Positions 1-64,000 of a DNA stretch of 64,000 nt are shown here, in pieces. Source of the DNA: an uncultured Alphaproteobacteria bacterium. Lineage in GTDB: Bacteria; Pseudomonadota; Alphaproteobacteria; Rhodobacterales; Rhodobacteraceae. Under the pieces are notes generated by a model. The model made no database searches, was not told the origin of the DNA, and worked only from the letters and a program-made list of their open reading frames with translations. The translations under genes and the position numbers were made by a program. How positions within the stretch are numbered: position 1 is the stretch's first letter; each line of letters begins with the position of its first letter. The stretch lies in assembly GCA_929200255.1 (NCBI GenBank), contig CAKMYZ010000006.1:93829-157828 (forward strand), read 5' to 3'.

Positions 1-1393
1 TCCATTGCACCATGTAGTGGCAGCCGATACCGGCATAGGCCCGCGATCCTTCGGGGAGTCTGGTCGAGGAATTATGCGGACAGCCTGAACAGAAATGGGG
101 CAACCGGGCCGCGATTTCCGGCGCGTTGTCGGCGCGACGCGTTTCTGACAGTTGCGCCAGACCTGCGCTGATCCCGTCAGAACCACAGCCCTCTTCCATC
201 AGAATACCACCCAATTGTTCGGCAATCACAATCGGGTTCAGGGCGGCTTTGGTCTGGAAAATCTCTTCGCGACGCCCTTCGGAATGCTCATCACCTTTGT
301 GCCAGCCGTACACACGGCGGCCGCGGCGGTCATCAAACAGCGCCTCTTTGACCTGAACCTCAATGAGCTTGCGCTTTTCCTCAACAACAACAATCAGATC
401 AAGGCCTTCGGCCCACTCATGGAATGACGCCATATCCAGCGGCCAAACCTGCCCAATCTTATAGGTCGTGATCCCAAGACGCTCTGCCTCAGTTTCATCG
501 ATGTTCAGCAGTGACAGCGCGTGCTGCAAGTCCAGCCAGTTCTTGCCCGCCGCCACAAAGCCTATCTTTGCCCCCGGTTTGCCCCATTTCCGCTGGTCCA
601 TCTTATTGGCACGGCTGAATGCCTCGGCAGCAAAGCGTTTATAGTCAATCATCCGCTCCTCTTGCAGCTGCGGCGTATCGACCAAACGAATACTCAGCCA
701 GCCCTCGGGCAGGTCAAGTTCAGGGCGCACGAACGACAACCGATGCGGATCACCATCCACCACAGAGGTCACTTCAATCGTGTCCTTCATGGTCTTCAGG
801 CCAACCCAGACGCCCGCATACCGCGACAGTTCCCAGGCATAGAGTCCGTAATCGAGGATTTCCTGCACGCCTGCTGGTGAGACGATTGGCATATAGCAGT
901 CAATCATCGCCCAGTCGGACTGATGCAGCGTGGTCGAGCTTTCGCCAGTATGATCATCGCCCATCGCCATGATCACGCCGCCATTGGGGGACGTACCTGC
1001 CATATTAGCGTGGCGCATCACATCACCAGAGCGATCCACACCGGGGCCTTTGCCATACCACAGGCCAAAGACACCGTCGTGCTTGCCCTCGCCACGCAGT
1101 TCCGCTTGCTGACTGCCCCAAAGGGCCGTGGCCGCCAAATCTTCGTTCAACCCGGTTTGAAAGGTAATCTGCGCAGGTTCCAGCACATTTCGCGCGCGGG
1201 TCATCTGCAGATCAACGGCACCCAGCGGCGATCCGCGATAGCCTGTGCAGTAGCCTGCAGTGTCCAGCCCTGCCTTTGCATCACGGGCACGTTGCATCAG
1301 CATCAGCCGGACCAGCGCCTGTGTGCCATTCAGCAGAATCTGCGACTTTGACAAGTCATAGCGATCATTCAGCGATACATCCTGATGGCTCAT
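1..1393 (-). CDS. Fused indolepyruvate:ferredoxin oxidoreductase family protein (N-terminal part, runs off window)
   Basis: This gene is absent from the ORF track because it has no stop inside the window. I read it from ATG at 1393, preceded by GGAGG seven bases upstream, and it stays open to base 1 (about 464 codons). Visible motifs include CTGYRGSPLG near the N-terminus, MGDDHTGESS in the pyrimidine-binding part, and the cysteine motif FCSGCPHN close to the window edge. This arrangement fits the long fused IorA-IorB proteins (over 1100 residues) of Proteobacteria, which oxidise aryl or other 2-oxoacids with CoA to acyl-CoA using thiamine diphosphate and iron-sulfur clusters in the cytoplasm. 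The true substrate is not shown by the sequence. It is transcribed divergently from a LysR gene, which may control it. Family assignment is firm; substrate is open. Confidence 0.85.
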   Translation of the reverse strand, partial: MSHQDVSLNDRYDLSKSQILLNGTQALVRLMLMQRARDAKAGLDTAGYCTGYRGSPLGAVDLQMTRARNVLEPAQITFQTGLNEDLAATALWGSQQAELRGEGKHDGVFGLWYGKGPGVDRSGDVMRHANMAGTSPNGGVIMAMGDDHTGESSTTLHQSDWAMIDCYMPIVSPAGVQEILDYGLYAWELSRYAGVWVGLKTMKDTIEVTSVVDGDPHRLSFVRPELDLPEGWLSIRLVDTPQLQEERMIDYKRFAAEAFSRANKMDQRKWGKPGAKIGFVAAGKNWLDLQHALSLLNIDETEAERLGITTYKIGQVWPLDMASFHEWAEGLDLIVVVEEKRKLIEVQVKEALFDDRRGRRVYGWHKGDEHSEGRREEIFQTKAALNPIVIAEQLGGILMEEGCGSDGISAGLAQLSETRRADNAPEIAARLPHFCSGCPHNSSTRLPEGSRAYAGIGCHYMVQW

Positions 1394-1431
1394 TTCGCAC
1401 CTCCCCGCGCGTCAAATATTTGCACCAACTA

Positions 1432-1452
1432 TAGGTCAAAATTGCTGACCTA
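1432..1452. promoter_or_regulatory. Perfect 7-7-7 inverted repeat between divergent oxidoreductase and LysR genes
   Basis: TAGGTCA and TGACCTA are perfect complements separated by seven bases. The dyad sits 38 bp upstream of the oxidoreductase start and 100 bp upstream of the LysR start. It contains a T-N11-A core, as LysR-type operators usually do. That it is the operator of the adjacent LysR protein is inference. Confidence 0.5.
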
Positions 1453-1551
1453 CAAAGTGGAAAATAATCGCTAAGGGTGTTTGCATCGAAACGGGTTAAG
1501 CGCGTAATGTTCTACCAATTCGAGCAGCAAAATGATTGGGCAAGGGGCAAA

Positions 1552-2460
1552 ATGGACTGGGACAAGCTAAGAATCTTCCACGCAGTGGCCGATGCTGGCT
1601 CGCTCACACATGCGGGTGATGCGCTGCATCTGTCGCAATCCGCTGTCAGCCGCCAGATCAGAGCGCTCGAAGAATCACTGAACACCACCCTTTTTCACCG
1701 CCATGCGCGCGGCTTGATTCTGACCGAACAGGGTGAATTGTTGTTCGACGCGACCCGCAGCATGAACAAACGGCTCGAGGCCGCCGCCGCACGTATCCGC
1801 GACAGCGAAGAAGAAGTCTTTGGGGAATTGCGGATCACCACGACAATAGGGTTCGGCACGCTCTGGCTCGCGCCGCGTCTGCCCAAGCTTTATGAACAAT
1901 ACCCCGACCTCAAGATCGACCTGATGCTGGAAGAGCGCGTACTTGATCTGCCCATGCGCGAGGCTGACGTCGCAATCCGCATGAAGGAACCCAGCCAGGC
2001 GGACCTGATCCGCAAGCGGCTGATGTCCGTGCGTATGCGTCTTTATGCGACGAGTGCCTATCTCAAACGGCATGGCACGCCAGAAAGAGTGGAAGAACTC
2101 GGCAAGCATCGGTTGCTCTGCCAAAGCCTGAATTCCATTCAGGTGGCCGCAGGTGCAACGCTTGTCCAGCACCTGATGACCTATGACATTCCCAGTGTCT
2201 TCACGGTCAACAACTACTTTGGCGTCCTCCAGGGGGTGCTGAATAACATCGGGATCGGCGTGCTGCCTGACTATGTGACTGAGGATTTCCCCGATCTGGT
2301 GCGCGTGCTGCCTGATCTGGAAAGCGCTGAAGTGCCCGTGTTTCTGGCCTATCCAGAAGAACTACGGCAATCCAAACGGATCGGCGCCTTCCGCGATTTC
2401 GTCCAAGAGGAGATATTCGCCCACCGTCGCAAAATCCGCGAGGCGCAGGCAGCATCGTGA
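1552..2460 (+). CDS. LysR family transcriptional regulator
   Basis: A 302-residue LysR-type regulator. The N-terminal winged helix-turn-helix covers roughly residues 4-62 (AVADAGSLTHAGDALHLSQS), followed by a linker helix and a substrate-binding co-inducer domain from about residue 90. The ORF track begins at 1477, but ATG at 1552 gives the standard LysR length and has AAGGGG just upstream. The divergent neighbour is the fused 2-oxoacid:ferredoxin oxidoreductase, with an inverted repeat between them, so the usual LysR pattern of controlling a divergent target and itself is plausible. The ligand is unknown. Confidence 0.85.
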   Translation: MDWDKLRIFHAVADAGSLTHAGDALHLSQSAVSRQIRALEESLNTTLFHRHARGLILTEQGELLFDATRSMNKRLEAAAARIRDSEEEVFGELRITTTIGFGTLWLAPRLPKLYEQYPDLKIDLMLEERVLDLPMREADVAIRMKEPSQADLIRKRLMSVRMRLYATSAYLKRHGTPERVEELGKHRLLCQSLNSIQVAAGATLVQHLMTYDIPSVFTVNNYFGVLQGVLNNIGIGVLPDYVTEDFPDLVRVLPDLESAEVPVFLAYPEELRQSKRIGAFRDFVQEEIFAHRRKIREAQAAS

Positions 2461-2515
2461 CGCAGCCATGCGCTCAGAGCATAGCGGCTTTGCGAAGAAT
2501 GATCTCCTATTCTTC

Positions 2516-2544
2516 TTGAACGGTTAAATATTGCGCACTATCTG
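2516..2544 (+). promoter_or_regulatory. Candidate promoter for the small RNA
   Basis: TTGAAC (2516-2521) and TATCTG (2539-2544) lie 17 bp apart, fitting a housekeeping sigma-70-type promoter with a moderate -10 box. The predicted start near 2551 would give a transcript of about 78 nt ending at the terminator below. Confidence 0.4.
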
Positions 2545-2550
2545 AAGTCT

Positions 2551-2628
2551 CGAAGGCGATGATGCTTCGCGCTCATCCTCTTCACCTCCCTGTTGGACTT
2601 GCCGGGCCCTGCGCCCGGCATTTTTTTT
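2551..2628 (+). ncRNA. Candidate trans-acting small RNA, suhB/MmgR-like
   Basis: No gene covers 2461-2791, yet the region is highly structured. A 5-bp hairpin (CGAAG/CTTCG) begins at 2551. AAGTC just upstream could pair with GACTT at 2596-2600. An unpaired pyrimidine-rich segment with CCTCCCT follows at 2585-2591, and then a 7-bp GC hairpin with eight T residues. Alphaproteobacterial small RNAs of the suhB/MmgR group are about this size, carry a CCUCCCU loop complementary to ribosome binding sites, and end in a GC-rich terminator. The match to that family is from memory and has not been searched. The alternative is a processed 3' end of the LysR mRNA. Confidence 0.5.
2601..2628 (+). terminator. 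Rho-independent terminator of the small RNA
   Basis: GCCGGGC (2601-2607) pairs perfectly with GCCCGGC (2613-2619) across a 5-nt loop and is followed, after one A, by eight T residues. It is one of the clearest intrinsic terminators in the window. Confidence 0.85.
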
Positions 2629-2791
2629 GCCACCAAGGCCGCGCACTGGACCTGGTGTTGCATATGATCACGCAACAGGCCGAACGCGATAGACGGGCAA
2701 TTGCGACTGTCACGAAACCGTAATCGTCTATTGCGGCTTTATCCCTCCGTCCTGCCCCGCTATGACACCCCCAAGATTTCTGGGGACTGCC

Positions 2792-4951
2792 ATGACCGAA
2801 CCAACCATCACCGAAGACCTGATCGCCGCGCATGGGCTGTCGGCCGACGAATACCAGCGCATTCTTGAGATTATCGGGCGCATACCGAGTTTCACCGAAT
2901 TGGGCATCTTTTCAGCGATGTGGAACGAACATTGTTCCTATAAATCTTCCAAGAAGTGGTTGCGCACCCTGCCTACGGAAGGGCCCCAGGTCATTTGCGG
3001 CCCCGGTGAAAACGCAGGCGTTGTCGACATCGGTGACGGTCAGGCGGTGGTCTTCAAGATGGAAAGCCACAATCACCCCTCGTACATTGAACCCTACCAA
3101 GGTGCGGCAACAGGCGTCGGCGGCATCCTGCGCGACGTCTTTACGATGGGCGCGCGTCCGATTGCAGCGATGAACTCGCTTAGCTTTGGTGAACCTTCGC
3201 ACCCCAAAACCAAGCAGCTGGTCAATGGTGTCGTGGCGGGTGTTGGCGGATACGGAAATTGCTTTGGGGTGCCAACAGTTGGCGGCGAGGTCCGCTTTGA
3301 CCCTGCCTATAACGGCAACTGCCTTGTGAACGCCTTTGCCGCCGGCCTCGCTGACTCAGATAAAATCTTTTACTCGGCCGCCTCCGGTATTGGTATGCCC
3401 GTTGTCTATCTTGGCGCAAAAACCGGCCGTGACGGCGTTGGTGGCGCAACCATGGCCTCGGCCGAATTTGACGATAGCATCGAGGAAAAACGCCCCACCG
3501 TGCAGGTCGGCGACCCCTTCACCGAAAAACGCCTGATGGAAGCAACGCTTGAACTGATGGCAACGGGTGCTGTGATCTCGATCCAGGATATGGGTGCTGC
3601 TGGCCTCACCTGCTCTGCAGTGGAAATGGGCGACAAAGGCGGGCTTGGGGTCAAACTGAACCTTAACGCCGTGCCTCAGCGCGAAGAGAATATGACCGCC
3701 TATGAGATGATGCTGTCTGAATCCCAGGAGCGCATGTTGATGGTGCTTAAGCCAGAGCTTGAGGCCGAAGCCCGCGCCGTGTTCGAAAAATGGGATCTTG
3801 ATTTCGCGATCGTGGGTGAAACCATCGCCGAAGACCGTTTCATCGTTGAACATAACGGCACGGTCATGGCTGACCTGCCACTGGCTACGCTCTCTGGCTC
3901 GGCCCCGGAATATGACCGCCCGTGGGTGCCGACCCCTGCCCCTGCGCCGCTTGACGATGTGGTCGGTGTGCATGCAATTGACGGCCTCAAGGCGCTGATC
4001 AGCAGCCCGAACTACGCCGGCAAACAATGGGTCTATGAACAATATGACCAGCAGGTCATGGGTGATACCGCCCGCACACCCGGTGCAGGCGCTGGCATCG
4101 TGCGCGTGCATGGCACGGAAAAGGCGCTGGCTTTCACCAGCGACGTGACCCCACGCTATGTCAAAGCCAACCCGGTTGAGGGGGGCAAGCAGGCGGTGGC
4201 CGAGGCTTACCGCAACCTCACATCTGTCGGGGCGACGCCGCTGGCGACAACCGACAACATGAACTTTGGCAATCCTGAAAAACCTGAAATCATGGGGCAG
4301 TTCGTCGGCGCCATCCAAGGGATCGGTGAAGCGGTCAGCGCCCTTGATATGCCGATCGTTTCGGGCAATGTATCCCTTTACAATGAAACAGACGGCACAG
4401 GCATCCTGCCCACGCCAACCATCGGGGCGGTTGGCTTAATTGCCCATCCCGATCACATGATCACAGGTCAAATCCGTGACGGCCATGTGCTCTTGCTGCT
4501 GGGGGAAACGGCGGGGCACCTTGGGCAATCGGCCCTGCTGGCCGAGGTCTATGGCCGTGCCGAAGGCGACGCGCCACAGGTCAATTTGACGGTTGAGAAA
4601 GCGCATGGCGACTTCATCCGTGCCAATCACGCCCAGATCAAAGCCTGCACGGATCTGTCCGACGGTGGGCTGGCCCTTGCTGCGTTTGAGATGGCAGAGG
4701 CCGCCGATACCGGCATCACCCTGGATGTCGAGGACACACCAACCCTCTTTGGCGAAGATCAGGGGCGCTATCTGATTGGCTGCAACTTTGATCAGGCCGA
4801 GGCCTTGATGATCGCGGCCAGCAATGCCGGGGTCACACTGACCACTGTTGGCAAGGCCGGCGGCGAGGACGTCACCTTTGGCAGTCAAAGCGCCTCTTTG
4901 GCCGAACTTCGCCACATCTTCCGCACGTCATTTGAAAGCGCAGTTGCCTAG
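2792..4951 (+). CDS. purL: Phosphoribosylformylglycinamidine synthase subunit PurL
   Basis: A 719-residue small-type PurL, the ATP-dependent subunit of FGAM synthase that works with PurQ (glutaminase) and PurS in the fourth step of de novo purine synthesis in the cytoplasm. The N-terminus carries the family segment [14 protein letters not shown], and the ESHNHPS and GAATGVGG motifs of the ATP and substrate sites follow. AIR-synthase-like N and C halves are both present. I prefer ATG at 2792 (GGGGA upstream) over the track start 2762, since it matches the family N-terminus. purQ and purS are not in the window. The bolA gene follows after 98 bp that contain a dispersed repeat. Confidence 0.97.
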
Positions 4952-4952
4952 G

Positions 4953-4990
4953 CTTTCTATGTCTAGTCAAACTTTCGCCGAAGGCATCCC
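4953..4990 (+). repeat. Dispersed intergenic repeat, copy 1
   Basis: This 38-bp element starts 1 bp after the purL stop. Its core TCAAACTTTCGCCG is identical in copies at 19598 and 60744. CTTTC-GCC-GAAGG inside it can form a 5-bp stem with one G-T pair. It differs from copy 2 at four positions over 38 bp. Confidence 0.65.
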
Positions 4991-5049
4991 ACTTGTCCGC
5001 GCACCCAAGCGCACCTAGTTTAAGTGCAACTGACCCAAAGGACCCGATC

Positions 5050-5286
5050 ATGCCGATCACTGCCCATGAGATTGAAACCCTACTGCGCGACAGCTTCCCC
5101 GACGCACAAATCAACGTGCAGGGCGATGACGGCGCGCATTTTGCAGCAGAGGTGATCGACGAAAGCTTTCGCGGCAAAAACCGGGTGCAGCAACAGCGGG
5201 CCGTCTATGCAGCCCTCAAAGGTAAGATGGATGGGAACAACGGCGAACTGCACGCGTTGGCGCTGACGACCAAGGTGCCTGACTAA
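5050..5286 (+). CDS. BolA family protein
   Basis: A 78-residue BolA/YrbA-type protein with the compact alpha-beta fold. The conserved segment SFRGKNRVQQQRAVYAAL carries the helix that ends in the usual C-terminal THALALTTK-like stretch (here LHALALTTK). BolA proteins form [2Fe-2S]-bridged heterodimers with monothiol glutaredoxins of the CGFS type. That agrees with grxD two genes downstream in the same direction, so the two products probably act together in iron-sulfur trafficking or iron sensing. The start at 5050 gives the normal family N-terminus (MPITAHEIETLLRDSFP). Confidence 0.92.
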   Translation: MPITAHEIETLLRDSFPDAQINVQGDDGAHFAAEVIDESFRGKNRVQQQRAVYAALKGKMDGNNGELHALALTTKVPD

Positions 5287-5291
5287 AGCAG

Positions 5292-5543
5292 ATGGGCTAC
5301 AATCTGATCATAGTGGGTATTCTTGTCCTGGTTATCGCGGCGTTCGTCGCACGTGTTTGGGGCCTTGTGCGACAGGAAACACATGATGACGAACGCGGGT
5401 CTACCCGGAAGTCAGGGTTCCATATAATCCATGCAGACTACTCCTCTGGGATGTCGGGGCACCAGACAACTTACAAAGTGCCCTGCGATCCACAGGAATA
5501 CGCGCAGCTTTTCATTCCAAAAGAAACGGAAACCAAGAAATGA
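5292..5543 (+). CDS. Small membrane protein of unknown function
   Basis: An 83-residue protein with one N-terminal transmembrane helix (about residues 4-24, NLIIVGILVLVIAAFVARVW) and a short hydrophilic tail ending in charged residues. It begins 6 bp after bolA and its stop overlaps the grxD start (ATGA), so it is translated within a bolA-orf-grxD operon. I do not recognise a family. The tight coupling suggests a conserved local operon rather than a chance ORF. Confidence 0.75.
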   Translation: MGYNLIIVGILVLVIAAFVARVWGLVRQETHDDERGSTRKSGFHIIHADYSSGMSGHQTTYKVPCDPQEYAQLFIPKETETKK

Positions 5544-5899
5544 CAGCCCAAGACCAAATCAAAGAAACCGTCACTAACAACGACGTCGTCCTTTTCATGA
5601 AGGGCACCAAGAGCATGCCGCAATGCGGTTTCTCGTCCCGCGTCGCTGGTGTGCTGAACTTCATGGGCGTTGATTTCAACGACGTGAACGTGCTGGCCGA
5701 CGACGAAATCCGCCAAGGCATCAAGGATTATTCCGACTGGCCCACGATCCCGCAGCTTTATGTCAAAGGCGAATTTGTGGGTGGCTGCGATATCATTACC
5801 GAAATGACACTGTCAGGTGAGCTTGACACGTTGTTCAGCGAAAACGGCGTAGCCTACGACAAAGACGCCGCCGACAAGATCCGCGAAGCAAACGCCTAA
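5540..5899 (+). CDS. grxD: Monothiol glutaredoxin, CGFS type (Grx4 family)
   Basis: A 119-residue monothiol glutaredoxin with the active-site motif CGFS (in MPQCGFSSRV, about residue 29) and the glutathione-binding segments WPTIPQLYV and GGCDI. CGFS glutaredoxins carry a glutathione-ligated [2Fe-2S] cluster and hand it to apo-proteins, or regulate iron status together with BolA. The gene overlaps the preceding small membrane protein by 4 bp and forms an operon with bolA. Its stop lies only 10 bp from the convergent zapA stop. Confidence 0.96.
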   Translation: MTAQDQIKETVTNNDVVLFMKGTKSMPQCGFSSRVAGVLNFMGVDFNDVNVLADDEIRQGIKDYSDWPTIPQLYVKGEFVGGCDIITEMTLSGELDTLFSENGVAYDKDAADKIREANA

Positions 5900-5908
5900 A
5901 GTCCGCAA

Positions 5909-6295
5909 TCAGCGGGTCTCGATCTGATCCGCGATCGCTTCGGTCTGTGCTGCAATCTCCGCCAGGGCCTCAGTGATTGATGCCGGCACTACCGGCACCT
6001 CAACCCGCTGTGGCTCCGGTACCGGGCGGGCTTGCAATTGCTCTACCGTCGCGCGCATTTCACCTGCTTCGACCTCCAGCTGGCGCACCTTGTCTTCCAG
6101 CCCTGCGGTTTTATCCGCCAGCATCAGCCCTGCCATCAGCAACATCCGTGCTTCGGCCAGGCGTCCTAACTGATCCGCCAGATGGGCGGCCTCTGCGTCC
6201 AGCATGCCCGCGGCAGATTGCAGAAAGTGCTCTTCGCCTTCCTGGCAGGCCACCTCAAAGGTGCGGCCCCCGATACTGATCTCAACCTGCGGCAT
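5909..6295 (-). CDS. zapA: Cell division protein ZapA
   Basis: A 128-residue ZapA-type protein. The N-terminal beta-strand region (VEISIGGRTFEVACQEGEE) and the following long helix match ZapA, which cross-links FtsZ filaments at the division ring. The C-terminal half is an extended coiled coil with a Pro/Val-rich break (about residues 88-103). Its start overlaps the end of the upstream coiled-coil gene by 14 bp, indicating co-translation. In many alphaproteobacteria 6S RNA lies downstream of zapA, but here the convergent grxD leaves only 10 bp, so it is not present at this spot. Confidence 0.85.
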   Translation of the reverse strand: MPQVEISIGGRTFEVACQEGEEHFLQSAAGMLDAEAAHLADQLGRLAEARMLLMAGLMLADKTAGLEDKVRQLEVEAGEMRATVEQLQARPVPEPQRVEVPVVPASITEALAEIAAQTEAIADQIETR

Positions 6296-6746
6296 TGGAT
6301 GTCTCCTCGATCAGCGGCTTCAGCTCGGCCAGAATAGCGTCAATCTCGGCAGCATCAGCAGAACGCTGTGCCGCCAAGGCCTCGATTTCGGCGGCGACAG
6401 CGGCGTCATGCAGTTCAGGGGCCAGACCGGTTGTTACCGTCTCGCGCAATTGGGTATTCAGCGTGCGCAATTGCTGGTTTGAGGCCCGCAGTTGCTGCAA
6501 TTCCTCGTCCAGTTTCAAAATCTGTGTCTGATAGGTCTCGATCCGTCCGGTCAGCTTGGCCACCTGCGTGTCCTGACGCTCCTGAAGCTGGGCAACACGG
6601 GCTTCCAACGCTGCATTGCTGGCGCGTTCGGCACTCAGAGCATCCTGCAGAATATCATCGCCATCGCCCTCTTGCCGGTCAAGCCCCTGCCTGATCCGTG
6701 CTAACGCCGCTGTAATGCGGCTCTCCAATGCACTGATATCACTCAT
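6282..6746 (-). CDS. Coiled-coil protein of unknown function upstream of zapA
   Basis: A 154-residue acidic protein that is almost entirely heptad-like helix (for example LEARVAQLQERQDTQVAKL), without a signal peptide or membrane segment. It overlaps zapA by 14 bp. Alphaproteobacteria commonly carry a small coiled-coil gene in front of zapA, and a role alongside ZapA at the divisome is a reasonable inference. I do not assign a name. Confidence 0.75.
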   Translation of the reverse strand: MSDISALESRITAALARIRQGLDRQEGDGDDILQDALSAERASNAALEARVAQLQERQDTQVAKLTGRIETYQTQILKLDEELQQLRASNQQLRTLNTQLRETVTTGLAPELHDAAVAAEIEALAAQRSADAAEIDAILAELKPLIEETSNAAG

Positions 6747-6959
6747 TCACCGATCCTCTGTTGCGTCACACATAGTTTTCCGCGCGCTATGGCGGACCGA
6801 ATCGTGCCGCTAACCCCAAGCGTATGCGATCCCCCGCCCCCCCGCAAACCAACGATGCCCACAATAAGAGGAACTTAGCCGTCATGCTTGAACTCCCTCT
6901 TGGGCCTGCTATGACGCTGTCGAGCCTAATGTTTCTCTTGCCAATAGGACCTGAACACC

Positions 6960-8978
6960 TTGGATATTGCAGCCCTGCGCACCGCCCACCCCGATCACTG
7001 GCAGAAAGCCACCGCAATCCGCACTCTGACGCTTGACGCGGTTGCGGCTGCAAACTCCGGCCACTCTGGCATGCCCATGGGCATGGCCGATGTGGCGACC
7101 GTCCTGTTTGAGAAGCACCTGAACTTTGATCCCAAAGCACCGCACTGGCCCGACCGCGACCGGTTTATCCTATCCGCCGGTCACGGCTCCATGCTGCTGT
7201 ATTCCCTGATGTACCTGACCGGCTACGAAGACATGCCGCTGTCCGAGATCAAGAATTTCCGCCAATGGGGTGCCAAAACCGCTGGTCACCCTGAATTTGG
7301 CCATGCCCGCGGTATCGAGACGACAACAGGCCCGCTTGGTCAGGGTATTGCGAATGCGGTTGGCTTTGCCATTGCCGAAGAAATCCAGCGCGCCAACTGG
7401 GGCAAGAAAGTGATCAACCACCACACCTATGTAATGGCCGGTGACGGTTGTCTGATGGAGGGTGTCAGCCAGGAAGCAATTGCGCTGGCGGGGATGCAAA
7501 AGCTGTCCAACCTCATCGTCTTCTGGGACAATAACAACATCACCATCGATGGCACCGTTGACATCGCCGACATTACCGATCAGCCGATGCGCTTTAAAGC
7601 TTCCGGCTGGCATGTGCAGGAAATCGACGGGCACGATCCTGACGCTATCGATGCCGCGATAACAGCCGCCAAGAAGGCCGGCAAGCCATCCATGATTGCC
7701 TGCAAAACCCATATCGCATTGGGACACGCGGCGCAGGATACCTCGAAGGGTCACGGCGCGCTGACCAATGCAGACCAACTCAAAGCCGCGAAAGAGGCTT
7801 ATGGCGCGCCCATGGGTGACTTTGAAGTTGCCGCGGACGTCAAATCCCAATGGGAGGCCATGGCCGCACGCGGCACGCAGGCCCATCAGGACTGGCAGGA
7901 CCGGTTTGAAACGCTGTCCACCAACAAGCAAACCGATTTCAACCGGGCTTACGCAGGTGAACCGCCCAAGCGCCTGTCCGCCACAATCCGTGCCTTGAAG
8001 AAGCAGATTTCCGAAGGTGCGCCCAAGGTTGCAACCCGCAAGTCCTCAGAGATGACGCTGGAAGTTGTCAATCCGATCATGCGCGAAACCATTGGTGGTT
8101 CGGCTGATCTGACCGGGTCCAACAACACGCTGACCTCTGACATGGGGACATTCCACCCCGACAACCGTAAGGGCCGCTACATCTATTACGGGATCCGCGA
8201 ACACGGCATGGCCGCGGCAATGAACGGTATGGCGCTGCATGGTGGGGCCCGGCCCTATGGCGGGACTTTCATGTGTTTCACGGACTATGCACGTGGCGCG
8301 ATGCGTCTGTCTGCCCTGATGGGCCTGCCAACAACATATGTGATGACCCACGACAGCATCGGACTTGGCGAAGATGGCCCAACGCACCAGCCGGTTGAAC
8401 ACCTGGCAATGCTGCGTGCGACGCCAAACACGAACGTCTTCCGTCCTGCCGACACGGTTGAAACGGCAGAGGCCTGGGAAATCGCGCTGACATCGCAGAA
8501 AACACCCAGCGTTCTGGCACTGACCCGCCAAGGGGTGCCAACCGTGCGGACCGAACATAAAAACAAAAACATGGTGGCACAGGGTGCCTATGTGTTGGCC
8601 GATGCCGAAGGCAAGCGACAGGCGATTCTGATGGCCACCGGATCTGAGGTCAGTATCGCGATGCAAGCACGCGAGATGCTCCATGCTGAAGGGATCGGTA
8701 CGCGCGTTGTCTCAATGCCATGTTGGGAACTTTTTGCGGCACAGGATGAACGCTATCGCAAGCGCGTCCTGCCCGGTGGCCCTGTGCGGGTCGCGATTGA
8801 GGCGGGTGTGCGCTTTGGCTGGGATCAATGGCTCTTTGGTGAGCGTGGCAAGCGCGAGAAATCAGATTTTGTTGGCATGCCGGGCTTTGGGGCTTCCGCC
8901 CCGGCTGATCGGCTATATGAAGAGTTCGGCATCACGGCAAAAGACACCGTTGCCAAGGTGAAATCCCTGATCAAGTAA
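6960..8978 (+). CDS. tkt: Transketolase
   Basis: A 672-residue transketolase that transfers two-carbon ketol units between sugar phosphates in the pentose phosphate and Calvin pathways, using thiamine diphosphate and Mg2+. Visible are the ThDP/Mg motif GDGCLMEG (about residue 161), the pyrimidine-domain stretch [13 protein letters not shown] (about residue 405) and a C-terminal domain. The best start is TTG at 6960, with AGGA ten bases upstream; no suitable ATG gives the conserved N-terminus [13 protein letters not shown]. It heads a plus-strand block with the DUF4329 lipoprotein and the gap genes. Confidence 0.96.
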
Positions 8979-8996
8979 CCAGTGAAGGCATCGACG

Positions 8997-9545
8997 ATGA
9001 CATACCTCAAGGTCGGCGGCGCATTGGCCGCCCTCGGCATCGTGGTGTTGGTAAGCTGCGCAGAAGACGCGCAACCGCCGATCGCTGCAAAGACCGATGA
9101 CGTTGATGCCTTTGCGACAACCCTGCTGAACGATATCCAGCCTGCATCCATCGCAGAGGGCCGCGAATACTGCGGCTACATCTTTGAGAGCGGGGCTGGC
9201 GGGCTGGCGGCAACAGCGCCCAGACGAGGCAGCGAAGACTACTGCGACCTGCCCGAACCCGATGACAGCGTCATCGCTTCGTACCACACGCACGGCGGGT
9301 ATTCAGAAGATTACGACAACGAAGTCCCTTCGACAGATGACGTCATGGGTGACTTCGACGCCGGGATCGACGGCTACATCGGCACCCCTGGTGGACGTGT
9401 TTGGCTGGTGGACTACGACGCCCAGATCGCCCGGCAGCTTTGCAGTGAGATGTGTATTACATCTGACCCGAAGAATGATCCCGGGGACGCGGGTTTCGTG
9501 CCGCAGAGCTTTACACTGGACGAACTTCGCGCACGATTCGAATAG
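8997..9545 (+). CDS. DUF4329-type lipoprotein
   Basis: A 182-residue predicted lipoprotein. ATG at 8997 is preferred over GTG 8982. A short hydrophobic signal ends in the lipobox LVSC at about residue 19. The body matches my recollection of DUF4329: CGYIF, a PRRGSEDYC segment and a central SYHTHGGYS motif. HTH followed by STDD resembles the HxH...SxxD zinc ligands of JAB/JAMM proteins, so a metal-dependent hydrolase fold is possible but unproven. The gene starts 18 bp after tkt and is probably co-transcribed. Substrate and role are unknown. Confidence 0.7.
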   Translation: MTYLKVGGALAALGIVVLVSCAEDAQPPIAAKTDDVDAFATTLLNDIQPASIAEGREYCGYIFESGAGGLAATAPRRGSEDYCDLPEPDDSVIASYHTHGGYSEDYDNEVPSTDDVMGDFDAGIDGYIGTPGGRVWLVDYDAQIARQLCSEMCITSDPKNDPGDAGFVPQSFTLDELRARFE

Positions 9546-9603
9546 ATGTATGAGGCGACCCTCATGCTATGTTTGCGATAACAACGCGATCCGGATCATA
9601 CGG

Positions 9604-9636
9604 TGTTACCGCTAACGCCCCGTGTTAACGGTAACA
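9604..9636. promoter_or_regulatory. Tandem LacI-family-type operators upstream of the first gap gene
   Basis: Two 14-bp dyads lie side by side: TGTTACCGCTAACG (9604-9617) and TGTTAACGGTAACA (9623-9636). The second fits the palindrome TGTTAnCGnTAACA in full; the first differs at the last base. The whole 33 bp is itself a larger dyad. They lie 88 bp upstream of gap. LacI-family control of central carbon genes in Rhodobacter relatives (CceR) uses a site of this type, from memory. Confidence 0.6.
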
Positions 9637-9723
9637 TATTGGTGTGAAACGCTTTTTTTCTTCCTCACTCCCCCCCTACACCCTATACTCTGAAGAATAG
9701 CAATTGCAGCCCAAGGATATCCT

Positions 9724-10725
9724 ATGACGGTCACAATCGGAATCAATGGCTTTGGCCGCATCGGCCGCTGCACGCTGGCACATATCACAGAGGCCGCACG
9801 CAACGATGTTCAGGTGGTCAAGATCAACGCAACCGGCCCGATTGAGACAAACGCCCATCTGCTAAAGTACGACAGCGTGCACGGCCGCTTTGGGAGCCCG
9901 ATCACAGTGAAGGGCAACACAATGGACTTGGGGCGCGGCCCGATTGACGTGATGTCCACCTATGATCCAAACGAGTTGGACTGGGATGGCGTTGATGTCG
10001 TCTTGGAATGCACCGGCAAATTCAACGATGGGCAAAAGGCCGATGTGCATCTGACACGTGGCGCAAAAAAGGTTCTGATCTCTGCCCCCGCCAAAAACGT
10101 GGACCGTACGGTCGTCTACGGTGTCAACCACCGCGCATTGGATGCGGCAGACCGGATGGTGTCCAACGGATCCTGCACCACCAATTGCCTTGCCCCGCTT
10201 GCCAAAGTGCTGAACGACGCCATTGGGATTGAACGCGGGATCATGACGACGATCCACAGCTATACCGGCGACCAGCCAACACTGGATCGCCGCCATAGTG
10301 ACCTCTACCGCGCACGCGCGGCCGCCATGGCAATGATCCCCACCTCCACCGGGGCCGCAAAGGCACTGGGTCAGGTGCTCCCGGAACTGGACGGCAAACT
10401 GGACGGCACCGCAATGCGCGTACCCACGCCAAACGTCAGTGCCGTCGATCTGACCTTTGAGGCCGGCAAGTCAGTGACAGTCTCCGATGTGAACGCCATC
10501 GTGTCAGAAGCCGTTGCAGGCTATATGGGTATGGTGATGTCATATGATGACGAGGCGAAAGTCAGCATCGATTTCAACCACACCACCGAAAGCAGCATCT
10601 TTGCCCCTGACCAGACCAAGGTGGTTGGTGGCAAGACAGTGCGTGTGCTTGCCTGGTATGACAATGAATGGGGCTTTTCAGCACGCATGGCAGATGTTGC
10701 AGCGACCATGGGGCGATTGCACTAA
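9724..10725 (+). CDS. gap: Glyceraldehyde-3-phosphate dehydrogenase, paralogue 1 (GapB-like cofactor pocket)
   Basis: A 333-residue GAPDH that interconverts glyceraldehyde 3-phosphate and 1,3-bisphosphoglycerate. It has the Rossmann motif INGFGRIG (residue 7), catalytic Cys151 in SCTTNC and His178 in HSYTGDQ. The position after the second beta strand, where NAD-specific enzymes have aspartate, is Ala36 (INATGP). That resembles NADP-using GapB proteins, while paralogue 2 keeps Asp36. The substrate loop reads [12 protein letters not shown], as in Calvin-type enzymes. An anabolic, NADP-linked role is inferred. Tandem operators lie upstream, and two perfect hairpins follow the stop. Confidence 0.95.
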   Translation: MTVTIGINGFGRIGRCTLAHITEAARNDVQVVKINATGPIETNAHLLKYDSVHGRFGSPITVKGNTMDLGRGPIDVMSTYDPNELDWDGVDVVLECTGKFNDGQKADVHLTRGAKKVLISAPAKNVDRTVVYGVNHRALDAADRMVSNGSCTTNCLAPLAKVLNDAIGIERGIMTTIHSYTGDQPTLDRRHSDLYRARAAAMAMIPTSTGAAKALGQVLPELDGKLDGTAMRVPTPNVSAVDLTFEAGKSVTVSDVNAIVSEAVAGYMGMVMSYDDEAKVSIDFNHTTESSIFAPDQTKVVGGKTVRVLAWYDNEWGFSARMADVAATMGRLH

Positions 10726-10734
10726 GCGCGGCCA

Positions 10735-10779
10735 CAAATCCTCTCAGAGGATTTGGCCCAGACTTTCGATGAAAGTCTG
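10735..10779 (+). repeat. Two tandem perfect hairpins after gap paralogue 1
   Basis: CAAATCCTC/GAGGATTTG (10735-10755) and CAGACTTTC/GAAAGTCTG (10759-10779) are each perfect 9-bp stems with 3-nt loops, separated by 3 bp. No T-run follows, so they do not look like ordinary intrinsic terminators. mRNA 3'-end stabilisation or a protein-binding pair is possible. Confidence 0.7.
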
Positions 10780-10822
10780 CTGACCTTTGCCATTTGCGCA
10801 GCAGAGCGTTAGACCAATCAAC

Positions 10823-10966
10823 ATGACCAATACCATTGCCATTTGGCTGGGCCTCATCATCACGGCCCTGCTCGCCACGGACTATGTCCTGTATGATTGG
10901 GCCAACACGCTCTTTCTGTTGCGCAAATTCATGGAATTGATCGAATGGCTGGCTTTCTGGCGCTAG
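10823..10966 (+). CDS. 47-residue membrane protein between the two gap genes
   Basis: This ORF is too short for the supplied track. ATG at 10823 opens a 47-codon frame with one hydrophobic helix (about residues 5-20, IAIWLGLIITALLATD) and a C-terminal amphipathic segment rich in W, F and L, ending in EWLAFWR. It lies in frame with no alternative long ORF over it, has credible codon use and fills the gap between the two GAPDH genes. I believe related short proteins occur at the same place in other Rhodobacteraceae, but that is recollection. Function unknown. Confidence 0.6.
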   Translation: MTNTIAIWLGLIITALLATDYVLYDWANTLFLLRKFMELIEWLAFWR

Positions 10967-10996
10967 GCGGTGTTGACCTTTGCGCGGAAATGGCAA

Positions 10997-11010
10997 TGTT
11001 AGCGCCAACA
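10997..11010. promoter_or_regulatory. LacI-family-type operator upstream of gap paralogue 2
   Basis: TGTTAGCGCCAACA sits 25 bp upstream of the second gap start and differs from TGTTAnCGnTAACA at a single fixed position. The flanks extend it to a 20-bp dyad (CAATGTT...AACATTG) with one mismatched pair. It matches the tandem sites before the first gap gene, suggesting one regulator for both. Confidence 0.55.
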
Positions 11011-11035
11011 TTGACCCATTGAGGAGAAAGCGATC

Positions 11036-12037
11036 ATGGCCGTCAAAGTAGCTATTAATGGATTTGGCCGCATCGGCCGTAACGTGCTACGCGCGATCAT
11101 CGAAAGCGGCCGCACCGATATCGAGGTGGTTGCGATCAACGACCTCGGCCCAGTTGAAACAAACGCTCACCTGCTGCGCTTTGACAGCGTGCATGGACGG
11201 TTTCCCGCCACCGTGACGACAACAGAAACCACCATTGACGTGGGGCGTGGCCCGATGGAGGTCACCGCGATCCGCAACCCCGCCGACCTGCCATGGGGGC
11301 ATGTGGATGTTGTGCTGGAATGCACCGGTATCTTTACCAGCAAAGAGGCCTGCCAGGCACACCTTGATAACGGTGCAAGCCGCGTGCTGATCTCAGCCCC
11401 CGGCAAGGGTGCCGATAAGACGATTGTCTACGGTGTGAACCATGATTTGCTGACCAAAGATGATATCGTCGTCTCCAATGCCTCATGCACAACCAACTGC
11501 CTTGCGCCTGTGGCCAAGGTCCTGAACGACGCCCTTGGTATTAATAAAGGTTTCATGACGACGGTGCACAGCTATACCGGCGACCAACCGACGCTGGACA
11601 CATTGCACAGGGACCTCTACCGCGCCCGTGCCGCAGCCTTGTCAATGATCCCGACCTCCACCGGTGCGGCCAAAGCCGTGGGCCTGGTCCTGCCAGAGCT
11701 GAACGGCATCCTGGACGGGGTCGCGATCCGCGTACCCACACCCAACGTGTCCTGCGTCGACCTGACATTCGAATCCAAGCGGCCGACAACGGTGGAGGAA
11801 GTGAACAACGCGATCATCAGCGCGGCCGACGGTCCACTGAAAGGTGTGTTGGGCTATACGGACCTGCCGATGGTCAGCACCGACTTCAACCACGATCCGC
11901 ATTCGTCAATCTTCCATCTGGATCAAACCAAGGTGCTGGATGGCAATATGGTGCGCATTCTGACCTGGTATGACAACGAATGGGGTTTCTCCAACCGCAT
12001 GGGTGATACCGCCGTCGCAGTGGGCAAACTTATCTGA
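11036..12037 (+). CDS. gap: Glyceraldehyde-3-phosphate dehydrogenase, paralogue 2
   Basis: A 333-residue GAPDH with the same length and catalytic plan as paralogue 1: INGFGRIG, Cys151 in SCTTNC, and a histidine in HSYTGDQ. It keeps Asp36 (INDLGP), the residue that contacts the adenosine ribose and favours NAD. The loop [12 protein letters not shown] is of the Calvin-type class. GAGGAG precedes the ATG by about eight bases, a strong ribosome binding site. Presence of both forms suggests one enzyme for each direction or cofactor, which is inference. A hairpin terminator follows. Confidence 0.96.
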
Positions 12038-12063
12038 ACGTACTCAACATGTTAACCTGCTCT

Positions 12064-12087
12064 AGCCGGCTCCTTCAGGGGCCGGCT
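12064..12087 (+). terminator. Probable terminator of gap paralogue 2
   Basis: AGCCGGC and GCCGGCT form a 7-bp stem, extendable to ten pairs around a TTCA loop. The downstream ATTTGTG is only a weak T tract. It lies 27 bp after the gap stop and before the convergent hydrolase gene. Confidence 0.55.
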
Positions 12088-12139
12088 ATTTGTGCAAACC
12101 ACCAAACCGGCCATGCGTTTTCAAAAGGGTGCGGCTTTG

Positions 12140-12913
12140 TCATTCCTGCACCTCGGCCAGAAACTGATCAATCCGCGCTGCGTACCCCGCCTGCCCGGCA
12201 AGGTTGTTATGCGTGGCCCCCTCAACCGCATGAAACGTGACCGCCAGCCCCGCCGCCTGCATCACGTCGCGCAACCGGGCGCCATTGGATATTGGGATCA
12301 GCTGATCGGCCGTCCCGTGCTGGATCAAAACGGGTGCTGTAAGGTCAGAGATCAAAGCCGCGGAATCCCATCGCTGGACACCCGGCATATAGCATGCAGG
12401 CAACCAAGAGGCCTTGGTCATCAGCGTGCACATCTTCACAAACGGCGCATCAAGCAGGACCGCATCAACGGGGCGTGCTGCGGCCACATGCAGAGCCAGC
12501 CCGGTGCCCATCGAATAGCCATGCACCACAATCGGCCCCGTGTGTCGGGCCGCCAGCCAGTCGTATGCGGCCAGTGCATCGGCTTTCAGCCCCACCTCTG
12601 ACGGGGTGCCAGGGATACCGCCGCCGCCGGGATACTCCATCGCCGCTATCGGGCGCCCTGTCCGTTCATGGGCCTCCAGCGTATAGGTGAAATAAGCCAG
12701 CGCCCCACCATTCCCCATGAAAAACAAAACCGCTGTCGCGTCGCCCCCATCACGCCAGGCCATTGCGACCTTTCGGTCGGTCACAACCTCTTGGGCATAG
12801 CGGGGGTTTTCAAAGGGGTCCGCACCAAAGGGATAGATGAACTGCGGATGGGCAAAAACCATCGCTATTGCATAAAGCAGATAAGTGCCAATCAGCATCC
12901 AGAGCCAGTTCAC
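12140..12913 (-). CDS. Alpha/beta hydrolase with N-terminal membrane helix
   Basis: A 257-residue protein. Residues 1-20 form a hydrophobic helix (signal anchor), followed by an alpha/beta hydrolase fold. The nucleophile elbow is GYSMG, the acid is probably in HGTADQLIP and the histidine in GATHNNL, so the triad looks complete. It belongs to the BEM46/serine peptidase-like group. The start overlaps the coaD stop by 4 bp (ATGA), so it is translated with coaD. Its substrate cannot be told from sequence; esterase or thioesterase activity is possible. Confidence 0.8.
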   Translation of the reverse strand: MNWLWMLIGTYLLYAIAMVFAHPQFIYPFGADPFENPRYAQEVVTDRKVAMAWRDGGDATAVLFFMGNGGALAYFTYTLEAHERTGRPIAAMEYPGGGGIPGTPSEVGLKADALAAYDWLAARHTGPIVVHGYSMGTGLALHVAAARPVDAVLLDAPFVKMCTLMTKASWLPACYMPGVQRWDSAALISDLTAPVLIQHGTADQLIPISNGARLRDVMQAAGLAVTFHAVEGATHNNLAGQAGYAARIDQFLAEVQE

Positions 12914-13404
12914 ACGCCAAAGCGCTCCAGCAAGGCGGTATTCACCGAAGGCGACACAAATTTGGACACATCACCGCCAAGCCGCGCGATTTCCTTGACC
13001 AGCTTTGATGCAATCGCCTGATGCTGTGCTTCGGCCATCAGAAATACCGTCTCGATACGATCATCTAACACGCGGTTCATGCCAACCATCTGATATTCGT
13101 ACTCAAAATCGGCAACAGCACGCAAACCGCGAATGATCACACTCGCCCCTACATCGCGCGCGCAATCGATCAGCAGGTTTTCAAAGGGATGCACTTCGAT
13201 CTGACAGCCCACAGCGGCGCCCAAAGGCTTTGCTTCTGCTGCGACCATGGCGACCCGCTCTTCAAGCGAAAACAAGGGGCCCTTGTCGCGATTGATCGCC
13301 ACGCCGATGACCAGTCGGTCCACCAGTGAACAGGCCCTGCGAATAATATCGATATGCCCATACGTGACCGGATCAAATGTACCGGGATAAAGTCCTACGC
13401 GCAT
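12910..13404 (-). CDS. coaD: Phosphopantetheine adenylyltransferase
   Basis: A 164-residue PPAT that joins 4'-phosphopantetheine and ATP to dephospho-CoA, the penultimate step of CoA synthesis. The nucleotidyltransferase signature GTFDPVTYGHID lies at residues 8-19 and the second motif at IIRGLRAVADFEYE. The track start 13443 adds 13 residues; ATG at 13404 gives the canonical MRVGLYPGTFDP. It overlaps the downstream hydrolase by 4 bp. Confidence 0.96.
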   Translation of the reverse strand: MRVGLYPGTFDPVTYGHIDIIRRACSLVDRLVIGVAINRDKGPLFSLEERVAMVAAEAKPLGAAVGCQIEVHPFENLLIDCARDVGASVIIRGLRAVADFEYEYQMVGMNRVLDDRIETVFLMAEAQHQAIASKLVKEIARLGGDVSKFVSPSVNTALLERFGV

Positions 13405-13470
13405 GGCCGTCCTCGTCTGTTGTGCGTTTTGGCCAAGCAACATGATTGCGCAGGCAAATGCAATATCGGG

Positions 13471-13905
13471 CTAGTGCCCCATAATCATACCCTCAAGCGC
13501 GTCTTTCTCCATCGACAGCTCCGCAAGGCGCGCCTTGACGGCGTCCCCGATGGAAATCAGACCGACCATCTTGTCGCCATCCATGACCGGCACGTGGCGG
13601 AAACGCCCCTCGGTCATCATTTCAAGCACCTCGATGGCGCTGTTTGAAGGCGAGCATGTCACCAGCTTGGCGGTCATCAGGTCCTTGACCTGATCGCTCA
13701 GGCATCCCGCGCCGCGTTTGCCCAACTCGCGGACGATATCGCGTTCCGACAGGATACCATCAAGGCTTTCACCATCGGCGGAAACCACAACTGTACCAAT
13801 CCGATGCTCTGACAAGAGTTTCGTCGCATCCGATATGGTGGACGTGGGCTTGACCGAGATCACGCCGACATCAGGCTTGGATTTGAGAATTTGGGAAACA
13901 ATCAT
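13471..13905 (-). CDS. CBS domain protein
   Basis: A 144-residue protein made of two CBS motifs (about residues 8-65 and 73-130), with the typical GTVVVSADGE and HVPVMDGDKMVGLISIGD segments. Such stand-alone CBS pairs bind adenine nucleotides and act as energy sensors or partners of other enzymes. No catalytic domain is attached. It lies 66 bp upstream of coaD on the same strand and may share its transcript. Confidence 0.88.
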   Translation of the reverse strand: MIVSQILKSKPDVGVISVKPTSTISDATKLLSEHRIGTVVVSADGESLDGILSERDIVRELGKRGAGCLSDQVKDLMTAKLVTCSPSNSAIEVLEMMTEGRFRHVPVMDGDKMVGLISIGDAVKARLAELSMEKDALEGMIMGH

Positions 13906-13942
13906 AGCGGGCTCCTTGAAACGGCTCCGGGTGTTCAGCGTC

Positions 13943-14845
13943 TCAAATCACGGGGCTGACTGTCAAGCGCGCAGTGCGTTCAAGGCGCACGACCTCGTCC
14001 TGAAGGCCCCGCCGCAGGGCATCCGCAAAGCGGTTCAGCCGGTCAGAGTGTCGGTCGGTGGTGTGGCGCACAAGGTAGAAGGCGCGCCGCAATGACACCT
14101 GATCAGTCAGCACGCGGCACAATTCCGGCGCAAAGGGCAACGCAAAATCATGCACGATCCCAACCCCGGCCTGCCGGATCATCTGCAACTGCACAACAAC
14201 GGAATTTGATGCAAGCTGCACACCACTTGCGCCAATCGCACCAAGATAGTCCAATTCCTTGTCAAAAATCATATCGGGGATGTAGCCCACAATCTGTTGG
14301 GCTCTGAGGTCTGCCACGGACCGTGGTTGGGGTTGGTCGGCACGCATCGCAAGGTGTAACTGGTAGTCCACGATTTTCTGCACCGTCAGCTGCCCCGCCT
14401 GCGGTGGGCTGACCGTGATGGCCATATCCGCCTCGCGCCGCGACAGGTTGACGACACGGGGCAAGGCCAGGATCTGTACCTCCAGATCCGGGTTGTCCCT
14501 TTGAATAGCGGCACAAACCTGCGGTAACAGGAAATTCGCCGCCCCGTCGGGCGCACCGATCCGAATTTGGCCGGTCAAAGCTGCTGACGCCTCCTGGCCC
14601 TCATGTAACGCGCGGGTCAGGTGTACCTCGGCCTGTGCTGCACTGTCGCGGATGCGCACGCCCAAATCGGTCAGTTGATACCCCTGCGGTGATTTCACAA
14701 AAAGCGCGCCACCCATGGCGCGCTCCAACCGGGCCACACGGCGTCCCAGCGTCGAAGGGTCCATTTTCAGCCCCGGTGCGGCAGCAGACAGCCCTTCGGC
14801 CCGCGCTACCGCCAAAAACACCCGCATGTCGTCCCAATGGTTCAT
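13943..14845 (-). CDS. LysR family transcriptional regulator
   Basis: A 300-residue LysR-type regulator with an N-terminal helix-turn-helix (VFLAVARAEGLSAAAPGL) and a co-inducer domain. ATG at 14845 (MNHWDDMRVF) is preferred over the track start at 14866, which would run into the divergent promoter. It is divergent from mmsA and the valine cluster with 94 bp between, so control of methylmalonate-semialdehyde metabolism is a fair hypothesis. The ligand is unknown. Confidence 0.85.
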   Translation of the reverse strand: MNHWDDMRVFLAVARAEGLSAAAPGLKMDPSTLGRRVARLERAMGGALFVKSPQGYQLTDLGVRIRDSAAQAEVHLTRALHEGQEASAALTGQIRIGAPDGAANFLLPQVCAAIQRDNPDLEVQILALPRVVNLSRREADMAITVSPPQAGQLTVQKIVDYQLHLAMRADQPQPRSVADLRAQQIVGYIPDMIFDKELDYLGAIGASGVQLASNSVVVQLQMIRQAGVGIVHDFALPFAPELCRVLTDQVSLRRAFYLVRHTTDRHSDRLNRFADALRRGLQDEVVRLERTARLTVSPVI

Positions 14846-14857
14846 GTCATACCTGCA

Positions 14858-14869
14858 ATTTTGCAAAAT
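14858..14869. promoter_or_regulatory. Perfect 12-bp palindrome in the lysR-mmsA divergent promoter
   Basis: ATTTTGCAAAAT is its own reverse complement and lies in the 94-bp gap between the LysR gene and mmsA. It is a natural candidate for the operator of that LysR protein. The assignment is positional inference. Confidence 0.4.
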
Positions 14870-14939
14870 GATTTTGGGATATTGGCTCTTTTACGGTGAA
14901 AAACGCAAGGCTAGATTTGGGCGAACCAAGGAGGCTCCC

Positions 14940-16439
14940 ATGCAAGAACTGACCCATTACATCGGCGGTGCACACGTCAAAGGCACATCTGGCCGTTTCG
15001 CAGATGTCTTTAATCCCGCCACAGGTGAGGTGCAGGCCAAGGTGCCGCTGGCAAATGCCGACGAAATGGCCAAAGCCGTGGCAATCGCCGCTGAGGCACA
15101 GCCAGCATGGGCAGCCGTGAACCCACAGCGCCGCGCACGCGTGATGATGGCCTTTGTTGGCCTGCTTAACCGCGATATGGACAAACTGGCCGAGGCGCTC
15201 AGCCGCGAACACGGCAAGACGCTGCCCGACGCCAAAGGTGACGTGATCCGTGGCCTTGAGGTGGTGGAATACTGCATCGGCGCGCCACAACTGCTGAAGG
15301 GTGAATTCACCGACAGCGCTGGCCCCGGCATCGATATGTATTCCATGAAGCAGGCACTGGGTGTGACTGCCGGTATTACGCCCTTCAACTTCCCCGCCAT
15401 GATCCCGATGTGGATGTTCGCCCCTGCCATCGCCTGTGGCAACGCCTTCATCCTCAAACCCTCCGAGCGTGACCCATCCGTGCCGCTGATGTTGGCCGAA
15501 CTAATGGAAGAGGCAGGCCTGCCCAAAGGTATCCTGCAAGTCGTGAACGGCGATAAAGAAGCCGTTGATGCGATCCTCTATGACGACACCATCCAATCGG
15601 TGGGTTTTGTCGGATCAACCCCAATTGCCGAATATATCTACGCCACAGGCTGTGCGCAGGGCAAACGCGTGCAATGCTTTGGCGGCGCCAAAAACCACAT
15701 GATCATCATGCCCGACGCAGATATGGATCAGGCCGCCGACGCACTGGTTGGTGCAGGCTATGGTGCGGCGGGCGAACGCTGCATGGCGATTTCCGTTGCT
15801 GTGCCTGTGGGCGATGACACCGCAGACCGCCTGCTGGAAAAACTGGTGCCCAAGGTAGAGGCGCTCAAGGTCGGCCCTTACACCTCTGGCAACGACGTGG
15901 ACTATGGCCCGGTCGTTACGGCCGCAGCCAAAGAAAACATCGGCCGCCTTGTACAATCCGGCATCGATCAAGGTGCGAAACTGGTCGTCGATGGGCGCAA
16001 CTTCAGTCTGCAAGGCTATGAAGATGGGTTCTTCGTTGGCGCGCATCTTTTTGACAACGTCACCAAGGACATGGACATCTATAAGAAAGAGATATTCGGC
16101 CCTGTCCTATCGACCGTCCGTGCGCAATCCTATGAAGAGGCCATCGGCCTTGCCATGGACCACGAATACGGCAACGGCACTGCGATCTTTACCCGCGACG
16201 GTGACACGGCCCGCGATTTTGCCAGCCGGATCAACATCGGCATGGTTGGTGTGAACGTGCCAATCCCCGTGCCGCTGGCCTATCACACCTTTGGTGGCTG
16301 GAAGAAATCCATGTTTGGCGACCTCAACCAGCACGGTCCGGATGCATTCAAGTTCTACACACGGACCAAGACGATCACCTCGCGCTGGCCCTCTGGCATC
16401 AAGGAAGGTGGCGAGTTTTCCATCCCGCTTATGGAGTAA
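14940..16439 (+). CDS. mmsA: CoA-acylating methylmalonate-semialdehyde dehydrogenase
   Basis: A 499-residue aldehyde dehydrogenase that converts methylmalonate semialdehyde, NAD+ and CoA to propionyl-CoA, CO2 and NADH, the last step of valine catabolism. The active-site cysteine is in GERCMAISVAV (about residue 284), and the NAD-binding region contains GVTAGITPFNFPAM. The track start 14715 lies in the LysR gene; ATG at 14940, with AAGGAGG upstream, gives the family N-terminus. The cluster that follows provides three more valine steps. A nested hairpin directly follows the stop. Confidence 0.96.
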   Translation: MQELTHYIGGAHVKGTSGRFADVFNPATGEVQAKVPLANADEMAKAVAIAAEAQPAWAAVNPQRRARVMMAFVGLLNRDMDKLAEALSREHGKTLPDAKGDVIRGLEVVEYCIGAPQLLKGEFTDSAGPGIDMYSMKQALGVTAGITPFNFPAMIPMWMFAPAIACGNAFILKPSERDPSVPLMLAELMEEAGLPKGILQVVNGDKEAVDAILYDDTIQSVGFVGSTPIAEYIYATGCAQGKRVQCFGGAKNHMIIMPDADMDQAADALVGAGYGAAGERCMAISVAVPVGDDTADRLLEKLVPKVEALKVGPYTSGNDVDYGPVVTAAAKENIGRLVQSGIDQGAKLVVDGRNFSLQGYEDGFFVGAHLFDNVTKDMDIYKKEIFGPVLSTVRAQSYEEAIGLAMDHEYGNGTAIFTRDGDTARDFASRINIGMVGVNVPIPVPLAYHTFGGWKKSMFGDLNQHGPDAFKFYTRTKTITSRWPSGIKEGGEFSIPLME

Positions 16440-16496
16440 CGCAAGCCAGAGCCTCGCCCGGCCGATCAGGCGGGGCTCATATGCCGCAGGCTTGCG
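16440..16496 (+). promoter_or_regulatory. Nested inverted repeat between mmsA and the acyl-CoA dehydrogenase gene
   Basis: An outer stem CGCAAGCC/GGCTTGCG (16440-16447 with 16489-16496) encloses an inner ten-pair stem GAGCCTCGCC/GGCGGGGCTC (16449-16478, one G-T pair). The structure starts on the base after the mmsA stop. No T-run follows, so a terminator is uncertain; an intercistronic stabiliser or processing site is another reading. Confidence 0.6.
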
Positions 16497-16554
16497 CATG
16501 TCCCCCATTCACGACAAAATATGAACAAGCGTTCAATTCTTGCAGGAGCTCCCG

Positions 16555-17694
16555 ATGGACTTTGCACTCACCGAAGAACAATCAGCCATCTTTGATATGG
16601 CGCTTGCGTTTGGCCAAGAGCATATCGCACCCCACGCCCGCGCATGGGAAACAGAGGGCGAAATCCCCAAATCGCTTTGGCCAGAGCTTGCAGCGCTTGG
16701 TTTTGGCGGGCTTTACGTGTCGCCTGACAATGGCGGCTCTGGCCTGTCGCGGCTTGATGCAACGCTGGTCTTTGAAGCGCTCGCGCAATCCTGCGCATCG
16801 GTTGCCGCGTTCCTTTCGATCCACAATATGTGTGCCAAAATGATCGAAAGCTACGGCACGGAGGCGCTCAAGGATCGTGTTTTGCCCAAAGCGCTCGCGA
16901 TGGAAACGATCCTGGCCTACTGCCTGACAGAACCCGGTTCCGGCTCTGACGCGGCTGCGTTGAAAACCAAGGCAGATCGCACCAGCGACGGCTATAGCCT
17001 GACAGGAACCAAGGCATTCATTTCAGGCGGCGGATACTCTGACGCCTACATCGTGATGTCCCGCACAGGTGCCGACGGCCCCAAGGGGGTCAGCGCGATC
17101 GTCGTCGAGGACGGCGCCCGCGGCCTCTCCTTCGGCGGGCTCGAAGACAAAATGGGCTGGAAATCGCAACCGACGCGCCAGGTGCAACTGGACACAGCGC
17201 TGGCCCCGGCAGAAAATCTGCTGGGCGAGGAAGGCTCTGGCTTCAAATACGCGATGGCGGGCCTTGATGGGGGGCGATTGAACATCGCGGCCTGTTCAAT
17301 CGGGGCGGCACAATCGGCCCTTGATCAAACGCTGGGCTATATGGCCGAACGCCAAGCCTTTGGCAAATCCATTGATCAGTTCCAGGGGCTGCAATTCCGG
17401 CTGGCGGATATGGAAATCAACCTGCAAGCCGCCCGCACCTTCCTGCGTCAAGCAGCCTGGAAGCTGGACAGCGGCGCGCCGGATGCCACAAAGTTCTGCG
17501 CAATGGCCAAGAAACTCTGCACAGAAACCGGCAGCCAGGTCGCCGACCAATGCCTGCAACTGCATGGCGGCTATGGCTATCTGGCCGATTATGGGATCGA
17601 AAAGATCGTGCGTGACCTGCGGGTCCACCAGATCCTTGAAGGCACCAATGAGATCATGCGCGTGATCACCGCACGCCACCTAATTCACAAATGA
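16555..17694 (+). CDS. Acyl-CoA dehydrogenase, probably isobutyryl-CoA dehydrogenase
   Basis: A 379-residue flavoprotein of the acyl-CoA dehydrogenase family. The FAD/substrate segments AYCLTEPGSGSDAA and TGTKAFISGGG, and the C-terminal RDLRVHQILEGTNEIM with the usual EGT nucleotide contact, are all visible. Operon context with HIBYL-CoA hydrolase, mmsB and mmsA indicates oxidation of isobutyryl-CoA to methacrylyl-CoA. ATG at 16555 has GGAG eight bases upstream. Its stop overlaps the next start (ATGA). Confidence 0.92.
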   Translation: MDFALTEEQSAIFDMALAFGQEHIAPHARAWETEGEIPKSLWPELAALGFGGLYVSPDNGGSGLSRLDATLVFEALAQSCASVAAFLSIHNMCAKMIESYGTEALKDRVLPKALAMETILAYCLTEPGSGSDAAALKTKADRTSDGYSLTGTKAFISGGGYSDAYIVMSRTGADGPKGVSAIVVEDGARGLSFGGLEDKMGWKSQPTRQVQLDTALAPAENLLGEEGSGFKYAMAGLDGGRLNIAACSIGAAQSALDQTLGYMAERQAFGKSIDQFQGLQFRLADMEINLQAARTFLRQAAWKLDSGAPDATKFCAMAKKLCTETGSQVADQCLQLHGGYGYLADYGIEKIVRDLRVHQILEGTNEIMRVITARHLIHK

Positions 17695-18734
17695 CCGATA
17701 TCATCATCCGTAAATCCGGACGCGCCGGGTGGATCACGCTGAACCGGCCCAAAGCGCTCAACGCACTGACCTGGGAAATGTGTCTGGCGATTGAGACAGC
17801 ACTGGACAATTGGCGCAATGACGCGGAGGTGGCGCTTGTGATCATCGACGCCGCAGGTGAGCGGGCCTTTTGTTCAGGTGGCGACATCGCCGAGATGTAC
17901 GCCGCAGGCCGGCGCGGTGATCTGGACTACGGACGGCGATTCTGGCGGGATGAATACCGACTCAACGATAAAATCCACAGCTACGCCAAGCCGGTAGTGG
18001 CCTTCCTGCAAGGGTTCACCATGGGCGGTGGGGTTGGTGTCGGATGCCATGCATCACATCGGATCGTCTGCGACAGCAGCCAGATCGCCATGCCCGAATG
18101 CTCAATCGGACTGGTGCCTGACGTTGGCGGATCACTGCTGTTGGCGCAGGCACCGGGCTATGTCGGCAGCTATCTGGGGCTGACCGGCGACCGTATGGAT
18201 GCGGGCGATGCGATCTTTGCAGGGTTTGCAGATCACTTTGTGCCAGAGGCAGAGTGGGACGCGTTGAAACGCACCGTCGCCACAAGCGGCACGACCGACG
18301 CCATCGCATCGGCAAAACACGCAGCCCCAGACAGCCGCCTTGCACAGTGGCAGGCAGAGATCGACACCTGCTTTGCCGAACCGAGCCTTGCTGCGGTGTA
18401 TCAGGCCATACCCGCCGACGCAGGCCCCGCCATGACACAGGCGCGCAAACTGATGGACCGTAACTGCCCGCTAAGCATGGCCACCACAGCCCAAATCATT
18501 GATGCCGTGCGCCATGACCCACAGATCCGAACCGCGCTTGATTATGAGTTCCGCTACACATTCCGCTGTGTCGCCCAAGGCGACTTTATCGAAGGGATCA
18601 GAGCGGCCATCATCGACCGGGACCGCAACCCGCAATGGCAACATGGCAGTTGGGCCGGTGTGAAGGACACAGACGTCGCACAGATGACAGCGCCCCTGGG
18701 CAAAGATGCGCTGCAATGGAAGGAAGAAACATGA
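17691..18734 (+). CDS. 3-hydroxyisobutyryl-CoA hydrolase / enoyl-CoA hydratase family
   Basis: A 347-residue crotonase-fold protein of the long HIBCH class, with AFCSGGDIAEMY and the oxyanion segment GFTMGGGVGVGCHASHRI. PECSIGLVPDVGGS carries the acidic residue typical of hydrolases. HIBCH releases 3-hydroxyisobutyrate from its CoA ester, which suits its position between the acyl-CoA dehydrogenase and mmsB. It overlaps both neighbours by 4 bp. A separate methacrylyl-CoA hydratase is not in the window. Confidence 0.92.
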   Translation: MTDIIIRKSGRAGWITLNRPKALNALTWEMCLAIETALDNWRNDAEVALVIIDAAGERAFCSGGDIAEMYAAGRRGDLDYGRRFWRDEYRLNDKIHSYAKPVVAFLQGFTMGGGVGVGCHASHRIVCDSSQIAMPECSIGLVPDVGGSLLLAQAPGYVGSYLGLTGDRMDAGDAIFAGFADHFVPEAEWDALKRTVATSGTTDAIASAKHAAPDSRLAQWQAEIDTCFAEPSLAAVYQAIPADAGPAMTQARKLMDRNCPLSMATTAQIIDAVRHDPQIRTALDYEFRYTFRCVAQGDFIEGIRAAIIDRDRNPQWQHGSWAGVKDTDVAQMTAPLGKDALQWKEET

Positions 18735-19597
18735 GAATCGGATTTATCGGGTTGGGCAACATGGGTGCGCCAATGGCGGCCAACCTTGCCAAGTCGCATG
18801 AAGTCACAGGGTTTGACACCGTGGCAAAACCCGCAGGGATTGCCCTGACAGACAGTGCTGCGGCAGCTGCCAAAGACGCCGACGTTGTGATCACCATGCT
18901 TCCAAACGGGGATATCCTGCGGGCTGTTGCTGCCGACATCCACACGGCAATGAAACCCGGTGCGGTGCATCTGGACTGCTCTACCGTTGACGTGGAAAGC
19001 GCGCGTGCCGTTGCTGCGGCCGCACAGGACAAAGGGCTTGCCGCGGTTGACGCACCCGTGTCCGGCGGGATCGGCGGGGCAACCAATGGGACGCTGACCT
19101 TCATGGCAGGCGGGCCTGCCGCGGCCTTTGCCACTGTGGAACCTCTTTTTGACATCATGGGGCAAAAGGCCGTGCATTGCGGCGACGCAGGCAACGGGCA
19201 AGCGGCCAAAATCTGCAACAACATGATCCTTGGGGTCACGATGATCGCCACCTGCGAGGCGTTCGTGCTAGCCGACAAACTTGGGCTGGACCGTCAGGCG
19301 ATGTTTGATGTGGTCAGCACCTCATCGGGCTATTCCTGGACGATGAACGCCTACTGCCCCGCCCCCGGTGTCGGGCCGGTCAGCCCGGCGGACAATGACT
19401 ACACGCCAGGCTTCGCGGCAGAACTCATGCTCAAAGACCTCAACCTGTCACAAATGGCCGCCGAAGCCGCAGACGCCGACACGCCCATGGGCAAGGCAGC
19501 AACCGCCCTTTACGCGCAATTCGTTGAGGATGAAGACGGCAAAGGCAAAGACTTCTCAGCCATGCTGCCACGGTTTGAAAGCAGGCGCCGCGCCTGA
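18731..19597 (+). CDS. mmsB: 3-hydroxyisobutyrate dehydrogenase
   Basis: A 288-residue NAD-dependent dehydrogenase that oxidises 3-hydroxyisobutyrate to methylmalonate semialdehyde, the substrate of MmsA. The N-terminal nucleotide-binding motif is GFIGLGNMGAPMA, the substrate segment DAPVSGGIGGA is near residue 115, and the catalytic lysine is in GNGQAAKICNNM. ATG at 18731 overlaps the hydrolase stop (ATGA), which rules out the longer track start. Repeat copy 2 and a hairpin follow the stop. Confidence 0.95.
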   Translation: MRIGFIGLGNMGAPMAANLAKSHEVTGFDTVAKPAGIALTDSAAAAAKDADVVITMLPNGDILRAVAADIHTAMKPGAVHLDCSTVDVESARAVAAAAQDKGLAAVDAPVSGGIGGATNGTLTFMAGGPAAAFATVEPLFDIMGQKAVHCGDAGNGQAAKICNNMILGVTMIATCEAFVLADKLGLDRQAMFDVVSTSSGYSWTMNAYCPAPGVGPVSPADNDYTPGFAAELMLKDLNLSQMAAEAADADTPMGKAATALYAQFVEDEDGKGKDFSAMLPRFESRRRA

Positions 19598-19635
19598 TTT
19601 TCTATGTCCAATCAAACTTTCGCCGGAGGCATCCC
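19598..19635 (+). repeat. Dispersed intergenic repeat, copy 2
   Basis: This copy begins on the base after the mmsB stop. It shares the core TCAAACTTTCGCCG with copies at 4953 and 60744, and 34 of 38 positions with copy 1. It runs directly into the mmsB-uvrA hairpin. Confidence 0.65.
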
Positions 19636-19657
19636 CATAATCCCTTGAATTATGGGG
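19633..19657. terminator. Hairpin between convergent mmsB and uvrA
   Basis: CCCCATAAT and ATTATGGGG form a perfect 9-bp stem around a 7-nt loop, ending 1 bp before the uvrA stop. The T-tract is short on both strands. Its place between two convergent genes favours a shared terminator. Confidence 0.6.
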
Positions 19658-19658
19658 G

Positions 19659-22517
19659 TTATTCTGCGGCGACCGACTTGGCCGCCAGCATCTCTTTCAA
19701 ATAACGCCCGGTATGGCTCTCTGCAACTTCCGCCACTTTCTCGGGCGTGCCCGTAGCCACGATCTTGCCCCCGCCATCGCCGCCTTCGGGGCCAATATCA
19801 ATGATGTGATCGGCGGTTTTGACGACATCCAGATTGTGTTCGATCACAATGACAGAGTTCCCCTGATCCACCAATTCATGCAGCACTTCCAAAAGCTTAC
19901 GCACATCTTCGAAATGCAGGCCGGTGGTCGGCTCATCAAGAATATAAAGCGTGCGCCCGGTGGAACGTCTGGACAATTCTTTAGACAGTTTCACCCGCTG
20001 GGCCTCGCCCCCTGACAGGGTCGTCGCCTGCTGGCCCACCTTGATATAGCCAAGACCCACCCGCATCAGCGCATCCATCTTTTCGCGGATCGAGGGCACA
20101 GCGGTAAAGAACGTCTGCGCATCCTCGACCGTCATATCAAGCACATCGGCAATGCTCTTACCCTTGAATTTGATCTCAAGCGTTTCCCGGTTATAGCGCG
20201 CACCTTTGCAGGTCTCGCAGGTCACATAGACATCCGGTAGAAAGTGCATCTCGATCTTGATGACACCGTCACCCTGACAGGCCTCACAGCGGCCGCCCTT
20301 GACGTTGAAACTGAAACGGCCGGGTTTGTACCCGCGCGCCTTGGCCTCTGGCATGCCCGCGAACCATTCCCGGATCGGGGTAAAGGCCCCGGTATAGGTC
20401 GCGGGGTTGGATCTTGGCGTGCGCCCGATTGGGCGTTGGTCAATGTCAATCACCTTGTCCAGATGCTCAAAACCCTTGATGGTCTCACACGGCCCGGGCG
20501 TCTGGCGCGCGCCATTCAACTTCATCGAGGCGTTCTTGAACAATGTCTCAATCGTCAGCGTGGATTTCCCGCCGCCCGATACACCGGTGACACAGACGAA
20601 CTGGCCCAGTGGAAAATCCGTGGTGACATTTTGCAGGTTGTTGCCTGTGGCCTTCACCACGGTCAGCTTCTTACCCTTGCCTTTGCGGCGCTTGGCCGGC
20701 ACGGCAATTTCTCTGGCGCCAATCAGATACTGCCCGGTGACAGAGGCTTCATTGGCCATGATCTCTTGCGGGGTGCCTTTGGCCACGACCTCACCCCCGT
20801 GCACGCCAGCGCCGGGGCCAATATCAAAGACATAATCGGCCTCGCGGATGGCCTCCTCATCATGTTCAACAACGATCACGGTATTGCCCTGATCGCGCAG
20901 GTTCTTGAGCGTGGTCAGCAGGCGGTCATTGTCACGTTGGTGCAAACCAATGGATGGCTCGTCCAGCACATAAAGCACCCCCTGCAAGCCTGATCCGATC
21001 TGGCTTGCCAGACGGATACGTTGGCTCTCGCCACCCGACAGCGTGCCGGAATTGCGCGACAGCGTCAGGTATTCAAGGCCCACGTTATTCAGGAACCCAA
21101 GCCGCTCGCGGATTTCCTTCAAAATCGCAACCGCAATCTCGTTCTTCTGCTTGCTCAGCGCCTCAGGAACATCCTTGCACCAATCATAGGCTTCCTTGAT
21201 CGACATCTGCACGACCTGCCCCACATGCAGACCAGCAATCTTCACTGCCAGCGCTTCCTCGCGCAGACGATAGCCGCCACAGGTGCCGCAGTTGCGGTTA
21301 TTCTGGTAGTTCTCAAACTCTTCGCGAATCCAATTGCTGTCCGTTTCGCGATAGCGGCGCTCCATGTTCGGGATCACCCCCTCAAAGGCACGCTCGACCT
21401 GATAAACCCGACCACCTTCATCATAGCGGAACTTGATTTCCTCTGTGCCCGAGCCACGCAGGAACACCTGCTGTACCTCCGGATCAAGATCCTTCCAGCG
21501 GGCATTCTTCTTGAAACCATAGTGCTTCGCGATGGCTTCAATCGTTTGCAGGAAATACGGGCTCTTGCCCTTACGCCACGGGGCAAGGGCGCCATCTGCG
21601 ATCTTCAATGTCACATCGGGGACGACCAGTTTCTCGTCAAAGAACAGCTCTACGCCCAGGCCGTCACAGGACGGGCACGCACCAAAAGGCGCGTTGAACG
21701 AAAACAGGCGCGGTTCAATCTCGGGGATCGTGAAACCCGACACCGGGCAAGCGAAATTCTCGGAAAACGTCAGGCGCTCTGGGTCGCCCTCTTTGGGGGC
21801 AGTCTCTAATATCGCGATCCCGTCAGCCAGGTCGAGGGCGGTGCGGAAACTATCAGCCAGCCGCGTCTCCAGCCCTTCGCGCACCACAATACGGTCCACG
21901 ACCACATCAATGTCATGGCGAAACTTCTTGTCCAGCGTTGGTGGTTCATCCAATTCATAGAATTCACCGTCAACCTTGACCCGTTGAAAACCCTGCTTGC
22001 GCAGTTCCAGAAATTCCTTGCGGTATTCACCTTTGCGGTCGCGGATGATCGGGGCCAACAGATAGCCACGCGTGCCCTCCTCCTGCGCCATGACACGGTC
22101 AACCATATCCTGCACCTGCTGCGCTTCAATCGGCAGGCCCGTGGTCGGGCTGAACGGTGTGCCCGCACGGGCGAACAGCAAACGCAGATAGTCATAAATC
22201 TCGGTGATCGTGCCCACGGTTGAACGCGGGTTCTTAGAGGTCGTCTTTTGTTCAATCGAAATCGCAGGCGACAGGCCGGAAATGTGATCCACATCCGGCT
22301 TTTCCATCATATCAAGGAATTGGCGGGCATAGGCAGAGAGTGATTCCACGTAGCGGCGCTGCCCTTCGGCATAGATCGTATCAAAGGCCAGCGATGATTT
22401 GCCTGACCCCGACAGGCCGGTGATCACGACCAGCTGATCGCGCGGAATATCAACATCAATATTCTTCAGATTATGCTCGCGCGCGCCGCGTACTTCGATA
22501 TTCTTCAGCTCTGCCAT
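19659..22517 (-). CDS. uvrA: Excinuclease ABC subunit A
   Basis: A 952-residue UvrA, the damage-recognition ATPase of nucleotide excision repair, which works with UvrB and UvrC. Two ABC modules are visible, each with a Walker A (GLSGSGKSS near residue 32; GVSGGGKST in the second half), an LSGGE signature ([25 protein letters not shown]) and Walker B-like DEP. Zinc-finger cysteines CPSCDG and CEACQG are present. ATG at 22517 gives [19 protein letters not shown] LexA-type box lies 64 bp upstream. Confidence 0.97.
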
Positions 22518-22580
22518 GTGACACCCCAATATCCGTCCATAAGCATATTGCGCCCCTTCAGGTTTTCCAATGGAAAAAGC

Positions 22581-22595
22581 GAACAAAAAGTAAAC
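22581..22595 (-). promoter_or_regulatory. Candidate LexA (SOS) box upstream of uvrA
   Basis: Read on the minus strand the site is GTTT-N7-GTTC, one mismatch from the alphaproteobacterial LexA consensus GTTC-N7-GTTC. It lies 64 bp upstream of uvrA, a classical SOS gene. The match is seen directly; LexA binding is inference. Confidence 0.45.
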
Positions 22596-22728
22596 ATTTT
22601 AACTCTGCGCGTGCCCGTTGGCCATGACCCGCCGATTGCAGGCCCAATTTTGATTACGCCTTTTTCCCGCCACAATTCGCGCCAAAAAGCAGCCACAGAA
22701 GGACGGCACGAATTGGCGATGTATTTAG

Positions 22729-23787
22729 ATGCGCTGGCATAGAGCACTTATTTTATTGATGATTTTCCCCGCACAGCCAGCATCTGCGCATGAAGCGTGG
22801 GTGCTGGCACCCAGCGAGTTCGCGGCACTTGCAGCAGAGCCCGTGCCTGCCATTTTCCTATCCTCGACGACCCTGCTGCTGGCATCGGTCCTGGCGATGG
22901 TAATGGTGGCAGCCGCACTTTGGATGCAAAACCAACTGGCCCCGGTTGAGGAGAAACTATCAACACATTTGCCCCTGATCGGCCTGCGCGTCGGCGGGCC
23001 TTTGTTGCGGTTTGGACTGGCAGTTCCTATCGGGCTCGGGGCGATCGGCGCATTGCCACGCCATGGCACCGCGATGTGGGCAGAGCCAACATTCCTCGTC
23101 CCCGACATGCAAATGTCCGGCATATCTGGCTATGAGACACTTTATCTTTTTTGCTTGTTGACTGCTGGGCTTCTGGTTTTGGGTCTCTGGACGCGCTTGG
23201 CTGCGCTGTTTGTTATCCTGCTGACGCTGGCGGGAGGCCAGTTGTTTGGTGCCGTGTTCATCTATTCCTACGCGGCCCATTTTATTGCACCAGCGCTGGT
23301 CCTGATCTGGATCGGTTCGGGCCCGCTGAGCATGGATTGGCATTTCGGACAGGAACAGCCCCGGATGTGGGAACGGATGGAACTTATCTGGCCAGTGGTT
23401 CTGTTGATGACCGGGGCGACCTTTGTCTATCTGTCCCTGTCACTCAAACTGGCGCACCCGACGCTCCTCATCGCGATTCTAGAGCATGGAAACCTGGATC
23501 AGCTGGGCATTCCACTTGCCTGGGTCGCCCTTGTGATGATGGGGGTGGAACTGATCGCTGGTCTACTTTTGATGATGGGGCACCTGGTGCGGCCAATCGG
23601 GCTGTTCCTCATCAGTGCCTTCACGTTTTTTTCAGTCATTTTGGGTGAAACGCCGTTGTTTCATGCCAACCTTTACGCGCTTACCTTCATGTTGGTGGTC
23701 TTCGGGGCACAACCTGCGGCGAACAATATGAGGGAGATGCAGTGGCGTATTTTTCACCCATCATTGCTGCGCAGCTCGTTGGATTAG
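22729..23787 (+). CDS. DoxX-like integral membrane protein
   Basis: A 352-residue protein. A signal-like N-terminus ends in ASAHEAW, followed by a helix near residue 45 and about seven further hydrophobic segments. The segments LRVGGPLLRFGLAVPIGLGAIGALP and LLTAGLLVLGLWTRLAALFVI are reminiscent of DoxX/TQO-small-subunit-like membrane proteins. The next gene overlaps by 46 bp and encodes a small exported protein, so the two probably work together. Function is not established. Confidence 0.6.
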   Translation: MRWHRALILLMIFPAQPASAHEAWVLAPSEFAALAAEPVPAIFLSSTTLLLASVLAMVMVAAALWMQNQLAPVEEKLSTHLPLIGLRVGGPLLRFGLAVPIGLGAIGALPRHGTAMWAEPTFLVPDMQMSGISGYETLYLFCLLTAGLLVLGLWTRLAALFVILLTLAGGQLFGAVFIYSYAAHFIAPALVLIWIGSGPLSMDWHFGQEQPRMWERMELIWPVVLLMTGATFVYLSLSLKLAHPTLLIAILEHGNLDQLGIPLAWVALVMMGVELIAGLLLMMGHLVRPIGLFLISAFTFFSVILGETPLFHANLYALTFMLVVFGAQPAANNMREMQWRIFHPSLLRSSLD

Positions 23788-24188
23788 CCTTAGCAGCGGT
23801 CAGCTTCACATTGCCGGCCAAGCTAAGCGATCCGTCGCTGCTGCCGTCCCTGTTTGCAGAACTTGACACAAGCCAACCCAAACCAGAATTGTCTGTCAGG
23901 ATGACATCCATTGGCGATGGCTGGCGGTTGGACTTCGAGACAAGCAACTGGATATTTACCGATTTGTGCGGGCGTACATCCACGCCTGTGGCCGAAGGGC
24001 ATGCGCATATCTACGTCGGGGACACCAAAGTGGGTACGGCAACGTTGCCATTCTTTTACATCGACAGTCTGCCCGGAACCGACCCACAGGTGATTACGGT
24101 ATCACTGCGCGGGCCGGACCACAGGATTATTGTCTATGATGGGGATGTGATCTCAGCGCAGGTCACACTGCCCCCACAGGCAAGCTGA
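23742..24188 (+). CDS. Small exported protein with GHAHIYV motif
   Basis: A 148-residue protein starting at GTG 23742, with AGGGAG five bases upstream, inside the end of the DoxX-like gene. The N-terminal 25 residues are hydrophobic (signal peptide or anchor). The body is beta-rich and holds EGHAHIYVGDTKV and a later DHRIIVYDG segment, a pattern I associate with small periplasmic proteins of possible metal-binding function. No name is assigned. The extensive overlap argues for translational coupling. Confidence 0.6.
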   Translation: MAYFSPIIAAQLVGLALAAVSFTLPAKLSDPSLLPSLFAELDTSQPKPELSVRMTSIGDGWRLDFETSNWIFTDLCGRTSTPVAEGHAHIYVGDTKVGTATLPFFYIDSLPGTDPQVITVSLRGPDHRIIVYDGDVISAQVTLPPQAS

Positions 24189-24198
24189 CGGCAGAGGC

Positions 24199-25593
24199 CT
24201 ACATATGGATCACACGGTCGTAGGCATCCAGCACGCTTTCGTGCATCATCTCTGACAGGGTTGGGTGCGGAAAGACGGTGTTCATCAAATCCTCTTCCGT
24301 CGTCTCTAACTGACGGCCGACAACGTAACCCTGGATCAACTCCGTGACTTCGGCACCCACCATATGCGCACCCAGCAATTCGCCCGTCTTGGCGTCGAAG
24401 ATCGTTTTGATCATGCCCTCAGGCTCGCCCAACGCTATCGCCTTCCCGTTGCCGATAAAGGGGAAACGGCCAACTTTGATCTCGTAACCCAACTCCTTGG
24501 CTTTTGCCTCGGAATAGCCGACCGATGCCACCTGCGGATGACAATAGGTGCAGCCTGCAATGCTCTCTGGTTTGACTGGATGGGCGTGTTTGCCCGCAAT
24601 CAGATCGGCCACCATAACACCTTCATGGCTGGCCTTATGGGCCAACCACGGCGCACCGGCGATATCGCCAATGGCATAAAGGCCTTCAACACCGGTACGG
24701 CAGAATTCATCGGTCACAACATGGGTGCGATCGATCTTCACGCCCAGTGCCTCAAGGCCCAAACCTTCGACATTGCCGACAATGCCCACAGCCGAAATGA
24801 CCGTGTCAAACGTCATTTTTTCAACCTTGCCACCTGTCTCAATATGCGCGGTGACCTTGCCTTTGCCGCGATCCAACTGCTTGACCATGGATTTCTCCAT
24901 GATCTTCATGCCCTGTTTGACAAACTGCTTCTTGGCAAAGGCTGAAATCTCGGCGTCCTCAACCGGCAACACGCGGTCCATGACCTCAACCACCGTCGTG
25001 TCAGCACCCAGCGTATTGTAAAAGCTCGCAAACTCAATTCCGATGGCACCAGAACCAATTACCAACAGTTTCTTGGGCATCTTCTTGGGCTCAAGCGCGT
25101 GTTTGTAGGTCCAGACCAGGTCGCCATCCGCCTCGAGCCCCGGCAATTCGCGGGCGCGGGCACCAGTGGCCAGCACGATGTTCTTGGCCGTCAACGCCTC
25201 CGTGCCCTTGTCACCTTTGACAGAAACCTTGCCCTTGGCGGGGATCGTAGCCTCGCCCATGAAGACCGTGACCTTGTTCTTCTTCATCAGGTGGCCAATG
25301 CCACCTGACAACTGACCCGCAACGGCGCGACTGCGCTTGACCACGGCACCCAGATCATAGTCAACGCCTGTCGCCTTGAGGCCGAACTCCTTGGCCCGTT
25401 GCATCAGATGGAAGACTTCAGAGGACCGCAACATCGCTTTGGTCGGGATACATCCCCAGTTCAGGCAAATGCCGCCCAGATGCTCGCGCTCAACAATGGC
25501 AACTTTCATCCCCAGCTGCGCACCACGGATCGCGGCCACATAACCGCCCGGCCCGGCACCAATTACAATCAGGTCAAAGTTCTGCGCTGCCAT
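24199..25593 (-). CDS. lpdA: Dihydrolipoyl dehydrogenase
   Basis: A 464-residue flavoprotein disulfide reductase, the E3 of 2-oxoacid dehydrogenase complexes and the glycine cleavage system. FAD motif VIGAGPGGYVAA lies at the N-terminus, the redox disulfide in GICLNWGCIPTKA, the NAD-binding motif in VIGSGAIGIEF, and the C-terminal catalytic His-Glu in HPTLSE. ATG at 25593 (GGAGGG upstream) gives the usual MAAQNFDLIVIG. No E1/E2 genes adjoin it here. Confidence 0.96.
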   Translation of the reverse strand: MAAQNFDLIVIGAGPGGYVAAIRGAQLGMKVAIVEREHLGGICLNWGCIPTKAMLRSSEVFHLMQRAKEFGLKATGVDYDLGAVVKRSRAVAGQLSGGIGHLMKKNKVTVFMGEATIPAKGKVSVKGDKGTEALTAKNIVLATGARARELPGLEADGDLVWTYKHALEPKKMPKKLLVIGSGAIGIEFASFYNTLGADTTVVEVMDRVLPVEDAEISAFAKKQFVKQGMKIMEKSMVKQLDRGKGKVTAHIETGGKVEKMTFDTVISAVGIVGNVEGLGLEALGVKIDRTHVVTDEFCRTGVEGLYAIGDIAGAPWLAHKASHEGVMVADLIAGKHAHPVKPESIAGCTYCHPQVASVGYSEAKAKELGYEIKVGRFPFIGNGKAIALGEPEGMIKTIFDAKTGELLGAHMVGAEVTELIQGYVVGRQLETTEEDLMNTVFPHPTLSEMMHESVLDAYDRVIHM

Positions 25594-25695
25594 CAGACGG
25601 CCCTCCAAATCCAAATTTAGTTGAACACTAAACTATTTTTGAAAGGACCTCTAGTGACCTCAGGGCATATCAGCTACCCGATGGGCGCAAAGGGG

Positions 25696-26274
25696 CTATT
25701 CTGCGGCCTGCTGGGCCCGAATAGCCGCACCATAGCCACCCGCATCCAGAAAGGCCTGCTCGGCAGCGGTTGTCTTGCGACCCAAAACGTCATTGCGATA
25801 AGGGAACCGACCAAAATTGCGGATGACAGCACGATGTGCGCAGGCATGGTCGCGGTTGCTTTCGCCATCCTGCGGCATCCGGGTGTGGATCAGTCGGACG
25901 GCCCGGTCCTGATCGCAAAGGTTCTCTGCATGCATCAAGGGAAGGTAGAAAAACTGCCGCGCGGGCTCATCAATCTTGAGGTCCCAATTACGGTCAATCG
26001 CCATCTTCGCCGCCGCCCGCGCCAGCGCATCGGTTGAAAACGCCTCGCAATTGTCGCGGAACATATTGCGGGGGAACTGATCCGTTAGGATGATATAGGC
26101 GAGCGTGCCAGATGGATAGGTTAGCCAAAGGCCCAATGCCCCGTCAGTAGCCTGCTGCCATGTGCTCTTGAATTTCTCTGTGATCCTGGCGTCAAACGCC
26201 GGGTCCGATTTATACCAATCCGCTGGAGAACATTCATCCAACCAGAACGCCAACACCTCGTCGGGGGTTACCAC
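25696..26274 (-). CDS. DUF924 family protein
   Basis: A 192-residue cytosolic protein of the DUF924 family, recognisable from VLAFWLDECSPADWYKSDPAFD at the N-terminus and DQFPRNMFR and FYLPLMHAEN further on. The fold is all-helical, TPR-like; the function is unknown. It ends about 100 bp from lpdA and is transcribed in the same direction. Confidence 0.9.
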   Translation of the reverse strand: MVTPDEVLAFWLDECSPADWYKSDPAFDARITEKFKSTWQQATDGALGLWLTYPSGTLAYIILTDQFPRNMFRDNCEAFSTDALARAAAKMAIDRNWDLKIDEPARQFFYLPLMHAENLCDQDRAVRLIHTRMPQDGESNRDHACAHRAVIRNFGRFPYRNDVLGRKTTAAEQAFLDAGGYGAAIRAQQAAE

Positions 26275-26422
26275 GGCACCACTCCTTGATGGTTCATTAA
26301 CCTGTTACAATTCGAAGCAGAGAACCCCTGCCCTGACAAGGGGGAAGTTTCAAAATTCATTCACCGTTTCTTTCGATGTGACATCTTGAGTGACCTTGCG
26401 CCACTTATCGCGCCTGATCTGC

Positions 26423-27673
26423 CTATTCATCATCCTCTGCACCATCCAAATAAATCTCTTGCGCCAATTCAACGACAACGGTCGAGGAGGCAGCCGACAC
26501 CGGCACATAGCTGCTTTGCTCGTCTTCCCAATCAGTGCTGGTGCGTTGCGTCGTGCGATACAAGCCGTAAAAACCAACAGCAAACAACAAGGACGCCGTG
26601 AACAGCCAGAAACCATTCACCCCAATGACATCCATCATCACGCCGACCGTCAATGGCCCGGCAATCGCGCCAACCCCATTGATAAACAGCAGCCCGCCAG
26701 AGGCCGAGGCCATATCTTCACGATCAAGCCGGTCATTGGCATAAGCCAAGAGAAGTGCGTAAAGCGGGTTCGAGGTTCCGCCGACAATCGCGCCGCTTAC
26801 GATGATGATCAGAAGATTGCCCGGCAGGACAAACGCGAGCATTGACCCCGCCGCGCCAATCATAGCAACCCAAACAATCAGGACGCGGCGGTCCATCCGG
26901 TCAGACAGCCACCCGATTGGGTATTGCAGGACAAGCGCCGCAACATAGATCGCCGAAACAAAGAACGAAATCTCGCCCACGCTCAGCCCTGCCTGGCTAC
27001 CGTAAACAGCCGACATGCCAAACTGTGCCGAGAATACACCGCCCAACATGAACATGCCGACACAAGCCAATGGCGATGCGGTGATCAGGTCTTTCATCTT
27101 CATTGGTTTGGTTGCCTCAAACGCGGGCATCGGGCGCGCGGACAACAACACCGGCGCAAAGGCCAGCGAGACGAGGATCGAGGGAATGATGAATAGCACA
27201 TAGCCAGACACGTCACCCCGGCTCACGATCCACTGCGCAAAGACGATGCCCGCCATCTGCACGATCATGTAAAGCGACAGCGACTTACCGCGGTTTTCAT
27301 TGCTGGAGGCATCGTTCAGCCAGCTTTCGGCGGTGATATAGACCCCACAAAAACAAAACCCGATAATGACGCGGCCAATGGCCCAGGCCCAAGGTTCGAT
27401 CAAAACCGGGTAAGAGATCAACACCGCAGAAACAAGCGACCCCAGTGCCGCAAAAACCCGCACATGGCCAACCCGGCGGATCAGTTCCGGCGTGAAGCGC
27501 GAACTGAACAAAAAGCCCAAGAAATACGCGGACATAACGATGGACAGCGCAAAGGTGCTGAACCCTTCCATACCGCCGCGCAAGCCAAGAAGCGTGCCTT
27601 GCAGGCCGTTGCCGACCATCAACAGGAACATGCCAAGAAACAGCGCCCACGAGCCTGTAAACACTTGTATCAT
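26423..27673 (-). CDS. MFS transporter, YcaD-like
   Basis: A 416-residue major facilitator with about twelve membrane helices. It has the family hints FLFSSRFTPELIRRVGHVRVF after helix 2 and the segment GVYITAESWLNDASSNENRG, which recalls the YcaD/YfkF group. Its acidic C-terminal tail (EIYLDGAEDDE) lies in the cytoplasm. ATG at 27673 has AAGGG six bases upstream, so the longer track start is not needed. The substrate is unknown. Confidence 0.85.
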   Translation of the reverse strand: MIQVFTGSWALFLGMFLLMVGNGLQGTLLGLRGGMEGFSTFALSIVMSAYFLGFLFSSRFTPELIRRVGHVRVFAALGSLVSAVLISYPVLIEPWAWAIGRVIIGFCFCGVYITAESWLNDASSNENRGKSLSLYMIVQMAGIVFAQWIVSRGDVSGYVLFIIPSILVSLAFAPVLLSARPMPAFEATKPMKMKDLITASPLACVGMFMLGGVFSAQFGMSAVYGSQAGLSVGEISFFVSAIYVAALVLQYPIGWLSDRMDRRVLIVWVAMIGAAGSMLAFVLPGNLLIIIVSGAIVGGTSNPLYALLLAYANDRLDREDMASASGGLLFINGVGAIAGPLTVGVMMDVIGVNGFWLFTASLLFAVGFYGLYRTTQRTSTDWEDEQSSYVPVSAASSTVVVELAQEIYLDGAEDDE

Positions 27674-27767
27674 AGCGTGCCCTTTCACGGATCATATGAA
27701 CCGCCTATCTCACGATTCGAATCCGACGACACCATATTTCAGCGACCACTTCGCGTCTGTTTGCGCC

Positions 27768-28820
27768 CTATCCCCGTGGCAGCAAAAGCGACGCATCCCC
27801 ATAAGAGAAAAAGCGATACTCTTCGGCGATCGCATGGGCGTAAATAGCCTTGATCGTATCAACCCCCATCAGTGCCGACACCAGCATCATCAAGGTCGAT
27901 TTCGGCAGATGAAAATTGGTCATCAACCCATCCGCCAGCTGAAACCGGAAGCCCGGCACAATGAAGATATCTGTCGACCCCGTCCAGGGCTGCGTGACGC
28001 CGTCTTCTGCCGCACTCTCAATCAGCCGCAGCGCTGTTGTGCCAACCGGAATGATGCGCCCGCCTGCGGCCTTCGTGGCGTTGATCTCTGCGGCGGCTTG
28101 TGCTGTGACTTCGCCCCATTCCGCATGCATCTTGTGTTCTGTGACATCATCGACCTTGACCGGCAGGAACGTCCCCGCCCCCACATGCAAAGTCACATGG
28201 GTGAACTGGACGCCGCGCGCGCGCAAGGCCTCAAGCAGAGGGCCATCAAAATGCAATGACGCCGTGGGGGCCGCCACCGCGCCGGCATGGTGCGCCCAAT
28301 AGGTCTGGTAGTCTTGCTTGTCAGCTTCGTCGGCCGGACGTTTCGCAGCAATGTAAGGTGGCAAGGGCATTGCCCCCACTTCGGCCAAGGCCGCATCAAA
28401 ATCATCCCCTGTTAGGTTGAACCGCAATTGGCCCTGCCCGTCAGCGCGGCCTGTCACCTCTGCGGATAGCGCATCCGAGAACACGATCACTTCGCCATCG
28501 CGCACCTTCTTCAACGGCTTGATCAGCGCGGTCCACGTGCCATCCGCCTGTGGTTCCAGCAGAGTCACATCCATGCGCGCGCTGGTCTTGCCTGCATCGC
28601 CAGATCGGTGTCTGGCCCCGGTCAGGCGTGCTGGAATGACCTTTGTGTCATTCAAAATCAGGCGGTCACCAGGTTGCAGAATATCCGGCAACTGATGCAC
28701 GATCCGATCCGCGATCTGATCGACCTGCGCCAGCAGCAATCGCGCCGCCGAACGCGGGCGCGCCGGGCGCGTGGCAATCAGGTGCTCGGGCAGATCAAAA
28801 TCAAAGGTACTCAGCTTCAT
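27768..28820 (-). CDS. queA: S-adenosylmethionine:tRNA ribosyltransferase-isomerase
   Basis: A 350-residue QueA, which transfers the ribosyl part of SAM to preQ1-tRNA to make epoxyqueuosine. [20 protein letters not shown] at the start and [21 protein letters not shown] are highly typical. Its start overlaps the stop of the AsmA-like gene (ATGA). tgt, the enzyme that inserts preQ1, is also in this window at 60.8 kb, so two queuosine steps are encoded though not in one operon. Confidence 0.97.
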
Positions 28821-31800
28821 TGCGACAGCTCTGGTGCCGGTCTGCGGAAGATTTCACGGAACATACCCGGTGTCAGGATCGACAGCGGGTTCACCGCAAC
28901 GCGCGGCACATCCGAGGTGCCGCCAACGGTGAAATTGAAGCCAATCAGCCCCTCGCCGCGACGGGTCAGAAAAGAACCGATGCTATTCACAAAGTAAAAT
29001 GGTGACACAACGCCCTGCAGATCAATCTGTTTGTTGGCGAGCGTGTAAATCCCGTCGACCGAAATGCCAAGCCCCGGCCCCACCGCACTGGCCTCGGACA
29101 CGATGACCTGCTGCGGGGTCAGGCGGAAACGCGCATCAACTTCATCAAAAACAAGGCCCTGACCATCCAGCTGCTGTAGCAACCCAACACCGCTGATCGC
29201 GTTAAGAAGGGCCGCCATCGCCGGGGCATCGGTTACGCGGATATCGCGAATGTCCAGGAAACCATCAAATGTCCCGGCAGCAACCGCAGGTAAAAGGGTC
29301 AGGTCGATGGCGCCACCGCGCGCATTCTGTGTCAAACCTGCCGCACGCAACACCGCGCCCGCATCATCACTGCGCAATCGCACGGCAGAGCGCCCATCGC
29401 GCGGTGCCACGGCCCCACGCACCGGCGCCGCACCATTGAGCTGACCGCTGAATTCACCACGAAACCCGCCTTGCCCGCGAAAGTCACCCCTGAAATCCGT
29501 CAGGGCAATGCCTTCGCTGATCTGCAACCGATCCAAGGCAATCGTCACCGGACCGCTCTCGCCCTGCCCGGCCCCAAAACGCGCGCCACGCAAGTCAAGT
29601 GTCCCACCGCCAATCGTCACACCGACAGTCAGGCCTGCCCCGCGTCCCGAAAGCGTAATCGGCGCGTTCAGCCAATTCCCCAAACGGACGCGCGAAAAGA
29701 CGGCGCTTCCCAGCTGACCACTGTCATCAAGGTTGATCCACCCAGAGGCCTCTAGCCCGCCGCCTGCGATTTCCAGCGTGCCAATCGATGGCACCGGCCC
29801 CAACGTACCTGCAACCAAAAGGCTGCCAGAGGCAGCCGGCGGTTTCGACCAGCCGACGGCGGGTATGGCGACGCTCATGCCAACCAGATCAGAGCTGAGA
29901 CTGAATTGAGGTGCCAGCGCGGGCAAAAGATCGATCTGCAACGCACCGCGACCACGGCCGCCGAAAGTGCCGGGGGGCAATGCAATATCAAATTCATCCA
30001 GAAAATCCTGCGACAGGCTCACATCCGCCTCAACCCGGCTGCCGGGCCTTTCCGGATCACCGAACCGCTGTTCCCATGCGCCATTGGCAGAAACCCCACC
30101 GACGCGCACCGGGCCAGACACGCGCACGCCCTGTCGCGTCGCCGTCACATCCAGCCGGGGCGCAATGAATTGCCGGTCAGGCAGCAGCGTGGCACTGCGC
30201 ACCCCAACCAGCACAGAGGCAATCTCAACTGCGATGTCATCCATCGCGGGTCGCGGCTCCAGCGGCCAGATGATCTGCCCGTCGGTCAAGGCCCGCCCTT
30301 CGGCCAGCCTGACAGGCAGGTTCGCTTTGTCGAGGAATGCGAAGGGCGGTTGATTTAGCACCGACAATGATGCGGTGATCGAACCATCCACCTGAAGGTC
30401 CAGGATGGCGGGGGACGGGCGCTGACGCAGATCCACAACCGTGAAATGCGACCCCGCCATTTGCAGCGGTCCGCCCTCCGGGGCCAGCACCGTACCATCG
30501 TCAAGGCTGACCACAAACTGATGGTCTGCTATGCTGGCCACACCTGTGGCGCCCCTGATTGGGGGCACATGGCGCAGAAATTTGATGGTCGTGTCAGCAA
30601 ATTCAAACCCGAACGCGGTGCGGGTCACCTGTTCGGGCGCGATCCGCACCCCTGTGGACAGGTTGAACAAACGCCCTTCGCTGACATTTTCCGAGAACCA
30701 CTTGCGCGTGCGTGGTTTCATGGTGAGCGGCCAGAAGTCCAGCAAACGCTCAGGCACGATCTGGTCGATTTCTGCGTCCACCGACACGCGCCAGCCGACA
30801 TCCGTCGCCGCCGCCTCGCCCTTGGCGATCATGCGGGTATCACCGTCAATGATGACGGCCTGCCCCAACTCAACCGCAAAAGGGTCAAAGCGAAAGCGCA
30901 GGTCAACGGCGGCCTGCGGCACTTGCGGGGCAACGTCAAAGAATCCAGGTGGATTGATGGCAACGTCCCGGAGCTGAAACTGCGCCAGCAAGGCGCGCGG
31001 CAGACCCGCTCGAAATTCACGCAGGTAAGCATCACCTTCGGCGGCAAGGCTGCCCCATTCAGTCTCAAGGCTGATCTCACTGAATGAAATACGGTCGCGC
31101 ACCGGATCATAACTGAAGTAAGCGCGGGCGGCATCAAAGGCGACAGGCCGGGTCGCGGGATTGGGTTGCAAGACACCCTGCCCGATATCAAGCGACGCAT
31201 TCAACGGGCCAAGCGCGCCTTCGTCATCCAGTTCCGTGCGCAGCGAGGCCGAAATCGGCGCATCCACATCGCGCAACCAGCTCAGCGCGGGGGATTGCGC
31301 CGCAATGTCGCTGGCCACGGCATCAGTCAGGTTCATCCCGATCTGTGCCGCACGGCTCCCGCGCGGGCTGACATAAGACAGGTTCACATTCGTCACCCCC
31401 GCACGCCCCGACAAAAGCGAGAAATTCCCCCGCAAGGATGTCTGGGCGTTGCGCAGATCAAGTGCGACCGTGCCGCCATCCACAATCCAGCTGCGGCCTG
31501 CGCGGGCATCATCGAAGTTGATGATCATCCCATCGGCACGCACGACCTCAAGCGCCTCCAGTACCGGGCGCTCAAACACCTGATCAAACTGGTCCAGCAA
31601 TTCCGGCAGGCTCCGGGCACTACCCAGATCAGATCCACCGGTGGTCAGCGCAAATGACACATCCCCTTGCACGTTTCGCCGCAGATTCACCTGCGCCCCG
31701 ATCAGGCGCACCTCTTGCATTAACACCTCTTGCCGCAGGAGCAGTCCGCGCGGCGACATCAGCCCTTCAACAACAGGCACACGGGTCAGGGTCAGCCCAC

Positions 31801-32119
31801 CCTGATCGACCAAACGCGTATCCACAAGGCGCACCGTGGGATGCAGGTCGCGACCAATGCGCAGTGTGATCGTGCCGAAATCAAGCGTCGCCCCCTCCAG
31901 CACATCACCCGCGCGGGCCTCGATCCGCTCAGTAATCCAACTGGGGGCTGTAATCTCACGGTCAATGACCATCACCGCAGCGGCCGCGAGAAAAACCAGC
32001 GGCAGCAAACACACCACAAAACCCGCGCGCAGCCAGAACAGCCACTTTGACATGGCGCTGGCCCGCCTGCGCTTGGGGCCCGGTTTTTCAGGCTTTTCGG
32101 GTTCGCTGTCTTCGGTCAT
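28817..32119 (-). CDS. AsmA-like / DUF3971 (YhdP-type) large envelope protein
   Basis: An 1100-residue protein with a basic cytoplasmic N-terminus ([12 protein letters not shown]), one transmembrane helix near residues 28-50 and a long beta-rich periplasmic part. The C-terminal region (for example [32 protein letters not shown]) carries the AsmA-type end. Proteins of this group are thought to bridge the periplasm and carry phospholipid to the outer membrane. Assignment rests on size, topology and the C-terminal motif. It overlaps queA by 4 bp. Confidence 0.8.
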
Positions 32120-32206
32120 CGGCTTTTCTGTTCAGGCCACCCCTTTATCTTTCATGGAACGGGGCTAAAACAAAACCAAGAAACGCACTAACCCAAGGAC
32201 ACCACC

Positions 32207-32674
32207 ATGACCCAGCCCACCGTCGGCGATCAAGCGCCTGCCATCAGCCTGCCCCGCGACGGGGGTGAGACCGTCAATCTGTCGGATTTTTCTGGCAAGA
32301 AAGTGGTTCTCTACTTCTACCCCAAGGACGACACCCCCGGCTGCACCAAAGAGGCTATTGGATTTACCGATATGGTCGCGGAGTTTGCAGCACTTGATAC
32401 AGTGATCCTTGGTGTCTCCAAGGACAGCGTGAAAAAGCACGACAAATTCATTGCCAAACACGATCTAAAAATCGCCCTTCTGTCAGATGAGGACGGCGAC
32501 GTCTGCGAGCGCTACGGCACATGGGTCGAGAAAAACATGTATGGTAAGACATATATGGGGATCGAACGGGCAACCTTTCTGATCGGGGCTGACGGCAAGA
32601 TCGTTCAGGTCTGGCGCAAAGTGCGCGTGCACGGTCATGTCGAGGCAGTGCTGGACGCGGTGCGCGCGGCGTGA
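32207..32674 (+). CDS. bcp: Thioredoxin-dependent thiol peroxidase (Bcp/PrxQ)
   Basis: A 155-residue peroxiredoxin of the BCP/PrxQ class that reduces peroxides with electrons from thioredoxin. The peroxidatic cysteine is in YPKDDTPGCTKEA; the second cysteine of two-Cys PrxQ (five residues on) is replaced, as in the one-Cys-like subgroup. Its stop overlaps the GTG start of the next gene. Confidence 0.95.
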   Translation: MTQPTVGDQAPAISLPRDGGETVNLSDFSGKKVVLYFYPKDDTPGCTKEAIGFTDMVAEFAALDTVILGVSKDSVKKHDKFIAKHDLKIALLSDEDGDVCERYGTWVEKNMYGKTYMGIERATFLIGADGKIVQVWRKVRVHGHVEAVLDAVRAA

Positions 32675-33492
32675 CGCTCACGGAAATGGCTGTTGCGGTG
32701 CTGAACACCGCCGACGGGCGCGCCAAGACAGCGCTTTCGCGGCAATATGCCAAGATCTGGCAAGAGGCCCGCAAGGCCGGACAAGAGATCAGAATCGGCA
32801 CTACCCAACCGCCGCTGTTTCCGGCGCGACCTGACAGGCCTGAACTGCTGGATCCTCGCGATGTGCCGCATCGCAAACCCGGATCAGAGGCCGGGCGCAT
32901 CGCCCTTTTGCACGCGGTCGCGCACATCGAATTGAATGCGGTTGATCTGCATTGGGACATCATTGCGCGGTTTGCGGACACGCCACTGCCGCTTGGGTAT
33001 TATGATGACTGGGTCAAGGCCGCAGACGAAGAATCGAAACATTTCAACCTGATGTGCGACTGTCTTGAAGCGTTGGGTAGCCACTATGGCGCATTGCCTG
33101 CGCATGCTGGCATGTGGCGCGCGGCAGAAGATACAATTGATGATCTGATGGGGCGGCTTGCCGTGGTACCAATGGTACTAGAGGCGCGCGGGCTGGACGT
33201 GACACCGGGCATGATCAAGATCTTCAAACAAGCCAAGCTGACACAAGCGGTCGAAGCGCTGGAAGTGATTTATGCCGAAGAGGTGCATCATGTGGCCTAC
33301 GGATCGAAATGGTTTCACTTCCTGTGCGGCAGGCACGATTTGGACCCCACCGGCGTGTTCCACAATCTGGTGCGCAAGTATTTCCACGGGAACCTCAAAC
33401 CGCCGTTTAACGAAGAAAAGCGGGCCGAGGCCGGGATTCCCCCAGATTTCTACTGGCCCCTCGCGGGCACCGGGCACATCACTCCAAAGTGA
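32671..33492 (+). CDS. DUF455 ferritin-like domain protein
   Basis: A 273-residue protein of the DUF455 family. Conserved helices carry the pattern HAVAHIELNAVDLHWD, DEESKHFNLM and IYAEEVHHVAYG, which look like the four carboxylate/histidine helices of a ferritin-like di-iron fold. It starts at GTG 32671, overlapping the bcp stop (GTGA). Pairing with a peroxidase suggests an oxidative-stress or metal-linked role, but this is not shown. Confidence 0.88.
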   Translation: MTLTEMAVAVLNTADGRAKTALSRQYAKIWQEARKAGQEIRIGTTQPPLFPARPDRPELLDPRDVPHRKPGSEAGRIALLHAVAHIELNAVDLHWDIIARFADTPLPLGYYDDWVKAADEESKHFNLMCDCLEALGSHYGALPAHAGMWRAAEDTIDDLMGRLAVVPMVLEARGLDVTPGMIKIFKQAKLTQAVEALEVIYAEEVHHVAYGSKWFHFLCGRHDLDPTGVFHNLVRKYFHGNLKPPFNEEKRAEAGIPPDFYWPLAGTGHITPK

Positions 33493-33652
33493 TCCGGCAG
33501 ATCAGCGGGACCTTGCGCAGAACGCCTTTGGGCTATGGCACTTGCATAAAGACAAGCGCAAAAATCTTGCAGGACTGGCCGCGTCCGCTTAAACGAGGTG
33601 GGACCGCCAGAAGGAGGCAATAGACTTTGAACGGGACAGGACAGGCACAATC

Positions 33653-34960
33653 GTGAGATCACGACTGACAGCACGCATTCATGGAATGCTCGAACGCGTC
33701 TTCCCCGAACGACGGCTTTTTCTGCGCTCGGATACTGAAACGCGGTTTATCCGGCTAAAGCCGGAAACGCAGCTGGTCGCCTGGACCGGCAGTATCATCG
33801 TTGTCGCCTGGACGATTATCGCCACGGCCATCCTGCTGATGGACAGCATCGGTGCGGGGAACTTCCGCGCACAGGCCCAACGCGATCAGTTTACATATGA
33901 ACAACGCCTCAATGCCCTTTCGACGGAACGTGACACCCGCGCAATGGAAGCGCTGGCCGCGCAGGAACGCTTTACCTTGGCGCTACAGCAAATCTCGGTC
34001 ATGCAAACCGAACTGCTGGCCACCGAAGAAAAACGGCGCGAGCTTGAAACCGGGCTGGAGGTTGTCCAGGCTACACTGCGCGACACCATGCGCGCGCGCG
34101 AGGCGGCCCGCCAACGGGTTGCCGCACTCACCGCCGATGAGGATGAGCAACCCAGCGCCTCCATTGGTGAAGATGCCGCTGGCACTGTTGATCTGCTGGC
34201 GACGGCACTGGCTGAGACCGCATCCGAACGCGACCAGATCGCCGAAGATGCAGAATCCGCTATCACCATGGCGCAGGAGATGCAGTTGGAATTGCGGCTT
34301 TTGCAGGAACGTAACGACCAGATTTTCCGGCAGTTGGAAGAGGCCATGCTGGTCTCTGTCGAACCGCTGGATGATATGTTTCGCGCGGCTGGCATGAACC
34401 CTGATAACCTGATCGAACAGGTACGGCGCGGCTATTCGGGCACTGGCGGCCCGCTGACCCCCATTCAGTTCTCGACCCGCGGCGGGGAACCTGACCCGGA
34501 CGCCCTGCGGGCCAATGCGATCCTTACTGCGATGGACCGGATCAACCTCTACCGGATTGCAGCCGAGAAAGCGCCCTTCTCGATCCCGGTCAAGTCGAAC
34601 TTCCGTTACACCTCCGGTTTTGGGCCGCGTTGGGGGCGGATGCACAATGGCACGGATTTTGCCGGACCGATCGGCACGCCGATCTACACAACGGCAGATG
34701 GCGTTGTCACCCATGCGGGCTGGTCGTCGGGATATGGCCGACTGATCAAGATCCAGCATGACTTTGGCATTGAAACACGCTATGCGCATCTTAATGCGAT
34801 TGATGTTCGCGTCGGCCAAAGGGTCTCGCGCGGCGAACGTATCGGTGCTATGGGGAACTCTGGTCGCTCGACTGGCCCCCACCTTCACTACGAGGTCCGT
34901 GTGAACGGTAACCCCGTCAACCCTATGACCTATATAAGAGCTGGACAGAATGTTTTCTAA
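33653..34960 (+). CDS. M23 family metallopeptidase with coiled coil, bactofilin partner
   Basis: A 435-residue protein. A cytoplasmic N-terminus is followed by one transmembrane helix (about residues 43-65), a long coiled coil (70-260) and an M23 LytM domain (about 310-430). The zinc ligands are in HNGTDFA and HLHYEV, so the peptidase looks active. It should cut peptidoglycan cross-links. GTG at 33653 is chosen because the conserved SRLTARIHGML lies upstream of the only nearby ATG. Its end overlaps the bactofilin gene by 11 bp, an arrangement seen with bactofilin-directed hydrolases elsewhere. Confidence 0.9.
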   Translation: MRSRLTARIHGMLERVFPERRLFLRSDTETRFIRLKPETQLVAWTGSIIVVAWTIIATAILLMDSIGAGNFRAQAQRDQFTYEQRLNALSTERDTRAMEALAAQERFTLALQQISVMQTELLATEEKRRELETGLEVVQATLRDTMRAREAARQRVAALTADEDEQPSASIGEDAAGTVDLLATALAETASERDQIAEDAESAITMAQEMQLELRLLQERNDQIFRQLEEAMLVSVEPLDDMFRAAGMNPDNLIEQVRRGYSGTGGPLTPIQFSTRGGEPDPDALRANAILTAMDRINLYRIAAEKAPFSIPVKSNFRYTSGFGPRWGRMHNGTDFAGPIGTPIYTTADGVVTHAGWSSGYGRLIKIQHDFGIETRYAHLNAIDVRVGQRVSRGERIGAMGNSGRSTGPHLHYEVRVNGNPVNPMTYIRAGQNVF

Positions 34961-35453
34961 ATCCAAAATCAATGAGCCCGGACCAAAAACGTCCGAAACC
35001 GACACAAGCGGCACACCCAAGGCGTCAAAGCCTGCGGGGGCCGACAGCGCGCGTGCGACACCCAAGGCCAAACCTGCGGCCTCTGTGCTATCCTCTGATC
35101 TGCTGATCACCGGGAACCTTAAGACAAGCGGCGACATCAAGGTTGAAGGTCAGGTTGAAGGCGACATCCGCGCGCATCTGCTGACCGTTGGCGAAGGGGC
35201 CACCGTCAAAGGCGAAGTCGTCGCAGACGATGTTGTGGTCAATGGCCGTATCGTGGGCCGCGTGCGTGGTTTGAAAGTCCGTCTGACATCAACCGCACGG
35301 GTTGAAGGTGACATCATCCACAAAACGATTGCCATCGAATCCGGTGCGCATTTTGAGGGCTCCGTGCAACGTCAGGACGATCCACTGGCCACCGGTGCCA
35401 AGAAGATGCCAACGACCCCCGCCGCCGAGGCAAAACCTGCTGCAAAGCCCTAA
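34950..35453 (+). CDS. Bactofilin
   Basis: A 167-residue bactofilin, a cytoskeletal protein that polymerises without nucleotides. The central beta-helix domain (about residues 50-130) carries the repeats SGDIKVEGQVEGDIRAHLLTV and GRIVGRVRGLKV. Both flanking tails are unstructured and rich in Lys, Pro and Ala. The start lies inside the end of the M23 gene, so the two proteins are made together. A function in localising wall cutting for cell shape is inferred. A strong terminator follows. Confidence 0.93.
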   Translation: MFSKSKINEPGPKTSETDTSGTPKASKPAGADSARATPKAKPAASVLSSDLLITGNLKTSGDIKVEGQVEGDIRAHLLTVGEGATVKGEVVADDVVVNGRIVGRVRGLKVRLTSTARVEGDIIHKTIAIESGAHFEGSVQRQDDPLATGAKKMPTTPAAEAKPAAKP

Positions 35454-35479
35454 GCGGCGCAGTAGAACGAAATCAAAAA

Positions 35480-35505
35480 GGCGCCCCATCAGCGGGCGCC
35501 TTTTT
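35480..35505. terminator. Bidirectional terminator between bactofilin and DUF2189 genes
   Basis: GGCGCCC and GGGCGCC form a perfect 7-bp stem around a 7-nt loop. Five A residues lie before it and five T residues after it, so it can terminate on both strands. It ends at the stop of the convergent DUF2189 gene. Confidence 0.85.
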
Positions 35506-36263
35506 CATTCGGCGTGCAATGCGCGCCGATAAAGATGCCATGTCGCATGGCCCAGAACCGGTAGCATGACAATCAGCCCCAGAAACCAGGGGATCAGCGC
35601 CACAACCGACAGCACTGCTATCAGGGCCGCCCAGACCAGCATGACCGGCAGATTGGCCCGCACCGCCGCAAGGCTGGTCAACATCGCCGTGACAAAATCC
35701 ACCTCGCGATCCAGCACCATCGGCAGGCTTATCACTGTGAGCGCGAACAGCAGGAACGCCAACACTGCTCCGACCCCAAGCTCTACCGCGATCATCATCA
35801 ACCCGTTAGATGTCAGGAACACATCAAAGCTTTGTGAAATATTGGTCATGGTCGAAAGCCCCATGAACAATGCAAAGATCATATGGGCCAGAAACGTCCA
35901 GAACAGAAAATAGACCACGATCAACGCCCCCAGCCATGGCAACTGCCGCGTCCGCTCTTGCCAAACAATGCCCAGCACACCGTGCCAATTCAGCGGGTCG
36001 CCCTGTTCCAGGCGGCGGCTGACCTCGTACAATCCTGCCGCAGCAAAGGGCGCGATCAGGGGAAAGCCCAGCGATGTCGCCAAGGTCCATGTTACATGCC
36101 CTGCCCCCAGCCAGATCATTGCAAACCCGCCCACCACATAGACTGCGCTGAAAAACAGCCCGAACTGCGGGGCCCGCCTGAAATCCTGCATGCCCGCGCG
36201 CAGCACTGCTCCAATATCGGCAAACGTCACCTGTTTGACCTTTGACTGAATGGCACTTGTCAC
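35505..36263 (-). CDS. DUF2189 multi-pass membrane protein
   Basis: A 252-residue membrane protein with about six hydrophobic segments and the opening FADIGAVLRAGMQDFRRAPQ, typical of DUF2189. The track uses ATG 36281, but GTG at 36263 overlaps the stop of the upstream amidase in the GTGA manner, with GGAGG ten bases upstream, so I use it. Function unknown. Confidence 0.85.
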   Translation of the reverse strand: MTSAIQSKVKQVTFADIGAVLRAGMQDFRRAPQFGLFFSAVYVVGGFAMIWLGAGHVTWTLATSLGFPLIAPFAAAGLYEVSRRLEQGDPLNWHGVLGIVWQERTRQLPWLGALIVVYFLFWTFLAHMIFALFMGLSTMTNISQSFDVFLTSNGLMMIAVELGVGAVLAFLLFALTVISLPMVLDREVDFVTAMLTSLAAVRANLPVMLVWAALIAVLSVVALIPWFLGLIVMLPVLGHATWHLYRRALHAE

Positions 36264-37636
36264 TGCCTCGACTCCTCCCATGCCTGCCCCAATTGGAGCA
36301 CCGTCAGATCAGCCCCGCGCGGGCCAGCAATCTGCAAGCCCATCGGCCGCGGCCCGTCAATGGGCACGGCCAAACATGGCAAACCAATCAGGCTGACAGG
36401 CACAACCACCTCCATCCAGCGATGATAGCTGTCCATGTCAACGTCCGCGATCTGCCGCGGCCAGTGCCAGTCGATCGGAAACGGCCAGCATTGGGCCGTG
36501 GGCAACACAAAGGCATCATAGGACTGGAACAGGGCCGCTGCCGCACGATACCAATCCGACCGCAGGGCACTTGCCCGCTGGATCTGTTGCCCGCTCAGGG
36601 CAAGCCCGCGCTCAACCTCCCAGGTCGCCTCGGGCTTTAGCGCGTTGCGTAAATCGGGCTGATCGTAGATTGGCCCCAGCGATGCCGCGACGGCGAAGGA
36701 ACGCAAGGTGATCCACGCCTCCCAAATCGCCTCGGCAGCAAAAGGTGGCTTCACGGCTTCAACGGTGCATCCCATCTGAGCAAAGCGGGCGACAGCGGTC
36801 TCTGCTGCGTCGTGCACGCCCGCTTCCATCGGATAAGCGCCGCCCCAATCCCCCAACCAGGCAATCCGGCACCCTTTGACGTCCACCGAAATGCGATCCG
36901 CAAATTTCTCTTGCGGCAAACCCAAAGGCTGACGCGGGTCTGGCCCTGACTGCACATCCAGCAACATCGCAATGTCACGCGGGCAGCGCGCCATCGGGCC
37001 ACCCGTCGACAAATGATGCATGAAAACATCACCCGACGGCTCTGACGGCACCCGCCCCCATGTCGGGCGCAGCCCGTAGACGCCGTTCCATCCCGCCGGG
37101 TTGCGCAGGCTGCCCATCATGTCAGACCCATCGGCAAGACAGACCATATGCCGTGCCAGTGCCACCGCCGCCCCGCCCGAGGAGCCGCCCGCACTGGTGC
37201 CCGGCAGCAGCGCATTCTGTGTGGCACCAAACACCGGATTGAAGGTGTGACTGCCCAGCCCGAATTCAGGTGTGTTCGTCTTGCCAATGATGATTGCGCC
37301 TGCGTCCTGCATCCGCTGCACCATGATGTCACTTTGCGCGGCGATAGAACCCGCAAACAAGGGTGACCCCTGTGAGGTCGGCAGGCCAGCAGCATTGGCC
37401 AAATCCTTTACCGCAATCGGGATACCATGCAGCGGCCCGCGCGGGCCTTGGCCGTCAGCCGCACGGGCCGCTGCAAGCAGGTCATCCCCATCCCGGAGCG
37501 ATACAATCGCATTCATCGCAGGGTCCTCAGCGGCGATCTGATCCAGCGTCGCCTGCATCACCTCAACAGCCGACAACTGCCTGGTTGCCACAGCAGCCGT
37601 CAGTTGGTGCGCCGTCCATGTCATAAATTCAGCCAT
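36260..37636 (-). CDS. Amidase signature family protein
   Basis: A 458-residue amidase with the Ser-cisSer-Lys triad visible: Lys in PIAVKDLANA, Ser in GTSAGGSSGGAAVAL, and the second Ser in SDMMGSLRNPAG. The amidase signature usually reads DGGGS at that position; here it is DMMGS, a subclass variation. It hydrolyses some amide substrate, unknown here. It could be confused with GatA, but is shorter and lacks gatB/gatC neighbours. Confidence 0.88.
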   Translation of the reverse strand: MAEFMTWTAHQLTAAVATRQLSAVEVMQATLDQIAAEDPAMNAIVSLRDGDDLLAAARAADGQGPRGPLHGIPIAVKDLANAAGLPTSQGSPLFAGSIAAQSDIMVQRMQDAGAIIIGKTNTPEFGLGSHTFNPVFGATQNALLPGTSAGGSSGGAAVALARHMVCLADGSDMMGSLRNPAGWNGVYGLRPTWGRVPSEPSGDVFMHHLSTGGPMARCPRDIAMLLDVQSGPDPRQPLGLPQEKFADRISVDVKGCRIAWLGDWGGAYPMEAGVHDAAETAVARFAQMGCTVEAVKPPFAAEAIWEAWITLRSFAVAASLGPIYDQPDLRNALKPEATWEVERGLALSGQQIQRASALRSDWYRAAAALFQSYDAFVLPTAQCWPFPIDWHWPRQIADVDMDSYHRWMEVVVPVSLIGLPCLAVPIDGPRPMGLQIAGPRGADLTVLQLGQAWEESRQ

Positions 37637-37672
37637 ACGCCATCCAAACGCGGGACGGCGGCATTGGCAAGG

Positions 37673-38797
37673 CTACTCTGCGTTGGCCTCGGCGCGGCTC
37701 TTGCCCGACACATCCATCGCCAAAGTCGCAGCCATCAACCCATCCAGATCGCCGTCCAGCACACCTTTGGTGTCGGAGGTCTCAAAATTGGTGCGCAGGT
37801 CTTTAACCATCTGATACGGCTGCAACACATAAGATCGGATCTGGTTGCCCCATCCGGCGTCGCCCGCGTTTTCATGCACCTCGTTCACAAGGGCAGAGCG
37901 TTTATCCAATTCGATCTGATACAACCGCGACTTCAGCGCCTTCATCGCGATATCGCGGTTCTGGTGCTGCGATTTTTCGGAACTCGTCACCACAATACCT
38001 GTGGGGTTGTGGGTGATCCGCACGGCCGAGTCGGTGGTATTGACGTGCTGCCCACCCGCGCCAGATGATCGATAGGTATCAATGCGGATATCGGCTGGGT
38101 TCACCTCAATCTCGATATTGTCATCCACAACCGGATAGACCTTCACAGACGTAAACGACGTATGGCGCTTGGCGGCGCTGTCAAAGGGTGAGATTCGCAC
38201 TAAGCGGTGCACACCGCTTTCCGATTTCAGCCAGCCATAGGCGTTATGGCCGCTGATCTTGTACGAGGCCGATTTTATGCCCGCCTCATCACCGGCCTGT
38301 TCGGCCTGCAGCTCGACCTTATAGCCCTTCTTTTCAGCCCAGCGGACATACATGCGCGCCAGCATATTGGCCCAGTCGCAGCTTTCCGTACCACCGGCAC
38401 CGGCATTGATTTCAAGGAAGGTATCGTTGCCATCAGCCTCACCATCCAGCAGGGCTTCCAATTCTTTCTTGGCGGCCTTGTCGGCAAGCTTCAGCATCGC
38501 GGCTTCGGCCTCGGCCACAACTTCGGCGTCCTCTTCCATCTCGCCCAGTTCAATCAGCTCGATGTTGTCGGACAGTTCTTGTTTGATGCTGTCATGGTTC
38601 GCCATGGCGTCCACTAGCAACTGACGCTCACGCATCAGTTTCTGTGCTGCCTCGGGATCATCCCACAGGGTCGGATCTTCAACTCGCGCGTTGAACTCTT
38701 CCAGCCGGTGGGCTGCCGTTTCCGCATCCATCCGCTGTGCAAGCAGGGTCAGCGATTTTTCAATCGTCTCCACAGTGTTTTGAATTTCCGCGCGCAT
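37673..38797 (-). CDS. prfB: Peptide chain release factor 2
   Basis: A 374-residue RF2 that reads UGA and UAA stop codons. The catalytic GGQ loop is in [16 protein letters not shown] (about residue 246). The ORF is open from start to end, with no programmed +1 frameshift as in E. coli. It lies 78 bp downstream of the penicillin-binding protein gene on the same strand. Confidence 0.97.
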
Positions 38798-38875
38798 GGG
38801 GCACCTATTCAGGGATGGGTCAATCTGATTGTCGGTCGGTCTTAACGTGCGGCCACGCGGGCGACAAGCGCAAGG

Positions 38876-41392
38876 TCAGTAAAGGCCACCCGTTGACAGC
38901 GTGCCAAAGGTCGCCTTGTCGCCAACTGTGGCTGTTTCACCTGTTGATGTTGTGACCTGACGCTGCGTACGCGGCACCTCATCAAACAATGGCAAATCTG
39001 CCGCCATCGCAAAACCACCGTCAAACATGATGCCAAACAGCGGTTCTTCGCCGGGGCGGAAGCATTCGCCAATCACATTCTCGCCCGTTGCATCAACGGG
39101 CAGGCGGGCACCACTAAAGCGGTCAATGTTGATGAACTGACAATCGGCAGGCACCGCAAACGGGCCAGAGCCCAGCTTTTCAATCGCCTCACCCATAAAC
39201 CGGTTAAAGACCGGGCCACAGATACCCCCACCGGAGGCACCACGCCCCAGGGTGCGCGGCGTATCATAGCCGATATAGCAACCGGCCACGATGTTGGAGG
39301 AAAAACCGACGAACCACACGTCCTTGGCCTCATTGGTTGTGCCCGTCTTGCCCGCAATCGGCACCGGCAGGTTCACCGTGCCACTGGCCGTGCCGCGCTG
39401 CACAACGCCACGCATCATCGATGTCAACTGATAGGCGGTGATTTCATTCATCACGCGATCGCGGTTCGTGACGATCCGCGGCCCCTCACCTTCGGCAAGC
39501 ACTGCACTGTTGCAATCCACGCATGTGCGTTGGTCATGGCGATAGACAGTGTTACCGTAGCGGTCCTGCACACGGTCCACCAGCGTCGGTTCTACCCGTT
39601 CACCGCCGTTTGCGAACATCGCATAGGCGGCAACCATCTTGAACAGTGTCGTCTCATCCGATCCAAGTGAGGCGGCAAGCACCCGGTTCATGTCTTCATA
39701 GACGCCAAAGCGTTCGGCATAGCGCCCGACCGTATCAATCCCGATCTCTTGCGCCAGACGAATGGTCATCAGGTTCCGCGACCGTTCAATGCCGGTGCGC
39801 ATGGGCGTCGGGCCATAGAACTGGTTGGAAGAGTTGCGCGGTCGCCATGTGCCCTGCGGCGTGTTGATCGTGATTGGCGCATCGACAATGATCGTCGCAG
39901 GGGAATAGCCACTGTCGAGGGCCGCAGCATAGACAAACGGCTTAAACGATGACCCCGGCTGACGCTGCGCCTGTGTCGCACGGTTAAAGACCGAATGCTG
40001 ATAGCTAAAGCCACCCTGCATTGCGATCACACGGCCTGTGTTGACGTCCATCGCCATGAACCCGCCCTGCAATTCCGGCACCTGCCGCAAGGACCAGTTC
40101 TGGAAGTTGCCATCGCCGTCCACAGCGCGGCGCACATGGACCACGTCACCGGGGGTGAAGTTGTCAAAAAAGTCGCCGATCAACCAACGGATGTCGGCGC
40201 GCGGCACGGTTGAAGGCTCGGCTTCTGTGCTTTCGACGCCCTCAATCCCAATGGTCAGCGTATTCTCGGCCACATCCAGAATAACCGCCGGATACCACTG
40301 CCCGCCGTAGTCCACATCACGAGGCACATTTGCATTGGCCAATGCTGCGCGCCACAGGGCCTCATCACCAAGCGCGTCCTCGGGGATGGTCTCACCTGTC
40401 CCGCGCCATTCACCGCTTTCACGGTCGTATTCCTCGAGCGCGCGCTGCAAGGCATGCGCCGCCGTGACCTGCAACTCTGGATCAATTGTCGCCCGGATCG
40501 ACAGACCACCGGAAAAGAACTCCTCTTCACCAAAGTTCTGGCTCAACTGGCGGCGGATTTCATCGGTGAAATAGTCACGTTCCGGCAGGCTATCGCGGAA
40601 ATCATCATAATCACCGCCCTGAACGGACAGCAAAGGCGCCTCGCGTTCCGCGTCATAGGTTGCCTGATCAATATAGCCGTTCTCAAACATCTCGCGCAGC
40701 GTGTTATTGCGCCAGAAGATCGCCGCATCACGGTCGCGGACCGGGTGGCGGTTGCTGGGGGATTTTGGCAAGGACGCCAGATAAGCCGCCTCTCCCGGCG
40801 TCAGCTCGGTCAGCGGTTTGTTGAAATAGGTCAGTGCAGCAGCGGTGACGCCAAAACTGTTCTGCCCCAGAAAAATCTCGTTCAGATACAGCTCAAGAAT
40901 ACGTTCCTTGGGCATCGCACCTTCAATGCGGACCGCCAGAATAATTTCTTTGATCTTGCGCTCGACGGACCGCGAGCCATCCAGCAGGAAGTTCTTCATC
41001 ACCTGTTGTGTAATGGTCGAGGCCCCACGAAGGTTCTCTCCGCGTGATTCCACCGCATCCACAAATGCCGACACCATCCCCATCGCGTCATAACCCGCGT
41101 GTTCGTAGAAGTTCTTGTCCTCAGCGGAAATAAACGCCTGTTTGACGATATCAGGGATTTCCTCGGCGGGGGTGAACAAGCGCCGCTCCACCGCGAATTC
41201 GTCGATAATGCGCCCTTCGCCGGAATAGATCCGGCTGATGGTCTTGGGGGTGTATTGCGACAGCGTCTCATAGCTGGGCAGATCGCGCCCATACATATAA
41301 AGAACACCACCCACGACAAGCGCGCCCATGACAAGGCCAAGGGTCAGCAGCGTGAACAAACCGCCAATAAACGAAGAAATAAAGCGCAGCAT
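38876..41392 (-). CDS. mrcA: Penicillin-binding protein 1A
   Basis: An 838-residue class A PBP. The N-terminal signal-anchor helix (residues 5-30) is followed by a transglycosylase domain (GT51, EDKNFYEHAGYD and GASTITQQVMKN), an OB-like insertion, and a transpeptidase domain with SSFKPF (SxxK), SRN and KTGTT. Both enzymatic activities look intact. It makes and cross-links glycan strands in elongation. ATG at 41392 gives MLRFISSFIGG; the track extends further upstream. Confidence 0.95.
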   Translation of the reverse strand: MLRFISSFIGGLFTLLTLGLVMGALVVGGVLYMYGRDLPSYETLSQYTPKTISRIYSGEGRIIDEFAVERRLFTPAEEIPDIVKQAFISAEDKNFYEHAGYDAMGMVSAFVDAVESRGENLRGASTITQQVMKNFLLDGSRSVERKIKEIILAVRIEGAMPKERILELYLNEIFLGQNSFGVTAAALTYFNKPLTELTPGEAAYLASLPKSPSNRHPVRDRDAAIFWRNNTLREMFENGYIDQATYDAEREAPLLSVQGGDYDDFRDSLPERDYFTDEIRRQLSQNFGEEEFFSGGLSIRATIDPELQVTAAHALQRALEEYDRESGEWRGTGETIPEDALGDEALWRAALANANVPRDVDYGGQWYPAVILDVAENTLTIGIEGVESTEAEPSTVPRADIRWLIGDFFDNFTPGDVVHVRRAVDGDGNFQNWSLRQVPELQGGFMAMDVNTGRVIAMQGGFSYQHSVFNRATQAQRQPGSSFKPFVYAAALDSGYSPATIIVDAPITINTPQGTWRPRNSSNQFYGPTPMRTGIERSRNLMTIRLAQEIGIDTVGRYAERFGVYEDMNRVLAASLGSDETTLFKMVAAYAMFANGGERVEPTLVDRVQDRYGNTVYRHDQRTCVDCNSAVLAEGEGPRIVTNRDRVMNEITAYQLTSMMRGVVQRGTASGTVNLPVPIAGKTGTTNEAKDVWFVGFSSNIVAGCYIGYDTPRTLGRGASGGGICGPVFNRFMGEAIEKLGSGPFAVPADCQFINIDRFSGARLPVDATGENVIGECFRPGEEPLFGIMFDGGFAMAADLPLFDEVPRTQRQVTTSTGETATVGDKATFGTLSTGGLY

Positions 41393-41549
41393 AGGCGGTG
41401 ATACAGTCCTGTTTGTTTTGCCTCTGTATACTTGGACGTGGCCCAATGGTCAAAAGACCAATTGCCCGGTTCGGCCACAACGTGCCGCCACGCCCGTCAC
41501 ATTTCAAAGAGGGCTTGTGCAGGTTCCGGTCAGACGCCATTCAGGCACC

Positions 41550-42158
41550 ATGCAAGCAGATGATGTGATCCCCACCTATGAACGCCTTGGCCAGACATGG
41601 GCCAAGCAGCGCAGCCGTAACCTGATGGAAAAGCACTGGCTGGACAGGTTTCTGGCCGCCGCCCCACGCACTTCGGGGCCAAGCCATGTGCTGGATATCG
41701 GCTGCGGGTCCGGCCAGCCGATTGCTACGTATCTGTCAGAGCGTGGCGTGCGACTGACGGGGGTGGATGCCGCATGGACAATGACAAAGCTTTACGCAGG
41801 CAACCTGCCCGCGGCAAAGATTGTGCAGGCCGACATGCGAGGGCTGGCACTGGATCAGACCTTTGATGCGATCCTCGCGTGGAACAGTTTCTTTCACCTC
41901 TCGGCCGCCGATCAGCGCCCGATGTTCGCGACATTTGCAGCCCACGCAGCACCGCGCGCCGCACTCATGTTCACCTCGGGGCATATTGCGGGCGAGGCCA
42001 TTGGCACCGTGGCCGACGCCCCGATCTACCACGCGTCACTTGACCCAGAGGAATACCGGCAACTGTTAGATGAGGTGGGTTTTAAAGTCCTGCATTTCAC
42101 AGCCGAAGACCCCAATTGCGGGCAGCATACGGTCTGGATCGCACAGTATCGGCCCTAG
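41550..42158 (+). CDS. Class I SAM-dependent methyltransferase
   Basis: A 202-residue Rossmann methyltransferase with motif I VLDIGCGSGQP at about residue 44. Motif IV is probably AILAWNSFFHLS. ATG at 41550 (MQADDVIPTYERLG) is chosen because upstream track residues are the shadow of the PBP1A promoter region. It sits alone on the plus strand among minus-strand wall genes. The substrate is unknown. Confidence 0.85.
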   Translation: MQADDVIPTYERLGQTWAKQRSRNLMEKHWLDRFLAAAPRTSGPSHVLDIGCGSGQPIATYLSERGVRLTGVDAAWTMTKLYAGNLPAAKIVQADMRGLALDQTFDAILAWNSFFHLSAADQRPMFATFAAHAAPRAALMFTSGHIAGEAIGTVADAPIYHASLDPEEYRQLLDEVGFKVLHFTAEDPNCGQHTVWIAQYRP

Positions 42159-42167
42159 GGCCTGACC

Positions 42168-43322
42168 CTAGCGCGCCAAGAGCGCGACGGTGCTTGTCAC
42201 TGCCGCGATGATTTTCCGGCGACCTGCCGGGTTGGCCAGAAAGGCGCGATCATCGGCATTCGACAAAAAGCCCACCTCGACAAGAACACTGGGGAAATCC
42301 GCCGCCGTCAACACGGCAAACTGCCCTTCACGGCGCGGGCGTGAATTCATCGGCACCCCCTGGGTTGCCATCGCCGTGGCCAACGCATCGGCAAAGCGTC
42401 GCGCCGCAGGGCCTGTTTGGGCGCGGGCCAAATCCATCAAAGCGGTGGCCACGCGATCCTCTGTTGCGTTCAGATCGACACCAGACAGCAAATCACCCCG
42501 CTCATGGCGCTCCACGATCCGCTGCGACGCCGCAGTCCCGCCATCAGGGGCCAATGTGTAAACAGAGGCACCCCGTGCCGCATCGGTTTCCAACGCATCC
42601 GCGTGCAGCGAAATCATCAGATCCGCCCCCACCTGCCGTGCAAAGGTCAGTCGGGCAGAAAGGGGCACAAATACATCCCCGCTGCGGGTCAGAACCGCCC
42701 GTACTTTCGGCAACTCACCCAGGCTGACGGCCAACTCCGCGGCAAGCAGCAAAGTCAGATCCGCCTCCTTGATGCCGCCCTGATTGGCACCAGGATCAAT
42801 CCCGCCATGACCCGGGTCAATGACCACGACAAAATCCTCGCTTCGAGCAATCCTAGCGGCTTCTTGGCTGTCAAAACCGGTCACGGCCTCCCAGCCTAGA
42901 TCAGGTGGCGCACCGCTGGCGGCGGCGAATTCCACCTCTGAGGTCTGCTCAAGCACCAGCGACAGGGCTGCACCTTCGGGGTGCGCCACCATACCCGCCT
43001 CTGCGATGATCAGCGGCTCTGCCAGATCGATCACCATACGCGACCAGCCGGGGCGCAAGGGGCCAAAGCGCACGGCAGTCGCGCGGTCACCCGACAGCAC
43101 CGTATCAGGATCAAGGCCTGCGATATCTGTCACCTCAAAATCAAGGACCAGACGGCGCGGCGCATCCAGTGTGAAGACACGGTAAGGGACAATCTCGCTT
43201 AGCCCCAATGTGACCTCCAGCTTCCACCAGCCGTCACGCACCGCACTGCGTTCTGGATCAAAACTGACCTGCGCCTGCCCCATACTGGCCAGACAAAGCA
43301 ATACCAGAACCCAGCGGATCAT
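42168..43322 (-). CDS. amiC: N-acetylmuramoyl-L-alanine amidase (AmiC-type)
   Basis: A 384-residue exported wall amidase. The signal peptide (residues 1-20) is followed by an AMIN-type beta domain and an Amidase_3 domain from about residue 165. Zinc ligands appear in DPGHGG, in KEADLTL and in SLHADA; the catalytic Glu is in VLVEVGFLSN. It cuts the bond between muramic acid and the stem peptide during daughter cell separation. The start overlaps the aminotransferase stop by 4 bp. Confidence 0.93.
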   Translation of the reverse strand: MIRWVLVLLCLASMGQAQVSFDPERSAVRDGWWKLEVTLGLSEIVPYRVFTLDAPRRLVLDFEVTDIAGLDPDTVLSGDRATAVRFGPLRPGWSRMVIDLAEPLIIAEAGMVAHPEGAALSLVLEQTSEVEFAAASGAPPDLGWEAVTGFDSQEAARIARSEDFVVVIDPGHGGIDPGANQGGIKEADLTLLLAAELAVSLGELPKVRAVLTRSGDVFVPLSARLTFARQVGADLMISLHADALETDAARGASVYTLAPDGGTAASQRIVERHERGDLLSGVDLNATEDRVATALMDLARAQTGPAARRFADALATAMATQGVPMNSRPRREGQFAVLTAADFPSVLVEVGFLSNADDRAFLANPAGRRKIIAAVTSTVALLAR

Positions 43323-44464
43323 GATGCACGCGCCTGCATAAAGCGGGTCAAACGGGTAAGGCCTTCGCGGGTATCCTCGGTCGCGCGGGCATAGGAAAAG
43401 CGCAGCCAATAATGCCCCCGCGCCGCATCAAAATCGAGGCCGGGTGTGACAGCAACGCCCGCTTTTTCAAGAAGTTCAGCGGCAAAACCCAATGCATCAT
43501 CAGTGAACTCTGACACATCAACATAGACGTAGAATCCTCCATCCGGTGGGGCAAAGCGCGTCATTCCAGCCGCTTGCAAACCTTCCATCATCAAGGCGCG
43601 GTTGGCGGCATAAATGGCTTTGTTGGCCTCCAACTCTGCCGTGCAATCCATTGCATGCAACGCCAGCCGCTGGGCCGCGTGGGAGGCGCAAATGAACATA
43701 TTCTGGGCCAACCGTTCAACACGGCGCACGTGATCCTGCGGGACAATCATCCATCCGACCCGCCAGCCGGTCATCGAAAAATACTTTGAGAAGGAGTTCA
43801 CGACATAAACGTCATCGGTGACCTGCAAAGCGGTCGCCGGCGCAATGTCATAGTCAATCCCATGATAAATCTCGTCCGAGATCAGCGCCGCTCCACGCGC
43901 AGCACAGGCCTGCGCCAATGCGGCCAGCTCAGCCTGGTTCAGCATCGTGCCCGTGGGGTTGGCGGGTGAGGCCACAATCAGCCCGTCCAGATCATGCGTC
44001 GCCACATCGTCGGGGCGTGGCTGAAACCGCTGGGCAAAGGTTGTGGGGATATCCACTGGGGTCAGGCCGACCGCCTTCAAAATCTGCCGGTAAGACGGGT
44101 AGCACGGCGTTCCCAGGCCCACGCGCGCGTCATTGTCAAAAAGCGCCGAGAAGGCGATCAGAAAGGCGCCCGAGGCCCCGCTGGTGATCACAACACGGGC
44201 CGGGTCCAGATCAACACCGTACCAATCAGCGTAATGGCGGGCGATCCGGGCGCGCAACTCTGGCAGGCCAAAGCCCACGGTATACCCCAGCGGATCAGAC
44301 ATCTCGGCCATCAATGCCGCCTTCGCGGCCTCAGGCGCACCGGTGCCGGGTTGCCCCACTTCCATATGGATAATGTGACGGCCAGCGGCCTCGGCCTGCC
44401 GGGCTGCTTCCATCACGTCCATGACGATGAACGGATCAACATCACCGCGTGTTGAATGTCGCAT
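43319..44464 (-). CDS. Class I/II pyridoxal-phosphate aminotransferase
   Basis: A 381-residue fold-type I aminotransferase. The PLP-binding lysine is in VNSFSKYFSMTGWR, the substrate-binding segment is SPANPTGTM, and the C-terminal arginine is in YWLRFSYAR. ATG at 44464 (MRHSTRG) has GAGG six bases upstream; 44476 is the alternative. Family: AAT-like, substrate not fixed. It overlaps amiC by 4 bp. Confidence 0.88.
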   Translation of the reverse strand: MRHSTRGDVDPFIVMDVMEAARQAEAAGRHIIHMEVGQPGTGAPEAAKAALMAEMSDPLGYTVGFGLPELRARIARHYADWYGVDLDPARVVITSGASGAFLIAFSALFDNDARVGLGTPCYPSYRQILKAVGLTPVDIPTTFAQRFQPRPDDVATHDLDGLIVASPANPTGTMLNQAELAALAQACAARGAALISDEIYHGIDYDIAPATALQVTDDVYVVNSFSKYFSMTGWRVGWMIVPQDHVRRVERLAQNMFICASHAAQRLALHAMDCTAELEANKAIYAANRALMMEGLQAAGMTRFAPPDGGFYVYVDVSEFTDDALGFAAELLEKAGVAVTPGLDFDAARGHYWLRFSYARATEDTREGLTRLTRFMQARAS

Positions 44465-44632
44465 CTGCTGCCTCATGTTGGTTGTCCCCTGTGTGCCCGC
44501 GACAACGGGGGAAGGTCAATGCGCAATGGATGGGCAGCCGCCTACAGGCGTTGTTGTCTTCAACTTCGAAGGTCGGTACCTTCTTTGGCGGCGGCCTGCC
44601 AGACGATCAGCCGACACAAAGGAGCCTGAAGA

Positions 44633-45040
44633 GTGATCGAACCTCGCTACGACGGAGTGTGGAGCCTGCTCCCGGAACTCAGTTTCTATGAGGCTGGCCA
44701 ACCGCCTCAAGAAGGACGATATGAAATCAGTGTAGAAGGAACGACCGTCAGTTTCTCAGTGCGCTGGAGGGTCGGCGACAAGAATCAGTCTATCAGCTTC
44801 TCTGGGCCTCTGGACGGGCAGTTGCATCGGTCAGATGTGGCCCCCAACAGCACGGTCTCATTCACCCACGTTGATGACAATACGCTCGAGAGCGCCTTTT
44901 TCGTCGATGACGTTCAGATGGCGTTTGCCCGAAGACAGGTTTCACACGACGGCACGCTTTTGGCAGTGCTCCAGGTCAACACCAAACCCGACGGATCTTC
45001 GGTTCGGATCACGCAAGTCTACCGGCGTGTCGGCGAATAA
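44633..45040 (+). CDS. Hypothetical lipocalin-like protein
   Basis: A 135-residue protein starting at GTG 44633 with AAGGAG about nine bases upstream. It has the alternating hydrophobic pattern of a beta-barrel and begins with YDGVWSLLPELSFYE, much like small lipocalin-like proteins. No signal peptide. It lies at the edge of an A+T-richer patch with an ArsR gene and an EamA transporter, so it may be accessory. Function unknown. Confidence 0.55.
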   Translation: MIEPRYDGVWSLLPELSFYEAGQPPQEGRYEISVEGTTVSFSVRWRVGDKNQSISFSGPLDGQLHRSDVAPNSTVSFTHVDDNTLESAFFVDDVQMAFARRQVSHDGTLLAVLQVNTKPDGSSVRITQVYRRVGE

Positions 45041-45088
45041 CATCGGGTCCGATCCGAATTCCTCGCGGTAACAACAACAGCAGCTGTG

Positions 45089-45415
45089 TCAGCGGGTTTC
45101 GAATCGCGTGTGCAATTGCATCAGAGCATCCAGGACCACTGCCCGATCTGCTTTGTAGAAAACCCAATTCTTAATTGGCCGAAATGTTACCAGCTGAGCG
45201 TCAGCTAACGTCCGGAGATGGTTGGTCACCGTCGGCTGAGACAGCCCAATTTTGTCAGTGATCGCCCCCACGCAGACGCCATCCTTTACCAAATCCCCAT
45301 CCCGCTGCGCCGGAAAGTGAGCGGTAGGGTCCAACAGCCACTCCAACATTTGCATACGCTTTTCATTGGCAAGTGCTCGTAGAACAGTTTGCGTTGACAC
45401 GGTTTTGTCAGACAT
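45089..45415 (-). CDS. ArsR family transcriptional regulator
   Basis: A 108-residue ArsR-type winged helix protein. The helix-turn-helix lies at ITDKIGLSQPTVTNHLRTL, and there is no obvious CxC metal motif in the recognition helix. A C in KDGVCVG exists, but a single cysteine is weak evidence of metal sensing. It is divergent from the EamA transporter and probably represses it through the inverted repeat that covers its own start. Confidence 0.85.
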   Translation of the reverse strand: MSDKTVSTQTVLRALANEKRMQMLEWLLDPTAHFPAQRDGDLVKDGVCVGAITDKIGLSQPTVTNHLRTLADAQLVTFRPIKNWVFYKADRAVVLDALMQLHTRFETR

Positions 45416-45433
45416 ATAGTTAAAAACCTATAT
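45414..45433. promoter_or_regulatory. Operator-like inverted repeat at the arsR start
   Basis: ATATAG and CTATAT are perfect complements separated by 8 bp. The site overlaps the ATG of the ArsR gene (45413-45415) and lies upstream of the divergent EamA gene. Position and symmetry suit an ArsR-family operator. Confidence 0.5.
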
Positions 45434-45504
45434 TGATCTTTTTCGATACACCACTTCTTAGCAAACGACTGGGACGTGGGAAACTCCAATATTATGGATA
45501 CACA

Positions 45505-46383
45505 GTGACAACACGCGACCTATGTCTAATCATTCTAACAACCCTGATCTGGGGGCTCAATTTCGTTGTCATAAAATGGGGTGTGCAGGACGTGAGTGCC
45601 CCAATGATGACTGCATTAAGGTTCACCCTTGTCGCCGTTCCTTTGGTGTTCTTTGTAAGGCGGCCAACCATACCAATTGCAGTCACTGCGTCTTATGGTC
45701 TCCTTTTTGGGTGCGGCATTTGGGGATTGGTCAACTTTGCAATCTCCCTTGGGACACCAGCGGGGCAAGCGTCACTACTATTGCAGTCGAGTGCCTTTAT
45801 GACCGTTGTGGCTGGTGCTTTATTCTTCTCGGAAACAATCTCGGGCCAAAAGCTAGTTGGTATAATAACTGCACTTGTTGGCTTCATTTCGATCGCCTGG
45901 GGCGGCCTCTTGGCAGATTCGATTTGGGGTGTTGCCCTCGTGCTTCTTGCTGGCCTATCTTGGACGATCTGCAATGTCCTCGTCCGGATTTACAAACCAA
46001 CAGACATTCTGAGTTTTATCGTTTGGTCCAGCCTGTTCGTCCCTATTCCAATCCTGATCTATTTAGTCCTGTTCACATCCGAACTTACTGATGGCGTTGC
46101 CCAATTTGGCTGGCGCGGTTTGATGTCCATTCTTTTTCAGGCTGGTGTTACAACCATAATTGGCTATGGTGTCTGGACCAGAATGATCAACAAATACGGG
46201 CTCTCAGCAGTCTCCCCATATTCACTACTCGTGCCTGTTTCAGGCCTGATGTTTGGATGGGTTCTCTATGGTGAAACTGCAAAACCTCTGGAACTCATCG
46301 GATCCATCCTGGTCCTGGTTGGATTGGCCGTCATGTCTGGAGCATTCTCAGTCATTTTGGCGCGACTTAACCCGCGCACTTAG
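45505..46383 (+). CDS. EamA/DMT family transporter
   Basis: A 292-residue ten-helix drug/metabolite transporter with both EamA halves (LIWGLNFVVIKWGV near the start; second half from about residue 150). GTG at 45505 gives the family N-terminus; the track start 45433 is a TTG inside the operator. The region has more A+T and less biased codons than its neighbours, suggesting acquisition. It is divergent from ArsR, probably its regulator. The substrate is unknown (amino acid or metabolite export is typical). Confidence 0.85.
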   Translation: MTTRDLCLIILTTLIWGLNFVVIKWGVQDVSAPMMTALRFTLVAVPLVFFVRRPTIPIAVTASYGLLFGCGIWGLVNFAISLGTPAGQASLLLQSSAFMTVVAGALFFSETISGQKLVGIITALVGFISIAWGGLLADSIWGVALVLLAGLSWTICNVLVRIYKPTDILSFIVWSSLFVPIPILIYLVLFTSELTDGVAQFGWRGLMSILFQAGVTTIIGYGVWTRMINKYGLSAVSPYSLLVPVSGLMFGWVLYGETAKPLELIGSILVLVGLAVMSGAFSVILARLNPRT

Positions 46384-46476
46384 TCTGCACCTCAGAAATC
46401 ACAAGTCGACATTCAAGCACCCCACGGAATCCGCCGTTAAGGGCCCAATACGGATATTCAGGCCTGTGATCCGCCC

Positions 46477-47598
46477 CTACTCCGCCGCCGCTCTCTGCGC
46501 TTCAAGCTCCGCCGCCTTCTTCTCCACCTGCGCCACGATATGATCCACCATATCGTCATTGGATTGCTTGTGGCTTTGCTTGCCTGCCAGATAGACCATC
46601 CCCGACCCAGCCCCGCCGCCGGTAAAGCCAACGTCGGTCATCAGCGCCTCGCCCGGCCCGTTCACCACGCAGCCGATGATCGACAGCGACATGGGCGTTT
46701 TGATGTGCTCCAGCCGCTTTTCCAACGTCTCAACCGTTTTGATCACGTCAAACCCTTGCCGCGCGCAGGAGGGACAGGAAATGATATTCACGCCGCGGTG
46801 GCGCAGCCCAAGGGATTTGAGGATCTCGAACCCCATTTTCACCTCTTCCACCGGATCAGCCGACAGCGACACACGGATCGTATCACCAATCCCCATCCAC
46901 AGCAGGTTCCCCATGCCAATGGCTGATTTCACGGTGCCGCTGATCAGACCGCCCGCCTCGGTGATGCCCAGATGGATCGGCGCGTCTGTCGCCTCTGCCA
47001 ACTGCTGATAGGCGGCGGCGGCCATGAACACGTCAGAGGCTTTGCAGGATATCTTGAATGCGTGGAAGTCATTATCTTGCAGGATTTTGATATGATCCAG
47101 ACCGCTTTCCACCATCGCGTCGGGGCAAGGTTCACTGTATTTGTCCAGCAGGTGCTTTTCCAATGATCCGGCATTCACGCCGATGCGGATGGAACAATTG
47201 TGATCGCGCGCCGCCTTGATGACCTCTTTGACGCGCTTCTCATCACCTATGTTGCCGGGGTTGATGCGCAGGCAGGCCGCACCCGCCTCTGCCGCCTCAA
47301 TCCCACGTTTGTAATGGAAATGGATATCAGCGACGATCGGCACGGACACCTCAGGCACGATCTGCCGCAATGCGGCGCTGGACGCCTCATCAGGGACCGA
47401 AACCCGCACGATATCGGCACCGGCCTCGGCGGCGGCGTTCACTTGATCAATTGTCGCCTTGATGTCCGTGGTCAGGGTATTGGTCATCGTCTGCACGGTG
47501 ATCGGTGCATCCCCACCCACTGGCACATTGCCAACCATGATCTGGCGCGATTTGCGGCGATAGATATTGCGCCACGGACGAATATGATTGAGGGACAT
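46477..47598 (-). CDS. ispG: (E)-4-hydroxy-3-methylbut-2-enyl-diphosphate synthase
   Basis: A 373-residue IspG, the [4Fe-4S] enzyme that turns MEcPP into HMBPP in the MEP isoprenoid pathway. Cluster cysteines are visible in SCPSCARQ and [10 protein letters not shown]. The N-terminal TIM barrel holds the motif [11 protein letters not shown]. It follows the RodZ-like gene on the same strand after a 76-bp gap, as in many alphaproteobacteria. Confidence 0.97.
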
Positions 47599-47674
47599 GG
47601 GGCCAGCCTATGAGAGCATTTGTTGCCGGCAACCTAAGCGGCTCTGCGGCGGTCAGCAAGGCCGTGTGCTGCGG

Positions 47675-48868
47675 CTATTCGGCAGGGGCGACCTGTGCGA
47701 CGTTGACGATCTCGGCCAGGTCAGTATCCGCAGACAAATCCGCAACGGCAAAACTTTCAGTCAGGCTTTGCACGGTCAACTCTACATTTGATGTAACCGT
47801 GCCGGTTTGCCCAACAGGGCCATAATGCACGCCGTTGACGGCAAAATACATGGCTCCGCTTTCGCCCACACGCAGACTGGCGGGGTCCTCGGTTGCAGGC
47901 ACGACAAAGTTCTGTCCCGGCTCCATCACGCCTTCAAAGATCACAGTGCCATTAGCGGCGCGCACCCGCACCCAGGCAGGACGCACGGCAACCAGTTGCA
48001 GCTCTGGCACATTGGGTTCAACAACCTGGATCGGCGCAGGCTGCGGCATATCCAGGGCTGCCAGTTCCGTGGCAGGTGAGCCGGACACCGTCACTTGCGG
48101 CACCAACGCCCCAATTGTATCGCGGTTCAGGGTCGAAATCGGCGCATCGCGGGCGACAAGAACCGGAACGTCCAGAGCTTGCGGGCGATAGAGCCGGTCA
48201 AGTGCTTCTGTCGATGGGGCTTCAAACCCCGACAACGCATCAACAGGCTGAACGGCATTTGCAGCCCCCGCCAACGGGTCAAGATCGGACACAACAACCG
48301 GGGCCTGCTCAACCGGGGCAAATTGGACCTTCTGAACCTCTTGCAGGACAGTCCAGCCCCCAAAGCCCAAACCAGCGATCAAAGCCACCAACACCAGAAC
48401 GGATCCAATCGCGCGTGGCTCAATACCGGAAAAGACGGCATCCCCAGCAGGTACAAAAGGTGTGGCGGAGCCGGAAAAGATGTCCTTGCCAATCGTGGCC
48501 GAGGACGGATCAAACGTCTTGCCCTTCAAAGAAGAGGCTTCTGCCGACATACCATGGGCCGTCGCAAAACCGCTCTCTTCGCAAAACGCGTCAAAGGCAT
48601 GATCGGGATCCATGTTCAGATAACGCGCGTAAGAGCGCACATAACCAGCAATAAAACCCGGCGTATCAAAGGCAGAGGGATCGGCATTTTCGATGGCAGC
48701 AATATAGGCGGCTTTGATCTTGAGTTCGCGCTGCACGTCCAGCAGGCTCTTGCCCATCGTTGCACGCTCACCGCGCATCAAGTCACCAAGCCGTAATTCG
48801 TAGTCGTCAAACCCTTTGGCTTGAACATCCTCCGGTGCGTCTCCGCGCTTGAAGGTCTTCCCGATCAT
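47675..48868 (-). CDS. RodZ-like helix-turn-helix membrane protein
   Basis: A 397-residue protein of RodZ type. A cytoplasmic Xre-like HTH occupies about residues 25-95 (GKSLLDVQRELKIKAAYIAAIE), a transmembrane helix lies near residues 155-175, then a Pro/Val/Ala-rich periplasmic linker and a C-terminal DUF4115 domain from about 280 (VRPAWVRVRAANGTVIFEGV). RodZ anchors MreB to the membrane in rod-shaped cells. It is assigned to the RodZ family with a generic name; I leave the symbol open. Confidence 0.85.
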   Translation of the reverse strand: MIGKTFKRGDAPEDVQAKGFDDYELRLGDLMRGERATMGKSLLDVQRELKIKAAYIAAIENADPSAFDTPGFIAGYVRSYARYLNMDPDHAFDAFCEESGFATAHGMSAEASSLKGKTFDPSSATIGKDIFSGSATPFVPAGDAVFSGIEPRAIGSVLVLVALIAGLGFGGWTVLQEVQKVQFAPVEQAPVVVSDLDPLAGAANAVQPVDALSGFEAPSTEALDRLYRPQALDVPVLVARDAPISTLNRDTIGALVPQVTVSGSPATELAALDMPQPAPIQVVEPNVPELQLVAVRPAWVRVRAANGTVIFEGVMEPGQNFVVPATEDPASLRVGESGAMYFAVNGVHYGPVGQTGTVTSNVELTVQSLTESFAVADLSADTDLAEIVNVAQVAPAE

Positions 48869-48984
48869 CGACTGTCCCGTCGCTCAATGCCCCTAAACTG
48901 CTCACTTTTTCCGAATCGTGGACAGTGGGCGGTCTAGCCCCTCCATAGCACGTCAACAGGAGTTATGCACAGGTTGATTGAATG

Positions 48985-50208
48985 TTAACCTGCTAATTCG
49001 GCACGATTCAGCGCGCAATGCGACCAAAGGCCATCCAAAGCGCCGACCAAAGCGTCCATTTCGCGAGGCCCATGCACCGGCGATGGCGTAAAGCGCAGCC
49101 GCTCGGTCCCGCGTGGCACCGTGGGAAAGTTGATTGGCTGCACGTAGATGCCAAAATTGGACAAGAGCATATCTGACAGCTTCTTGGTATGTACCGGATC
49201 ACCCACAATCAGCGGCACGATATGTGTGCCATGATCAATGATAGGCAAACCCAGCCCCTTAAGGCGCAGCTTCAGGATCTTGGCCTGCGTCTGTTGCTGC
49301 ACGCGCAGGCTGTCGTCTTCTTTGAGGTGAGCCACGCTGGCCACCGCACCTGCGGCAACGGCAGGTGGCAGCGATGTGGTAAAGATGAACCCCGGCGCAT
49401 AAGACCTTATCGCGTCGCACATTTTTGCAGAAGCAGCGATATACCCCCCCATGATACCATAGGCCTTGGCCAAGGTGCCGTTGATGATATCGATCCGGCC
49501 CATCAGGCCATCGCGCCCGGCAACGCCTGCCCCGCGCGGGCCGTACATGCCGACCGCATGAACTTCATCAATGTAAGTCAGCGCGCCAAATTCATCCGCC
49601 AGATCGCAGATTTCAGCGATGGGGCCGAAATCACCATCCATCGAATAGATCGATTCAAATGCAATCACCTTGGGGGCGGCCGGATCATCCGCGGCTAACA
49701 ATTCTCTCAGGTGATCAAGATCGTTGTGACGGAAGATACGCTTGGCCCCGCCATTGCGGCGCACGCCTTCGATCATCGATGCATGGTTCAGCGCGTCGGA
49801 ATAGATGATCAGGCCGGGAAACAGCTTGGGCAATGTGCTCAGCGTGGCGTCATTGGCGATATAGGCTGAGGTGAACAGCAGTGCGGCTTCCTTGTGGTGC
49901 AAATCCGCCAGTTCTGCCTCTAGCCGTTTGTGATAAACAGTCGTGCCGGAAATATTGCGGGTCCCGCCAGAGCCAGCACCAGTGGCATCAATGGCCTCAT
50001 GCATGGCGGCCAGAACGACAGGATGCTGGCCCATGCCCAGATAGTCGTTGCCGCACCAAACGGTCACAGGCGCCTCAGAACCGTCCGGCTTGCGCCATGT
50101 GGCATGAGGAAACTGCCCGCGCTTGCGTTCAATATCGATGAACGTGCGGTAACGGCCTTCTTCGTGCAAAGTCGCAATCGCTGTGTCCAATTGGGCGCTG
50201 TAGTCCAC
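48985..50208 (-). CDS. hemA: 5-aminolevulinate synthase
   Basis: A 407-residue PLP enzyme that joins glycine and succinyl-CoA to 5-aminolevulinate, the first step of tetrapyrrole synthesis in alphaproteobacteria. Visible are [40 protein letters not shown] and the PLP lysine in [11 protein letters not shown] at 50208 (GAGGA eight bases upstream) gives [12 protein letters not shown] and the family length; the track start at 50349 is too long. Upstream lie an FNR box and a hairpin. Confidence 0.96.
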
Positions 50209-50232
50209 GTCGTTCGTCCTCTTAATCGCACC

Positions 50233-50258
50233 AAAAACCGCAGGCTTTCGCAGTTTTT
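50233..50258 (-). promoter_or_regulatory. Leader hairpin of hemA
   Basis: On the plus strand AAAAACCGC and GCAGTTTTT pair (one mismatched or wobble pair), so the minus-strand transcript would carry a 9-pair stem, with U residues in its 3' arm, 25 bp before the hemA GTG. This is a possible attenuator or mRNA stability element. No known riboswitch fold is recognised. Confidence 0.35.
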
Positions 50259-50358
50259 GAATCATTCTAAGCGTCATATAGGGCACGACAGCTCCGAACA
50301 AGACGTTACAAAGTGTCGCTCCTGCCTCTCCGTGTAAAGTAAGCGCCACTGAGCTACC

Positions 50359-50372
50359 CTGATCTGGATCAA
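50359..50372. promoter_or_regulatory. FNR (FnrL) box upstream of hemA
   Basis: CTGAT-CTGG-ATCAA matches the FNR/FnrL consensus TTGAT-N4-ATCAA with one mismatch, about 150 bp upstream of hemA and 175 bp upstream of the divergent M20 gene. In Rhodobacter sphaeroides hemA is known to respond to FnrL and oxygen. Binding here is inference. Confidence 0.6.
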
Positions 50373-50547
50373 TAAAATGGCAGGCAAATTGCGGTGACAG
50401 AGGGCGGGCGACCGACCCCAGACATGTGCCATCTCCAGGCGCGTTATGGGCATCGGGCTATTCCGTTCAACTTTCGGCAGGATCGGCTTGACCTCCCCGC
50501 GTGGTATGGCAACCTCCGCGGCAGATCCCAACAGATAGGCCAAAGCC

Positions 50548-51921
50548 ATGACCCTCGCTCCCGTCCTCGCCCGTATTGACGCAGACCTGCCACAAGCCTT
50601 AGATCGGCTGCTGGAACTGCTGCGCATCCCCTCAATCTCAACCGATCCAGCCTTTAAGGGCGACTGCGACACAGCGGCTGACTGGTTGGTGGCTGATCTG
50701 CAATCCATTGGGTTTGAGGCCTCTAAACGACCGACACCAGGGCATCCGATGGTGGTGGCACATACCGGCGGTGATGGGCCACGTATCCTGTTTTACGGGC
50801 ATTACGACGTGCAACCTGTTGATCCGATTGAGCTTTGGGACCGTGACCCTTTCGACCCGCAAGTCGAGGACACAGCCAAAGGCAAAGTCATTCGGGGCCG
50901 CGGATCATCCGACGACAAAGGGCAATTGATGACCTTTGTTGAGGCCTGTCGCGCATGGAAAGCCGAACATGGTACGCTACCTGCCAACATCACGATTTTC
51001 TTTGAGGGCGAAGAGGAATCCGGGTCCCCTTCCCTCACCCCTTTCATGGAGGAAAACCGCGAAGAACTGACGGCCGACATCGCGCTGATCTGTGACACTG
51101 GCCTCTATGGCGACAGCACACCGGCGATCATCACACAGTTGCGCGGGTTGCTGGGCGAAGAACTGACCATCACGGGACCCAACAAGGACCTGCATTCGGG
51201 CATGTACGGCGGATTGGCGATGAACCCGGCACGGGTGCTGGCGCGCATCATCGCCGCCTTGCACGATGAAAACGGGCGAATCACGGTGCCCGGCTTCTAC
51301 GATGGCGTGCCGGAGCTATCGAATGAGTTGGCCGCCGCATGGGACGATCTGAAATTCGACCACAAGGACTTCTTGGGTGAGGTCGGTCTCTCCGAGCCCG
51401 CAGGTGAAGTCGGACGCCGTCCTCTCGAGATGATCTGGTCGCGGCCAACCTGCGAAGTGAACGGCATGTCGTCAGGCTATACCGGTGACGGTTTCAAAAC
51501 CGTGCTCCCTTCCGAAGCCACAGCCAAAATCAGTTTCCGACTTGTGGGCACGCAAGACCCCCTGAAAATCCGGGATGCGTTCCGCAAAATGGTGCAAGAT
51601 ATGCTGCCCGCAGATTGCACGGTCAGCTTCAGCGATCATGGTGCCAGTGCGGCCGGGCAGATGGCCACAACGCACCCCGCCTTCGACCAGGCACGCCAGG
51701 CACTCTCGGACGAATGGCCCAACGCGGCGGCCTACATCGGATCCGGCGGATCAATCCCAATTGCGGGGTATTTCAAGGACATCCTCAAGATGGACGCAAT
51801 GCTGATCGGCTTTGGCAAGGACGACGACCAGCTCCACTCGCCCAACGAAAAATACGACCTGTCATCGTTTCATAAGGGGATTCGGAGCTGGGCACGGATC
51901 CTGGACGCGATGACAAAGTAG
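50548..51921 (+). CDS. M20 family dipeptidase
   Basis: A 457-residue M20 metallopeptidase (carboxypeptidase/dipeptidase class). Zinc ligands are in GHYDVQPVD, RGSSDDKGQ and FEGEEESGS, and a late histidine is in DDDQLHSPNEKYD. The dimerisation domain between about 190 and 300 is present, so the enzyme looks complete. It hydrolyses small peptides in the cytoplasm. Its promoter region is shared with hemA. Confidence 0.93.
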   Translation: MTLAPVLARIDADLPQALDRLLELLRIPSISTDPAFKGDCDTAADWLVADLQSIGFEASKRPTPGHPMVVAHTGGDGPRILFYGHYDVQPVDPIELWDRDPFDPQVEDTAKGKVIRGRGSSDDKGQLMTFVEACRAWKAEHGTLPANITIFFEGEEESGSPSLTPFMEENREELTADIALICDTGLYGDSTPAIITQLRGLLGEELTITGPNKDLHSGMYGGLAMNPARVLARIIAALHDENGRITVPGFYDGVPELSNELAAAWDDLKFDHKDFLGEVGLSEPAGEVGRRPLEMIWSRPTCEVNGMSSGYTGDGFKTVLPSEATAKISFRLVGTQDPLKIRDAFRKMVQDMLPADCTVSFSDHGASAAGQMATTHPAFDQARQALSDEWPNAAAYIGSGGSIPIAGYFKDILKMDAMLIGFGKDDDQLHSPNEKYDLSSFHKGIRSWARILDAMTK

Positions 51922-52153
51922 TGCGATGTCGAACGTCACGCATCTTTGACTAGACGGGGTCGATTTTCTGAATCTGATCAAGAGGCCCCGTCACGCAAAA
52001 TTGGCCTAGACCTCAAGCATTTTTGACCAGACCGGACTTTCAATGGGAGATAGGCCAAAGATCAAGTCGCGGACATAGCCGCCGTTGTGCGGTCCACTCA
52101 AATGGAGTTCAATCATACGGCGTCGCTGCGTCGCAAAGTAACCCGAGGTGGCC

Positions 52154-52468
52154 ATGCCGATTCCATTTATTGTTAGAGAATTTGAGGTCGATGGGCAGAC
52201 CGTTGAATGTCGGTTCTTCCAACCAGAACTGGTCGATATTGACTATGTATGCCGCTACGAAGTTGAGTGGCCAAATAAGCAGTTGTCGAGCAAATCATTC
52301 GGCATCGACCAAGTCCAAGCGCTTCTTCTGGCCATGCAAAAAGTCCATGCAGATTTGCTGTTCCTGCGGGTTAAGAAGGGCTCAAAGGTAGAGTGGTTAG
52401 AAAATGAAAATCTCGCGCTGCCCATTATAGATAGTATCCAAGAGTGGTCACCAACAAACAGCTATTGA
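52154..52468 (+). CDS. DUF6968-type protein
   Basis: A 104-residue cytosolic protein that opens with PIPFIVREFEVDGQ and contains the aromatic/charged stretch YVCRYEVEWPNKQL. I recognise the pattern as DUF6968, without known function. ATG at 52154 has GAGG five bases upstream, so I prefer it to GTG 52148. Base composition is more A+T rich than the neighbours, and imperfect direct repeats lie upstream, which fits an accessory gene. Confidence 0.6.
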   Translation: MPIPFIVREFEVDGQTVECRFFQPELVDIDYVCRYEVEWPNKQLSSKSFGIDQVQALLLAMQKVHADLLFLRVKKGSKVEWLENENLALPIIDSIQEWSPTNSY

Positions 52469-52761
52469 GTTGGCCGCTTCGGGCTCTTTTTTCTCTTTCG
52501 CCGCAACGTGTGTGAAGGTCCGTTTTCTCATCTGGGTCAGATCAGTGACGTAAACGTCGGAGTTATCCGACGTTCCACATGCGAGGTGGTAAAGGGCCGC
52601 TGATCGGGCTTTGCAGTCGTTGACTACATGGGCCCCATGCCCGGCTCTTCAACTTGGCATCTTAAAACTCAGTTTCGCGGCATTGCCACCTCTATCTTGT
52701 TGCGGGGGATGCATCTATCAGGGTAGATAACGACCATTCACAGTGGAATTGCGACACCCTC
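52469..52761. other. Noncoding stretch between the DUF6968 and psd genes
   Basis: I see no convincing ORF. A perfect 9-bp dyad with a 4-nt loop lies at 52553-52574 (arms AACGTCGGA and TCCGACGTT), and a short C+T-rich run with a weak hairpin follows the DUF6968 stop. A promoter for psd is expected but not identified. Confidence 0.5.
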
Positions 52762-53454
52762 ATGAAAATGCGCGACACGTTTCTGAAACCGATGCATCCT
52801 GAAGGGCGTAAGTTTGTTGGGTGCTTTGCGGCCATCACAGCCCTTCTTTTTATCATCTGGCCCGTCTTGGGATGGATCGGCATTGGCCTGACGATCTGGT
52901 GCTACTACTTTTTCCGTGATCCCCAGCGCGTGATACCCACGCGCGATGGGCTGATCGTCAGCCCAGCGGATGGCGTCGTCTCACTGATCGAACAGGCCGT
53001 GCCGCCTGCAGAGCTTGGCATGTCGGACAAGGCCCTGACGCGGGTCAGCGTGTTCATGAGTGTTTTCAATTGCCATGTGAACCGTGCGCCGATTGCAGGT
53101 CAAATCGCAGCGATTGCCTATCGCCCCGGCAAATTCTTTAACGCCTCGCTGGACAAAGCCAGCGCTGATAACGAACGCAACAGCCTGCTTATCGACATGC
53201 CAGACGGCAGGCAGGTTGCCGTTGTACAGATTGCGGGGCTTGTTGCGCGACGGATCGTGTGTTTTTCAAGCAAGGGCGATACCCTCCGCACCGGAGAACG
53301 ATTTGGCCTGATCCGCTTTGGCTCGCGTTTAGATGTCTACTTGCCTGACGGCGTAGAGCCGATGGTAAGCCTCGGGCAAACCATGATCGCGGGTGAAACC
53401 GTTCTCGCTGATCTCAGCGCCGGTGAAGCGGCGCGCCTCACAAGGGTTGAATAG
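52762..53454 (+). CDS. psd: Phosphatidylserine decarboxylase
   Basis: A 230-residue short, archaeal-type PSD proenzyme. An N-terminal hydrophobic segment (about residues 20-45) tethers it. The self-cleavage motif is FGS ([11 protein letters not shown]), which gives the pyruvoyl prosthetic group, and the catalytic histidine is in FNCHVNRAP. It makes phosphatidylethanolamine from phosphatidylserine. pssA follows with a 3-bp gap. ATG at 52768 is an alternative start. Confidence 0.95.
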
Positions 53455-53457
53455 TCG

Positions 53458-54213
53458 ATGGCGGGGCCCACCGGCGGTATCAAACAGTTCGACTTGCATC
53501 TGTTTCACGTGCTGCCCAGCTTGTTGACGGTGGCTGCTGTCTGTGCCGGCCTGACCTCAATCAAATTCGGCTATGAAGGCAAGTTTGAAGCGGCTGTCGG
53601 CCTCGTGTTGGCTGCCTCTGTTCTTGATGGTCTTGATGGCCGTTTGGCGCGCCTGATGAAACGCGAAACCGCTGTCGGAGCGGAGCTTGATTCACTCGCG
53701 GATTTTGTCAACTTCGGCGTTGCCCCGGTCCTGATACTGTACAGCTGGGGATTGCAGGATTTGCAAAGCGCCGGCTGGATCGCAGTCTTGATCTACGCGG
53801 TATGCTGCGCTGTGCGGCTGGCACGTTTTAATGTCAGCAGCCGTTTAGAAAATGATGATTCTTCTGGCGACTACTTTGTTGGCGTTCCCTCGCCAGCAGG
53901 GGCAATTCTAGTGTTGTTTCCGATGGTTGTTTCATTTGCGGTTTCTGACTTGCCACTGGCGCCACCTGGCCTTGTCGCCTGTCACATCTGCCTGATTGGG
54001 CTGCTGATGATCTGCCGCGTTCCAACCTATTCATTCAAGGGCGCCAAGATCAAACGGACAAACGCCAAATACGCCCTATTGCTTGCCGCCATTGTTGTCG
54101 TATCTTTACTGACATATCTGTGGGCGACACTCACATGTCTGACTATAGCTTACATTGGCTGCCTCGTTTGGGCGTATCGATCCCACCGCATTGCAAAAAA
54201 ACCGAAAGGATAG
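53458..54213 (+). CDS. pssA: CDP-diacylglycerol-serine O-phosphatidyltransferase
   Basis: A 251-residue membrane enzyme with about eight helices and the CDP-alcohol phosphatidyltransferase motif DGLDGRLARL followed by GAELDSLADF. It makes phosphatidylserine from CDP-diacylglycerol and serine, which PSD then decarboxylates. The gene starts three bases after psd and is followed immediately by the methyltransferase, forming one lipid operon. Confidence 0.96.
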   Translation: MAGPTGGIKQFDLHLFHVLPSLLTVAAVCAGLTSIKFGYEGKFEAAVGLVLAASVLDGLDGRLARLMKRETAVGAELDSLADFVNFGVAPVLILYSWGLQDLQSAGWIAVLIYAVCCAVRLARFNVSSRLENDDSSGDYFVGVPSPAGAILVLFPMVVSFAVSDLPLAPPGLVACHICLIGLLMICRVPTYSFKGAKIKRTNAKYALLLAAIVVVSLLTYLWATLTCLTIAYIGCLVWAYRSHRIAKKPKG

Positions 54214-54217
54214 CACC

Positions 54218-54841
54218 GTGGAACTCAGTGCCGTCAAAACTTCATATGCGCGTTGGGCGCCTGTCTATGACAAAACGTTCGGTGCGATCACAAATGTAGG
54301 ACGCCACAAAGCTGTCGACTATATCAATTCACAGGATGTCGCGACTGTCCTTGAGGTTGGCGTTGGCACAGGTCTAGCCTTGCCAAAGTACCGTAGCGAC
54401 GTTGCGGTTACCGGCATCGATTTCAGTGATGACATGCTCGCCAAGGCGCAAGCTAAGGTAGATTTGCATGGTCTTGATCATGTCAAAAGCCTGCGGCAGA
54501 TGGATGCGCGGGACCTCGAATTTGACGATGCATCTTTTGATGTTGTGGCCGCGATGCATATCATTTCGGTTGTCCCAGAACCCGAGCGGGTCATGGCCGA
54601 AATGGCGCGGGTCTGCAAACCAGGCGGCCTGATCGTGATCACCAATCACTTCGCCAGAGAGACCGGTATGCTTGCCCGGGTTGAGCGGTTAACCGCACCC
54701 TTTGCCAATTTGCTGGGCTGGCACTCGGACTTTGAAATCAGCACTGTTCTCAAGCAACCGGGGCTCACTGTGATTGAGCAAAAGACGTTGCCCCCTATGG
54801 GTATGATGACGTTCCTGGTTTTGCAAAAAGACATCTCCTGA
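54218..54841 (+). CDS. pmtA: Phosphatidylethanolamine N-methyltransferase (PmtA-type)
   Basis: A 207-residue SAM-dependent methyltransferase with motif I VLEVGVGTGLALP. It starts at GTG 54218 (AAAGGA eight bases upstream), just after pssA; the track version includes pssA shadow. Its place next to psd and pssA, and the N-terminal RWAPVYDKTFGAIT, identify the Rhodobacter-type PmtA, which methylates phosphatidylethanolamine three times to phosphatidylcholine. The window therefore encodes three successive steps PS-PE-PC. Confidence 0.88.
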   Translation: MELSAVKTSYARWAPVYDKTFGAITNVGRHKAVDYINSQDVATVLEVGVGTGLALPKYRSDVAVTGIDFSDDMLAKAQAKVDLHGLDHVKSLRQMDARDLEFDDASFDVVAAMHIISVVPEPERVMAEMARVCKPGGLIVITNHFARETGMLARVERLTAPFANLLGWHSDFEISTVLKQPGLTVIEQKTLPPMGMMTFLVLQKDIS

Positions 54842-55040
54842 CCGTCTCACTGGGGTATGACCGGTATCCTCAACACAGGTGCGGCGCTGATCGGATCGGC
54901 AAAGGCAACAACCTTATCCACCGCCCCAAGAAACGCAACCTGTCATCGCTTCAAAATCGCATCAGAACCCGGGTACGGCACGGACAACAACGCCGCAGGG
55001 GCAGCCGCACCCCGAGGCAAGCCCAGGATACGGTGTGTTC

Positions 55041-55817
55041 TCAATCCTCTACGATAAACGCGCCGGCCTCGACAAGGGCAGTGCCACTCCTGACATGCGT
55101 CACCTGAACGCCGCCCGCTATCTCTTGACCGTCAGCGCCGGTGAACACGCCGCCATACTCGCCCGCGGCAGCCGTCCAGCCGGCCAGCGCAAATGCGCCG
55201 CCGCTCGTCGTGCCGGTAAACCCACCATCCGAGATCGACGTTGTTTCGAAGGTGAGGTCATTCAATGGATTCCCAGCGCTGAAGTTATCGGTCCGGTTCG
55301 TGATCAAACCGTCGACCATCGCCGAATCGAAATCGACATCCAATGTTGCATCTCCGTAAATCAGGTATTGGCCCACGTTGTCCGATGAAGTGGCGACCCA
55401 AGCGACGTAGTCCCCCGTATATTGGGCGGTGCCGGATGTTGGCATTGTCGTGTCCCCCAGTCTGCCAAAGACCGCACCAGCAACGTTCGAAGCAGTATCT
55501 GCGCTAATCACAGATATGGCGTAGCCGCTACCCGTCGACGTCTCGCCCCGCGAAGCGTAGCTCGGGCCACCAGAGCCCTGATAATAGCCAAAGAAACCCG
55601 GTGTGTCGTAGAATGCCGCTGGTCGGACAGGCAGCACGGTTGTGATGGTACCATCGGTCAATGTGATTGTGTTCGCCGTGTCGTCATAGTCGATCTCCAG
55701 CAATGACGGGACGCTTCCCAACGAAACTTCAGCCGCTCCAAAGTCTTCAGGACTGGAACTCGAACAACCGGCGAAGGCCAATACGGCCAAAGACGCACAT
55801 GTGATCAATTCTTTCAT
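55041..55817 (-). CDS. Surface-type lipoprotein with transferrin-binding-like barrel
   Basis: A 258-residue predicted lipoprotein; the signal is MKELITCASLAVLAF with lipobox LAFAGC, followed by a Ser-rich tether. The C-terminal half (GGAFALAGWTAAAGEYGGVFTG) resembles the small beta-barrel of TbpB-like surface lipoproteins. It is low in Lys/Arg and rich in Gly, Thr, Ser and Asp, as secreted proteins are. ATG at 55817 is used rather than the upstream GTG. No partner transporter lies next to it. Function unknown. Confidence 0.6.
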   Translation of the reverse strand: MKELITCASLAVLAFAGCSSSSPEDFGAAEVSLGSVPSLLEIDYDDTANTITLTDGTITTVLPVRPAAFYDTPGFFGYYQGSGGPSYASRGETSTGSGYAISVISADTASNVAGAVFGRLGDTTMPTSGTAQYTGDYVAWVATSSDNVGQYLIYGDATLDVDFDSAMVDGLITNRTDNFSAGNPLNDLTFETTSISDGGFTGTTSGGAFALAGWTAAAGEYGGVFTGADGQEIAGGVQVTHVRSGTALVEAGAFIVED

Positions 55818-56207
55818 ATTCTTCTCACTCACAAACTGGTTAATATTTAGTTAATATAGGGTGACTTGACCTTAGGGCAGCGTCAACGATTTGTCGCGGC
55901 CAGGTACCCTGCCATTTTGGACAGGTATGCATCGGCGATAACTTCTGCTTTCAGCGCAGGAGAGCTACCGCTTTCAGGCGTTGAAGATGTCTGCATGATC
56001 AATATCTTAGCGCACAGCCCCTGCTGCGATCGCCCCTTTGCGGAACGCCCTGTCAGTCAAATGAGCCGGGTGAGCAAACCCAAAGTGGCCCTTAAGGGGA
56101 ACACACTGCACTTGTCGAAATGCACTCAAACGCAAGGCGCCCAGCCCGCAATCGACCAGAAAAAAGGCGGGCCATAAAGCCCGCCCAATGGCAGCATCTT
56201 GGGAAAA
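55818..56207. other. Noncoding stretch upstream of the lipoprotein gene
   Basis: About 390 bp between the lipoprotein start and tRNA-Asp. The only ORF (55866-56177, plus) runs into a terminator and has no family features, so it is rejected. The strand end holds the tRNA-Asp terminator at 56160-56185. A palindrome-free A+T-rich piece just upstream of the lipoprotein start may hold its promoter. Confidence 0.5.
56160..56185 (-). terminator. Terminator downstream of tRNA-Asp copy 1
   Basis: Read on the minus strand, GGCGGGC pairs with GCCCGCC around a 6-nt loop and is followed by six T residues. It lies 22 bp beyond the tRNA 3' end. Confidence 0.85.
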
Positions 56208-56284
56208 TGGCGCGGTTGACGGGGCTCGAACCCGCGACCCCCGGCGTGACAGGCCGGTACTCTAACCAGCTGAGCTACAACCGC
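56208..56284 (-). tRNA. tRNA-Asp (GTC), copy 1
   Basis: A 77-nt cloverleaf. The acceptor stem GCGGTTG/CAACCGC, the anticodon loop CTGTCAC (anticodon GTC), the T arm GGGTTCGAGCCCC and an encoded CCA are all visible. It is identical to copy 2. Confidence 0.95.
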
Positions 56285-56530
56285 GCATGAGGTGCGGAAT
56301 AATCGCGCAACGGTGGGGCGTCAACGCCAAATCGGCCCGAAAGAGGTGTTTTTGCGCCGGTCACCAAACAAATTTATCTCTTGTTCAGATTTGGCCCCGC
56401 GCGCAGCATTAACCGACCAATGTAGACACAAATGTACGTAACGGTTCTTTACGCCGTATATACCGGCTGTGCATGAGGCGGAGCCCAGCAAAACAAGGGT
56501 GCTAACACCTTCAGACACAAAGCACTGCAA

Positions 56531-56550
56531 AACCCACAACGTCCGTTGTG
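56531..56550 (-). terminator. Terminator downstream of tRNA-Asp copy 2
   Basis: On the minus strand CACAAC-GGAC-GTTGTG forms a 6-bp stem with a tetraloop, followed by GGGTTTTG. It lies about 30 bp after the tRNA 3' end. Confidence 0.5.
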
Positions 56551-56580
56551 TGACCCGGTCAGGATTTGAAGGAAAAGCAG

Positions 56581-56657
56581 TGGCGCGGTTGACGGGGCTC
56601 GAACCCGCGACCCCCGGCGTGACAGGCCGGTACTCTAACCAGCTGAGCTACAACCGC
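56581..56657 (-). tRNA. tRNA-Asp (GTC), copy 2
   Basis: Identical over all 77 nt to copy 1, including the GTC anticodon and CCA end, but with different flanks. The 296-bp spacer between copies carries its own terminator, so each copy appears to be a separate transcription unit. Confidence 0.95.
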
Positions 56658-56960
56658 GCATCTGCTTGTTCAGCCGATGACTGAACGTGCGCTGCTTCTA
56701 AGTGCGCATTGGCGCCCCGTCAAGCGGCGTTAGGGGCTGGGATAAGAATAAATGTGGCGCCAGCCCCGGGCGGCAGTTGAAAGTCCGCGACCTGCGCGCC
56801 GGGCCTCTGTCGCTGCGTCGATCCGTTTCCTGCCAGAGGCAACAAATGTACTGCAATGCATTATGACAGGGCCGCAGGGACATAGGTGCAACAAGTACGC
56901 AAACGCATCCCGCAAGGCGCGTGTGGACGTATTTCAATACATGCAAATCGGAAGGGTTTA
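56658..56960. other. Noncoding spacer between tRNA-Asp copy 2 and tRNA-Val
   Basis: No ORF is credible; the minus-strand track ORF overlaps tRNA-Val. A perfect 8-bp inverted repeat (GGGGCTGG, 56733-56740; CCAGCCCC, 56760-56767) surrounds a 19-nt A+T-rich loop. Confidence 0.5.
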
Positions 56961-57036
56961 TGGTGGGTGATGAGAGGCTCGAACTCCCGACATCTTCCGT
57001 GTAAAGGAAGCGCTCTACCAACTGAGCTAATCACCC
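56961..57036 (-). tRNA. tRNA-Val (TAC)
   Basis: A 76-nt cloverleaf with acceptor GGGTGAT/ATCACCC, D arm GCTCAGTTGGTAGAGC, anticodon loop TTTACAC (anticodon TAC) and encoded CCA. Confidence 0.95.
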
Positions 57037-57078
57037 GATATCGGACCATTTAGACCAGCCGTGCAGCTAGTGCAAGCC

Positions 57079-57639
57079 TCATTCCAACAGGAATTGTTCA
57101 CCGCCCCTGAGATGGTAAACGCAGCCCTGCCCACCTTGCACGGATTGGCCAGCATAGGCCTTTTCACCTACCATAAGTGCACGCAGAATGGCGCTGGTGA
57201 CGCCATGGGTAACCAAGACAGCCGGCCCCGTCAGATCCGTCAAGAATGCGTCCACGCGCGCCTTGACCCCTGCAAAGCCTTCGCCATTTGGTGCCAACTC
57301 ATATTGTTCCATCACCGGGTCACGCCCCTCCGGCATCGGTAGCTCCGCCCGCAAACGACCGGACCAATCACCCACCCCAATTTCGCGCAACCGGTCATCT
57401 GTGCGGATATGATCGGCAATCCCGGCAAGCGCTATTCCAGCGGTTTGAAACGCCCGGCCCTGCGGGCTGCTGAAGAACTGAAACCCGTCCAACGAACGCC
57501 CCGCCAAGATTGCGCCCTGCCGTGCCGCATCGGCCTGCCCCTTCGTGGTCAGGCGCGAGTTCAGCTCGCCCTGCATGCGGTTCTCGGCGTTCCACTCGGT
57601 CTCGCCGTGGCGCAGGATGTATAGCTCTGGAAATGACAT
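57079..57639 (-). CDS. Histidine phosphatase family protein
   Basis: A 186-residue phosphoglycerate-mutase-like phosphatase. The catalytic motif RHGETEWN sits at residues 10-17 and the second histidine in VTHGVTS. The RHG and later Arg/His residues are intact. Specific substrate is unknown; phosphoglycerate mutase, alpha-ribazole phosphatase or other small phosphate esters are possible. It follows the HU gene on the minus strand after only 12 bp. Confidence 0.9.
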   Translation of the reverse strand: MSFPELYILRHGETEWNAENRMQGELNSRLTTKGQADAARQGAILAGRSLDGFQFFSSPQGRAFQTAGIALAGIADHIRTDDRLREIGVGDWSGRLRAELPMPEGRDPVMEQYELAPNGEGFAGVKARVDAFLTDLTGPAVLVTHGVTSAILRALMVGEKAYAGQSVQGGQGCVYHLRGGEQFLLE

Positions 57640-57651
57640 ATCGGCGTTGAC

Positions 57652-57987
57652 TTAAACGTCGCTTTCATCGGTCGCTGCGGCAGCCATTGTGGCATTTGGT
57701 GGGGTGCGTAGTTTCAGGGTCAACACAGTCGCCCCATTCTCAAGGTTCTTTGATTTCACGATCCGCAGTTTACCAAGCGGAGGCAGATTCACGTCCGTGC
57801 CCTCGCGCAGCGCCTCTGCGATCACAGCCATCGCGGTTTCAACCGCTGGCTTGACGTCGCGTTTCTTGAGGTTGGTGCGTGTGACAACTGCATCAAAGAG
57901 TTCCGGCTTTTTCAGCATCGGCTTGGCATCGGCATCCGCGGGTGCGTCTTCTTTCGGGGCGGTTTTGGGTGTCGTCTTGCGGGCCAT
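57652..57987 (-). CDS. HU family DNA-binding protein with charged N-terminal extension
   Basis: A 111-residue protein. An N-terminal tail rich in Lys, Pro and Ala (about residues 1-25) precedes an HU/IHF core that begins KKPELFDAVVTRTNLKKRDVKPAVE. The beta-arm motif of classical HU is replaced by LPPLGKLRIVKSKN. It probably bends or packages DNA. ATG at 57987 has AAGGAA eight bases upstream. The tail resembles eukaryotic-histone-like extensions. It lies downstream of lon. Confidence 0.85.
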   Translation of the reverse strand: MARKTTPKTAPKEDAPADADAKPMLKKPELFDAVVTRTNLKKRDVKPAVETAMAVIAEALREGTDVNLPPLGKLRIVKSKNLENGATVLTLKLRTPPNATMAAAATDESDV

Positions 57988-58056
57988 GTGCAAATTCCTT
58001 CTGCGTTTACTCGCGCATTACTCTGTCTGCGTGGTGGAAGGTCAAGCAGATACCAG

Positions 58057-58086
58057 AAAAATGGCGCCCCAGGTTTTTGGAGCGCC
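58057..58086 (-). terminator. Terminator of lon
   Basis: On the minus strand GGCGCTCC pairs with GGGGCGCC (one wobble pair) around an 8-nt loop, followed by ATTTTTC. It lies 25 bp beyond the lon stop and separates lon from HU. Confidence 0.8.
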
Positions 58087-58110
58087 TGACTTTAAAGAAG
58101 ACCCCGCAGC

Positions 58111-60516
58111 TTAATGCGCGCGGGCGCCTTCGCTGGCGTTCTGCGCCTTAAGCGCTGCTGCCGCGGCTTCCTCTGCTGCTTCATCCCATTCGATGGCCTC
58201 AGGTTTACTGACCAACGCATGGTCCAGCACTTCAGACACATGATTTACCGGAATGATCGTCAGCCCCTCTTTCACGTTGTCGGGAATCTCAGGCAAATCC
58301 TTGGCATTGTCCTGTGGGATCAGAACAGTGGTGATCCCGCCACGTAGTGCCGCCAGCAGTTTTTCCTTGAGACCACCAATGGGCATCGCATTGCCACGCA
58401 ACGACACTTCGCCCGTCATGGCGATATCTTTGCGCACAGGGATACCTGTCATCACAGAAACGATAGAGGTCACCATGGCCAGGCCCGCACTTGGCCCATC
58501 CTTTGGCGTCGCCCCATCGGGGACGTGGACGTGAATGTCGATCACGTCGAACTTGGGTGGCTTGACCCCGATCTCTGGCGCGATGGACCGCACATATGAT
58601 GACGCCGCATCGATGGATTCCTTCATCACATCGCCCAGCTTACCGGTTGTCTTCATCCGGCCCTTGCCCGGCAGGCGCAACGCTTCGATATTCAAAAGCT
58701 CACCACCAACAGATGTCCAGGCCAGACCGGTGACAACACCCACCTGATCCTCTTCCTCGGCCAAGCCAAAGCGGTGTTTCTCCACACCAAGAAAGTCAGA
58801 AAGGTTTTGCGCAGTGACATCAATCACTTCCGCTTCCTTTTTCACGATCATCGTGACCGCCTTGCGGGCAACTTTGGCCAGTTCACGCTCCATGTTCCGC
58901 ACACCGGCCTCGCGGGTGTAAACCCGCACCATGGCCGTCAGCGCGTCATCGGACACCGTGAACTCACTCTCCTTCAACCCGTGGTTTTTCATGACCTTGG
59001 GCAAAAGGTGTTGGCGCGCGATCTCGCGCTTTTCATCTTCGGTGTAACCCGCAAGTGAAATGATCTCCATCCGGTCCAGCAAAGGCCCCGGCATGTTGTA
59101 GGAGTTCGCCGTCGTCAGGAACATCACATTCGACAGGTCATATTCGACCTCCAGATAGTGATCGACGAAGGTGCTGTTTTGTTCGGGGTCCAGAACCTCC
59201 AGCATCGCTGATGCCGGATCACCACGGAAGTCCTGCCCCATCTTGTCGATCTCATCGAGCAGGATCAGCGGGTTTGTGGTCTTCGCCTTTTTCAACGCCT
59301 GAATGATCTTGCCGGGCATGGAGCCGATATAGGTACGGCGGTGGCCGCGGATTTCAGATTCGTCACGCACGCCCCCCAACGAGATGCGAATAAACTCGCG
59401 CCCTGTTGCCTTGGCAACAGACTTGCCCAGCGACGTTTTACCCACACCGGGAGGGCCCACCAAACACATGATCGGACCTTTGAGCTTTTTTGAGCGCTGC
59501 TGCACCGCAAGATATTCGACAATCCGTTCCTTGACCTTTTCAAGGCCATAGTGGTCGTTGTCCAGCACCGCTTGGGCCTTGTGCAGGTCCTTCTTGGTGC
59601 GTGATTTCACGCCCCACGGCACGCCCAAAATCCAATCCAGATAATTGCGCACAACGGTGGCTTCCGCAGACATAGGCGACATGTTCTTGAGCTTCTTCAG
59701 CTCCGCATCGACCTTTTCGCGGGCTTCCTTTGACAGCTTGGTTTCATTAATCCGCGCTTCAAGCTCATCAACTTCGTTCTGGCCTTCTTCGCCATCGCCA
59801 AGTTCCTTCTGAATGGCCTTCATCTGCTCATTCAAATAATACTCGCGCTGGGTACGCTCCATCTGGGATTTGACGCGGGTTTTGATCTTTTTCTCGACCT
59901 GTAACACGGACATTTCGCCCTGCATCATGCCAAAGACCTTTTCAAGGCGCTCAGACACGGAAAGCGTTTCCAAAAGCCCCTGCTTTTGCTCGACTTCGAT
60001 GCCCAGATGGCCGGCGACCAAATCGGCAAGTTTCGCGGCTTCCGTGGCTTCACCCACGGCGGCCATCGCCTCTTCGGGGATGTTTTTCTTGATCTTCGCA
60101 TAACGCTCAAACTCGGCTGATACGTTGCGCACAAGAGCCTCAACCTCTGCTGGATCACCCTCCGTTTCGGACAGGTATGCGCAAGAAGCTTCAAAGAATC
60201 TGTCGTTAGGGACAAAGGCCGTGACTTTCACACGGGCGCGGCCTTCGACCAGTACCTTGACGGTGCCATCGGGCAGCTTCAGCAGTTGGAGCACATTGGC
60301 GAGCACACCGGTCTTGTAGATGCCCTCTTGACCGGGATCATCTTCACCGGGGTCGACCTGGCTCGACAGTAAAATCTGCTTGTCGTCCTGCATCACCTCT
60401 TCCAAGGCGCGGACAGATTTGTCGCGACCCACGAAAAGCGGTACGATCATGTGGGGGAAAACCACAATGTCGCGCAACGGCAGGACGGGGTAGGATGAAC
60501 TCAACGGTTCTTGCAT
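58111..60516 (-). CDS. lon: ATP-dependent protease Lon
   Basis: An 801-residue Lon protease that degrades damaged and regulatory proteins. The N-domain (residues 1-210) is followed by AAA+ (Walker [12 protein letters not shown]) and the protease domain, with catalytic Ser in [10 protein letters not shown] and Lys further on ([18 protein letters not shown]). ATG at 60516 is chosen, with AAGGA upstream, rather than the track start 60537. The promoter resembles a heat-shock promoter. Confidence 0.97.
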
Positions 60517-60590
60517 GCTCTTTTCCTTTTTTGGCAAGACGCTACCGTCCCGCTTAGCGGCAACATGGTGCGTCTCCTCTTGGGATCAAT

Positions 60591-60620
60591 ATGTGGGGTG
60601 AGGCAATCTGCGTTTCAACC
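60591..60620 (-). promoter_or_regulatory. Heat-shock (RpoH-type) promoter of lon
   Basis: On the minus strand GGTTGAAA (60613-60620) and CCCCACAT (60591-60598) are separated by 14 bp, close to the sigma-32 pattern CTTGAAA-N11-16-CCCCATNT. It lies 75 bp upstream of the lon start. lon is a classical RpoH target. Confidence 0.55.
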
Positions 60621-60743
60621 AAACATAACCATCCGTTTGGTGCAGAGTGCCTCTCGCCCGCCGTGTTCGCAAGCAGAGAAATCACAAATCAACCAACAAA
60701 ATATGTAGATGGGTCCGCTCCGGCAGGACCGCACAACCTTAGA

Positions 60744-60775
60744 CTTTCTATACCCAATCAAACTTTCGCCGAAGG
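60744..60775 (+). repeat. Dispersed intergenic repeat, copy 3
   Basis: This copy shares the core TCAAACTTTCGCCGAAGG with copy 1, then diverges. It sits between the lon promoter and the tgt stop, 21 bp from the latter. It lacks the CATCCC end of the other copies. Confidence 0.6.
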
Positions 60776-60796
60776 GGATGTCACCGCTGCCCGCGG

Positions 60797-61930
60797 TCAG
60801 GACATGGGTTCAATGTCGCCCAGGATCCGCTGCGCATGGAAATCCTCTTCCCATGCGGCAAAGGTCCCACTGGCAATCGCATCGCGCATCCCCTGCATGA
60901 TCTCCTGAAAGTAATGCAGGTTATGCCAGGTCAGCAGCATCCCCGAAATCATTTCCTGCGCACGAAACACATGGTGCAGATAAGCACGCGAGTAGTTCGA
61001 ACAGGCCGGACACGTGCAATGTTCGTCCAAAGGGCGTGGATCGTCGGCGTGGCGCGCGTTCTTGATGTTCAGAACACCGCGACGGGTGAACACCTGACCG
61101 GTGCGACCGGACCGGCTGGGCAGCACACAATCCATCATGTCAATGCCGCGCTTCACGGCCCCTACAATGTCATCCGGCTTGCCCACACCCATCAGATAGC
61201 GGGGCTTGTCGACGGGCAGCTGATCAGGGGCAAAATCGAGGACACCAAACATAGCCTCCTGTCCTTCACCCACAGCCAGCCCACCCACGGCGTAGCCATC
61301 AAACTCCACCGCCTTGAGCGCCTGCGCACTTTGTGCCCGCAAATCCTCTTCCAGCCCGCCCTGCTGAATGCCAAACAGCGCATGGCCTGGCCTGTCCCCA
61401 AACGCATCGCGCGACCGCTGCGCCCACCGCATCGACAGTTCCATACTTTGGGCAATACGCTTGCGATCCGCAGGCAAGGCGGGACACTCATCAAAACACA
61501 TTACAATATCAGAGCCGAGCAACTTCTGAATCTCCATTGACCGTTCTGGGGTCAACTCATGCTTGGAGCCATCAATATGGCTTTTGAAGGTCACGCCCGT
61601 CTCCGTCAGCTTGCGCAATTCGGCAAGGCTCATCACCTGAAAGCCGCCACTGTCCGTCAGGATCGGCTTGTCCCAGTTCATGAACTTATGCAGGCCACCA
61701 AGACGCGCAATACGCTCGGCCGTGGGTCGCAGCATCAGATGATAGGTATTGCCCAGCAGGATGTCCGCACCCGTCGCCGCGACACTTTCAGGCATCATGG
61801 CCTTAACGGTGGCGGCGGTGCCCACCGGCATGAACGCCGGCGTGCGGATATCCCCGCGAGGGGTGGAGATCACACCGGTGCGGGCTTTGCCGTCGGTGGC
61901 GTTAAGGGTAAATGAGAAGGGTTTGGTCAT
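60797..61930 (-). CDS. tgt: tRNA-guanine transglycosylase
   Basis: A 377-residue Tgt, which exchanges guanine-34 for preQ1 in tRNAs with GUN anticodons (Asp, Asn, His, Tyr). The nucleophile region is [10 protein letters not shown], the substrate loop VGGLAVGE, and the zinc site is in [20 protein letters not shown] at 61930 ([14 protein letters not shown]) is the family start; the track extends too far. queA is elsewhere in this window. The tRNA-Asp genes here encode a substrate. Confidence 0.97.
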
Positions 61931-62137
61931 GGGGCGGGTGATGCGGGATTTGGACGGGATTGTGAAGGGGGTACGCGGCGCAACAGGAGTGGGTTGCATG
62001 AGCCGGGAGAGGAAGTTCGCTGCGGTTGGTTCAAAGGTTCGTTGTGCGGACAAAGCGTACCTATGCGAAGCGCGGTCAATGACCGCTACCCCTGCGGATT
62101 GGACCTGTCACGCTTTTGTGCCGCTCCGGTTGCTTAT

Positions 62138-62251
62138 TTATGCAGCCTTTGCTTCGAAGGCCAAGGGGTTTTTCCAGCTGAGGGCTGCGTGCCTTTTTCG
62201 CGAATTGTAGAAGCCGTTGATGTGTTCGAAGGTTGCGATCTCATCGTCCAC
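62138..62251 (-). pseudogene. IS3-family transposase remnant (C-terminal end)
   Basis: This 37-codon fragment ends in a TAA stop. It reads like the C-terminus of IS3-family transposases: EIATFEHINGFYNSRKRHAA, then LSWKNPLAFEAKAA. An in-frame stop lies directly before GVDD, and no DDE catalytic residues or terminal repeats are present, so it is a decayed copy. It marks past insertion beside tRNA-Leu. Confidence 0.75.
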
Positions 62252-62556
62252 TCCTCAGTGGCTATGATGAGTAACAAACAATCTCTTAGCAAATAACCCT
62301 ATTTGGACCCACAGGCGCTGACTTCAGGCGTGGCCAAAGACCCTGGACTTTCTGACGCCCTTCCGCGCGACCATTGCGCGCCAACGCCCGCCCTGCAATT
62401 CTGAGAAGCTCGCCATACAGCCCGAATTTACCCATCCTGCGCGATCCGTGCGCGCTTCCTTGTCGCAATGGGGCGAAAAGGCGCGACATATAAAGCCGAG
62501 CTCTTCAAAATAACGCTCTATTTGTCGCTGTTTGCCGCACATGACGCGACATTTGA
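62252..62556. other. Noncoding stretch between the IS remnant and tRNA-Leu
   Basis: The only possible gene is a basic minus-strand ORF of about 49 codons starting at 62435 (MGKFGLYGELLRIAGRALAR...). I do not rate it above chance. Otherwise I see nothing in this stretch. Its position next to a tRNA and an IS remnant suggests a scar of insertion and deletion. Confidence 0.35.
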
Positions 62557-62643
62557 TGGTGCGGTCGGGGGGACTCGAACCCCCACGAGTGTTACCTCAC
62601 AGCGACCTCAACGCTGCGCGTCTACCAATTCCGCCACGACCGC
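62557..62643 (-). tRNA. tRNA-Leu (GAG)
   Basis: An 87-nt class II tRNA. Acceptor GCGGTCG/CGACCGC, D arm GTGGCGGAATTGGTAGAC, anticodon loop TTGAGGT (anticodon GAG), a long variable arm and CCA end are present. Confidence 0.93.
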
Positions 62644-62749
62644 AAGTCCATAGGCTGGTAAGTGCGGCACTCATAGACGAGCGGATTTGCGATGCCAAGG
62701 GGGAAAACACCCCCTTTTCAACTGTCATAGGCCCGGTTACGTCATCAAC

Positions 62750-63400
62750 ATGGTGGAATGGATCACAACCGACGGGCTGACGGATTACGACGCGGCGCTG
62801 GCCTTCATGGAGGATCGGGTCAAGGGCATTATTAATGGCACCGCCGATGAATGCATCTGGCTGCTTGAACACCCCCCGCTTTACACCGCCGGAACCTCGG
62901 CCCGGCCCGCTGATCTGATCGATCCCGACCGATTTCCCGTCCATGAGGCACGAAGGGGAGGCGAATACACCTATCACGGCCCCGGACAACGGGTGGTCTA
63001 TGTGATGCTGGACGTGGGCAAACGGGGCCATGATGTCCGCCGGTTTGTCAAAGATCTTGAGGCATGGGTCATCGCCACGCTGGACAGTTTCAACATCAAG
63101 GGTGAAATCCGCGCCGGGCGCGTGGGTGTCTGGGTGCAACGGCCCGAAAAACCCGCACAACCGGACGGTCAGCCCGCAGAAGACAAAATCGCCGCAATCG
63201 GTATCCGGCTGCGCAAATGGGTGTCGTTTCACGGGATTTCGATCAACGTAGAACCGGACCTGAGCCACTTTGACGGGATCGTCCCCTGCGGGATCAGTGA
63301 TCATGGGGTGACGTCACTGGTTGATCTGGGATTGCCGGTGGGGATGGGTGATCTAGATGTGGCTTTGCGGGCTGCTTTTGCAGAGAGGTTCGGTGACTAA
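62750..63400 (+). CDS. lipB: Octanoyl-(acyl-carrier-protein) transferase LipB
   Basis: A 216-residue LipB that moves octanoate from ACP to lipoyl domains of E2 and H proteins. The catalytic Cys is in VPCGISD and the lysine in [11 protein letters not shown] (partner of the Cys). [21 protein letters not shown] is the signature. ATG at 62750 (MVEWITTDG) is preferred over the track start. It links to lpdA in this window through lipoylated complexes. Confidence 0.95.
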
Positions 63401-63996
63401 CCGGGCTGTGCGCCTTCGGGCGGTGGCATTTCGTTTGCGACGCGCAGCATTTCGGCCAATGCTTCCATTTGATCAGACAGGTCGAGCATTCTGAGATCGA
63501 GACCGTTTGCGCAGGCATACTCCGCAACGCTCACCTTATCTGCCGTTGTGACGATATCGTTTTTCGTTCCCTTACGCCGAAAGTGGAATGCGTTGTCATA
63601 TCGGCCAACGGCCATTTGCCCGCCGTAGGATTTGGAGTGCACCTGCGCCAATGACTCATGAAGAAGATCAGGGGCAACATAGTTCTCAATCTCCCTGCCC
63701 TTCGTCACCCAAACAACGCCACGCTCACCTGTCATTTCATCCCGAATGCGCTGCACTGCCGGTTTCAGTTTTGCACGGCCGCCGGACTTATCGCTGTCCA
63801 GCACAACAGCAATGTTGCGGTTAAGGTCGCGCAACTTGATGAAATCGCTTAGCGCATCGTCATCAGCGCTCAGATGGGCAAGAAGTGCTCCCCCGTAGAA
63901 CATGATGGTGTAGTGAACGCCTTCGACAAGGCCCGCATCGACAAGCGACTGAGCTACTCCCCGATGTTTGGACAGGTTTTGGCGTAAATTAAGCTA
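63397..63996 (-). pseudogene. C-terminal TOPRIM fragment of an OLD-like AAA ATPase/nuclease, probably truncated
   Basis: A 168-residue ORF (ATG 63903) whose frame stays open upstream to a TAG at 63997-63999. The TOPRIM DxD motif is in VVLDSDKSGG and the second acidic patch in GREIENYVAP, as in OLD-family nucleases linked to phage defence. The N-terminal AAA ATPase is absent from the readable frame, and HYTIMFYGGALLAHL should follow it. Window end blocks a test of whether the rest is frame-shifted or separate. Overlaps the lipB stop by 4 bp. Confidence 0.5.
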
Positions 63997-64000
63997 CTTT

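Follow-up and report, generated by a model that had tools for sequence, protein, structure and literature searches.

The intergenic stretch between lysR and purL raises two questions: whether the 78-nt element within it is a small RNA gene, and, if so, to which family the RNA belongs and what controls its expression. The initial annotation, covering the window (the whole stretch of 64,000 nucleotides that was analysed), had proposed a non-coding, trans-acting small RNA (sRNA) of the suhB/MmgR type with its own promoter, an exposed CCUCCCU and an intrinsic terminator. The analysis supports such an sRNA gene, while the suhB/MmgR assignment gave way to another one; the LysR-type box upstream of the RNA and its tie to the LysR gene had been missed.

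The small RNA gene and its conservation

All of the described parts are present within positions 2551-2628 of the plus strand. The element begins with a 5' hairpin (2552-2583, outer stem GAAG/CTTC), followed by the predicted single-stranded seed CCUCCCUGUUGGACUU (2585-2600), which is complementary to ribosome binding sites and opens with CCTCCCT (2585-2591). It ends with an intrinsic terminator (2600-2628) composed of a stem at 2600-2620 (8 pairs, 7 of them GC, with a loop of 5) and eight T residues (2621-2628). The predicted fold of the 78 nt has a free energy of -30.8 kcal/mol (z = -3.84), which none of the shuffles equalled. The promoter-like pair, TTGAAC (2516-2521) and TATCTG (2539-2544) separated by 17 bp, is likewise there as described; it constitutes the core of an RpoD/RpoH-type promoter, CTTGAAC (-35) and CTATCTG (-10), at 2515-2544 on the plus strand, which was not called in a sigma-70 consensus scan of the window. 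The predicted 5' end at 2551 corresponds to the mapped start of SorY from R. sphaeroides to about one base.

Thirty LysR orthologs of the family were collected by protein alone, with no selection on the RNA. In 29 of these loci, lysR is followed by an intergenic stretch with CCUCCCUGUUGGAC(U/A) and a terminator, the sole exception being genome G034, where the gene context is different. The seed is near invariant both in this lysR-anchored set and in alignment A2. Presence of the sRNA in loci picked without reference to it, together with the E-value of the Rfam match described below (4e-9), places the element beyond chance: positions 2551-2628 are a genuine small regulatory RNA gene.

The upstream DNA was compared among 160 distinct loci. 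Most of these had been retrieved through the SorY model or a pattern of the seed, which biases the set for the seed but not for the region upstream. CTTG is located at one distance in 146 of them, followed by CCTAWWT at a fixed spacing and by (T/C)GAAG at the start site. The 5' hairpin covaries, lack of covariance in relatives having been named beforehand as an observation against the gene. Its outer stem forms on average 5.90 pairs with its own arm, compared to 5.19 +- 0.10 with arms permuted among loci (0 of 500 permutations did as well; kinship uncorrected); pairs were counted from anchored arms, because the 3' arm is wrongly placed in A2, a MAFFT alignment.

The RNA as the SorY ortholog

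At curated cut-offs, Rfam labels the element SorX (RF02784; 2575-2626, 49.8 bits versus a cut-off of 46.6). A permissive scan additionally matches the full SorY model (RF02651) to 2553-2628 with 36.3 bits, below its cut-off of 111. Among 298 genomes of the family, 282 match the SorY model at E <= 0.001 and a single one passes the cut-off. The SorX label arises because the SorY cut-off was tuned to the R. sphaeroides sequence and is too narrow for the ortholog group, whose members are consequently mislabelled as SorX.

In genome G051, the SorY and SorX models match at 1,632,645 and 2,598,225, in agreement with the 5' ends mapped in R. sphaeroides 2.4.1 (1,632,642 and 2,598,224, respectively; PMC6238624). 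The genome is therefore that of R. sphaeroides 2.4.1, as confirmed by its TakP, which matches PDB 2hzk over all 365 residues. At its SorY locus (L154), the flanking LysR and PurL are 79% and 84% identical to those of the window, and the order and strands of the genes are alike. Given this shared lysR-SorY-purL synteny, the window RNA is the syntenic ortholog of SorY, and SorX is its paralog. Three SorX-like places are found in the genome of the present organism (on contig C19 with 71.1 bits, in the window, and on contig C7 with 34.9 bits). Identity with SorX was rejected despite the Rfam label: the window RNA is placed after lysR and not in the ompR-1 3' UTR, and the C19 element scores better.

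Further Sor-type elements were observed around these loci. At the true SorX locus (L001, C19:42521-45592; around 1498-1620, minus strand), a second CCTCCCTGTCGGAT module is located just 5' of SorX, and tandem pairs of SorX-like matches in other genomes of the family (e.g., G211, G286, and G022) recall abcR1/abcR2. An uncultured Rhodobacteraceae locus (L093) contains a tandem SorY between lysR and purL, with core copies at 5175 and 5336, 161 nt apart on the same strand. The weakest Sor-type RNA of the present genome (L003, C7:64722-67792; 1501-1571, minus strand) lies near a putative HerA-type ATPase gene, with a TCTCCCTGTCGGACTTGG segment about 100 nt away on the opposite strand. Elsewhere in the window, two tRNA genes on the minus strand (56211-56284 and 56584-56657, 373 bp apart) have equal Rfam scores and alignments, and their anticodon, judged by eye, is GUC (Asp); a third tRNA is located at 56964-57036.

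SorY, known as a stress RNA of R. sphaeroides, is transcribed there from its own start site with no processing involved, and takP is its published target (PMC6238624); it binds Hfq, and its expression depends on RpoHI/RpoHII (PMC5036791). The ribosome binding site of R. sphaeroides takP, GUCCACAAGGGAGG, pairs with the seed CCUCCCUGUUGGAC across a two-base loop at -22.8 kcal/mol, a duplex energy that ignores accessibility and was equalled by 1 of 1000 shuffled seeds. This pairing offers a reason for the conservation of UGUUGGAC along with CCUCCC. In the present genome, the nearest TakP-like gene, which is 34% identical to TakP and of uncertain orthology, pairs at -17.7, as compared to -16.4 for the best of 19 background genes of the window. 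A genome-wide search for full complements of the seed (14-mer target sites) gave no excess over the reversed control.

By analogy with R. sphaeroides, the start site, the RpoHI/RpoHII dependence, the Hfq binding, and the takP-type targeting probably apply to the present organism. Transcription would start from the RNA's own promoter at about 2551 and end at the terminator at 2628, and the 5' hairpin would leave CCUCCCUGUUGGACUU single-stranded. Together with Hfq, the seed would then base-pair with ribosome binding sites in a selected group of mRNAs, chiefly those for the periplasmic binding proteins of carboxylate transporters (in R. sphaeroides, takP), and this pairing would lower uptake under oxidative and other stress.

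The adjacent LysR regulator and its predicted box

The gene that precedes the RNA (1552-2460, plus strand) encodes a LysR-type regulator to which NCBIfam gives no specific name; its open reading frame extends from 1477, and the orthologs suggest ATG at 1552 as the start. The protein is an ortholog of LsrB/VtlR. In a comparison of S. meliloti LsrB with the present genome, the window LysR is the best match (239.8 bits, next 129.9; reciprocal best), and in R. sphaeroides the best match is the LysR beside SorY (250.9 bits, next 119.3). Across much of the class, genomes encode one clear ortholog with 45-52% identity, the next paralogs being near 33%. A trxB gene directly 5' is the gene order characteristic of LsrB/VtlR loci (PMC7486931; PMC11975290), exemplified by asnC-trxB-lsrB-abcR1-abcR2-arsR in the S. 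meliloti record CP090106. It is present directly upstream of the LysR ortholog in most (nearly all) class loci outside the family and in 0 of 82 Rhodobacteraceae loci. The recognition-helix region for DNA binding is nearly identical in the window LysR and LsrB. The redox cysteines of Agrobacterium (rhizobial) LsrB, C144 and C273, correspond to V and A in the window LysR, which suggests that the signal it senses probably differs from that of rhizobial LsrB, while the DNA-binding helix and the box are kept.

Just after the lysR stop codon lies a predicted LysR-type (LsrB/VtlR) box, ATGC-N7-GCAT (2468-2482, plus strand), which holds T-N11-A. It overlaps GCAT-N3-GG-N3-T (2479-2491, plus strand), which departs by a single T to G change from the VtlR box published for Brucella and Agrobacterium, GCAT-N3-TG-N3-T; in its extended form, GCAT-N3-KG-N3-T, the motif is wider than that box by one base. 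ATGC-N7-GCAT occurs in 110 of the 160 loci versus 0.22 expected from shuffles, with the reservation that the loci are related by descent and the trials not independent, and its spacer is 7, with hardly any other length. Of 102 loci, 96 place the box 31-32 bp before the CTTG of the -35 element, and in 70 of 85 the GCAT begins between -71 and -73 (-72 in the window). This constant spacing between box and sRNA promoter suggests that the neighbouring LysR controls SorY.

A similar arrangement is known from rhizobia, where LsrB activates abcR1 and where removal of the motif at -61 to -49 lowers the S. meliloti abcR1 promoter more than 22-fold (PMC8844928). This gene is preceded by ATGC-N7-GCATGGCTGTCAT, with GCAT at -61, i.e., 11 bp (about one helical turn) nearer the start than in the window. 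As LsrB does with abcR1, the adjacent LysR probably occupies the box (2468-2491) and would activate the SorY promoter, a prediction based on the box and its spacing; LysR control of SorY-type RNAs, anywhere in Rhodobacterales, is something that we infer by analogy. Overall, the SorY ortholog of the window most likely acts as a stress-induced, Hfq-dependent sRNA, which blocks the ribosome binding sites on takP-type mRNAs for solute transporters and is activated by the adjacent LysR.

An unlikely alternative retains the RNA as SorY and assigns the box to lysR autoregulation or to another function, SorY being driven by RpoHI/RpoHII alone. In its favour are the RpoHI/RpoHII dependence reported for R. 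sphaeroides SorY (PMC5036791), the fit of the window -35 and -10 elements to an RpoH-type promoter, and the precedent of S. meliloti abcR2, which depends on RpoH1 and not on LsrB (PMC8844928). However, the box is located 3' of lysR and keeps its near-constant distance from the -35 element of the sRNA, a spacing that autoregulation of lysR does not need. Much less probable is the origin of the RNA by processing of the lysR mRNA, in the way that its paralog SorX is made from the ompR-1 3' UTR (PMC8625941, PMC6238624). No terminator separates lysR from the RNA, and read-through would stop at the same terminator; against this, the promoter is conserved at a fixed distance from the 5' end of the RNA, and that of R. 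sphaeroides SorY is a mapped transcription start, unprocessed (PMC6238624). Control of SorY by the adjacent LysR is the preferred reading.

Class-wide LysR-sRNA pairing and known systems

In 28 LysR loci of other alphaproteobacterial families, the gene is mostly followed by ACGUCUCCCAGACGUGAAGCCUCCCUGUU..ACUU and a terminator, and the LysR box is present in 15 of them versus 0.17 expected. In the 20 loci scanned at curated cut-offs, no Rfam family passed, and in the loci scanned more permissively SorX and suhB were the closest models, with 26-35 bits for suhB. Such scores of the class-wide relatives, along with the shared CCUCCC-type motif and terminator, speak for the suhB/MmgR kinship supposed at the outset (the model number given there, RF00519, is correct). 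Yet the suhB model reaches 19 bits versus a cut-off of 41 in the window, where SorX and SorY match better, and membership in this family is highly improbable. Hardly more credible, despite the location between the two genes, is a mere lysR transcription terminator or purL leader with no sRNA, as the seed is conserved beyond any terminator's need, the terminator comes before purL, and a distance of at most 400 nt to the RNA is seen for purL in 47 of 118 loci versus 108 of 113 for lysR. Since it is often not adjacent, purL seems incidental to the sRNA, and purine control via purL was rejected on the same grounds.

A class-wide covariance model, built from 18 LysR-linked elements with none from Rhodobacterales, matches the window SorY with 34.4 bits (E 4e-8), as well as the other two Sor-like places of the genome and R. 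sphaeroides SorY. In a survey of 115 genomes, about one per family, the element was matched in 59, and 50 of these encode the LysR ortholog. It is located 96-533 nt 3' of LysR on the same strand in 40 of the 50 (22 of 32 when the training genomes are left out). At the named rhizobial abcR loci, which come from large replicons of a plasmid collection, the model did not find AbcR1/2 up to E = 10, a result that lends no support to a common descent of SorY and AbcR. Conversely, the AbcR model (ar15, RF02345) has no match in the window or anywhere in the present genome, nor in the class sample or the order of genome G337. AbcR was accordingly rejected as a sequence homolog, position, motif type, and regulator being what the two share. 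In G337 (L217), the gap after the LysR ortholog contains two candidate sRNAs: an ar14-like multi-hairpin element (2562-2680; 28.7 bits, below the cut-off) and, further on, an element of the class-wide type (2900-2966; 43 bits).

These patterns tip the balance slightly towards an ancestral alphaproteobacterial module, in which LsrB/VtlR would control an adjacent sRNA directed against ribosome binding sites. SorY would represent the module in Rhodobacterales and AbcR1 would do so in rhizobia (through descent or replacement in place), while the RNA that passes no Rfam cut-off in dozens of other families would be the most widespread form. LsrB was called unique to Rhizobiales by a 2025 paper, and SorY and AbcR1 are never named together in the literature searched. 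SorY is now placed beside an LsrB ortholog with a matching box at a fixed distance, and LysR-sRNA pairing is found in 40 alphaproteobacterial families, which brings scattered sRNA families into one framework. The predicted LsrB-type control of SorY and the class-wide pairing are new, the sRNA itself being the ortholog of a known one.

Among known systems, SorY of R. sphaeroides (formerly RSs1543) resembles the window RNA in its place between lysR and purL, strand, order of parts, seed, and kinds of promoter and terminator; the sequence of the 5' hairpin has diverged, and the score stays below the family cut-off. SorX (formerly RSs2461) has the seed CCUCCCUGUUGGA and the terminator in common with the window RNA, which exceeds its Rfam cut-off, but is processed from a 3' UTR, whereas the window RNA follows lysR. 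The suhB/MmgR RNAs share the CCUCCC-type motif, the terminator, and the occurrence in Alphaproteobacteria, and differ by the low model score. AbcR1/AbcR2 of Rhizobiaceae differ in sequence, with no match either way, in structure, and in having two tandem copies. Nevertheless, they lie directly 3' of lsrB/vtlR on the same strand, as the window RNA does after the ortholog, and the likeness would extend to the CUCCC-type motif against ribosome binding sites, Hfq, targets among transporter binding proteins, and the LsrB box and/or RpoH promoter.
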